DNA from: a virus
Strand: one strand, 5' to 3'
Length of the DNA stretch: 33,839 nucleotides
Virus record (IMG/VR): IMGVR_UViG_3300022752_000222
Coordinates: 1-33,839 of that record
In this document: in pieces, positions 1-33,839 of the stretch
Numbering within the stretch: the first letter of the stretch is position 1
How the letters are laid out: each line of letters begins with the position of its first letter
Made by a program: the position numbers and the translations under genes
The notes under the pieces: generated by a model
What the model was told of the DNA's origin: nothing
Databases searched by the model: none
What the model saw: the letters and a program-made list of their open reading frames with translations, nothing else

Positions 1-2
1 CG

Positions 3-1664
3 TCTCAAGAACCACGGATCTTGATTCATTACGCCCACCTGCTCGGTCTTCAAGGCACTGAAGACGTGGTCCAGGCCTATCTTAAGGATCCACGGACAGA
101 CTTTTATCAAATCGTTGCCAACGCCGCAAACATACCCAGGAAGGTTGCGAAGACATGTATAGCTGAGGGAGAGCTTGTTTTGACGGATGTTGGTCTAGTA
201 CCTATAGAATCAATAACAACAGAACATAGAGTATGGGATGGTGTAGAATGGGTCAACCACGATGGCGTGGTTTTTATGGGTGTAAAGGAGGTTATGACCT
301 ATGGCAATCTCACCGCAACACCGGACCATGACGTCTGGACAGTCGAATCAGGGAAGATTTCGTTCCGGGACGCAGCATCAAGATTGGATGCACTTGTTTC
401 CACTGGAAATGCTGAACAAGTCCTTCGGTATGTGGACCGTAGTGAGCAGGGAAATACAGCGGCGTGGAAGGCATCAATATGCGAAGGTTCGATGCGCTTG
501 TGGAACCGAGGACTGGAAGCTCTTAGACAATTTGAAGAGCGGCAAGTCAACCATGTGTCGGCCTTGCAATATGCGGGAGCAACATACAAAGAGGGGGAAT
601 CTGTTAGTCACCTCAAAGGAGGTGGAACTCTTACAAAATCGAGCAACCGCTATTTTTCAGAGATGTCACAACCAAAACGACCGCGCTTACCCGACATACG
701 GGGGACGTGGGATACGCTGCGAATTTGGGTCAGTGAGAGAATTAGTGGAATATCTTCTTACGTTGGGTTCGGCAGAAGATTGGAAAAACAAAACGATAGA
801 CAGAATAGACAACAACAAGAGCTATTCACCTGGAAACATTCGGATGATTTCACAAGCAGGAAACAACGCCAATCGAAGGAACACAGTGACAGTGTCCTAC
901 AAAGGAAAAGAGGTTTGTTTGAACCACGTCTGGCATCTGATAAAAACAGACTATCCAAGTTTTCCCTTCGGTCACGGTTGGACGACGAAACTACTTCGGC
1001 AGGGATTGTCCATACAACAGCTTTTAACGCATACGAGAGAGCTTCAAAAAAGAAGGTCTACGACATCCTCAATGCCGGACCCAGAAATCGTTTCACTGTA
1101 TCGGGGGTCTTAGTGTCCAATTGTTCGCTGGGCATGATGTACGGCATGGGTAAACAAAAGCTTGCCAATAGCCTCGACTTGCCGATCGATGAAGCAGAAG
1201 ATCTCATCCGCAACTTCCATCAAAACGTACCTTTTTTGCGTGGCACGGTGGATGCGGTGATGCGTCGGATCGAGAACCGCGCCTCGGGCGGCGCTATCCG
1301 TACCCTGCTTGGCCGCAAATGCCGCTTTCCGTTATGGGAACCCATCGAGTGGGGCATCCACAAAGCACTTCCTTATGAAGAAGCAGCTGCCAAGTACGGC
1401 CAGCGTATCAAGCGTGCGATGACCTATAAGGGGTTGAATCGCTTGATTCAGGGATCCGCTGCCGATCAAACCAAACGCGCCCTAATCAAACTCGATCAAG
1501 CAGGCTTTACGCTGCTTTTACAAGTCCATGATGAAATTGCACTATCCGTTAACTCAGTCGATGAGGCAAGAGAAGCCGCCCATGTCATGGCAACCGCCGT
1601 TGATCTGGCAGTCCCCTCAATTGTCGATGTAGAGACTGGACCTTCCTGGGGAGAAGCGGTATGA
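3..1664 (+). CDS. polA-like: Family A DNA polymerase, C-terminal part, interrupted by an intein (5' end outside window)
   Basis: This is the replicative DNA polymerase of the phage. The reading frame is open to the left edge, and the first visible residues (SQEPRIL) match polymerase motif A, so the TTG at 21 is not the start and the N-terminal part lies outside the window. Motif B reads RKVAKT, then the intein, then CSLGMMYG. Motif C is LQVHDEIAL near the C-terminus. After splicing, the O-helix would be RKVAKTCSLGMMYG. Aligned by eye to E. coli Pol I, the residue equivalent to Phe762 is Leu, a variant known to be common in virioplankton polymerases. The stop overlaps an ATG (ATGA at 1661) and a hairpin terminator follows at 1712. 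The family call is firm; activity depends on protein splicing. Confidence 0.93.
   Translation, partial: SQEPRILIHYAHLLGLQGTEDVVQAYLKDPRTDFYQIVANAANIPRKVAKTCIAEGELVLTDVGLVPIESITTEHRVWDGVEWVNHDGVVFMGVKEVMTYGNLTATPDHDVWTVESGKISFRDAASRLDALVSTGNAEQVLRYVDRSEQGNTAAWKASICEGSMRLWNRGLEALRQFEERQVNHVSALQYAGATYKEGESVSHLKGGGTLTKSSNRYFSEMSQPKRPRLPDIRGTWDTLRIWVSERISGISSYVGFGRRLEKQNDRQNRQQQELFTWKHSDDFTSRKQRQSKEHSDSVLQRKRGLFEPRLASDKNRLSKFSLRSRLDDETTSAGIVHTTAFNAYERASKKKVYDILNAGPRNRFTVSGVLVSNCSLGMMYGMGKQKLANSLDLPIDEAEDLIRNFHQNVPFLRGTVDAVMRRIENRASGGAIRTLLGRKCRFPLWEPIEWGIHKALPYEEAAAKYGQRIKRAMTYKGLNRLIQGSAADQTKRALIKLDQAGFTLLLQVHDEIALSVNSVDEAREAAHVMATAVDLAVPSIVDVETGPSWGEAV
284..291 (+). promoter_or_regulatory. Internal Shine-Dalgarno AAAGGAGG for the nested HNH gene
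   Basis: AAAGGAGG lies inside the intein codons for Val-Lys-Glu-Val and ends 9 nt before the ATG at 301. An in-frame polymerase ATG at 294 is only 2 nt away, too close for good initiation. The site therefore decides the start of the out-of-frame endonuclease. Confidence 0.75.
301..1113 (+). CDS. HNH homing endonuclease encoded out of frame inside the intein
   Basis: This 270-residue protein is read in the +1 frame relative to the polymerase and lies wholly inside the intein coding sequence; its stop is 8 nt before the intein ends. Residues 60-90 hold a zinc-ribbon-like Cys set (C65, C67, C86, C89). Residues 120-192 carry the phage HNH core: RCHNQ, YPTYGGRGIRC, then TIDRIDNN-x-x-YSPGNIR and N-x-x-NRR. 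Residues 195-245 look like the DNA-binding tail of such enzymes (SYKGKEVCLNHVW). The ATG at 301 sits 9 nt behind AAAGGAGG, so it can be translated on its own; an alternative ATG is at 409. It presumably cuts intein-free polymerase alleles to spread the intein. The family is clear; expression is inferred. Confidence 0.85.
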   Translation: MAISPQHRTMTSGQSNQGRFRSGTQHQDWMHLFPLEMLNKSFGMWTVVSREIQRRGRHQYAKVRCACGTEDWKLLDNLKSGKSTMCRPCNMREQHTKRGNLLVTSKEVELLQNRATAIFQRCHNQNDRAYPTYGGRGIRCEFGSVRELVEYLLTLGSAEDWKNKTIDRIDNNKSYSPGNIRMISQAGNNANRRNTVTVSYKGKEVCLNHVWHLIKTDYPSFPFGHGWTTKLLRQGLSIQQLLTHTRELQKRRSTTSSMPDPEIVSLYRGS

Positions 1665-1711
1665 TGGAAGCTGTTCGTGTAAGTCTCCTTGAGCGTTTCC
1701 CAACGCTATTT

Positions 1712-1738
1712 GGCCCGTGCCTCACGGGCCCTTTTTTT
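1712..1738 (+). terminator. Rho-independent terminator after polA
   Basis: A 7-bp perfect stem, GGCCCGT / ACGGGCC, with a 5-nt loop is followed by CTTTTTTT. It lies between the polymerase stop and the start of the next gene. Confidence 0.9.
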
Positions 1739-1748
1739 GGGAGCTAAC

Positions 1749-2042
1749 ATGCGCAAAAAATCTAAAAAAGGTCGTCCTCGCGTCTGGTATCGAATCAAAA
1801 GCAAAAAAGACTCCCCCTCGCGTAGGCAAAACAAACCTTGGAATACCGTCACCCTGCCGTTGGACATCTACTCTATGCTCTCCGAGATGTCAGATTTTCA
1901 TCAAACAACACGAACTTCTATCGTTCAGCGCTTGATCTATGCTGAATTTATACGTACACTTAACACGATTGACCCCGAGAAAGCCTTAGAAATGGAGAAA
2001 GCTTATGCCCAGCGGTTTGTATCTAACGCTCCCAGCAGTTGA
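1749..2042 (+). CDS. Small basic, possible ribbon-helix-helix DNA-binding protein
   Basis: The protein has 97 residues. The N-terminal third is highly basic (RKKSKKGRPR, then more K and R). The middle, TVTLPLDIYSMLSEMSDFHQTTRTSIVQRLIYAEF, has the short beta strand plus two helices expected of a ribbon-helix-helix fold. The ATG at 1749 was chosen because GGAG sits 6 nt upstream and everything further upstream is terminator. It could be a transcriptional regulator of the early genes. The fold is a by-eye guess and no family is recognised. Confidence 0.6.
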   Translation: MRKKSKKGRPRVWYRIKSKKDSPSRRQNKPWNTVTLPLDIYSMLSEMSDFHQTTRTSIVQRLIYAEFIRTLNTIDPEKALEMEKAYAQRFVSNAPSS

Positions 2043-2367
2043 TGTCTGTGTGTTCTACGAGGTCCTTGAACCACGGTCCTTGATTGGCTTACCAGAACAA
2101 ATAGACATTACCCACGTCTGGCTGGACCTGGACCACGGGCCAGAAGCGCTTCGCAAAAAGCGTTCACGCGTCAACATCCTCCATGCTCTGGACGAAGGCA
2201 CCATCATCAACTTGGAGGATGAGATCCTTGAACACCGAAAAACTAACCCAAGAAGGCCTGCTCGCAAATCTGCTGTACTACAAGAATTGCCGGGATCAGT
2301 TACGGCAGGAGATGGAAACAGCACACAACCAGTACCTATTGAACTTATCGAAGTACTTATTGACTAA
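2005..2367 (+). CDS. Hypothetical early protein
   Basis: The protein has 120 residues and its ATG overlaps the end of the preceding gene by 38 nt. The first 75 residues look like a real fold (DVCVFYEVLEPRSL, then DITHVWLDLDHGPEAL). The last 40 are Pro/Arg-rich and less convincing, and the same DNA from 2228 reads as a better protein in another frame. No family is recognised. Either the C-terminus is genuinely dual coding or a frameshift has extended the frame. Confidence 0.5.
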   Translation: MPSGLYLTLPAVDVCVFYEVLEPRSLIGLPEQIDITHVWLDLDHGPEALRKKRSRVNILHALDEGTIINLEDEILEHRKTNPRRPARKSAVLQELPGSVTAGDGNSTQPVPIELIEVLID

Positions 2368-2410
2368 CCTAGAAAGGAGAAATGACGATGGACCCGGATC
2401 ACCTGGATGA
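2228..2410 (+). CDS. Hypothetical helical protein, TTG start
   Basis: The protein has 60 residues (NTEKLTQEGLLANLLYYK, then QLRQEMETAHNQYL) with a helical, coiled-coil-like pattern. GGAGG at 2214-2218 is directly against an ATG at 2219, which is too close, but 9 nt from the in-frame TTG at 2228, so TTG is preferred. It overlaps the 3' part of the 2005 gene in another frame, and its tail overlaps the next gene. Similar helical small proteins are common in phage early operons. Function is unknown. Confidence 0.45.
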   Translation: MNTEKLTQEGLLANLLYYKNCRDQLRQEMETAHNQYLLNLSKYLLTNLERRNDDGPGSPG

Positions 2411-2651
2411 CGATGCCCACAACTTCACGCTTCAAAAGTCGTTTGAAGTCGCTCGGATCATTGATAGATTACTCAAAGAGGATGAGTGCCTAAGACTCAA
2501 AGCAGCAGCGATGTTTTCTATTGTCATGGCCGATAGGCTTGGACACTTCAAGACAGAACGCCGGTTGAACAATTTCCACGACGTTGTTGAGAAATTCAGA
2601 GACAACGTCAAAGAAGTTTATAAGGAGGAATATCGTGCAACACCTAACTGA
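2388..2651 (+). CDS. Hypothetical acidic early protein
   Basis: The protein has 87 residues, starts MDPDHLDDDAHNF, and then is helical (EVARIIDRLLKEDECLRLKAAAMF). The start at 2388 has 8 nt of spacing from the AGAAAGGAGA block, which recurs in front of several other genes here; the ATG at 2382 is only 2 nt from it. It overlaps the following GTG-start gene by 17 nt. No family is recognised. Confidence 0.65.
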   Translation: MDPDHLDDDAHNFTLQKSFEVARIIDRLLKEDECLRLKAAAMFSIVMADRLGHFKTERRLNNFHDVVEKFRDNVKEVYKEEYRATPN

Positions 2652-2850
2652 TCGACTACGGCTGATGGCTGAGTACATGGAAGACAGGGAAGATGCCCGC
2701 ACAATCATGTACGCCGTTAACCACATCGAAGCTGCCAGAACTTGGAAGCTGCGTTGGGCCGAGGTAGATGACCGGCTGCACAAGCTCCAGGCTATGCACG
2801 ACAAACTATTGAGAGAATACAATGCATACAGAAAAGAGAAAGGCGACTGA
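2635..2850 (+). CDS. Hypothetical helical protein, GTG start
   Basis: The protein has 71 residues and begins VQHLTDRLRLMAEYMED. It is charged and probably a helical bundle or coiled coil (EAARTWKLRWAEVDDRL, then KLQAMHDKLLREYNAY). GTG at 2635 has AAGGAGG 6 nt upstream, much better than the TTG at 2584. It overlaps its neighbours on both sides, which fits translational coupling. Function is unknown. Confidence 0.6.
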   Translation: MQHLTDRLRLMAEYMEDREDARTIMYAVNHIEAARTWKLRWAEVDDRLHKLQAMHDKLLREYNAYRKEKGD

Positions 2851-2989
2851 CTTTCCCATCAGTCCTGAACAAATGAAATGGCCGTTCAGGACGCCTGAGG
2901 AACAAAAAAAAATCATTGCCTGGGTCAAAAAACAAAGAAAGCGTGATAAAGTCAAAGAGCTGGAAGACATGGAGCCAGCACCGTTTTAA
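2822..2989 (+). CDS. Small basic hypothetical protein (55 residues)
   Basis: A short gene starting MHTEKRKATDFPISPEQMKWPF and continuing as a Lys/Arg-rich helix (KKIIAWVKKQRKRDK), ending in an acidic tail. The ATG lies inside the end of the previous gene, with GAGAG upstream. It exactly fills the gap before the next ribosome-binding block at 2992, which supports it being real. A nucleic-acid-binding role is possible but unproven. Confidence 0.55.
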   Translation: MHTEKRKATDFPISPEQMKWPFRTPEEQKKIIAWVKKQRKRDKVKELEDMEPAPF

Positions 2990-3007
2990 TCAGAAAGGAG
3001 AAATGCA

Positions 3008-3205
3008 GTGAAAGTCAAAACAAATGCCGAAGCCACCAACGTATTAGGCACTTTTATTCATGAATGGGAACGCTTGGGTCAATTGCCACCCTGGAAAGAC
3101 CCCAGGGTGTTGGCCGAGCGACAAAGGATCGCGGACCTGGACCTCGAACGAATCTCGGAGCGCCTCAAACACGCCTATGCTATTTTGGAGCAAAACAATG
3201 CTTAA
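3008..3205 (+). CDS. Hypothetical early protein, GTG start
   Basis: The protein has 65 residues and is mostly helical (ATNVLGTFIHEWERLGQLP, then RIADLDLERISERLKHAY). The ATG at 3003 runs into TGA after two codons, so GTG at 3008, well spaced from AGAAAGGAGAAA at 2992, must be the start. It overlaps the next gene by 8 nt. No family is recognised. Confidence 0.6.
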   Translation: MKVKTNAEATNVLGTFIHEWERLGQLPPWKDPRVLAERQRIADLDLERISERLKHAYAILEQNNA

Positions 3206-3407
3206 GCCAAGCGCAATGGCTTTGACCGTGCTACAGCCTGTTTTTGACCTCGACGGGGTCATGTTCTTACCGCATTATTCAAAGAAGCATACCTGGGTAA
3301 GCCCAGCTTTTGAGTACGTCTACACCACCACTCAGCTTGTGGAATTGGGTGCCGAAAAAAGGACCGAGCATCTTTGGCCACGGAGCTGGACAGAGGAAGT
3401 GACCTAA
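3198..3407 (+). CDS. Hypothetical early protein
   Basis: The protein has 69 residues and begins MLKPSAMALTVLQPVFDLDGV. GGAG lies 7 nt upstream of the ATG at 3198, and the start overlaps the end of the previous gene. Its tail (KRTEHLWPRSW) is followed 2 nt later by the DUF3310 gene. The sequence is a mixed hydrophobic fold without recognisable motifs. Confidence 0.55.
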   Translation: MLKPSAMALTVLQPVFDLDGVMFLPHYSKKHTWVSPAFEYVYTTTQLVELGAEKRTEHLWPRSWTEEVT

Positions 3408-3409
3408 GC

Positions 3410-3685
3410 ATGAGCGACTCAGTAAACAACCCTAGACATTACACCTCACACCCAAGTGGTGTGGAGTGTATTGAAATAACAGAGCACATGTGCTTTAACC
3501 TTGGCAACGCTGTGAAATACATTTGGAGAGCTTCGTTGAAAGGTAAAGAGGTTGAGGACTTGCGCAAAGCAAGATGGTACATCGACCGTGAGATTGCGAG
3601 ATTGGTAGGCAAAAGAGAAGTCAAGGTCCATGAACGGATTAAGGAGAATGATGTATGGAAAACACAGACGAACGATCAAGCGTGA
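3410..3685 (+). CDS. DUF3310 protein
   Basis: The protein has 91 residues and carries the DUF3310 signature seen in many phages: NNPRHYTSHPSGVECIEITE, then MCFNLGNAVKYIWRASLKG and EDLRKARWYIDREI. The family lies in phage nucleotide and replication gene clusters; its biochemical role is not established. The start at 3410 has GAGGAAGTG upstream and gives the family's usual N-terminus (MSDSVNNPRHY). The C-terminus overlaps the next gene by 31 nt. Confidence 0.9.
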   Translation: MSDSVNNPRHYTSHPSGVECIEITEHMCFNLGNAVKYIWRASLKGKEVEDLRKARWYIDREIARLVGKREVKVHERIKENDVWKTQTNDQA

Positions 3686-4140
3686 AGTGCAACCCGCACC
3701 CCGACGCACCGCACGGTTTTCTGCGTGACGCATCACATAACGAGGGCCGTTATGTTTGTGAGTGTGAGTTTTGGGAACCGCAAGAACACATGAGCGCGGA
3801 CAGCGAGATACCTACCCTTGATGAAACTTCGACGCTAGAGGTGTGGCTAAACGCCACCAAGAGAATTGAAGCCGCCATTGATTTTTATGAGGCGGCTCTC
3901 AAAGAAGCGTATCCAACGGGGGCCACTGGAGAAGCGTTTTACTGGTGGAACGAGGCAAGGAAAGCAGTAGGCCGACCCCGCTTGACTAGGAAAAGAAAAG
4001 AATGGGTCGGGCTGACTGAGCCTGAACTGCACGAGATTAACCCAACATGGCCTGCGCCTGGGCAGCAGTGGGATTACGAAGATGTACTTGCATTTGTCAG
4101 AGCTGTTGAAGTTAAATTAAAGGAAAAGAATCATGGCTAA
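3655..4140 (+). CDS. Conserved-looking hypothetical phage protein
   Basis: The protein has 161 residues. The N-terminal 40 residues hold possible metal ligands (CNPHPDAPHGF, then DASHNEGRYVCECEFWEP) in a layout familiar from small phage proteins. The C-terminal half has FYWWNEARKAVGRPRLTRKR and GLTEPELHEI. AAGGAG lies 8 nt before the ATG. The ATG overlaps the DUF3310 tail and the 3' end overlaps the next gene by 8 nt, which suggests one operon. Function is unknown. Confidence 0.65.
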   Translation: MENTDERSSVKCNPHPDAPHGFLRDASHNEGRYVCECEFWEPQEHMSADSEIPTLDETSTLEVWLNATKRIEAAIDFYEAALKEAYPTGATGEAFYWWNEARKAVGRPRLTRKRKEWVGLTEPELHEINPTWPAPGQQWDYEDVLAFVRAVEVKLKEKNHG

Positions 4141-4339
4141 ACTTCCATACACATTTACCATCTGCCCAGATGAGGAACCGCCAAAGTTATTTACCGCATT
4201 AACACCAAGATTGCTCTTTGCCATGCGTAATGGTGTTGTAGACATGACGATTGACCAAAAGCAGCTTATTTGGCCTACCTCAAGAAAAGGGGTGACAACA
4301 ATAAATAATCATAAGGACAAATCAAATGAACGTATTTAA
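4133..4339 (+). CDS. Hypothetical early protein
   Basis: The protein has 68 residues and begins MAKLPYTFTICPDEEPPKLF. It overlaps its upstream neighbour by 8 nt and its downstream neighbour by 14 nt. A weak AAAGGAAAAG precedes the ATG. The body (ALTPRLLFAMRNGVVDM) looks like a small globular protein. No family is recognised. Confidence 0.55.
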   Translation: MAKLPYTFTICPDEEPPKLFTALTPRLLFAMRNGVVDMTIDQKQLIWPTSRKGVTTINNHKDKSNERI

Positions 4340-4637
4340 GTTAATAGCAGATAACGGCTTAACTTTGCACGGTGACATCGAGCATTTTGCCGAGTTGATT
4401 AGACAAGAAGAGCGTGAGAAAGTCGCCGCATGGATGATCAAGAAGGGCCTCGCAACGGGCCACGGAGACTCCACGGAAGATCTGCTGACAGAACTTGATT
4501 GGCAGATTCGTGAGCAAGCAGAGAAGCAGGAGCCGGTGACGTTCGTGTGCAGCACTGGCTTTTGCCGCTTTACCCTCACACAGACCGATGTTGGAATAAG
4601 AGATGCACAAGCAATCAGAGCAAGGGGTGAGCAATGA
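4326..4637 (+). CDS. Phage protein, paralogue A of the 4830 gene
   Basis: The protein has 103 residues. The segment EREKVAAWMIKKGLATGHGD, followed by STEDLLTELDWQI, and the C-terminus AIRARGEQ recur almost unchanged in the gene at 4830, including a 29-bp identical DNA block. The pattern of acidic helices ending in AIRARG is typical of a variable family of small phage proteins. AAGGA sits 9 nt upstream of the ATG. The stop overlaps the ATG of the HTH gene. Function is unknown; this copy lacks the MDRDDIIKMAKEA N-terminus seen in the other. Confidence 0.7.
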   Translation: MNVFKLIADNGLTLHGDIEHFAELIRQEEREKVAAWMIKKGLATGHGDSTEDLLTELDWQIREQAEKQEPVTFVCSTGFCRFTLTQTDVGIRDAQAIRARGEQ

Positions 4638-4837
4638 CAACAAATGAGCAATTCATAACACAAGTGGAGCTTGCTACTCGATGGAAGATCAGCGAAGCAA
4701 CACTGGAACGTGACCGGTCTTTCAAAAAAGGGGTCCGGTACATAAAGTTGGGTGGATTGATTCGCTATCGGTTGCAGGACGTTATTGACTACGAAAACGC
4801 ATGTACGCACGAGCCGGAGGAGAAGAACGGTGGATAG
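4634..4837 (+). CDS. Excisionase-like helix-turn-helix protein
   Basis: The protein has 67 residues. VELATRWKISEATLERDRSF, then KGVRYIKLGGLIRYRLQDVIDYE, is a MerR/excisionase-type winged helix (HTH_17-like), including the R-Y-R wing that precedes the D-V-I-x-Y helix. It is coupled to paralogue A by an ATGA junction and overlaps paralogue B by 8 nt. It could be an early regulator; no integrase is visible that would make it a true excisionase. The DNA-binding call is good; the target is unknown. Confidence 0.75.
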   Translation: MTTNEQFITQVELATRWKISEATLERDRSFKKGVRYIKLGGLIRYRLQDVIDYENACTHEPEEKNGG

Positions 4838-5189
4838 AGACGACATTATCAAAATGGCGAAAGAGGCTAAATTGCCGTACGAGTACGACACCGGGCGCGT
4901 GGTGTATCTGACAGAACTTGAACGCTTTGCCGCCCTTGTTGCCGCAGCCGAGCGTGAGAAAGTCGCCGCATGGATGATGGGGCGTGGTTACGCCACGGGA
5001 CACGGAGACTCCACGGAAAACCTCCTGCACGAGCTTGAGTGGCAGATTGCGGAGAACTGGAATCGAGCGCTGAGCAATGGGATCACGACCGAACGTGAGG
5101 CGTGTGCGAAGGTGGCTGAGCAATGGCCCTATGAGGACGAGAGAATGTTTTCCATAGCGCAAGCCATCAGAGCAAGGGGTGAGCAATGA
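4830..5189 (+). CDS. Phage protein, paralogue B of the 4326 gene (GTG start)
   Basis: The protein has 119 residues and begins MDRDDIIKMAKEAKLPYEYD. It contains EREKVAAWMMGRGYATGHGD, then STENLLHELEWQI, and ends AIRARGEQ. It also has an EREACAKVAEQW segment typical of this phage protein family. GTG at 4830 has GGAGGAG 7 nt upstream and yields the family's usual N-terminus. After the stop an ATGA remains, leading to a 7-codon frame, apparently a vestige of the duplicated junction. Function is unknown. Confidence 0.75.
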   Translation: MDRDDIIKMAKEAKLPYEYDTGRVVYLTELERFAALVAAAEREKVAAWMMGRGYATGHGDSTENLLHELEWQIAENWNRALSNGITTEREACAKVAEQWPYEDERMFSIAQAIRARGEQ

Positions 5190-5229
5190 CGCCCTCTCAT
5201 ACTGATTAAACGGTCAGATAAGGCTGGCT

Positions 5230-5385
5230 ATGTTTGAACGTCTTGGTGGATTTCTTGATAGTTGCCTTGCAGTTGGGCTGCTGTTGCTTTTTGTATTGCC
5301 AGTAATGGCAATCGGTGCGGTCGTAGTGTTTATTCAGCAGGTTTTTGTTAAGGTTCTTGGAAAAGAAAAACCCCCCGAGGGTTAG
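5230..5385 (+). CDS. Small single-pass membrane protein
   Basis: The protein has 51 residues: a short N-terminus (MFERLGGFLDS), a hydrophobic stretch at about residues 12-34 (CLAVGLLLLFVLPVMAIGAV), and a charged C-terminus (KVLGKEKPPEG). AAGG lies 6 nt upstream. It ends in the loop of the convergent terminator hairpin. A holin-like or membrane-anchor role is possible but cannot be shown. Confidence 0.55.
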   Translation: MFERLGGFLDSCLAVGLLLLFVLPVMAIGAVVVFIQQVFVKVLGKEKPPEG

Positions 5386-5393
5386 TCGGGGGG
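5361..5393 (-). terminator. Terminator of the leftward unit
   Basis: An 8-bp perfect stem, CCCCCCGA / TCGGGGGG, has a 7-nt loop. Read on the minus strand it is followed by TTTTTCTTTT; on the plus strand the following bases are CCTGACTTT. The strong reading is therefore for the minus-strand genes at 5420-6552. Confidence 0.85.
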
Positions 5394-5419
5394 CCTGACT
5401 TTGAAGTAATGCAATTGCC

Positions 5420-5590
5420 TTACTCTTCGTCTTCTACCTCTTCAGCTTCTGCATCACGTGCTTCAACAGCAGCCAGTAGTTTGTTGTACAAATCGCTCAA
5501 ACCGGAAGCAATTTCCTGCTCACCAAGCCACTCAAGCAGCTCATCATATTCAAATTCGGTCAGATCCACGCTTACAAAGATCTCATTCAT
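5420..5590 (-). CDS. Small acidic hypothetical protein
   Basis: A 56-residue minus-strand protein beginning MNEIFVSVDLTEFEYDELLE and ending in an acidic run (AEAEEVEDEE). GAGGTG lies 4-5 nt upstream, and the start is 8 nt past the stop of the phosphoesterase gene, so the two form one leftward operon that ends at the terminator at 5361. Acidic mini-proteins of this kind can be DNA mimics or inhibitors of host proteins, but nothing here proves that. Confidence 0.65.
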   Translation of the reverse strand: MNEIFVSVDLTEFEYDELLEWLGEQEIASGLSDLYNKLLAAVEARDAEAEEVEDEE

Positions 5591-5598
5591 GATTCACC

Positions 5599-6552
5599 TC
5601 AGATTTCAGATCCACGAAAATAGGCCGTCCCATTAACCACTTCACACAACTCTGGCGGAAGCAGTTGACCATCATTATGATAGGTCAAGATTGCAAAACC
5701 GCTACACCACGGAAGCGGATTATCTTCTGTGTAATCAAAGGCTTGACTCTTTGGGTCAGCCAACATGCCTGTAGATATGCCGTATCTACGTCCCCGATAA
5801 TCGCCCCAGGGTCTAACTTCTAACAGATGTGTATGCCCTGTTACAGAGTTAATGCCAGATTTCAAAACATTGTTGTATCCCGAGTGGATGCCTGAATGTT
5901 GCATTCTATGTTTGATCATCGTATTGTTGTTAACCATGACCGACCAAGAGACTGACCACTCCGGAATGTGGTCTGATAGTTTAGTGCCGCTGATGTCGCG
6001 GTATTCAGGAACTACCCCTGCCAACCTTTTATCAAATCTTATATCGTGGTTACCAATGGTCCGATGCAAAATGGTGCCAAGCCCCTTGCAAGCTTTATGA
6101 ATCTGATCCATGTGCCACTGGACGCTTTCCAATTCTTGTTTCAGCGTCGGCTTGGCTTGCCAGCCTTCCGGCCCGTACTTGCTTATCTGACCGCCATCTA
6201 ATATGTCACCATTTGCTATAACGATCTGCGGCTTGATCTTCTTTATAACTTTGATCAAAGCATTGAAAGCAGTGGACGTTTCGTTGGGCATAAAGTGCGC
6301 GTCACTAAAAATCACAACAGATCCCGTAACATCTGCAATAGAACGGATCTTGTTCTCTGAATGCATGATGTGTCGGTTAAAACGCTGGTCATTATGAGCG
6401 TGCAAGCTTATGTTTAGTTTTGATTCGATTAAGCTTCGTCGGTGCATGACCGTTCGTTCAGTCAGGCCGAGTTTCCGAGACACAAGGGTTGCAGAACCTA
6501 GCTCATTCCACGCTGCGATAAAGTCCTCATCAGTGACTATTTGCTTCGGCAT
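5599..6552 (-). CDS. Metallophosphoesterase with N-terminal HTH-like segment
   Basis: The protein has 317 residues. Calcineurin-like phosphoesterase motifs occur in order: FSDAHF (D84, H86), NGDILDG (D116, D119), GNHD (N168, H169), a conserved His in IKHRM, and TGHTH (H240, H242), the full two-metal site. The first 50 residues (AAWNELGSATLVSRKLGL, then TERTV) look like a helix-turn-helix. Such phage enzymes may act as nucleases or phosphodiesterases on nucleic acids; the substrate is not shown. It is divergent from the gene at 6623 and has its own promoter at 6582-6609. The fold is firm. Confidence 0.9.
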   Translation of the reverse strand: MPKQIVTDEDFIAAWNELGSATLVSRKLGLTERTVMHRRSLIESKLNISLHAHNDQRFNRHIMHSENKIRSIADVTGSVVIFSDAHFMPNETSTAFNALIKVIKKIKPQIVIANGDILDGGQISKYGPEGWQAKPTLKQELESVQWHMDQIHKACKGLGTILHRTIGNHDIRFDKRLAGVVPEYRDISGTKLSDHIPEWSVSWSVMVNNNTMIKHRMQHSGIHSGYNNVLKSGINSVTGHTHLLEVRPWGDYRGRRYGISTGMLADPKSQAFDYTEDNPLPWCSGFAILTYHNDGQLLPPELCEVVNGTAYFRGSEI

Positions 6553-6581
6553 GACCGCTCCAACATTTGTAGAGACACGCG

Positions 6582-6609
6582 CTTATAACACACATATTTA
6601 ACAAGTCAA
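6582..6609 (-). promoter_or_regulatory. Sigma70-type promoter for the leftward unit
   Basis: On the minus strand TTGACT (6609-6604) and TATAAG (6587-6582) are separated by 16 nt and lie just upstream of the phosphoesterase start at 6552. Confidence 0.75.
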
Positions 6610-6622
6610 GGACATACATATT

Positions 6623-6955
6623 ATGGCAATGAGTGCAGCACAGTTACAAAAACAAGCTCGTATCAACCGAGGTGAAGCGTGTCTTAAGTACATGCAGGGT
6701 CGGGCCACACCGATCACGCTCAAAGAGCTGGCAGACAAGCTGAAGATGACCCCACGCTCAATCAAAAACTCACTTGACCCGCTGCTCGATGAAGGCAAGA
6801 TCACACGTAAGAGGATTCAACGACAATCAGCAATCTCAAAGAAAATAGGGGCGGCGTATGCCTATAGCGCTGTGGACTTGAAACCTAAACCTGAAAAGAT
6901 AGACAGAATTAAGTTTAAGTTCCATGATCCGTTTAACATGGGCCTGAGGGCCTGA
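6623..6955 (+). CDS. Winged-helix-like DNA-binding protein
   Basis: The protein has 110 residues. The segment ITLKELADKLKMTPRSIKNS, followed by LDPLLDEGKITRKRIQ, is a typical helix-turn-helix plus wing layout. The C-terminal half is basic (KPKPEKIDRIKFKFHDPF). It is divergent from the phosphoesterase gene and is followed by a terminator. It probably acts as a regulator; the operator is unknown. The ATG at 6623 has AAGGA about 11 nt upstream; an internal ATG at 6629 is possible. Confidence 0.7.
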   Translation: MAMSAAQLQKQARINRGEACLKYMQGRATPITLKELADKLKMTPRSIKNSLDPLLDEGKITRKRIQRQSAISKKIGAAYAYSAVDLKPKPEKIDRIKFKFHDPFNMGLRA

Positions 6956-6983
6956 GGGGGCAGTAGGATACAAGGAAGGTGCA

Positions 6984-7006
6984 AAAGGGCCTCTAAGGCC
7001 CTTTTT
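6984..7006 (+). terminator. Rho-independent terminator
   Basis: AAAGGGCC, loop TCTAA, GGCCC then TTTTT. It lies between the HTH gene and the gene at 7029. Confidence 0.85.
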
Positions 7007-7028
7007 AACGCGTTTAAAGGGGGTTGTG

Positions 7029-7265
7029 ATGGAATGGAATGAGGCAATGCAGCTGAGTCCAGAAGTGGCAGCGATGCTGAATGTAGGAGAGGTGATCCAG
7101 GTGGTCTATGTCCACCTCGCCAATAACAAGAAACTGGTCTTCCTCGGGCCACCGGTCTCTGAGGAAGAACTGGAAGAGATCCGGGAGGTGGTCTTTGGGG
7201 AAAAGGTGAGCTGCGTGCTGCTTAGAGCCGTTAGCGAACGGCACAGGAGACTGGCAGTGCATTGA
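7029..7265 (+). CDS. Hypothetical acidic protein
   Basis: The protein has 78 residues and begins MEWNEAMQLSPEVAAMLNVG. The pattern of beta strands (VIQVVYVHLANNKKLVFL) followed by an acidic helix (EEELEEIREVVFG) suggests a compact alpha/beta fold. AAAGGGGG lies 5 nt upstream of the ATG. Terminators lie on both sides, so it is a single-gene unit or is read through. No family is recognised. Confidence 0.6.
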   Translation: MEWNEAMQLSPEVAAMLNVGEVIQVVYVHLANNKKLVFLGPPVSEEELEEIREVVFGEKVSCVLLRAVSERHRRLAVH

Positions 7266-7292
7266 GGCAAGAGGCTAACTCTCGCTTTTTAG

Positions 7293-7322
7293 GCCCCGTG
7301 GAGAAGTTCACGGGGCTTTTTT
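7293..7322 (+). terminator. Rho-independent terminator
   Basis: An 8-bp stem, GCCCCGTG / CACGGGGC, has an 8-nt loop and is followed by TTTTTT. It closes the early rightward genes before the non-coding region. Confidence 0.9.
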
Positions 7323-7602
7323 CATGGTTCAAGGGGGGTTTTTCAAGGCTCAAGGACCAAGGATCACGGCCCGGGGATTACGGAGGAGGGCGAACGGTGG
7401 AAAAAGAAGGATGAGTGGTCAATAGACATACTTTTGGGGCGTAATAGAAGTATGTACTTAAGGGGCGGGGAAAAGCAGGAAGTTCACTTTAAAAAAGAGG
7501 GGGATGAGGGGAGGGCAAAAAAGCTTACTTTGAAAGGCCTATTAGGTAAACTTCCTACGTTTGAAATTTTTTTTTTTCAAAACTTAAAAAGTAGTGTAAT
7601 AG

Positions 7603-7903
7603 ACGTAATGCCGTAAGAAGTACCGTGGTTATTGGTCTCCTGGATTACGTCTATTTTTTCATTACGGTAATGGGTATTGCATTAGTGTATCTATAAGAGT
7701 AAGATAAACGAACATTACGTTAAACGTTTACCTTACGTCGTTTATAGATATACGTAATGTGTAGTGTCGTACTGGGAAGCCTTTATTTACAGGGTGTTTA
7801 GCAACATTACGTTATATGATATTACTTTTGACTGAAAAAAAAAAATGAAAAATGAAAAAATGAAAAGTTTACTAGACTAAAGAAAAATGGGATGGACGTA
7901 ATG
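7603..7903. repeat. ACGTAATG octamer array
   Basis: Exact ACGTAATG occurs at 7603-7610, 7752-7759 and 7896-7903 on the plus strand, and at 7713-7720 and 7805-7812 on the minus strand. Near copies are at 7643-7650 (GATTACGT) and in the palindrome CATTACGGTAATG (7660-7672). Four of the five exact copies extend to ACGTAATGT. Such iteron-like clusters often bind an initiator or repressor. Confidence 0.7.
7688..7750. repeat. Large imperfect inverted repeat
   Basis: Left arm TATCTATAA plus GTAAGATAAACG (7688-7710) mirrors right arm CGTTTACCTTAC plus TTATAGATA (7725-7750). The spacer contains one octamer, and the palindrome TAAACGTTTA (7721-7730) overlaps the right arm. It may form a cruciform or be a dyad operator. 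Confidence 0.65.
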
Positions 7904-7938
7904 TGTTGGAGTGAACGGCTAGAAAGAGAGGATAAACG

Positions 7939-8199
7939 GTGAGTAAAGCGAAGGATGAAGAGATTCGGTTGCCGGGGATCACGCCTCGGGATTGGGGATT
8001 GGGCAGAAGAGCGACTTCTGGGAGGGCAAGATATCCCTTTAAGAAGATGCTTGTAGGGGATTTTTTTGTTGTTTACTCACGGACCGAGGCCCACGGGGTA
8101 CGATCCGCGCTGCAATCGTTTTACAGTCGGCATGCGGGAAGGAAGTTTTGGGTTAGACAACGCGAAGACGGAGAGTGGGTATGCAGAAGGATCATGTAG
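7939..8199 (+). CDS. Small basic phage protein, GTG start
   Basis: The protein has 86 residues. The core, RYPFKKMLVGDFFVVYSR, then GRKFWVRQREDGEWVCRR, has the F-x-x-M-x-V-G-D-x-F and G-R-K-F-x-V-R layout seen in short phage proteins of unknown function. AGAGAGG lies 7 nt before GTG at 7939. It overlaps the small terminase gene by 19 nt, which suggests coupling. It may bind nucleic acid given its charge; that is a guess. Confidence 0.6.
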   Translation: MSKAKDEEIRLPGITPRDWGLGRRATSGRARYPFKKMLVGDFFVVYSRTEAHGVRSALQSFYSRHAGRKFWVRQREDGEWVCRRIM

Positions 8200-9035
8200 A
8201 GGGTGGGGTTTCGGGTGTTGGGGTTTCGGGTGTTGGGGTTTCGGGGGTTGGGGTTTCGGGTGTTGATTCGGTTGGGATTGATTCGGGGGAGGTTGCGCCG
8301 CCGTTAGGGATTGCGAAGCAGCAGCCCTTGCTTGACCAGATTCCTGCGATGCGGCCCGAGGTCGTTGAATCACGGATCACGACGCAGATGCCGGAGAAGA
8401 TCAAGAAAAAGGTCTTGACTAAGCAAGAGTGGACCTTTGTAAAAGAGTTTGTGACCGGCGACGGTGAAGTGACGCTAAAGGAGGCGGCACGACGCGCGGG
8501 GTATAAAGAGACTAACCTTGAGTATTGGGGCAGGAGACTTACCGATCCGCACAAGTCGCCTCATATTGTGGCCGCGATCCAGGAGCTTAGAAAAGAGCTT
8601 GCGGTCAAACACGGCACGACCTTTGAAAGGCATATGAAGGACCTTCAAAGGATCCGAGACGCGGCGTTGCAGGCAGGGGCATACTCAGCTGCCGTCGCGG
8701 CTGAATATCGGCGTGGGCAGGCTCTAGGGACCATTTACGTGGAGCGTAAGGAGATTCGGGTTGGCACGATCGACTCGATGTCGAAAGAAGAGGTTTTGAA
8801 AAAGCTTGAAGAGCTACATAACCTGTACGGGCAGGAGGCTAAGACGGTTGATGTTCAAGCAGAATGGATCCAGGAGATGACTGATGCGGAAAAAGTTAGA
8901 AAAGGACTTGTACAGCGCACTTCGTTTACAGCTATCCCAGGAGTCTTGCGCCGGATGGCTAAGGATCGAAGCCAAGCAACCGTTGGGGATGCCGGATCTA
9001 CTGATCATGGAGAGGGGCAAGATAGTCCTGGTTGA
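8181..9035 (+). CDS. terS: Terminase small subunit
   Basis: The protein has 284 residues and recognises DNA to start packaging, working with the large subunit at 13226. The segment LTKQEWTFVKEFVTGDGEVT, followed by LKEAARRAGYKETNLEYWG, is the N-terminal HTH of small terminases, followed by a helical oligomerisation region (residues about 130-230). Residues 9-28 are a GVSGV repeat encoded by four 15-bp units. The ATG at 8181 has GGAG 7 nt upstream. The last 50 residues overlap the nuclease gene out of frame and look unstructured, so the original stop may have been lost. It lies about 4 kb from terL, with a foreign-looking cassette between. Confidence 0.75.
   Translation: MQKDHVEGGVSGVGVSGVGVSGVGVSGVDSVGIDSGEVAPPLGIAKQQPLLDQIPAMRPEVVESRITTQMPEKIKKKVLTKQEWTFVKEFVTGDGEVTLKEAARRAGYKETNLEYWGRRLTDPHKSPHIVAAIQELRKELAVKHGTTFERHMKDLQRIRDAALQAGAYSAAVAAEYRRGQALGTIYVERKEIRVGTIDSMSKEEVLKKLEELHNLYGQEAKTVDVQAEWIQEMTDAEKVRKGLVQRTSFTAIPGVLRRMAKDRSQATVGDAGSTDHGEGQDSPG
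8206..8265 (+). repeat. Four 15-bp G-rich tandem repeats in terS
   Basis: The unit GGGTTTCGGGTGTTG is repeated four times, the third with one change. It encodes GVSGV. The plus strand has regularly spaced runs of three or four G with 4-nt loops, the classic G-quadruplex pattern. Confidence 0.9.
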
Positions 9036-9303
9036 ATTGAAGGTTGTACGGGCAGGGGTAAAGGTGAGGCTTTCGCCCCATCAAGTGGCTTTTGCTGATA
9101 GATCGGCGCGGTTTGGGGTTCCTGCTTATTTGCTTGTCCAACACTGGCCCAAGGAGGTTTTTAGAGCGTCGGATAGTGTTGTGTATGCGTATCAAGCAGG
9201 GCAGGTTGTTGAAGTGGCTCAAAAAGGCCTATCGGTCAAGGCCTGGATGCATTGGGCGTTGAAGGATGCTAAGGGGTTGCATCAATTCCTGGAAAGTGTA
9301 TGA
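8884..9303 (+). CDS. PD-(D/E)XK (VRR-NUC-like) nuclease
   Basis: The protein has 139 residues. GMPDLLIMERGKIVLVELKV holds the P-D and E-x-K catalytic pair of the PD-(D/E)XK superfamily, followed by LSPHQVAFADRSARFGVPAY, the Q-x-x-x-x-x-R-x-x-G-x-x pattern of VRR-NUC and resolvase-like phage enzymes. It probably cuts branched or replicating DNA, perhaps before packaging. AGGAGA lies 6 nt upstream of the ATG. It starts 152 nt inside terS in another frame. The fold call is good; the exact substrate is unknown. Confidence 0.8.
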   Translation: MRKKLEKDLYSALRLQLSQESCAGWLRIEAKQPLGMPDLLIMERGKIVLVELKVVRAGVKVRLSPHQVAFADRSARFGVPAYLLVQHWPKEVFRASDSVVYAYQAGQVVEVAQKGLSVKAWMHWALKDAKGLHQFLESV

Positions 9304-9337
9304 TTAAACCTTCGCTAATCAGAAAGGAGAGAGAGCG

Positions 9338-9712
9338 ATGAACACAAAAGACTTAAAGGGCGTAGCTTTGGACTGGGCGGTAGCTAAATGTTTGGGCTAC
9401 GATCAGTGCTTTAATCATGGTACGAGTATTCGGATACCTTTCTCAAAATGGCCCTATACGGTTGGCTTTTCACCGACGTTGGACTGGGGGCTTTCAGGAA
9501 AGATAATCGAAGAGGAAAGAATCGAATTAGAGCATGATGGCTTTGAGTGGTGGGCTAGGATCAAATCGGATGACGAGTACTCTGGGCCTACGCTTCTGAT
9601 TGCAGCGATGCGTTGTTTTGTGGGTTCAAAACTCGGTGATGAAGTTTCTTTGCCCGAGGACATTGAAGTATCTGTCAACCTAGAAAGGAGAAAGAGTGAT
9701 GAATCAACTTGA
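9338..9712 (+). CDS. NinX-like protein (DUF2591)
   Basis: The protein has 124 residues and matches the DUF2591 / lambda-family NinX pattern: KDLKGVALDWAVAKCLGY at the start, FSPTLDWGLSGKIIEEERI in the middle, and GPTLLIAAMRCFVGSKLGDE near the end. The family is common in phage accessory regions and its function is unknown. The start follows an AGAAAGGAGAGAGAGCG block, and its end overlaps the next tiny gene. Confidence 0.9.
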   Translation: MNTKDLKGVALDWAVAKCLGYDQCFNHGTSIRIPFSKWPYTVGFSPTLDWGLSGKIIEEERIELEHDGFEWWARIKSDDEYSGPTLLIAAMRCFVGSKLGDEVSLPEDIEVSVNLERRKSDEST

Positions 9713-9866
9713 AATCGACCTCGCCGACAGTGATGGTTACATGATTCGAACTATGGCTGATGAGGCATTGCAAACGGGGGAGTTTAGTAACTGGGACCAT
9801 GCTTACGAATGCCTTTGGGAACGGTTTGAATTTGAGCTTCAATTCAGAAAGGAGAAAGAGCGATGA
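9699..9866 (+). CDS. Small acidic hypothetical protein (55 residues)
   Basis: The gene begins MNQLEIDLADSDGYMIRTMA and continues with a helical, Trp-containing segment (NWDHAYECLWERFEFEL). The start is preceded by AGAAAGGAGAAAGAG. The stop overlaps the next ATG (ATGA at 9863), and the ribosome-binding block of the next gene is read as its C-terminal RKEKER. The tight fit in the operon supports it. Function is unknown. Confidence 0.6.
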   Translation: MNQLEIDLADSDGYMIRTMADEALQTGEFSNWDHAYECLWERFEFELQFRKEKER

Positions 9867-10057
9867 GATTATTTGAAGTAGACTTTAAACGCATTATGTA
9901 CGTTTCGACCTACGTGAAAGCTGAGTCTAGGGCCGTGGCTGAAGAAAAAGCTTGGAAAGACATTAAAAAAAGGTATCCCGCATCTATCGACCATAGTGTT
10001 GATGAGGAATGGTCCTTGACTGGTGTTTTTGAAGCCCCTGAGGACTACGAGCCATGA
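9863..10057 (+). CDS. Small hypothetical protein
   Basis: The protein has 64 residues: MRLFEVDFKRIMYVSTYVKA, then a helix (VAEEKAWKDIKKRYP) and a strand (WSLTGVFEAPEDYEP). The alternating pattern fits a compact beta-alpha-beta fold like many small phage proteins that begin with a strand of this type. AGAAAGGAG lies upstream and both ends overlap neighbours by four bases. Function is unknown. Confidence 0.65.
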   Translation: MRLFEVDFKRIMYVSTYVKAESRAVAEEKAWKDIKKRYPASIDHSVDEEWSLTGVFEAPEDYEP

Positions 10058-10146
10058 GCAAATGGGACCTCATCAAACAATTGATACGTAATTTTGCGAT
10101 CATGAGCATATTGCGGGCCCTGGCTGGGGACCGTAAAAAACGCTAG
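10054..10146 (+). CDS. Tiny basic/hydrophobic peptide (30 residues)
   Basis: ATG overlaps the previous stop (ATGA). The peptide MSKWDLIKQLIRNFAIMSIL plus RALAGDRKKR is an amphipathic to hydrophobic helix with a basic tail. It ends just before the promoter at 10147. It could be a membrane-active peptide. Being this short, it may also be a spurious frame. Confidence 0.4.
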   Translation: MSKWDLIKQLIRNFAIMSILRALAGDRKKR

Positions 10147-10174
10147 TTGCAAAGTTTATTTTTATGTGTATACT
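10147..10174 (+). promoter_or_regulatory. Promoter P1 of the GC-rich cassette
   Basis: TTGCAA (10147-10152), a 16-nt spacer, then TATACT (10169-10174), with the context TGTATACTTTT shared with the promoter at 10645. It drives the repeat-protein gene at 10220. Confidence 0.75.
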
Positions 10175-10219
10175 TTTCAGCAACTGATCGCCGATCAGCT
10201 CATACAGGAGAAAGCAAAA

Positions 10220-10591
10220 ATGGATCAATCCGAGATGTTGTCATTAGTTGGCGGGCTTTACGATAAGCTTGTTTCGGACGTTGCCGACAAAGTACTGGCG
10301 AAGCTTGCGCAGCAACAAGAAAGCAAGCCAGCATTCGATCCGGCAGCGCTCGCTGGCGAGCTTGACTATCGGAGGCTTGCCGATGCCCTGGCGGGCCAGC
10401 TGGACTATGCCGAAATCGCGGGCCAGCTGGACTATTCCGAGCTCAGCGGCGAAATCGATTATGGCTCGCTTTATGGTGAAATTGACTTATGCGACCTTGC
10501 GAGCGAAATCGATTCGGATTCGATCGCTTCAGCGCTCGACCTAAGCGAGAAAATCCGCGAAGAAATCCGCATGATGCTGCGCAGTTTATAA
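10220..10591 (+). CDS. Nonapeptide-repeat protein
   Basis: The protein has 123 residues. A helical N-terminal part (residues 1-35) is followed by repeats of nine residues with the pattern [AS]-G-[EQ]-[LI]-D-Y-x-x-[LI]: one at 45-53, then six in a row from 58 to 111, with the last ones degenerate. The C-terminus is a charged helix (EKIREEIRMMLRSL). AGGAG lies 9 nt upstream. It has its own promoter and its own UUCG terminator, so it is a self-contained unit. No family is recognised; a scaffold or coiled assembly is possible. Confidence 0.7.
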   Translation: MDQSEMLSLVGGLYDKLVSDVADKVLAKLAQQQESKPAFDPAALAGELDYRRLADALAGQLDYAEIAGQLDYSELSGEIDYGSLYGEIDLCDLASEIDSDSIASALDLSEKIREEIRMMLRSL

Positions 10592-10614
10592 GGCGACTTG
10601 CTCGCTCGTTGCCT

Positions 10615-10640
10615 GGGCCCTTCGGGGCCCTTTTTGTTTT
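10615..10640 (+). terminator. UUCG-tetraloop terminator
   Basis: GGGCCC, TTCG, GGGCCC followed by TTTTTGTTTT. The UUCG loop makes an unusually stable hairpin. It directly precedes the promoter at 10645. Confidence 0.9.
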
Positions 10641-10644
10641 TTAC

Positions 10645-10672
10645 TTGCAAAATAGAATTTTAAATGTATACT
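10645..10672 (+). promoter_or_regulatory. Promoter P2 of the GC-rich cassette
   Basis: TTGCAA (10645-10650), a 16-nt spacer, then TATACT (10667-10672), the same arrangement as at 10147. It drives the gene at 10720. Confidence 0.8.
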
Positions 10673-10719
10673 TTTAATCCTGGCGACGTGCCAGGGATAC
10701 AGCGAGAAAGGATTCGACC

Positions 10720-11409
10720 ATGTTAAAGACCGTAGCAAAATCAGCGAATCGGAAAACCGGGCCGATCGCCGTTACGTATAGGGCGGGCGTGCATGAAACG
10801 TATGCAACGTGCCCTAGCACTTGCGCCCTACACCCAAAAGGCGAAAAGGGCGGCGACTTAATCGACGGCGATTATCTCGACGCCCTGCGCGAGGCCGTGC
10901 CAGCTGGGGGTATCGCCTGGACCTATTCGCATTTCGACGCCTCACTACTGCCACAATGGGCCGAGGGCGAAACTGTTATCAATGCATCATGCGATACAGT
11001 CGGCGAGGCCTTGCGCGCTGTAAAACTTGGGAGGCCCGCTGTATATGCTGCGCCAGCTGATACGGCGACCAGCTGGCCCGCGAAGCATGGAGGCGTGCGC
11101 TTTGTGCGTTGCCCCGCCGAGCTCGCCGATAATTTTACTTGCGACAATTGCGGCGGCGACCGCCCATTATGCGCCAGGGCCGAGCGCGATTTCGTCGTTG
11201 TTTTCGTCGCCCATGGGCCCAGCAAGGCGAAAGTCGGCAAGGGCGGCGGATGTTATGCGGCGGGCGGTCCGACTGCTATACAGTGGCATGGCACGCGAAC
11301 GAAGGGCGCAGCGAATGACGCCCAGGCCCTGCGCGCCTTCGCGGCCTCGTTGCCCTGGGGCTCAAAATTGCGCCACCATGTCGCAGGCGACTTAGGCCTT
11401 GCAAGTTAA
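10720..11409 (+). CDS. Cysteine-rich phage protein of unknown function
   Basis: The protein has 229 residues. The N-terminus reads KTGPIAVTYRAGVHETYATC and continues PSTC, with C31 and C35. Later come C91 (NASCDTVGEA), C131 (VRCPAEL), then C141, C144 and C151 (CDNCGGDRPLC). The pattern suggests metal or Fe-S binding and recalls a family found in other phages that I cannot name with certainty. The ATG follows GAGAAAGGATTCGACC, a leader nearly identical to that of the DUF932 gene. It is GC-rich, unlike the genes on either side of the cassette. Confidence 0.6.
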   Translation: MLKTVAKSANRKTGPIAVTYRAGVHETYATCPSTCALHPKGEKGGDLIDGDYLDALREAVPAGGIAWTYSHFDASLLPQWAEGETVINASCDTVGEALRAVKLGRPAVYAAPADTATSWPAKHGGVRFVRCPAELADNFTCDNCGGDRPLCARAERDFVVVFVAHGPSKAKVGKGGGCYAAGGPTAIQWHGTRTKGAANDAQALRAFAASLPWGSKLRHHVAGDLGLAS

Positions 11410-11427
11410 AAAGTTTTTAGTTATATT
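11399..11427 (+). promoter_or_regulatory. Promoter P3 of the GC-rich cassette
   Basis: TTGCAA (11399-11404), overlapping the end of the upstream gene, a 17-nt spacer and TATATT (11422-11427). It is the third TTGCAA-type promoter in the cassette and lies upstream of the DUF932 gene. Confidence 0.6.
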
Positions 11428-11434
11428 GACAACT

Positions 11435-11454
11435 AGCGCGCAATTTCGCGCGCT
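11435..11454 (+). repeat. GC hairpin in the DUF932 leader
   Basis: AGCGCGC, loop AATTTC, GCGCGCT: a perfect 7-bp stem with no T run after it. It sits between promoter P3 and the start at 11487, so it could be an operator or an mRNA-stabilising 5' hairpin. Confidence 0.7.
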
Positions 11455-11486
11455 GAAAACCTGAGAAAGTAAGAAAGGATTCGAAC

Positions 11487-12581
11487 ATGAGTACACTCAC
11501 ACAAGCTAGTAAACAATGGGCAACAAGGCCGGACGAGGAACGCTTCGTTTCGCTTATCGACATGCTGGCTCATGCCGAGGCGCAGCGGGCTATATCAAAG
11601 GCGCGCGTCATGAGCTCGCGCGATTTATCCGTTCGCCCGATTGATGACCAGGGCCTAGTTATCGAATCGCGCGAAGGCGGGCAAGCGATGATTTCGCATC
11701 ATGCTTTCGGCCAGCTGGCGGGCCTTGCTGGCGCGCCTGGGGGATATCTTCGCTCGTTGCCTGCGCCCCTCGCTGCTGACTGCGTCAATTATGGGCTGCA
11801 AGTCGAGCGCGAGGCCGAAGATATCGGCGTTCTATTAGTAGGCGGGGGAGCTCACGGTCCGCGCACGCTGCGCGCTGCGACTGGTCCAAAGTACGGCCGG
11901 GTATGGAATTCGCAAGTTATCAAAGCGCTCGTTGATCGCTTCGGCGACGGGGTTTCGGGAGATTTTCGCGTCCCTGGCGTATGGGGGCGCCCCCTTGATC
12001 AAGTCACTAAAAAGGATACAACGCTGTACTGTGGCGACCGCGACATGTTCGTTTTCCTGGCCGACGAGGAAAACCGTATTGAAATGCCCGATCGCCGCGA
12101 CGGGAAAACCGGCGCGCTTGCTCGAGGGTTTTTCGTGAGTAACAGCGAAGTCGGCGCGGGCGCGCTCAAAGTAAAAACTTTCCTTTTCGATTACGTATGC
12201 GCTAACCGCATCGTATGGGGCGCGCTTGAGCTCGACGAGCTCAGCATTCGACATACGGCAGCTGCGCCCGATCGCTTCGTTGAGCAAGTCGCGCCCGCCT
12301 TGCTGGCTTATTCGCAGGCCAGCGCCGACAACGTTTCGACCGTACTTCGGACCGCCCAGCGAAGCAAGGTCGATAAAGTCGCCGACTTTCTCGCTAAGCG
12401 CTTCGGGCCCAGGATAGGCGAGCGAATTGAACACGCTCATATGCTTGACGAAGGCCGACCGATTGAAACCTTGTGGGACGTTGTAACCGGCGCGACTGCG
12501 TACGCGCGCTCGATACCCTGGACCGCCGACCGTGTCGAATTCGAAAGTAAGGCGGGCGAGATCCTCGACCTTGTCGCCTGA
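11487..12581 (+). CDS. DUF932 phage/plasmid protein
   Basis: The protein has 364 residues. The layout matches the phage/plasmid DUF932 family (TIGR03299-like): ARVMSSRDLSVRPID, AMISHHAFGQLAGLAGAPGG, RAATGPKYGRVWNSQVIKAL, RGFFVSNSEVGAGALKVKTF and YVCANRIVWGA. The family is usual on plasmids and phages and its role is unknown. AGAAAGGATTCGAAC precedes the ATG. It is the last large gene of the GC-rich cassette and looks acquired, since its codon use differs from the late genes. Confidence 0.88.
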   Translation: MSTLTQASKQWATRPDEERFVSLIDMLAHAEAQRAISKARVMSSRDLSVRPIDDQGLVIESREGGQAMISHHAFGQLAGLAGAPGGYLRSLPAPLAADCVNYGLQVEREAEDIGVLLVGGGAHGPRTLRAATGPKYGRVWNSQVIKALVDRFGDGVSGDFRVPGVWGRPLDQVTKKDTTLYCGDRDMFVFLADEENRIEMPDRRDGKTGALARGFFVSNSEVGAGALKVKTFLFDYVCANRIVWGALELDELSIRHTAAAPDRFVEQVAPALLAYSQASADNVSTVLRTAQRSKVDKVADFLAKRFGPRIGERIEHAHMLDEGRPIETLWDVVTGATAYARSIPWTADRVEFESKAGEILDLVA

Positions 12582-12583
12582 TC

Positions 12584-12661
12584 ATGCACGGCCTGATCGA
12601 CTGGTTGATCGCGATCGCCTTCGGCGTCGCCCTGGGCGCAGCGCTCGCCCTCAGCTGGTAA
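12584..12661 (+). CDS. Tiny membrane peptide (25 residues)
   Basis: The peptide MHGLIDWLIAIAFGVALGAA plus LALSW is almost entirely hydrophobic and would span a membrane once. It starts 2 nt after the DUF932 stop, with no clear ribosome-binding site, and ends before the terminator. It may be a real mini-protein or a chance frame in GC-rich DNA. Confidence 0.35.
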   Translation: MHGLIDWLIAIAFGVALGAALALSW

Positions 12662-12682
12662 CGCCGACCAGCTGGCCCAGCT

Positions 12683-12710
12683 GGCCGCCTTCGGGCGGCC
12701 TTTTTGTTTT
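12683..12710 (+). terminator. UUCG-tetraloop terminator of the cassette
   Basis: GGCCGCC, TTCG, GGCGGCC followed by TTTTTGTTTT. Same design as the one at 10615. Confidence 0.9.
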
Positions 12711-12907
12711 CCTGGGCGTATTTCACGCTGGCCCTTTAATAAGCGATTGAATCGCTTGGCTATTCGCGAGCTCGCGCCAGGGTTTTCTTGGCCCGTGGGC
12801 CTCGGGCCTTTTACTGGTAACCGTTGCCCGCGCAGCTGGTCCGACCAGCTGGCGCAGCTGGCCCTGGGCCGTCGGCCTGGGGGCTCGACCAGGGGCTCGA
12901 CCAGCTG

Positions 12908-12958
12908 GCGCACTAATCGCCGATTCGCCCAGGCGCACTAATTCGCTCGCGCACTAAT
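12908..12958 (+). repeat. Three direct repeats of GCGCACTAAT
   Basis: Exact copies at 12908-12917, 12933-12942 and 12949-12958 in the non-coding GC-rich stretch. Confidence 0.8.
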
Positions 12959-13018
12959 CGACCAGGGCCCGCTGGCCCTGGGCCCCGGGCCCCGTCCCCC
13001 GGGGCGAGTCCCGGTATC

Positions 13019-13054
13019 GATTCTAGAGCGTAGAGCGCTCTAGGTTCTAGAATC
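13019..13054. repeat. Inverted repeat with inner palindrome
   Basis: GATTCTAGA (13019-13027) mirrors TCTAGAATC (13046-13054) and encloses the perfect palindrome TAGAGCGCTCTA (13031-13042). TAGAGCG is also directly repeated at 13024 and 13031. It may be an operator or a recombination site. Confidence 0.7.
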
Positions 13055-13121
13055 CGGCACAAATGGCCCGACGTCGTAGCGGACGCCGACCTTGGCCCGG
13101 TTTCGCAGAATTAATGAGCCC

Positions 13122-13150
13122 TCGAAACAAAACCAAGATAAGCGTATACT
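13122..13150 (+). promoter_or_regulatory. Possible promoter upstream of terL
   Basis: TCGAAA (13122-13127), a 17-nt spacer and TATACT (13145-13150). The CGTATACTTTTCAC context resembles the cassette promoters, but the -35 box is weak. Confidence 0.5.
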
Positions 13151-13225
13151 TTTCACTTCCAGGAAACCCACCCCCTTGTTCCTAGAACCGATTTCCCTGA
13201 AAATTTTTTGCAAATTCCAAAACCT

Positions 13226-14695
13226 ATGGCCTTACCCCCGGACCTTGAAGCAGAACGCTTGAAGCTTGAGCTACGGCTCAGGATCCTTGAGGCTCGGGAC
13301 AAGGCCAAGGCTTCTTTCATAGATTTCGCCCGTTATGTTTGGCCCGAGGCCATCTTCAGTGCGCATCATTACAAGATGGCGAATGCTTTTGACCGGATTG
13401 TCAGGGGCGAGTTAAAGCGGTTGATTATCAACATGGCGCCTCGACACACCAAATCGGAATTTGCTAGCTATCTTTTGCCTGCGTTTGCCATGGGCCATGA
13501 GCCTCGGTCCAAGATTATTCAAGCCACACATAATGGCGAGTTAGCGGTCCGTTTTGGCCGTAAGGTCAGGAACCTGATGGATCAGGAGACGTATAAGGAG
13601 TTGTTTCCGGCGGTGAGTTTGAAGCCTGATTCAAAGGCAGCTGGCCGGTGGGATACGAATGGTGGCGGGGAATACTATGCTGTAGGGGTTGGTGGTGCAA
13701 TGACGGGGCGGGGTGCGGATCTTTTGATTATTGACGATCCGCATTCGGAGCAGGATGCTTTGTCAGAGTTGTCACTTGACAACGCCTGGGAGTGGTACAC
13801 ATCGGGGCCGAGGTCGCGATTGCAGCCCGGAGGGGCGGTTGTGGTGGTGATGACCCGTTGGGGGATGAAGGATCTGACGGCAAGGTTAATTAAATCGCAG
13901 GCAGAGCCGAAGTCGGATCAGTGGGAGATTTTGGAGTTCCCGGCAATACTGAATGAGAATACCCCTCAAGAGAAGCCCCTTTGGCCAAGTTATTGGAGCC
14001 TTGATGAGTTACAAAAGGTCAGGGCCACCTTGTCGGTGCAGAAGTGGCAGTCGATGTATCAGCAGCAGCCCACCAATGATGAGGGGGCGATTTTAAAGCG
14101 TGAATGGTGGAGGATTTGGGAAAATGATTACACCCCCCAAGTTGAATATATCATCCAGAGTTATGACACCGCGTACAGCAAAAAAGAGACAGCTGACTTT
14201 TCAGCAATCACCACCTGGGGTGTATTCCGTCCCAGCGCGGACGACGGACCTGCCATTATTCTCCTCGATGTTAAAAAAGGCCGTTGGGACTTTCCGGAGT
14301 TAAAGCGGGTTGCCAAGGCGCAGTACGATCATTGGCGACCGGATAATGTGTTGATCGAGGGCAAAGCAACGGGGATTACGTTGCAGCAGGAGTTGCGGCG
14401 TGTGGGGATTCCTGTGACCATGTACAACCCAGGCGGCAGGAAAGCGGGCCAGGATAAGATATCCAGGGCCAATGCGGTAGCGCCTGTGTTTGAGTCTGGG
14501 ATGGTCTGGGCCCCGGAGACGAAGTGGGCTGAAGAGTTGATTGAGGAGTGTGCGGCGTTTCCCAAGGGAGACTCGGACGATCTTGTGGATAGCACGGTGC
14601 AAGCGATCATGCGTTTTCGTGCGGGGAATTTTGTGGCCTTGGATGATGACGAGGCTGATGAGCCAAGCAACGTGCTTGAGTTTGAATATTACTAA
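13226..14695 (+). CDS. terL: Terminase large subunit
   Basis: The protein has 489 residues and is the packaging motor ATPase and nuclease. The ATPase half has a Walker A-like APRHTKSE (residues 71-78), Walker B LLIIDDP (166-172) and a coupling motif VVVVMTRW (205-212). The nuclease half has SYDTAYS (D314), IEGKATG (E378) and DSDDLVDS (D451, D452, D455), the RNase H-like acidic cluster. The ATG at 13226 gives a typical N-terminus (MALPPDLEAERLK); a TTG at 13208 is the alternative, and neither has a good Shine-Dalgarno. It starts the late rightward block and is separated from terS by about 4 kb. Confidence 0.93.
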   Translation: MALPPDLEAERLKLELRLRILEARDKAKASFIDFARYVWPEAIFSAHHYKMANAFDRIVRGELKRLIINMAPRHTKSEFASYLLPAFAMGHEPRSKIIQATHNGELAVRFGRKVRNLMDQETYKELFPAVSLKPDSKAAGRWDTNGGGEYYAVGVGGAMTGRGADLLIIDDPHSEQDALSELSLDNAWEWYTSGPRSRLQPGGAVVVVMTRWGMKDLTARLIKSQAEPKSDQWEILEFPAILNENTPQEKPLWPSYWSLDELQKVRATLSVQKWQSMYQQQPTNDEGAILKREWWRIWENDYTPQVEYIIQSYDTAYSKKETADFSAITTWGVFRPSADDGPAIILLDVKKGRWDFPELKRVAKAQYDHWRPDNVLIEGKATGITLQQELRRVGIPVTMYNPGGRKAGQDKISRANAVAPVFESGMVWAPETKWAEELIEECAAFPKGDSDDLVDSTVQAIMRFRAGNFVALDDDEADEPSNVLEFEYY

Positions 14696-14742
14696 GGCCA
14701 TAATAGGGCTGTCCAACACGCCTTGGCCGGGAGCCTAAAAGC

Positions 14743-16632
14743 ATGAACAGCAATTTCTACGTGGATCCGATAACGGGAGAGCGTCGTTATAACACGTTGC
14801 AGCGTTATGCAGAGGGAGGGGCGGTAGGTAATGAGGGCAGTGATGCGCGATCCATGTTGCAAAATCTACAGCGTGTAAGACCTTTGAACATGCAAGATGG
14901 TGGAGAGATATTTGGGCCACAGCAGCCTTTTGGCGGTATAGCGTCTAGTGACATAAGGGCAAGGGAGAATGATCCTTTTAACTCGGCAGCGTTTACTAAT
15001 GCGTCCTCGCAGGTTAATTCAATTTTTGGAAACAGTTACAGAGATGAGGTGGAAGCGTTAAAAAGTGCAGGAGTAAAAGACCCAGGGGCTGCTGCGATAG
15101 GCTATAGGACAGGGATAGACCCGTATGTTTCAGCTGCAAGGTATAGCGAGTTAGAAGCTTTTGATCGAGCAAATCCTGGAATGTTAAACAGGGTAATGGG
15201 TATTAATGAGGTTGATAGCCCAGGTGTTACGTGGAGAAACATGGTTTTGCAGTCTCCAACTGGGGTAACTCCAGCTTCAGCGGCTCCAGCACTTCAAGGA
15301 CAAGCAGTTCCATCAGCTCCAGCTTCAGCGGCTCCAGCTTCAGCGGCTCCATCAGCTCCTGCATCAACCGCTGCGGGCATGTTAAGTGCCTTGCCAACAA
15401 CTTCGGCAGGCGCAGCGTTGCAATATGAGCACCCTTATGTAAACCCGATTACGGGGGAACGCAAAACGGTCACAGGCGGAAGCACTGGCCAAGGCGCTCC
15501 CGCTGGGTTTATTAATGCTTTAAACCCGAATGTGTATGGAGGCCAGCAGTCTGACCTTGCCGTGGGCCATGGATTTTATGCCAAGGGCGATACGGTAAAT
15601 TTATCCCCGTTGCTTAATAATAGTGGCCCGGGCCAAGGTCCCGTTCGCGTGGACCAAAATATTGGCAACGTGCAGCTGCCTGGAAAGTCCACGGACTATA
15701 CCTATACGCAGGCAGGAAATACCCTACAAGTCAGGGATAAAGGGGGCAATGTGGTAAGTCAGATTGCTGTTCAGGAGGACGTGAACGGTACACAGCTTAA
15801 GTTTGCCGATGGCACGGTGGGCGCAATCCCCGTGAAGAAGGACGGCTCTTGGGAGATCCAGTTAGGTGGAAAATCTGCCGGGGGATACACAGGTATTCCC
15901 ACTGTCACAGGCGGCACCGGCAATGACACTGTCACGGTAACACCACTGCCCGCCACACCCGTCCCGCCCTATAACGAAGGTGTAGCGGATCCGACAATTC
16001 CCATGCCGCCGATTGATCCACGGACCGTGACACCTGTGCCTGTCCCCCCGATCAACCAGGAGTTTTTAACTTCTCCTGCACGTCAGTGGGATCCGGTGAC
16101 GCAGTCGTTTAAGTACGGCTCTCCTACATTACTGTCCCCGGGCACTGGACCTGGAGGAGCGGGCGGGGCTGGGGCGGCGAGCTGGACCCCACCCGGAGTG
16201 ACTTTAAGACAGCCTTCATTGTTGCAAGTGGCTACAAGCGATCAAGCAACAAGGCCTTCTTATGATGCGAAATCGGGGATTTATACCATCCCAACGTATT
16301 CTGAAAGCGAACGAAACGCCATAAATCGTGAGCAATTGCTTGGCTCCGTAAGCTCGGCGCTTGTTGGTAAGAAGTACACTACCCCGCAGTACTATAAGCT
16401 ACTGAGCATGGCAAGGTCGGGTGCCTTTGGTACGCCGGGAACCCCTGAATTTATTTTAAAGCTACAGGCCGCACTTGCCTCCCTTGCCGCCGCCCAAGCT
16501 GCTAACAATACCGTAACGGGCGGAACAGGCAACGACACTACGACCGGCGGAACAGGCAACGACACTACGACCGGCGGAACAGGCAACGACACTACGACCG
16601 GCGGAACAGGCAACGACACCGTAACGGGTTGA
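14743..16632 (+). CDS. Long low-complexity virion-type protein
   Basis: The protein has 629 residues. The start is YVDPITGERRYNTLQRYAEG, and residues about 180-230 are Ala/Ser/Pro-rich with APASAAPSAP-type repeats. The phrase YVNPITGERKTVTGG near residue 230 repeats the N-terminal motif. Residues about 590-629 are four GGTGNDTTT-like nonapeptides, and TGGTGNDTVTVTP also occurs near residue 390. GGGAG lies 8 nt upstream of the ATG. Its place between terL and the portal suggests a virion or ejected protein. No enzyme motif is seen. Confidence 0.65.
   Translation: MNSNFYVDPITGERRYNTLQRYAEGGAVGNEGSDARSMLQNLQRVRPLNMQDGGEIFGPQQPFGGIASSDIRARENDPFNSAAFTNASSQVNSIFGNSYRDEVEALKSAGVKDPGAAAIGYRTGIDPYVSAARYSELEAFDRANPGMLNRVMGINEVDSPGVTWRNMVLQSPTGVTPASAAPALQGQAVPSAPASAAPASAAPSAPASTAAGMLSALPTTSAGAALQYEHPYVNPITGERKTVTGGSTGQGAPAGFINALNPNVYGGQQSDLAVGHGFYAKGDTVNLSPLLNNSGPGQGPVRVDQNIGNVQLPGKSTDYTYTQAGNTLQVRDKGGNVVSQIAVQEDVNGTQLKFADGTVGAIPVKKDGSWEIQLGGKSAGGYTGIPTVTGGTGNDTVTVTPLPATPVPPYNEGVADPTIPMPPIDPRTVTPVPVPPINQEFLTSPARQWDPVTQSFKYGSPTLLSPGTGPGGAGGAGAASWTPPGVTLRQPSLLQVATSDQATRPSYDAKSGIYTIPTYSESERNAINREQLLGSVSSALVGKKYTTPQYYKLLSMARSGAFGTPGTPEFILKLQAALASLAAAQAANNTVTGGTGNDTTTGGTGNDTTTGGTGNDTTTGGTGNDTVTG
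16519..16626 (+). repeat. Four 27-bp tandem repeats at the end of the 14743 gene
   Basis: Unit GGCGGAACAGGCAACGACAC plus TACGACC, at 16519, 16546, 16573 and 16600, with the last copy altered at its 3' end. The stop at 16630 falls in what looks like a degenerate fifth unit. Confidence 0.9.
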
Positions 16633-16659
16633 ACAGGAGGTACCGACGGGTGGTGATTA

Positions 16660-19215
16660 ATGAAAAAACCCCTTAAGAAAAACGCTGGCGGTGAGGCAAG
16701 CACCATGGACTTCATCGTAAAAAAATCCAACGGTGGAGATGTTTCACGTGAAACATCACCTAAGGACAAGGCCCCGGAAGTCACGGGCATGAACCGTGTG
16801 GTGGATTTCATTGCTCAAAAGCTCAATCCTGAGTGGTTTCCAACATCGGGGCGAACCCTTTTGGAAACGGCGCAAGGGGTAAAAACACCGATTACTGAGA
16901 AGAACTTTAAGTCTGAAGAGTTAGACATTATTCGTCAACTCATCGCACTCAAGGGATCGGACAACGGATCGATTACCTACGGGGACTACCTTGCCTTGGC
17001 TCAAAAGCTAAACAAGGATGGGCCTCCGCCTACGTCAATAACACCGGGCCTCTATTCCATGGGCGATCCGCTGGGTAATGTACATACCACGTTAGGGCGG
17101 TTTTCTTATAGGACGGATCCTAAAGGTAACCTACAGGTCGTCGATAAGTATGATTTTAACCCGCCCATGCTGCAAGATATGCGTGAGGCACGGACCGGGG
17201 ACTATGGTGCATTTGGGCCTTATGGCATGATCCGGGAGTACGCAGGAGAAAAGATTCCTCCTGGAACGGGTCGCGATGTTCTTATTAATCTAGGACGCAT
17301 TGGTCAAAAGGCTCGTCCTGTTGCCAAGTTCGCCCAAGGCTCCCCCAACCCCGACGAAGTTCCTAGTGTCATTGACGAGCGCGAAGAGATCCGCAGCGAA
17401 TCGCAGCGCATGCTTAATCGGCTCAAGTCTTCGCAGCAAGCGCCGCAGTATGCGGGGTTTACCAAGGGCTTGCGGGCGTCGCAGTTAAAAGGGTATGGCG
17501 AAGATCAGCGGGGGATAGAGCTGCTTAAAGAATTTGCGGACATGCCCCGAGGCGTGCTTGGTGCAACGCCCATTATTCCTGGAGGCGAAGGCTATCGCAC
17601 AGGACAAGCGGTTGGTTCAGGAGTCATGCCCGCTAAGGTTGCTGGTATGGCCGGGGATGCAGCAACCGCACTAGCGGCTCTAGGCGGGGCCGGAGTCATC
17701 AAACCCAAGGGTGGGAATTGGTTTAAAAACCTAGATTCGGTTGAGTTCCAGCTCAACGCACTTTTAAAAAACGCTGGCGCTCGCAATCTTCCGGCTGATC
17801 AAGTATTAGCAGAAATGAATGCGACTTATACGCCTGAGGCCATGGCAAGACTTAGTCCAGAGTCCTTGGCTCAGGTCGAAAGGTCCTATGCTGAGTTAAA
17901 GCCTGCGGCAGCAATTAACAAGTGGATTAACACCAAACTTACAAAGTACGTTAAAAACGAAATGGGTACGCCAGAGGACCCTGTTCGCGCGTTAGCTGAA
18001 CGAGGCGTTTTGCACATCCCGACCTATGATCTTGATATTATGGGATTAACTTCAAAACGTGAACGAGCAGGTATGCCTATGGCTCCTCAGGGGCAAAGCG
18101 AAGCTGCTCGATTTTGGGAACAAATGTCAGATAAGGTGATTGATTTTACAACGCCTTCAAGAATTAAAAAGCAGGCTAAACAGGGTGCATGGGAGCATCA
18201 ACGAAACGAAAACATGGAACTGTTACGTGAAAACCCTTGGATTAAGGATGTTTCTGCTGACACCAAAATATATAGACCCAGCATAAGCGAAGATCTTGTG
18301 GATAGTGCAGGCTTTGACCATCTTATTGACGAGCTAACCAATGCCATGAGCCCGCAATCGAACCTGCCCGATGCGTTGCGTGTACAGCCTAAAGACCTTG
18401 AGAAAATGACCGTACCGCAGGCCGTTGAGCGTGTAGCCAAGATTAATGATTGGCGGATCAACAATAAAAAAGCGCTTGCCATCGAGGAAACGAACAAAGC
18501 CGATCTTTATAAGGCTTATCCAGAACAAAAGTATCGTTGGATCCAGCTCAATAAACCTGGGCAGTTTGCTGCCGAATCCGATGCTATGGGCCACTCGGTG
18601 CGCGGCTACGAACCTCCGGAAAAGGGAGGAAACCCCTTTTACGGCCTTGGAGGCTGGGAAGCCATACAAAGCGGCAGAGCCAAGGTGTATTCATTGCGCG
18701 ACGCAAAAGGACAGTCGCATGCGACTATTGAAGTAAAGAAAGAAACGGTTGATGAGTTCTTGGATAAAGTTCCAACTGCTACCTACAACCGTTGGATCAA
18801 GGAGTTTAAAGCATCTCCTGAATACGCCGCTTCTCCTGAAGCACTACCCGGAGCTAGTCCTGAGTGGGTGCAGTTTTTAAAAAACAAAGAATATATCCCT
18901 TCTGAAACTCCTCTTACCATTACCCAAATCAAGGGAGAGGGCAATAAGGCAATAAAAAAAGAATTTCTTCCATTTGTTCAAGACTTTGTGCGCAGTGGTA
19001 ATTGGGCGGAAGTAAAAGACTTACTAAACGCAAATTTACTTGTCATTGATCGAGGCAGCGATTTGGCTGCGGCAATGAAAGCAGAAAACGCTACAATTCC
19101 TCAGTACATTACACAAGAGGAACTTACTGAGCTTTTGCGTAAATATAAGGCTTACGGTTACAAACGCGGTGGCCCTGTTGACAAAACAACAGCATTCATT
19201 AAAGCTCACGCTTGA
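16660..19215 (+). CDS. Large virion-associated protein with PcfJ-like segment and a parS palindrome
   Basis: The protein has 851 residues. The N-terminus is basic. Residues 27-33 (DVSRETS) are encoded by a perfect parS-type palindrome. Residues 300-345 are Gly/Ala-rich (GSGVMPAKVAGMAGDAATAL) and may be membrane-active. Near residues 620-690, YRWIQLNKPGQFAAESDAMG, then HSVRGY and AKVYSLRDAKGQSHATIEV, closely resemble the PcfJ-type domain, with the usual Cys after GH replaced by Ser. The C-terminus is RKYKAYGYKRGG. Its place just before the portal and its size suggest an internal or ejected virion protein. AGGAGG lies 18 nt upstream, an unusually long spacing. Confidence 0.6.
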   Translation: MKKPLKKNAGGEASTMDFIVKKSNGGDVSRETSPKDKAPEVTGMNRVVDFIAQKLNPEWFPTSGRTLLETAQGVKTPITEKNFKSEELDIIRQLIALKGSDNGSITYGDYLALAQKLNKDGPPPTSITPGLYSMGDPLGNVHTTLGRFSYRTDPKGNLQVVDKYDFNPPMLQDMREARTGDYGAFGPYGMIREYAGEKIPPGTGRDVLINLGRIGQKARPVAKFAQGSPNPDEVPSVIDEREEIRSESQRMLNRLKSSQQAPQYAGFTKGLRASQLKGYGEDQRGIELLKEFADMPRGVLGATPIIPGGEGYRTGQAVGSGVMPAKVAGMAGDAATALAALGGAGVIKPKGGNWFKNLDSVEFQLNALLKNAGARNLPADQVLAEMNATYTPEAMARLSPESLAQVERSYAELKPAAAINKWINTKLTKYVKNEMGTPEDPVRALAERGVLHIPTYDLDIMGLTSKRERAGMPMAPQGQSEAARFWEQMSDKVIDFTTPSRIKKQAKQGAWEHQRNENMELLRENPWIKDVSADTKIYRPSISEDLVDSAGFDHLIDELTNAMSPQSNLPDALRVQPKDLEKMTVPQAVERVAKINDWRINNKKALAIEETNKADLYKAYPEQKYRWIQLNKPGQFAAESDAMGHSVRGYEPPEKGGNPFYGLGGWEAIQSGRAKVYSLRDAKGQSHATIEVKKETVDEFLDKVPTATYNRWIKEFKASPEYAASPEALPGASPEWVQFLKNKEYIPSETPLTITQIKGEGNKAIKKEFLPFVQDFVRSGNWAEVKDLLNANLLVIDRGSDLAAAMKAENATIPQYITQEELTELLRKYKAYGYKRGGPVDKTTAFIKAHA
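16738..16757. promoter_or_regulatory. parS: Perfect parS-like ParB binding site
   Basis: The sequence GATGTTTCACGTGAAACATC is a perfect 20-bp palindrome. Its central 16 bp match the bacterial chromosomal parS consensus TGTTNCACGTGAAACA exactly. It lies in codons 27-33 of the gene at 16660. No parB gene is visible in the window, so host ParB would be the likely binder. Confidence 0.85.
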
Positions 19216-19229
19216 TCCAAGGACCTAGC

Positions 19230-21638
19230 ATGCCCATCGACAAAGCCCTCTACGAAGCCCCTGCCACATCAATCGAGATTGATCAGGAGAATATGCCCGA
19301 GATCGAGATCGTGCTTGACGAGGACGGTGGAGCGACGGTCGAGATCGGGGAAGAAGACGATAACGAGGTGGATTTCTATGCCAATCTTGCCGAGGTCGTG
19401 GACGATGACACGTTATCCAAGATCGCCATAGACCTCTCGGCCTTCTTTGAAGCGGATAAGTCAAGCCGTTCTGACTGGGAGCAGACCTATGCCAAGGGCC
19501 TTGAGCTTTTAGGCATGAGTTTTCAAGAGCGTACCAAGCCTTTTCGGGGTGCGGCAGCGGCGTCTCATCCTCTGTTGATGGAGGCCGTGGTCCAGTTTCA
19601 GGCCCAAGCGACCAAGGAATTGATGCCAGCGGGCGGTCCTGTGCGCACGGAGATCCTGGGCAAAGAGACCTTGGACAAGTTCCAGCAGGCTGGACGCGTG
19701 CAGGACTTCATGAATTACCAGATTACGACCGTGATGAAGGAATATACGCCCGAGTTTGATCAGGCGATGTTCTATTTGGGCTACGGCGGGTCGGTATTTA
19801 AGAAGATTTACTACGATGAACAGCTCGGGCGGATGGTTTCCAAGCTTGTTTTGGCAGATGACGTGTTTATTCCGTACTACGGATCAAGCGTCATGAGCCA
19901 ATGCCCACGGATCACGCACCGCATTGCGATGGATTCCAACGAATATCGCAAGCGCGTGGTCGCAGGCGAGTACTTGGATGTCATTGTTGAGGGCGAACTC
20001 TACCCTTCAGACGCAAGTCAGATCCGTTATCAGGTCGATAAGCAGACGGGTGTCGTGGAAACAGGCGCACCGGAAGAGATTTTTTTGCTTGAATTCCAGG
20101 TGGATTACGATTTACCAGGGTTCGAGGACCTTGATGACAGCGACGAGCCCACGGGCATCAAGCTGCCGTATGTGATTACGTTGGATGAAGCGACAAAACG
20201 CGTCATTGGCATACGCCGGAACTGGAAAGAGGACGATGAGCGCAAGAATCGGCGTAATTATTTCGTCCATTACGTGCTGATCGAGGGCCTTGGGTCGTAC
20301 GGCTTGGGTTTTGTGCATTTAATTGGTGGTCTTTCCAAAACGGCAACCTCTGCACTGCGTCAATTGCTCGATGCAGGCACGCTCTCGAACCTGCCAGCGG
20401 GGTTCAAGGCCAAAGGAGCACGGATCGCGGACCAGGATAATCCGATTCAGCCCGGAGAATGGCGCGATATTGACGTGGGCGGGGCGGAATTACAGCAAAA
20501 CATGCTGCCTTTGCCTTATAAAGAGCCATCGCAGACGCTTTTTTCCCTGCTTGGCTTTTGTGTAGACGCTGGAAGACGCTTGGCAAGCATCGCTGACATG
20601 CAAGTGGGCGAAGGCAACCAGATGGCGCAGGTCGGAACGACCCTTGCACTGCTTGAACGTGGCACGCAGGTCATGTCGGCCATCCATAAACGGCTGCACT
20701 ATGCGTTGAAAGAAGAATTTGAGCTCTTGGCCCAGGGCTTTGGGCAGTATTTACCCGATGAATACCCTTATGACGTGCCTGGAGCGTCGAGAAAGATCAA
20801 AAAAGCGGATTTCAACAACCTTGTTGCCGTACAACCGGTCTCTGATCCCAACATTTTCTCATCGGCTCAGCGTTTAACACTGGCGCAAATGCAATTGCAA
20901 ATGGCGCAGACTGCGCCGCAGATGCACAACATGTATGAGGCGTTTTATCGCGTGTATGCAGCGATGAATGTGCGCGATATTGACAGTATTTTGAAGCCGC
21001 AGCGCACTCAAATGCCCAAGGACCCCGCGCAAGAGAACGCGGACGTGTTGGACGGGATGGAATTGAAGGCTTTTGCAGGACAGCAGCACGATGCGCATAT
21101 TGCATCGCATTTAATGATGGGTTTATCACCCATGTTGCAGTCTCAACCGCTGGCGGCGATGACTTTGCAAAAGCACATCCTTGATCATGTAAAACTAAAG
21201 GCCGAAGAAACTGCCGAAGCAGAACTTTTTGCTCAATACGGCAATGATCCTGATCGGATGGTGTCCGAATTACAGCGTGAAGCCCTTGTAGCGTTAAAAG
21301 TTGCGGCGTTTTTACAAGAAGTCCGACAAATGCAAGAGCAGTTATCCGGTCAAGGCGAGGGCCCTGATCCGTTGGTTATGCTTAAGGAAAAAGAGCTCCA
21401 AATCCGTGCTCAAGCTGACCAAGCAAACCAGCAAATCGATCGCCAGCGTTTGCTGATGGAGCAGCAACGCACGCAAGCGAACATGGCGGCAAATCAGGCC
21501 AGAATTCAGTCGCAAGAACGCATTGCTGCCGAGCGGGCAATCGTTGCACGTGAGCGGGCTGATTTGATGGATCGAAATGCTCGTCGCCAACAGAATGTTC
21601 AAATGATTAATCAACGGAGGCCTTCAAATGCCGCTTAA
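19230..21638 (+). CDS. Portal protein
   Basis: The protein has 802 residues and forms the ring through which DNA enters the head. It has an acidic N-terminus, then the portal-type start SRSDWEQTYAKGLELLGM and TKPFRGAAAASHPLLMEAVV, a wing and clip region (FYLGYGGSVFKKIYYDEQLG, DDVFIPYY), and a C-terminal coiled coil and Gln-rich barrel-like part (residues about 690-800). The size fits the large podovirus-type portals. The ATG at 19230 has AAGGA 6 nt upstream; a TTG at 19212 is the alternative. It overlaps the next gene by 11 nt. Confidence 0.85.
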   Translation: MPIDKALYEAPATSIEIDQENMPEIEIVLDEDGGATVEIGEEDDNEVDFYANLAEVVDDDTLSKIAIDLSAFFEADKSSRSDWEQTYAKGLELLGMSFQERTKPFRGAAAASHPLLMEAVVQFQAQATKELMPAGGPVRTEILGKETLDKFQQAGRVQDFMNYQITTVMKEYTPEFDQAMFYLGYGGSVFKKIYYDEQLGRMVSKLVLADDVFIPYYGSSVMSQCPRITHRIAMDSNEYRKRVVAGEYLDVIVEGELYPSDASQIRYQVDKQTGVVETGAPEEIFLLEFQVDYDLPGFEDLDDSDEPTGIKLPYVITLDEATKRVIGIRRNWKEDDERKNRRNYFVHYVLIEGLGSYGLGFVHLIGGLSKTATSALRQLLDAGTLSNLPAGFKAKGARIADQDNPIQPGEWRDIDVGGAELQQNMLPLPYKEPSQTLFSLLGFCVDAGRRLASIADMQVGEGNQMAQVGTTLALLERGTQVMSAIHKRLHYALKEEFELLAQGFGQYLPDEYPYDVPGASRKIKKADFNNLVAVQPVSDPNIFSSAQRLTLAQMQLQMAQTAPQMHNMYEAFYRVYAAMNVRDIDSILKPQRTQMPKDPAQENADVLDGMELKAFAGQQHDAHIASHLMMGLSPMLQSQPLAAMTLQKHILDHVKLKAEETAEAELFAQYGNDPDRMVSELQREALVALKVAAFLQEVRQMQEQLSGQGEGPDPLVMLKEKELQIRAQADQANQQIDRQRLLMEQQRTQANMAANQARIQSQERIAAERAIVARERADLMDRNARRQQNVQMINQRRPSNAA

Positions 21639-21888
21639 AAAAGGTAAAAGCCAGAAAGTCATCTCAGGCAATATTGGTGAGATGATCAGCTCGTACAAAA
21701 AGACGGGCAAGATTGGAACCAGCACGCCAGAAAACAAAGGCGCTGCCATTAAACAAGCGGCAGCAATCGCCTACTCAGCTGCTGGAAAACCAAGAAAGTA
21801 CAAGGCAGGAAGCACGCCAGCAGGGGTGCAAGGTCCTTTTATGACCGTTAAGAAAAAAGATGGCAATCGTCCTGTAAAAATATATTAA
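21628..21888 (+). CDS. Small basic protein behind the portal
   Basis: The protein has 86 residues and begins MPLKKGKSQKVISGNIGEMI, then IKQAAAIAYSAAGKPRKYK. Short Lys-rich proteins with K-x-x-x-S-x-N-I-x-E and Q-A-x-A-I-A-x-S-x-A-G are common next to head genes of podovirus-like phages. GGAGG lies 7 nt upstream of the ATG, inside the end of the portal gene. It may be a minor virion or DNA-associated protein. Confidence 0.7.
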   Translation: MPLKKGKSQKVISGNIGEMISSYKKTGKIGTSTPENKGAAIKQAAAIAYSAAGKPRKYKAGSTPAGVQGPFMTVKKKDGNRPVKIY

Positions 21889-21902
21889 GATATCGTGCCC
21901 TT

Positions 21903-21930
21903 CAAACGGGGGATAAACCGTTTGCTTTTT
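21903..21930 (+). terminator. Hairpin terminator
   Basis: CAAACGG, an 8-nt loop, CCGTTTG and then CTTTTT. A moderate rho-independent terminator between the basic protein and the 21945 gene. Confidence 0.7.
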
Positions 21931-21944
21931 CATGGATCGTGACC

Positions 21945-22133
21945 ATGCTTGATTTAATTGAACGCATACTGAGAGAAATTAGAACGCTACGTGAAAGCAC
22001 GGAAGGGCTCGTGCTTAACGGATCTGTTCCTGACATGGAACGATATCGTTTTCTGATGGGTCGCTTAGAGGCACTCAAGCTTGTTGAAGTCACGGTCAAA
22101 GATCTTTTAAACGAGCGAGAGGAGAACCCTTGA
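21945..22133 (+). CDS. Small coiled-coil protein
   Basis: The protein has 62 residues: MLDLIERILREIRTLREST, a short turn (VLNGSVPDME), then LMGRLEALKLVEVTVKDLLN. It is two amphipathic helices, a helical hairpin. The start at 21945 follows a weak GGAT; GTG at 21939 is the alternative. The stop shares a base with the next ATG. Similar small helical proteins occur next to GroES-like genes in phages. The role is not known. Confidence 0.6.
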   Translation: MLDLIERILREIRTLRESTEGLVLNGSVPDMERYRFLMGRLEALKLVEVTVKDLLNEREENP

Positions 22134-22585
22134 TGGCATTAACGGCATTGGAACAAAAGTGGCAAGAGCAAGAAGCCCAGCGCAAACCGGCGTTAGACGA
22201 CGCTTACGACAGAGAAGGAAACTTTGATCCCCAGTTGATTGAGGATTCGGTGCTTAGTCGGTTGCCAAAACCTACGGGATGGCGTATTGCTATTTTGCCT
22301 TATCGAGGTGCGCAAAAAACGCGTGGTGGAATTGCCTTGTCCGAAGAAACGCAAAAGCGTGCGCAGGTTGCGACCACCGTGGGTTATGTATTAGCCCTTG
22401 GGCCTTTAGCCTATTACGACCAAGAGAAGTTTCCTGAGGGACCGTGGTGCAAGGAAAAAGATTGGATACTTTTTGGCCGTTATGCAGGGGCTCGAATTCC
22501 TATTGACGGTGGTGAAATTCGCTTCATTAATGACGATGAGGTGCTAGGTATTATTAATAATCCGCAAGACATTGCGCACATGTAA
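22133..22585 (+). CDS. groES-like: GroES-like co-chaperonin
   Basis: The protein has 150 residues. LPKPTGWRIAILPYRGAQKT, then RGGIALSEETQKRAQVATTV, GYVLALGP, WCKEKDWILFGRYAGARIPI and FINDDEVLGII follow the GroES beta-barrel with its mobile loop (KTRGGIAL). The N-terminal 40 residues are an extra helical extension. It probably pairs with host GroEL to fold the major capsid protein encoded downstream. GAGGAG lies 8 nt upstream of the ATG. Confidence 0.85.
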   Translation: MALTALEQKWQEQEAQRKPALDDAYDREGNFDPQLIEDSVLSRLPKPTGWRIAILPYRGAQKTRGGIALSEETQKRAQVATTVGYVLALGPLAYYDQEKFPEGPWCKEKDWILFGRYAGARIPIDGGEIRFINDDEVLGIINNPQDIAHM

Positions 22586-22594
22586 GGAAAGATG

Positions 22595-23509
22595 ATGAGT
22601 AATGAAGAATTAACGTTTAATGTTGGAGAGGAAGAGCAGCCTGCCACAATAGCTATACAAGAGGATGGTACTGCGCAGCAAGTTGAAAAAGAGCAGCCTC
22701 AGACGACGAGTGCGGAACTGGATCAGTATAGCGATAAGGTCCAAAAACGCATCGATAAGTTAACCGCGCGTCTTCGTGAAACCGAGCGCCGTGAGCAAGC
22801 GGCTATTGAATATGCAAGGCAAGTCCAGGCCCGTATGGCTCAAGCCGAGCAACAACTGGTCCATGTTGATGGGGCTAGGATCGGAGAGGCCAAAGGACGA
22901 ATTGAAACCCAAGCTTTAGCCCTCAAACAGATCATCAAGAAGGCCCGGGAAGAGAATGATATTGATACAGAAACCGAGGCTCAAGAGCGTTTAACTGCGA
23001 TATTGTTAGAACAACAACGGGTTCGCGAAGCAGAAGCAAGCAGGCCCCAAGCTGAGCAACGGCTTGCTGAACAACAACAAGCCTGGGCACAGCATCAGCA
23101 GCAACTTGCCCTACAGGCGCAGCAGGCTCAACAGCAAGCACAAATTGACCCACGTGCAGAAGACTGGGCCGAGAGAAACGAGTGGTTTGGCAGAGATGTC
23201 GCCATGACCGCTGCGGCTAGAGGAATCCATTTACAGTTAGTCACTCAAGAGGGTTTTAACCCTCAAAGCGATGATTACTACAACGAGTTAGATCGTCGTA
23301 TCCGAGACAACTTCCCACAAAAGTTTCAATCTGCTAATATGAGTTATCGTTCAGCCAACCGTCCCGTGCAGACGGTTGCTCCTGCGTCCCGTTCCTCTGG
23401 AATTAACAGTTCTGCACGCCGCACTGTGAGACTGACACCAAGTCAAGTCGCAATTGCCAAAAAGCTGGGTGTTCCTCTTGAGGAATACGCAAAGTACGTG
23501 AAGGAATAA
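22595..23509 (+). CDS. Capsid scaffolding-type protein
   Basis: The protein has 304 residues from ATG 22595 (22592 is the alternative). An acidic N-terminus (ELTFNVGEEEQPATI) is followed by a long Glu/Gln/Ala-rich coiled coil (residues about 45-190). The C-terminal end, VRLTPSQVAIAKKLGVPLEE, then YAKYVKE, is the typical capsid-binding tail of phage scaffolds. It lies just upstream of the head genes, as expected. AAGGA lies 6 nt upstream. Confidence 0.8.
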   Translation: MSNEELTFNVGEEEQPATIAIQEDGTAQQVEKEQPQTTSAELDQYSDKVQKRIDKLTARLRETERREQAAIEYARQVQARMAQAEQQLVHVDGARIGEAKGRIETQALALKQIIKKAREENDIDTETEAQERLTAILLEQQRVREAEASRPQAEQRLAEQQQAWAQHQQQLALQAQQAQQQAQIDPRAEDWAERNEWFGRDVAMTAAARGIHLQLVTQEGFNPQSDDYYNELDRRIRDNFPQKFQSANMSYRSANRPVQTVAPASRSSGINSSARRTVRLTPSQVAIAKKLGVPLEEYAKYVKE

Positions 23510-23512
23510 ACC

Positions 23513-24022
23513 ATGGATCAAGAAAACACACCTGAAGTTTCTGCAACCCCGTTGCCCAAACTTCGTCGCGAATCACGAGCAGCGATGACTCGGGATAAAC
23601 AAGCGCGCCGTAAGCCCTGGTCCCCTCCTTCTAAATTGGACGCTCCTCCTGCTCCAGACGGGTTTAAAAACCGGTGGATTCGTCGTGAAACGATGGGATT
23701 TGATGATCGGATTAATGTCACTACAAAATTACGCGAAGGGTATGAACTTGTTCGCGCTGACGAGCATCCTGATTACACTGCCCCCACGGTTGATGACGGC
23801 AAGCATGCGGGTGTAATTGGCGTAGGTGCTTTAATCCTTGCCAGAATCCCCGAAGAGACGGTAGAGGAACGTAATGCGTATTACCAAAACAGGGCAAGAG
23901 ATCAGCAAAGAGCGATTGATAATGAGCTGTTGAAATCTAATGCGCATGACAGCATGCGTATTAACTCACCGGAGCGTCGCTCTCGTACTACGTTCGGCAG
24001 CCGACTTACGGCTGAAACCTAA
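23513..24022 (+). CDS. Conserved head-region structural protein
   Basis: The protein has 169 residues. A basic, Pro-rich N-terminus is followed by LDAPPAPDGFKNRWIRRET, then FDDRINVTTKLREGYELVRA, HAGVIGVGALILARIPEET and VEERNAYYQNRARDQQRAID. This combination is seen in capsid-cluster proteins of podovirus-like phages, where the role is unknown. It sits between scaffold and head genes with only 3 nt from the scaffold stop. It may be a minor head or assembly protein. Confidence 0.7.
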   Translation: MDQENTPEVSATPLPKLRRESRAAMTRDKQARRKPWSPPSKLDAPPAPDGFKNRWIRRETMGFDDRINVTTKLREGYELVRADEHPDYTAPTVDDGKHAGVIGVGALILARIPEETVEERNAYYQNRARDQQRAIDNELLKSNAHDSMRINSPERRSRTTFGSRLTAET

Positions 24023-24043
24023 TCTTTTTTAAAGGATCAACAA

Positions 24044-24625
24044 ATGGCTAACGTCAACAAGCCTTTTGGTTTGCGTCCTCTCGGTAATCTGTCGGCTACA
24101 GGTGCTCAAAAGCAGTATGGCTACCTCATCGCAGATAACCAGTCGGGGGCGATTTTTCAAGGAGACCTTGTAACCATTGACAATGGCTACATCGTCAAGT
24201 TCAACAATACCGACCATACGGTTGCGGTAGGCGTGTTCAATGGTTGTTTTTACAACGACCCGTCCACGCAAAAACCCACTTGGAAAAACTACTATCCGGG
24301 GTCCATCAACATTACGCAAGGCCAAATCCTTGCTGACGTGATTGATGATCCTAATCAGTTGTTTATTATCCAGAATGCGGGAACCCCGACCCAGGCTAAC
24401 ATCGGCACCAATGCTGATATTACTGCCTCGACCACAGGCGATACCACAACGGGCGTGTCTAACATGACCATGAGTGGCACGTTCACTGAGAGCGCCTCGG
24501 CGAATCTCAAGGCAATCGGTCTTTACAACGTTCCAGGTAATACGATGGGCCAGTATGCTGTTCTTGTTGTCAAAATCAACGAGCACATGTACGGCAGCGT
24601 TGGTACCCCTGGCTTTAGCACCTAA
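24044..24625 (+). CDS. Head decoration-type structural protein
   Basis: The protein has 193 residues: NVNKPFGLRPLGNLSATGAQ, then beta-rich segments (GAIFQGDLVTIDNGYIVKF, AVGVFNGCFYNDP) and a Thr/Gly-rich turn region (ADITASTTGDTTTGVSNMTM). This N-terminus (KPFGLRP) is typical of phage head decoration or capsid-associated proteins encoded directly before the major capsid gene. AAAGGA precedes the ATG. The functional call is by position and pattern. Confidence 0.7.
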   Translation: MANVNKPFGLRPLGNLSATGAQKQYGYLIADNQSGAIFQGDLVTIDNGYIVKFNNTDHTVAVGVFNGCFYNDPSTQKPTWKNYYPGSINITQGQILADVIDDPNQLFIIQNAGTPTQANIGTNADITASTTGDTTTGVSNMTMSGTFTESASANLKAIGLYNVPGNTMGQYAVLVVKINEHMYGSVGTPGFST

Positions 24626-24636
24626 GGAGATCAGTC

Positions 24637-25545
24637 ATGGCAATTTCACGTGCACAACTGGTGAAAGAGCTTGAGCCCGGTCTCAATGCTCTTTTTGGTA
24701 TGGAGTACAAAAACTACGAGAACGAGCACTTGCAGATTTATGCTGTTGAGTCATCTGATCGTGCGTTTGAAGAGGAAGTCATGGAGTCAGGGTTTGGTGA
24801 GGCTCCGGTTAAAACTGAAGGTGCGGGCGTCGCTTATGACAACGCGCAAGAGGTTTACACTGCTCGCTACACCCATGAAACCATTGCATTGGCGTTTTCT
24901 CTGACTGAAGAGGCCGTAGAGGACAACCTTTACGACCGCTTGGCCGGACGTTACACCAAGGCATTGGCACGTTCCATGGCACAGACCAAGCAAATTAAGG
25001 CAGCTGCCGTGCTTAATGGCGCTTTCACCACCTCTCTGGGCGGTGACGGCAAGCCTTTGTGCGCAACGGACCATCCGACGTTGGGTGGCCCCGACCTTGT
25101 AAATGAGCTTGTTGTTCCTGCGGATCTTTCGGAAACAGCGCTTGAGCAGGCATTGATTGACATTGCAGCGTTCACCGATGAACGTGGCTTGAAGATCGCT
25201 GTTCAAGGTTTGAAGTTGATCATCCCGAAAGAGCTTATGTTTACGGCTGATCGCATCATGAAGTCTACGCTGCGTGTTGGTACGGCAGATAATGACATCA
25301 ACGCGCTCAAAAACATGGGCATGATCCCGCAGGGTTACGTAGTCAACCACTTCTTGACCGACCCGGATGCGTACTTCATTAAGACGGACGCTCCTAACGG
25401 CATGAAGATGTTTGAGCGTGTGGCAATGCGTACCGGTTTTGAAGGCGACTTTGATACTGGAAACGTTCGCTACAAAGCTCGTGAGCGTTACTCATTTGGG
25501 TTCAGCGATCCCAGAGGCATCTTTGGTAGCACTGGAGCCGCTTGA
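24637..25545 (+). CDS. Major capsid protein (HK97/Mu gpT-like)
   Basis: The protein has 302 residues. MAISRAQLVKELEPGLNALF begins a capsid-type N-terminus. RYTHETIALAFSLTEEAVED and YDRLAGRYTKALARSMAQTK form the spine helix region. LNGAFTTSLGGDGKPLCATD, then HPTLGGPDLVNE, and YGISFGFS-like ends (YSFGFSDPRGIFG) match Mu-type major head proteins. AAGGAG is upstream. A strong terminator follows, and the GroES-like and scaffold genes lie just upstream, which fits high expression. Confidence 0.85.
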   Translation: MAISRAQLVKELEPGLNALFGMEYKNYENEHLQIYAVESSDRAFEEEVMESGFGEAPVKTEGAGVAYDNAQEVYTARYTHETIALAFSLTEEAVEDNLYDRLAGRYTKALARSMAQTKQIKAAAVLNGAFTTSLGGDGKPLCATDHPTLGGPDLVNELVVPADLSETALEQALIDIAAFTDERGLKIAVQGLKLIIPKELMFTADRIMKSTLRVGTADNDINALKNMGMIPQGYVVNHFLTDPDAYFIKTDAPNGMKMFERVAMRTGFEGDFDTGNVRYKARERYSFGFSDPRGIFGSTGAA

Positions 25546-25560
25546 TTTTTAAGCGTGTTT

Positions 25561-25590
25561 AAAAGGGGCCTCTTGGCCCCTTTTTATTTT
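25561..25590 (+). terminator. Strong terminator after the major capsid gene
   Basis: AAAAGGGGCC, loop TCTT, GGCCCC and then TTTTTATTTT. It is the strongest late-region terminator and would shape capsid versus fibre expression. Confidence 0.92.
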
Positions 25591-25603
25591 GTGTTTTATC
25601 CGT

Positions 25604-25704
25604 TATAGTGGAGCTATTCCGGGGTTATCTCCGGCGCATTAGACAGTCCCGGCTGACGTACATGCAGACTAATGCGCCGATATCGCATGTAGAGGATAGT
25701 TATA
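25604..25704 (+). promoter_or_regulatory. Structured leader with hairpins and possible pseudoknot
   Basis: TATAGT at 25604-25609 may be a -10 box with a weak -35. CCGGGG / CTCCGG (25619-25634, loop TTAT) forms a hairpin. CGGCGCATTAG (25632-25642) pairs perfectly with CTAATGCGCCG (25669-25679). TACATGC (25659-25665), inside that loop, can pair with GCATGTA (25685-25691), which touches the Shine-Dalgarno AGAGGA at 25691. The start codon is at 25705. Confidence 0.6.
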
Positions 25705-26181
25705 ATGTCTAGTACAACCTTTAGCGGTCCAGTTACTTCAACCAACGGCTTTGTTGGCGACCTCACAGGTAACGTAACCGGCAACATTACCGGCGCAACC
25801 GCAACCACTGAACTGACCGCAGCAAGCACGTTGACAGCGGCACAGTCAGGCAGGACCTTTTTCTTGAATGCTGCCACAGAGTTTGCAACCACGTTGCCTG
25901 CTCCTGTTGCTGGACTTCGTTATACGTTCATCGTTAAGGCTGCTCCTTCTGGAGCGAACTACACAATTGTCACGGCTTCGAGTGCCAACATCATCAAAGG
26001 CCAAGCCTATCCGGCTTCTGGCGCTGCTGGCGACACGGGTACCGCAGATGACACAATCAGTTTTGTGAGTGCGCAGGCCGTTGCGGGTGATCGCGTGGAG
26101 CTGTATTGCGATGGCACAAGCTGGTTTGCTTATGCTTACTGTGCGGTTGCTGCTGGCGTCACGTTTACGCAAGCTTCCTAA
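25705..26181 (+). CDS. Beta-rich virion surface protein
   Basis: The protein has 158 residues. The first 40 residues (TTFSGPVTSTNGFVGDLTGN, then VTGNITGATA) are the Gly/Thr repeat type seen in phage fibre and decoration proteins. The rest is a beta-sandwich-like region with FFLNAATEFATTLPAPVAGL and VELYCDGTSWFAYAYC. It follows the structured leader, with AGAGGA 8 nt before the ATG. A head-decoration or fibre-base role is likely from position. Confidence 0.6.
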   Translation: MSSTTFSGPVTSTNGFVGDLTGNVTGNITGATATTELTAASTLTAAQSGRTFFLNAATEFATTLPAPVAGLRYTFIVKAAPSGANYTIVTASSANIIKGQAYPASGAAGDTGTADDTISFVSAQAVAGDRVELYCDGTSWFAYAYCAVAAGVTFTQAS

Positions 26182-26193
26182 TAGGAGGCTCTT

Positions 26194-26496
26194 ATGAGCT
26201 CCAGTAATATTCAGGCAGTCACCAAGACTGCTGACGGACATGCGATCGCGGGACGCACGCGCGTGGTGGGCCTTTACTTTACGAACACCGCTACGGCCTC
26301 GTCGTTTTCTTTGAAAAACGGCAGCACATCGTCAGGCACGGCGTTGATCACGATCAACACGCCTGCTGCGGCAGGGGCCAATGACCTCATCATCCCTGAC
26401 ATGGGCATTTTGTTTGACACGGGGGTGTTTATTGACGTGGCAAATGCAAACGTTACCAGCGTGACATTGCTCTTCCAAGGCGGAGCTGCGCAGTAA
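26194..26496 (+). CDS. Small beta-rich virion protein
   Basis: The protein has 100 residues: SSSNIQAVTKTADGHAIAGR, then TRVVGLYFTNTATASSFSLK, LITINTPAAAGANDLIIPD and VTLLFQGGAAQ. It is a single beta-sandwich-like unit. ATAGGAGG precedes the ATG. Its stop abuts the next start with no gap. It is probably a virion component; no family is recognised. Confidence 0.6.
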   Translation: MSSSNIQAVTKTADGHAIAGRTRVVGLYFTNTATASSFSLKNGSTSSGTALITINTPAAAGANDLIIPDMGILFDTGVFIDVANANVTSVTLLFQGGAAQ

Positions 26497-26781
26497 ATGG
26501 TTAAGAAAGGGATGGGCATTGCAACGTCGGTCAAGAGTGGAAACTTTAGGCCGACGAAGCAAGGCGCAGGCATGACGGAAAAAGGCGTTAAAGCCTACCG
26601 TGCTGCCAATCCCGGAAGTAAATTAAAAACGGCTGTGACAAGTGACAATCCCGGTCCTAAAGACGCGGCACGAAGAAAGTCTTTTTGTGCAAGATCCGCA
26701 GGCCAGATGAAGATGTTTCCTGAGGCAGCTAAAGATCCAAACAGCCGGATTCGTCAGGCACGTAAGAGATGGAAGTGTTAA
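26497..26781 (+). CDS. Small basic conserved phage protein
   Basis: The protein has 94 residues. GAGMTEKGVKAYRAANPGSK, then DAARRKSFCARSAGQMKMFP and SRIRQARKRWKC form a pattern that recurs in small basic proteins of aquatic phages (I recall the label DUF6321, without checking). The Cys and Arg/Lys content suggests nucleic-acid contact. It starts directly after the previous stop and ends directly before the next start. Confidence 0.7.
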   Translation: MVKKGMGIATSVKSGNFRPTKQGAGMTEKGVKAYRAANPGSKLKTAVTSDNPGPKDAARRKSFCARSAGQMKMFPEAAKDPNSRIRQARKRWKC

Positions 26782-27033
26782 ATGGACCCGATGATTCTTT
26801 GGAACTTAATCACTTCAGTTTTAGTGGGATTAGTGATGTTTATGCTCAAAAATTCTCATGATGAGCAACAGCGCATCCAAATCCTTTTAAATAAGACCCG
26901 TGAGGAAATAGCCCGTGACCACATCACTCGTGCAGAGGTCCGTGCAGACCTTGAAAAAATTATGGAACGCTTTGACTCAGGCTTTGAGCGGCTTGAAGCA
27001 AAGATTGATGCCCTCGCTAAAAAAGGATCTTGA
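26782..27033 (+). CDS. Membrane-anchored coiled-coil protein
   Basis: The protein has 83 residues. Residues 4-22 (MILWNLITSVLVGLVMFML) are a membrane segment, followed by a charged coiled coil (DEQQRIQILLNKTREEIARD, then FERLEAKIDALAKKGS). The layout fits a holin-associated or spanin-like accessory protein, or an anchor used in lysis or infection. It abuts the gene upstream. The function is a guess from topology. Confidence 0.6.
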   Translation: MDPMILWNLITSVLVGLVMFMLKNSHDEQQRIQILLNKTREEIARDHITRAEVRADLEKIMERFDSGFERLEAKIDALAKKGS

Positions 27034-27035
27034 AG

Positions 27036-27197
27036 ATGGTAACTAGACCTGGGCTTTATGCAAATATCCAAGCCAAGCGCAAGCGGATCGCTGCTGGATC
27101 GGGCGAAAAGATGCGTAAACCTGGAACCAAAGGTACTCCGACGGCGCAAGCCTTCAGAGAGTCTGCAAAAACTGCAAAAGGAGTAAAGAAATCATGA
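27036..27197 (+). CDS. Small Lys/Gly-rich protein (53 residues)
   Basis: The protein begins MVTRPGLYANIQAKRKRIAA, then GSGEKMRKPGTKGTPTAQAF. The string PGLYANIxAKRKRIAAGSGEKMRKPG occurs in other phages as a short conserved protein. It starts 2 nt after the membrane-protein stop and overlaps the next ATG. It is basic and probably disordered, perhaps packed with DNA. Confidence 0.65.
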   Translation: MVTRPGLYANIQAKRKRIAAGSGEKMRKPGTKGTPTAQAFRESAKTAKGVKKS

Positions 27198-27358
27198 TGA
27201 AGGGCTACAAAGAGGGTGGTATGACCGACAAAATGGGTCGTGCAATGAAGCGTAAGACCAAGGATGCAATGGGGCGTGCAATGCCCAAAATGCCCGCAAT
27301 GCCCATGGGTATGAAAAAGGGCGGCAAAGCCATGAAAATGGCCAAAAAGGAGAAATGA
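27194..27358 (+). CDS. Met/Lys-rich small protein (54 residues)
   Basis: Thirteen of 54 residues are Met, with Lys and Gly making up much of the rest (MGRAMPKMPAMPMGMKKGGK). AGGAG lies 10 nt upstream of the ATG at 27194, which overlaps the previous stop. No family is recognised. It is the middle member of a run of three tiny basic proteins. Confidence 0.6.
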   Translation: MMKGYKEGGMTDKMGRAMKRKTKDAMGRAMPKMPAMPMGMKKGGKAMKMAKKEK

Positions 27359-27360
27359 TC

Positions 27361-27555
27361 ATGGCTGGACGTGGAATGGGTTGTGCAACACGTGGCGGCG
27401 GGGCGGTTACATCAGGCCCAGCTAACAAAATGTTGAGTGAAACGAGCAAGACGACGGACCCTGTGCGCATGAAAAATGGCGGTGCTGTTAACCAGCACAA
27501 GCGCATGGCCATGAAGGGCGTGAAAAAGATGAAAATGGGCGGAAGCTGCGCCTAA
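27361..27555 (+). CDS. Small Gly/Met/Lys-rich conserved protein
   Basis: The protein has 64 residues: MAGRGMGCATRGGGAVTSGP, then ANKMLSETSKTTDPVRMKNG and HKRMAMKGVKKMKMGG. This composition is typical of a short conserved protein in aquatic podovirus-like genomes. The ATG at 27361 is 9 nt past AAGGAG; 27355 is too close. The stop abuts the next gene. The role is unknown. Confidence 0.65.
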   Translation: MAGRGMGCATRGGGAVTSGPANKMLSETSKTTDPVRMKNGGAVNQHKRMAMKGVKKMKMGGSCA

Positions 27556-28221
27556 ATGACAACTTCAGGCACGACCGACTTTAATCTTTCGATCGATGAC
27601 TTGATCGAAGAGGCGTTTGAACGCTGTGGCATGCGGCCTACCGCAGGCTACCAGCTGTCCTCGGCGCGTCGGTCGTTAAATCTGTTGTTTTTAGACTGGG
27701 CCAATCGAGGCTTGAATCTTTGGACTATTGAGCAAGCTTCATACACGTTGACGCCTGGAGGCTATGAAATTACCCTAGGCTCTGACACAGTCAATGTCCT
27801 GTCCGCTGTGATCCGTTTGCCGGGAGTCAGCCCCCAGCAAGATATTACCCTGGACCGTATTAGCCGCGAAGAGTATTTGGATCTTCCTGATAAGACGGTG
27901 CAAGCGCAGCCTGCACAGTTGTACGTACAACGGGCAAACACCTTTAAGGTGTTTTTGTATCCGTCGCCTAATCTGGCTTATACGCTGGTCTACTACCGCA
28001 TCCGACGCATTCAAGATGCAGGTGTTTACACCAATACAGCCGACGTTAACTTTCGTTTTTTGCCGTGCCTTGCTTCAGGGATTGCCTATCAAATAGCGCT
28101 TAAATACGCGCCCGAGCGCGTGGGCATGCTCAAGCAGATCTACGAAGAAGATTTTCAGCGCGCAGCAGCGGAAGACCGAGACACGGCAAGCGCCCTGTTT
28201 ATCCCTGACTTCGGGCAGTAA
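27556..28221 (+). CDS. Head-tail adaptor (tail-tube-A/gp4-like)
   Basis: The protein has 221 residues. SIDDLIEEAFERCGMRPTAG, then SSARRSLNLLFLDWANRGLN and LWTIEQASYTLTPG are the usual adaptor N-terminal helices. VFLYPSPNLAYTLVYYRIRR and LPCLASGIAYQIALKYAPER match the second half of P22 gp4-like or tail tubular A-type proteins. It sits downstream of the head genes, where the portal-tail connector is expected. Confidence 0.8.
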   Translation: MTTSGTTDFNLSIDDLIEEAFERCGMRPTAGYQLSSARRSLNLLFLDWANRGLNLWTIEQASYTLTPGGYEITLGSDTVNVLSAVIRLPGVSPQQDITLDRISREEYLDLPDKTVQAQPAQLYVQRANTFKVFLYPSPNLAYTLVYYRIRRIQDAGVYTNTADVNFRFLPCLASGIAYQIALKYAPERVGMLKQIYEEDFQRAAAEDRDTASALFIPDFGQ

Positions 28222-28224
28222 GTC

Positions 28225-28587
28225 ATGGCCTTTGCAACAGGCAAATTCTCTTTCGGCCTGTGCGATTACTGCGGACAGCGGTATCCTTACAACACGCTGC
28301 GTAAGAACTGGCGGGGATTCATGGTCTGTCCTGATGACTATGAACCCAAGGAGCCACAGCTTTATCCGCTCAAGTACCGTGGCGATGCGATTGCGCTTAG
28401 AGACCCTCGCGTGGACAGGGTAGAACCGGTTACAATCTACCTTGGGACGCCGGGGTTTAGTGCGCCGTTTCAAAGCATTGGCTCTGGGTTCAGCACCGTG
28501 AATCGCACGGACATGAGGCCATATCCCGCACAAGATTTTGTCACGGGGTACGGGTTTGTTGGCAACGTTACCATTGTGATTACTTGA
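28225..28587 (+). CDS. Zinc-ribbon-like virion protein
   Basis: The protein has 120 residues. CDYCGQRYPYNTLRKNWRGF, then MVCPDDYEPKEPQLYPLKYR has a CxxC plus C pattern seen in a family of small phage structural proteins; a fourth ligand is not obvious. The C-terminal half is Phe/Gly-rich (FSAPFQSIGSGFSTVNRTD). It lies 3 nt after the adaptor stop. It is probably a connector or minor virion protein. Confidence 0.65.
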   Translation: MAFATGKFSFGLCDYCGQRYPYNTLRKNWRGFMVCPDDYEPKEPQLYPLKYRGDAIALRDPRVDRVEPVTIYLGTPGFSAPFQSIGSGFSTVNRTDMRPYPAQDFVTGYGFVGNVTIVIT

Positions 28588-28589
28588 TC

Positions 28590-29393
28590 ATGACTTACGA
28601 TGAGCTTGTAACGAACATTAGGAATTACACTGAGGTGAACAGCAACGTGTTCACGGCCTCGGTAATTAACACGTTCATTACAATGGCCGAGAACCGTATT
28701 TTGCGGGACATTGACCTGGATTATTTTAAGAAAGAATCCACGGCATCCATGACATCAGGCAATAAGTTTTTGACTGCGCCCTCGGATATTTTGACGCATC
28801 GTTACATGATGATCACGAGCGGTGATGATCAAGTTTTTCTTGACTTCCGCGATACGTCTTTCATGAAAGAATATTGGCCTGGAGGCACGATCACTGCGGG
28901 TAGTTTTGATATCGGTAAGCAGTACACCATCGTTACCGTTGGAACAACCGATTTCACCGCGATCGGTGCGGCATCAAACACAGTGGGCGTATCTTTTACG
29001 GCAACGGGTGTTGGCTCTGGAACGGGCACAGCCGCTCCATCGGGTACACCCAAGTATTACTCGGTCTGGGATCAGAACACGTTTTATGTAGCTCCTACGC
29101 CCAATGCAAATTTTGTCGTTGAGCTGGGCTACATTTACCGGCCTGCACAGCTTTCCAGTACCAACACGACAACGTGGATCAGTCTGAACGCACCGGAAGC
29201 TTTACTTTATGCTTGCTTGATTCAAGCCTACAGTTACACCAAAGGGCCTCCCGATATGCTTGGGTACTTTAATCAAAGTTACCAGCAAGCAATTCAAGGT
29301 CTTGGTATGGAACAGCAAGGACGTCGTAGACGTGATGAGTATAGAGATGGCATGATTCGTTTACCTATTAAATCCGTGAGTCCCGGGCCATGA
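28590..29393 (+). CDS. Adaptor protein with an inserted beta-rich module
   Basis: The protein has 267 residues. The frame is adaptor-like (YDELVTNIRNYTEVNSNVFT, FITMAENRILRDIDLD, YSVWDQNTFYVAPTPNANFV, APEALLYACLIQAYSYTKGP). Residues about 101-152 insert FDIGKQYTIVTVGTTDFTAI, then GAASNTVGVSFTATGVGSG and TGTA, a module known from many virion proteins. The ATG at 28590 is used; a TTG at 28584 is possible. Confidence 0.75.
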   Translation: MTYDELVTNIRNYTEVNSNVFTASVINTFITMAENRILRDIDLDYFKKESTASMTSGNKFLTAPSDILTHRYMMITSGDDQVFLDFRDTSFMKEYWPGGTITAGSFDIGKQYTIVTVGTTDFTAIGAASNTVGVSFTATGVGSGTGTAAPSGTPKYYSVWDQNTFYVAPTPNANFVVELGYIYRPAQLSSTNTTTWISLNAPEALLYACLIQAYSYTKGPPDMLGYFNQSYQQAIQGLGMEQQGRRRRDEYRDGMIRLPIKSVSPGP

Positions 29394-29677
29394 TTGGATC
29401 TTCTGGCGGTGCCCTTCTTGGGGAATTCAAAGTAACCCACGTCTCTGGACGTGGATTCTCGCCTGAGGAAGTAGCGGAAATGGCGCTTGAGAAGATTGTT
29501 TATGTTGGGTCGTCTTCGCATCCTGCCATACGGGATCAAGCGGAAGCTTTTAAATCCCAAATCCGTGATGTTTTGGTGCGTTACATGCGACAAGCGGTGG
29601 CGTCACATAACACCACGCTAATAAACCGTTTTCGGGATGCGGGACATCCCGAGTTGATTAAATTATTGGAGAATTGA
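29390..29677 (+). CDS. Conserved small phage protein
   Basis: The protein has 95 residues. VTHVSGRGFSPEEVAEMALE, then KIVYVGSSSHPAIRDQAEAF, YMRQAVASHNTTLINRFRDA and GHPELIKLL form a pattern widely repeated in podovirus-like phages, with no assigned function. It overlaps the adaptor stop by 4 nt. Its place suggests tail or connector assembly. Confidence 0.75.
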   Translation: MIGSSGGALLGEFKVTHVSGRGFSPEEVAEMALEKIVYVGSSSHPAIRDQAEAFKSQIRDVLVRYMRQAVASHNTTLINRFRDAGHPELIKLLEN

Positions 29678-29678
29678 A

Positions 29679-30143
29679 ATGGCGATTACTGTAACAACCG
29701 CAATGCCGACATCGTTCAAGGTCGAAATTCTTAAAGCAGTTCATAACTTCACAGCTTCTACGGGTAATACTTTTAAGCTTGCTTTGATGAAGGCAACTGC
29801 CGCAGGTTCTGGAACCTATGGCGCTGCCACGACGAGCTATGACACGCTTGTGAGCAACTCAGATGAGCTGGCTAACGGCAGTGGCTACACCACGGGAGGC
29901 AACACGCTGACCTCGATAACGCCTGTTGCGGATGGCACGACAGCAGTTTGTGATTTTGATAATACTACATGGTCTTCTGCAACGTTTACCACATGCGGCG
30001 GTATTATCTATAACGACACGGCCACTGGTAATCCAGCCTGTGCAGTGCTTAGCTTTGGTGGGGATCAATCGGTAAGCTCTGGTGATTTCCAGATTCAGTT
30101 TCCATCGCCTGCTGCCGCAACAGCTATTATCCGCATTGCTTAA
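29679..30143 (+). CDS. Beta-rich virion protein
   Basis: The protein has 154 residues. TFKLALMKATAAGSGTYGAA, then NGSGYTTGGNTLTSITPVAD, FTTCGGIIYNDTATGNPACA and FQIQFPSPAAATAIIRIA match small beta-sandwich proteins found next to tail fibres in other phages. It starts 1 nt after the previous stop. It may be a fibre base or decoration protein. Confidence 0.65.
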   Translation: MAITVTTAMPTSFKVEILKAVHNFTASTGNTFKLALMKATAAGSGTYGAATTSYDTLVSNSDELANGSGYTTGGNTLTSITPVADGTTAVCDFDNTTWSSATFTTCGGIIYNDTATGNPACAVLSFGGDQSVSSGDFQIQFPSPAAATAIIRIA

Positions 30144-30161
30144 GTCTTTTAGGAGAACCCC

Positions 30162-30920
30162 GTGGCTTTTGTACTTGCTGATCGTGTACAAGAAACCACG
30201 ACAACCACAGGCACCGGTACAGTCACATTAGCTGGTGCGGTTACGGGGTTTCAATCGTTTGCCGCTGTAGGTAACGGTAATACGACTTTTTACAGTATTG
30301 CGGATCAGTCGGGTTCCCAGTGGGAAGTTGGCATAGGCACTTACACATCGTCTGGCACTACCTTATCAAGGGACACGGTCTTATCTTCCAGTAATTCTGG
30401 AAGCGCCGTTAATTTCTCCGCTGGTACTAAAAACGTCTTTGTGACCTATCCCGCAGGTCGGTCTGTTTATGGGCTAACAGCAGGATCAGGCATATCCATT
30501 ACAGCAGGTACAGGAACGACCACGATTGCTGCGTCAGGCAGTGGCGGGACAGGGGCATTTGCAACCTATAACTATACGGGCGACGGGTCCACAACGACTT
30601 TTGCAGCGACCACGAACATCACGGTTGACAACATTCTTGTGACAGAGAATGGTATTTTGCAAGAACCCACAACCGATTACACCGTCTCAGGAACCAATGT
30701 CGTCTTTACCACGGCCCCTGCAAATGGCGTAGAGATTCAGATTCGAGTGCTAGCAGGAGGTGGCGGCAGTTCCACTGTCCTTGAATCCATTAGAACGATT
30801 TCTAGCAACTACACAATCACTGAGGGATACAACGGTTTAAGCGTTGGCCCGATCACGATTAACACAGGCATTTCAGTCACAGTTGGCACAGATGAGCGCT
30901 GGGCAATTATGAATTTCTAG
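30162..30920 (+). CDS. Tail fibre-type protein, GTG start
   Basis: The protein has 252 residues. The first 90 residues (VLADRVQETTTTTGTGTVTL, then WEVGIGTYTSSGTTLSRDTV and NVFVTYPAGRSVYGLTAGSG) are the common N-terminal domain of fibre and tail-spike proteins in podovirus-like phages. The rest is a repeat-type beta region (FAATTNITVDNILVTENGIL, then TVSGTNVVFTTAPANGVEIQ). GTG at 30162 follows AGGAG by 6 nt. It is adhesin-like and faces the host. Confidence 0.75.
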   Translation: MAFVLADRVQETTTTTGTGTVTLAGAVTGFQSFAAVGNGNTTFYSIADQSGSQWEVGIGTYTSSGTTLSRDTVLSSSNSGSAVNFSAGTKNVFVTYPAGRSVYGLTAGSGISITAGTGTTTIAASGSGGTGAFATYNYTGDGSTTTFAATTNITVDNILVTENGILQEPTTDYTVSGTNVVFTTAPANGVEIQIRVLAGGGGSSTVLESIRTISSNYTITEGYNGLSVGPITINTGISVTVGTDERWAIMNF

Positions 30921-30928
30921 GGGGCAAT

Positions 30929-31342
30929 ATGAGTTCGCTTGTAGTCAAAGGCAATGCGTCAGGTTCAGGTGCGGTCACACTGCAATCTGCAAATACCAAT
31001 AGTTCACTAACCCAGACGTTGCCAGCAACGGACGCTATTACACTAGGCTATCTCAATACGCCGATTAGCTCCACGACAACGACGGTTGCCACATCCGATG
31101 TGGGCAAGGTTATTTCCTTATCTGCTGGGATTACGATTCCCGATGCGACATTTTCAGCCGGTGATATTGTCTCTGTGTACAACAATACAGCGAGTAGCCT
31201 GACGATTACTTGCTCAATCACAACGGCTTATGTAGCAGGCACAAACACAGACGTAGCCTCAATGACCTTGGCATCCCGTGGCGTAGCAACGATCCTATTT
31301 CTCTCAGGCACAGCGTGTGTTGTATCAGGTAACGTGTCATGA
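30929..31342 (+). CDS. Short fibre-type protein
   Basis: The protein has 137 residues. SSLVVKGNASGSGAVTLQSA, then NTNSSLTQTLPATDAITLGY is the repeated beta-strand style of fibres. The tail (SLTITCSITTAYVAGTNTDV, then MTLASRGVATILFLSGTACV) resembles fibre knob proteins. Eight nt separate it from the previous stop, and its stop overlaps the next ATG. It is probably a fibre component. Confidence 0.65.
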   Translation: MSSLVVKGNASGSGAVTLQSANTNSSLTQTLPATDAITLGYLNTPISSTTTTVATSDVGKVISLSAGITIPDATFSAGDIVSVYNNTASSLTITCSITTAYVAGTNTDVASMTLASRGVATILFLSGTACVVSGNVS

Positions 31343-33375
31343 CCGGTATTTTGCTTTCTTTGCTGGGCGGTAAGGTACCTGTTGTACCAGACCCCTATTT
31401 TGAATACACCACACTGCTGCTTCCCGGCAACGGAACCAACGGCGCACAGAACAACACTTTCCTAGACAGCTCCAGCAACAACTTCACCATCACCCGCAAC
31501 GGCAATACGACACAAGGTAACTTCTCACCGTTCTCGCAGACGGGGTGGGGGAATTATTTTGATGGTACAGGGGATTATTTAAGTGTTGCGGATAATGCTG
31601 CTTTTGATTTAGGTACCAGTGATTTTACGATTGAAGGATGGGTTTATGTCACTGCGACAAGTGGGTCACAACAAACTTTAGTATCAAAAGGAACAGGTGC
31701 TAATAATCAAGCCTCATATCATATAGCACTAGATGGGTCTACGTGGAAATATTATTTGTCCGGCAACGGATCAACGTGGTCAATTGCAAGCGGCGTTTCA
31801 ATGGGTGCATCTGCGGGATTGAATACGTGGCAGCATATAGCTTTAGTTAGAAGTGGAAGCACATTTACACCTTATGTAAACGGCGTTGCCGGAACGACAA
31901 CTACTTCGTCGGCTTCTATATTTGACGGAAATAAAGTGTTTTCTATTGGAGCAGATGATGCTGCTGCGCAGTTTGTAATAGGCTACATATCAAATACACG
32001 AGTAGTAAAAGGCACTGCCGTCTACACCTCCAACTTCACACCACCAACCGCCCCTCTTACCGCCATCTCTGGCACAAGTCTCCTGACCTGCCAATCCAAC
32101 CGCTTCGTTGACAACAGCACCAACAACTTTGCCATCACAGTCAACGGAAACACCTCCGTACAAGCCTTCTCCCCATTCAACCCCACTGCATCGTGGTCTG
32201 CTGCGACTTATGGTGGGTCAGGGTATTTTGATGGGACTGGGGATTATTTAACGGTTTCAAACGCTGCGCTTGCTTTTGGGTCAAGTGACTTTACGATTGA
32301 ATGCTGGGTATACGCCACATCAGCCCCATCTGACAAAAGCATTTTTGAAGGAAGAACCAATGGATCAGGCACAACAGGATTCACCATTACTGCTTTCACA
32401 GGGACATCAATAAGAGTATTTTCAGGTAGTCAGGTGCTTATTGCATCCTCAATAAACTACGTCAATACTTGGTGTCATGTTGCTGTAGTCAAATTGTCTG
32501 GTACTACTACCCTCTATATCAATGGAGAAAGTAAAGCGACGACCACATCACTAGGTAACCTAACAGATTCGTCTTGGGTGATTGGCGCTGGTAAATATGC
32601 ACTACCTCCTGCTATTGACGCATTTTTTCCAGGTTACATTGCAAACTTTAGAACTGTTAACGGTACTGCGGTCTACACCAGCAACTTCACCCCTCCCACA
32701 GCACCTCTCACAGCAACCCAAAGCGCAAACACTAACGGCAATCCTTCTGCTGCAATCACTGGCACTGCTACCTCCCTCCTCCTCAACTTCACCAACGCCG
32801 GAATCTACGACGCTACCAGTAAGAACGATCTGGAGACGGTGGGCAATGCTCAGATCAGCACCACACAGAGCAAGTGGGGTGGTAGCTCTATGGCGTTTGA
32901 TGGGACGGGGGATTGGCTGCTTATTCCAGATCAACCAATACAACGTATAGGTACAGGCAACTTTACGGTTGAAGGTTGGGTATACAGAAACTCATCAGGA
33001 ACCTATGGTCTTATTGGCAAAGGCACAGGAACAACGGGCTGGCTTTTATCGTTAAACAGTAGCAATCAGGTTGTATTTACCTACGGTTCTTCTACGATCA
33101 CATCTACAGGTACGGTGTCCGCAACAACGTGGACGCATATTGCTGTGGTGAGGGAAGGTACAAGCACCAATCAGACGAAGATTTACATCAACGGAACCAA
33201 TGACGGGACAGGTACGGTAAGCACAGACTTTAATCAAACAAATTCTATGTATGTCGGTGCTGATAGAACAGGTGGAAGTGCAGCTAATGCGTATATGCAG
33301 GATGTTAGGGTGACTAACTACGCTCGCTACACAGCCAACTTCACCGCACCAACCTCACCGTTCCCACTGCTATAG
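31339..33375 (+). CDS. Triple LamG/concanavalin-like virion protein
   Basis: The protein has 678 residues and is probably a receptor-binding or surface-binding fibre. Three concanavalin-like (LamG) domains at residues about 24-235, 245-455 and 475-678 share the FDGTGDYL-type start, the FTIEGWVY or FTIECWVY strand, TWxHIAVVR and a YINGxxxx strand. They are joined by the linker TAVYTSNFTPPTAPLTA. LamG-type domains bind glycans or proteins. C-ending and T-ending codon use alternates within each domain. The ATG overlaps the previous stop (ATGA). Confidence 0.88.
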   Translation: MTGILLSLLGGKVPVVPDPYFEYTTLLLPGNGTNGAQNNTFLDSSSNNFTITRNGNTTQGNFSPFSQTGWGNYFDGTGDYLSVADNAAFDLGTSDFTIEGWVYVTATSGSQQTLVSKGTGANNQASYHIALDGSTWKYYLSGNGSTWSIASGVSMGASAGLNTWQHIALVRSGSTFTPYVNGVAGTTTTSSASIFDGNKVFSIGADDAAAQFVIGYISNTRVVKGTAVYTSNFTPPTAPLTAISGTSLLTCQSNRFVDNSTNNFAITVNGNTSVQAFSPFNPTASWSAATYGGSGYFDGTGDYLTVSNAALAFGSSDFTIECWVYATSAPSDKSIFEGRTNGSGTTGFTITAFTGTSIRVFSGSQVLIASSINYVNTWCHVAVVKLSGTTTLYINGESKATTTSLGNLTDSSWVIGAGKYALPPAIDAFFPGYIANFRTVNGTAVYTSNFTPPTAPLTATQSANTNGNPSAAITGTATSLLLNFTNAGIYDATSKNDLETVGNAQISTTQSKWGGSSMAFDGTGDWLLIPDQPIQRIGTGNFTVEGWVYRNSSGTYGLIGKGTGTTGWLLSLNSSNQVVFTYGSSTITSTGTVSATTWTHIAVVREGTSTNQTKIYINGTNDGTGTVSTDFNQTNSMYVGADRTGGSAANAYMQDVRVTNYARYTANFTAPTSPFPLL

Positions 33376-33383
33376 GATAGATC

Positions 33384-33683
33384 ATGTACTGGACTAAGAA
33401 TGGCTCTATCCCCACACAGAATCCTGACAACAAGCGAGGCTGGGTCGAGGCACCTGCACCACCGACAGAGATACCGGAGGGCAAGGAATTGGTATGGTTA
33501 AACTGGGAATGGGTCGTAAGAGACCCTAAGCCACAAGACCGCCCAGGCTATCAGTGGAATTGGCAGCACGATACAAAGTCATGGGTCGAGGGCGAATGGG
33601 CAAGCGTAGAGCCTGTTGTGGAACAAACTGAGCAGCCTGAGCAAACATCGTTATATCCAGCGCAGAGGTATACGCTGTCATGA
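33384..33683 (+). CDS. Small Trp/Pro-rich protein
   Basis: The protein has 99 residues: MYWTKNGSIPTQNPDNKRGW, then VEAPAPPTEIPEGKELVWLN and PGYQWNWQHDTKSWVEGEW. High Trp and Pro content with an acidic tail is seen in small fibre-associated or fibre-assembly proteins. It starts 8 nt after the LamG gene and overlaps the next fibre gene by 4 nt. Confidence 0.55.
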   Translation: MYWTKNGSIPTQNPDNKRGWVEAPAPPTEIPEGKELVWLNWEWVVRDPKPQDRPGYQWNWQHDTKSWVEGEWASVEPVVEQTEQPEQTSLYPAQRYTLS

Positions 33684-33839
33684 CCACAAAAATCACAGGT
33701 GCAAACATCACCAATACCGGCGTCACTGCTGGGTCGTACACCAGTGCAAACATCACGGTCAATGCACAGGGGCAGATTACCGCAGCAGCAAATGGCTCAG
33801 GCGGCGGTCTAACGTGGCAATCCGTCCAAACAGGCAACT
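33680..33839 (+). CDS. Tail fibre protein, N-terminal part (cut by window end)
   Basis: The first 53 residues are visible: MTTKITGANITNTGVTAGSY, then TSANITVNAQGQITAAANGS. The pattern G-x-Y-x-x-A-x-I-T-V-x-x-x-G-Q-I-T-A-A is typical of phage fibre N-terminal repeats. ATG overlaps the previous stop (ATGA). The frame runs off the right edge, so length and the end are unknown. Confidence 0.6.
   Translation, partial: MTTKITGANITNTGVTAGSYTSANITVNAQGQITAAANGSGGGLTWQSVQTGN

Follow-up and report, generated by a model that had tools for sequence, protein, structure and literature searches.

The window analysed here is a 33.8-kb phage contig (33,839 nt, IMG/VR record IMGVR_UViG_3300022752_000222). From left to right it encodes a DNA polymerase A fragment, small early-type ORFs, the small terminase subunit (terS, 8175-9035), a VRR-NUC-like ORF, a NinX-like ORF, small ORFs, the gene block that is the subject of this report, terL (starting at 13208), a portal-type ORF and capsid genes. 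The portal-type ORF 3' of terL takes its name from its counterpart in phage DSL-LC04.

The original prediction placed three genes at 10147-12710, encoding a nonapeptide-repeat, a Cys-rich and a DUF932 protein, and these are borne out by the ORFs and their family matches (all on the plus strand). The first, rep9 (10220..10591), encodes an acidic protein of 123 aa (pI 4.05) built on the 9-aa repeat xGxIDYxxL; its relatives share a conserved N-terminus and have a variable acidic repeat tail. The second (10720..11409) encodes a DUF7227 protein of 229 aa (PF23872, E 3e-31, 109.1 bits against a gathering cut-off of 27). All 38 of its 38 aligned members match this profile, and cysteines 31, 35, 131, 141, 144, 151 and 178 are invariant. 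The third (11487..12581) encodes a DUF932-like protein of 364 aa of the phrog_1362 type (E 4e-42), for which the PF06067 match is borderline (23.1 bits against a gathering cut-off of 23, over 80 residues). A profile comparison of this window-type DUF932 with the TIGR03299 subfamily was not significant, leaving the two types unlinked.

The block also encodes a 25-aa membrane peptide, MHGLIDWLIAIAFGVALGAALALSW (12584..12661, plus strand), which is new here, as it is absent from the ORF list and was overlooked in the original prediction. The peptide is hydrophobic and membrane-helix-like, and is kept within the related loci L006-L012 (related loci carry the prefix L; it is conserved in L006-L008 and L010-L012, relatives with the same cassette). 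It keeps its 3'-terminal place in the cassette even where another gene intervenes. This is the case in L006, where a DUF6884 gene (7202-7672) with the same hairpin-AUACAG-GAAAG leader lies between DUF932 and the peptide.

AlphaFold2 models of the DUF932 and DUF7227 proteins (mean pLDDT 77 each) gave no significant PDB match. The best hits, PebS for DUF932 (VIA Z 6.2) and a PLP-dependent decarboxylase for DUF7227 (VIA Z 3.5), were not trusted, and a PDB sequence search returned nothing significant. In a check for single-strand annealing proteins (Rad52/RecT/Erf), Rad52 appeared among the Foldseek rows only non-significantly (E above 1). A radical-SAM identity of DUF7227, hinted at by its cysteines and by weak barrel matches, receives no support from Pfam. 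PADLOC found no match for the three block proteins, and no known anti-defence family is among their Pfam or NCBIfam matches. No mention of DUF7227 was found in the literature searched; DUF932 is mentioned there, but not in any title or abstract found.

Each of the three genes is preceded by a putative promoter on the plus strand, as originally predicted. P1 (TTGCAA-16-TATACT, 10147..10174) was located by motif search and is conserved in L006; its counterpart in L007, L133 and L147 is TTGCAA-17-TACACT. P2 (TTGCAA-16-TATACT, 10645..10672) is likewise indicated by motif search and by conservation in relatives. P3 (TTGCAA-17-TATATT, 11399..11427) is conserved in L006, L007 and L010-L012, and its -35 box overlaps the end of the DUF7227 gene. 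The window contains three copies of the motif TTGCAAN16-17TATAYT (10147, 10645 and 11399), always at block genes, where shuffled sequences lead one to expect 0.02; promoter-like sites in general are not more frequent in the window than in shuffles. The block promoters are kept in relatives, including those with permuted gene orders. A P4-like box lies ahead of terL (TCGAAA-17-TATACT, 13122..13150, plus strand) and shares GTATACTTTT, of which a fourth copy starts at 13144, 5' of terL. Two predicted intrinsic terminators with UUCG loops, both of which fold well, are found on the same strand: GGGCCC-UUCG-GGGCCC-U5 directly after rep9 (10615..10630) and GGCCGCC-UUCG-GGCGGCC-U5 (12683..12700), the latter common to DUF7227, DUF932 and the 25-aa peptide. 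Such hairpins had been proposed to bound the block; both exist, but the first is internal and the left side has none.

Each of the three -10 boxes is followed by a short stem-loop and then by a ribosome site (leaders on the plus strand). The rep9 leader (10184..10214) comprises the hairpin CTGATC-GCC-GATCAG, AUACAG at 10202 and GGAGAAAG; the DUF7227 leader (10679..10713) comprises the hairpin CCTGGC-GACGT-GCCAGG, AUACAG at 10697 and AGAAAGGA. In the DUF932 leader (11435..11486), the hairpin AGCGCGC-AATTTC-GCGCGCT is followed by AGAAAGGA and lacks AUACAG. Exact copies of AGAAAGGATTCGAMC at 10705 and 11472 confirm the predicted leader common to two of the genes. The stems vary on both sides: CTGATC/GATCAG of rep9 is CCAATC/GATTGG in relatives, and GCGCGC/GCGCGC of DUF932 is GCGCAG/CTGCGC in L007. 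The ribosome site in AGAAAGGA fits UCCUUUCU, the 16S tail of alpha- and betaproteobacteria, and this match is a hint at the host.

In a search anchored on DUF7227, nearly all of the 80 loci have this gene after terS, with terL farther on where the contig extends that far. The same holds for phage DSL-LC04 (OR003939), assigned to the proposed 'Dishuiviridae' with Pseudomonas as predicted host (PMC10611076). DSL-LC04 resembles the window in its order terS-VRR-...-DUF7227-DUF932-GC-rich gap-terL (DUF7227 68% and TerL 76% identical), but its DUF932 is of the TIGR03299 type, rep9 was not detected and the window-specific repeats are absent. The DUF7227-anchored synteny gave the impression of an ordinary conserved block, which was overturned by a search anchored on terL. 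In the 33 TerL relatives whose contigs extend 4.5 kb or more upstream, DUF7227 is present in 20 and some DUF932 in 19, and neither was detected in 12. In many relatives without DUF7227 or DUF932, about 1.5 kb separates terS from terL (as in L152, L160, L183 and L188), and many loci with TerL at 73-77% identity have this arrangement and no cassette. Relatives with TerL at 85% or more mostly carry DUF7227 (12 of 13).

L119 and L128, with TerL 98% identical, match the window in both flanks (89% over 5215-9343 and 94% over 12966-14704). In L119, the sole part of 10138-12965 that aligns is 10705-11411, at 66% DNA identity (DUF7227); the block of L119 and L128 contains a TIGR03299-type DUF932, and rep9 was not detected. 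L110 has the same block as the window (91%), and L142 (TerL 92%) has neither DUF7227 nor DUF932. The order is permuted to rep9-like, DUF932, DUF7227 in L133, L136, L140 and L147, and the same order with a TIGR03299-type DUF932 is found in L167 and L168. These comparisons indicate that the block has been swapped horizontally at exactly this place. Since relatives lack the block, carry the other DUF932 subfamily or have a permuted order, the interval between terS-VRR and terL appears to be an accessory-gene slot in this phage clade. DUF7227 and DUF932 recur in it, and are thus favoured guests and not a one-off insertion.

The alignments place the exchanged unit at about 10147-12965. Its left border is a conserved 30-aa ORF, MSKWDLIKQLIRNFAIMSILRALAGDRKKR (10054..10146, plus strand), which matches at 80-86% in L119, L109 and L124, with the match ending at 10137. 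The left similarity edge is the end of this ORF, where the originally predicted block begins. The right similarity edge (12966-12984 in the same three loci) is the start of a conserved noncoding element (12966..13105, unstranded). In this element, 27 nt at 13079-13105, GCGGACGCCGACCTTGGCCCGGTTTCG, about 100 bp 5' of terL, are identical in all 7 aligned relatives and occur exactly in 23 IMG/VR contigs. These precise borders and the conserved element are new here, the latter having been overlooked earlier. GCGGACGCCGACCTTGGCCCGGTTTCG is a candidate packaging site or origin and resembles lambda cosN; none of the 23 contigs ends there, which lends no support to a cos site at this position, though the contigs may derive from replicating DNA. 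The right part of the exchanged unit (12701..12965, unstranded) is GC-rich noncoding DNA with the short repeats GCGCACTAATCG and CCAGCTGG. GC-rich short repeats are present here in each relative examined and differ by lineage. Enrichment of CCAGCTGG was considered as a functional site and rejected; the repeat is missing from L007 and L010-L012 and is therefore lineage-specific.

We found that a leader architecture is common to unrelated genes of the slot, which is also new here: a variable hairpin of 5-8 bp, AUACAG and a GAAAG ribosome site. AUACAG stands between hairpin and GAAAG in two window leaders and in the leaders of DUF6884 and of unknown genes in relatives. Hairpin leaders were scored by a descriptor and by shuffles, as MAFFT gave no structure-based alignment, and leaders were counted as separate clusters if more than 8 of their 32 upstream positions differed. 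Of the 30 AUACAG/GAAAG leader clusters, 20 have a hairpin of 5 bp or more, with 17 distinct stems among them; the 500 shuffles averaged 2.2 and never exceeded 7. The other 10 clusters have no perfect hairpin. Hairpins of at least 6 bp occur at 21 of 36 block-gene starts (1.0 expected), compared with none at the 18 starts examined for the VRR gene adjoining terS. The density of the AUACAG/GAAAG motif is 0.121/kb in the slot versus 0.011/kb outside, about 10-fold. The motif is not exclusive to the slot, since it is also found at genes elsewhere (window position 2826, where the small early-type ORFs lie, and L001 positions 1163 and 2313).

The composition of the block had been described as differing from both sides and foreign-looking. 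The difference itself holds for overall GC, which is 0.579 in the exchanged unit versus 0.496 in the remainder of the window, with no other non-overlapping stretch of the same size above 0.536. It does not extend to GC3, which is 0.60-0.63 in the block genes and 0.61 in terL, with several other genes matching too. The codon choice of the block is thus not strongly foreign, and that part of the description is weak. Much of the GC excess is due to amino-acid composition and GC-rich noncoding DNA (to about 13.06 kb). In the terL relatives, DNA 5' of terL is about 3 GC points above terL in cassette loci and about 4 below it in loci without a cassette.

The genomic associations of the two families offer hints of function, indirect ones in the case of plasmid maintenance regions. 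Relatives of the window-type DUF932 were found on 305 plasmids, 183 of them typed as conjugative, mostly of alphaproteobacteria, and the neighbours on inspected plasmids include ssb, radC pairs, ParB-like, H-NS-like and toxin-antitoxin genes. The leading regions of plasmids can carry anti-defence islands, whose accessory genes enter the cell early and have ssb and toxin-antitoxin genes nearby (PMC11541004). The DUF932 relatives adjoining ssb and radC on conjugative plasmids recall this setting, although conjugation is at work there and a phage here, and the main text of that paper contains neither DUF nor RadC. The TIGR03299-type DUF932 lies immediately 5' of a lambda-exonuclease/YqaJ gene in 4 of 9 inspected plasmids (L212, L216, L225 and L228), an arrangement like that of annealase and lambda-exonuclease operons, and it is possibly an unrecognised annealing-protein partner. 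Unlike in those operons, no exonuclease adjoins the window DUF932, there being just a weak VRR-NUC-like ORF some 2 kb 5' of it, and neither fold nor sequence comparison matched the protein to known annealases. Relatives of DUF7227 occur in 175 phage records, mostly of Pseudomonas phages. PAK_P1 has the gene amid its small ORFs, and cyanophage S-SRP01 has it in the early-type region, flanked by maturase and RNA polymerase genes. These contexts make it conceivable, at somewhat less than even chances, that the block products aid early DNA establishment or counter-defence; counter-defence itself is a possible role.

Taken together, the block is likely to be an exchangeable cassette of apparently self-expressing units with a putative role in early help to DNA. 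The cassette would move by recombination in its conserved flanks, which are the ORF at 10054-10146 (left) and the noncoding element starting at 12966 (right). Its three genes would form compact transcription units, each with a sigma-70-like promoter, a hairpin leader, an AGAAAG(G) ribosome site and an ORF, with AUACAG after the hairpin in two of the three and predicted termination after rep9 and after the DUF932/peptide end. Host RNA polymerase could transcribe a gene anywhere in the slot, before phage regulators exist, and because each main gene has its own promoter and a similar leader, a new gene could work at once. The leader hairpin probably shields the 5' end or leaves the ribosome site accessible. 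The products would give early help to incoming DNA, through establishment or counter-defence: DUF932 would process DNA, DUF7227 would be an early protein, rich in Cys and possibly binding metal, and rep9 would be an acidic binding protein. It is a more doubtful proposal that the gene-independent leader (host-type promoter, free-sequence hairpin, AUACAG, GAAAG) is what lets unrelated anti-host or DNA-establishment genes swap into one slot and work at once; were it true, DUF932 and DUF7227 would be new families of early counter-defence or DNA processing. The interval would mark a place of accessory-gene trading in a widespread, uncultured group of freshwater phages. Hairpin, AUACAG and GAAAG would provide a simple sequence signature for finding such genes, and the two unknown protein families, one of them on hundreds of plasmids, are candidates for tests of early host interaction or DNA establishment.

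Three other explanations were weighed. The block could be a vertically inherited, immobile operon, its GC bump reflecting protein composition only, as the position of DUF7227 between terS and terL in most DUF7227-query loci, its near-constant presence in the closest relatives and a GC3 like that of terL would suggest. This is highly improbable, as near-identical phages differ in the block (L119 and L142 contradict it) and other relatives have permuted orders, the other DUF932 subfamily or no block. For the noncoding DNA to be the functional heart of the region, as a packaging site or origin, with the genes as passengers beside a recombination-prone site, is also unlikely. The invariant 27 nt and the lineage-specific GC-rich repeats in each relative examined argue for it; none of the 23 contigs terminates at the element, where the ends of cut virion DNA might lie, and gene-specific promoters and leaders are left unexplained.

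The remaining explanation is a moron in the strict sense, with host-benefit genes expressed from a resident prophage. Phage morons are accessory genes that bring along a promoter and a terminator. Like them, the block is inserted between two core genes that are adjacent in relatives, is variably present at a fixed place and, judged by sequence, has its own promoters and a terminator; its total GC differs from that of its neighbours, but its GC3 equals that of terL. Against the strict form, no integrase was seen in the window (ORF list and family scans), and close DUF7227 homologues in 84,980 genomes occur only in a few MAG contigs and in no isolate, which makes this explanation improbable. The slot also departs from known morons in holding several genes, with recurrent families, a common leader and allele exchange. 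The moron-like cassette of the original prediction is thus upheld as a unit swapped at this place (L119, L142 and the permuted orders), while its recurrent families identify it as the content of an accessory slot. Comparison of relatives for presence of the block did not reveal conservation with matching composition in all of them, L119 and L142 being different.

Several features outside the block were also recorded. The window yielded no tRNA in a tRNA search and a single sub-threshold chance match in an Rfam search. The DNA polymerase A ORF (21-1664) has a long non-polymerase stretch ahead of its polymerase domain and is overlapped by a 270-aa ORF (301-1113), an arrangement that resembles an intein or an inserted endonuclease. 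The start of the terS ORF contains four copies of a 15-bp tandem repeat (8204-8265), which give a G/V-rich N-terminus. Tandem repeats of 27 bp at the end of a 629-aa ORF (16510-16637) encode GGTGND repeats with a weak RTX repeat match. In L011, an insertion of about 1 kb (about 5420-6480) lies within terL, seen as a blast gap between window positions 13425 and 13468. In L143-L147, the terL match begins only at residue 76, with an insertion of about 1 kb as in L011; in all of these loci the insertion is probably an intron or intein.
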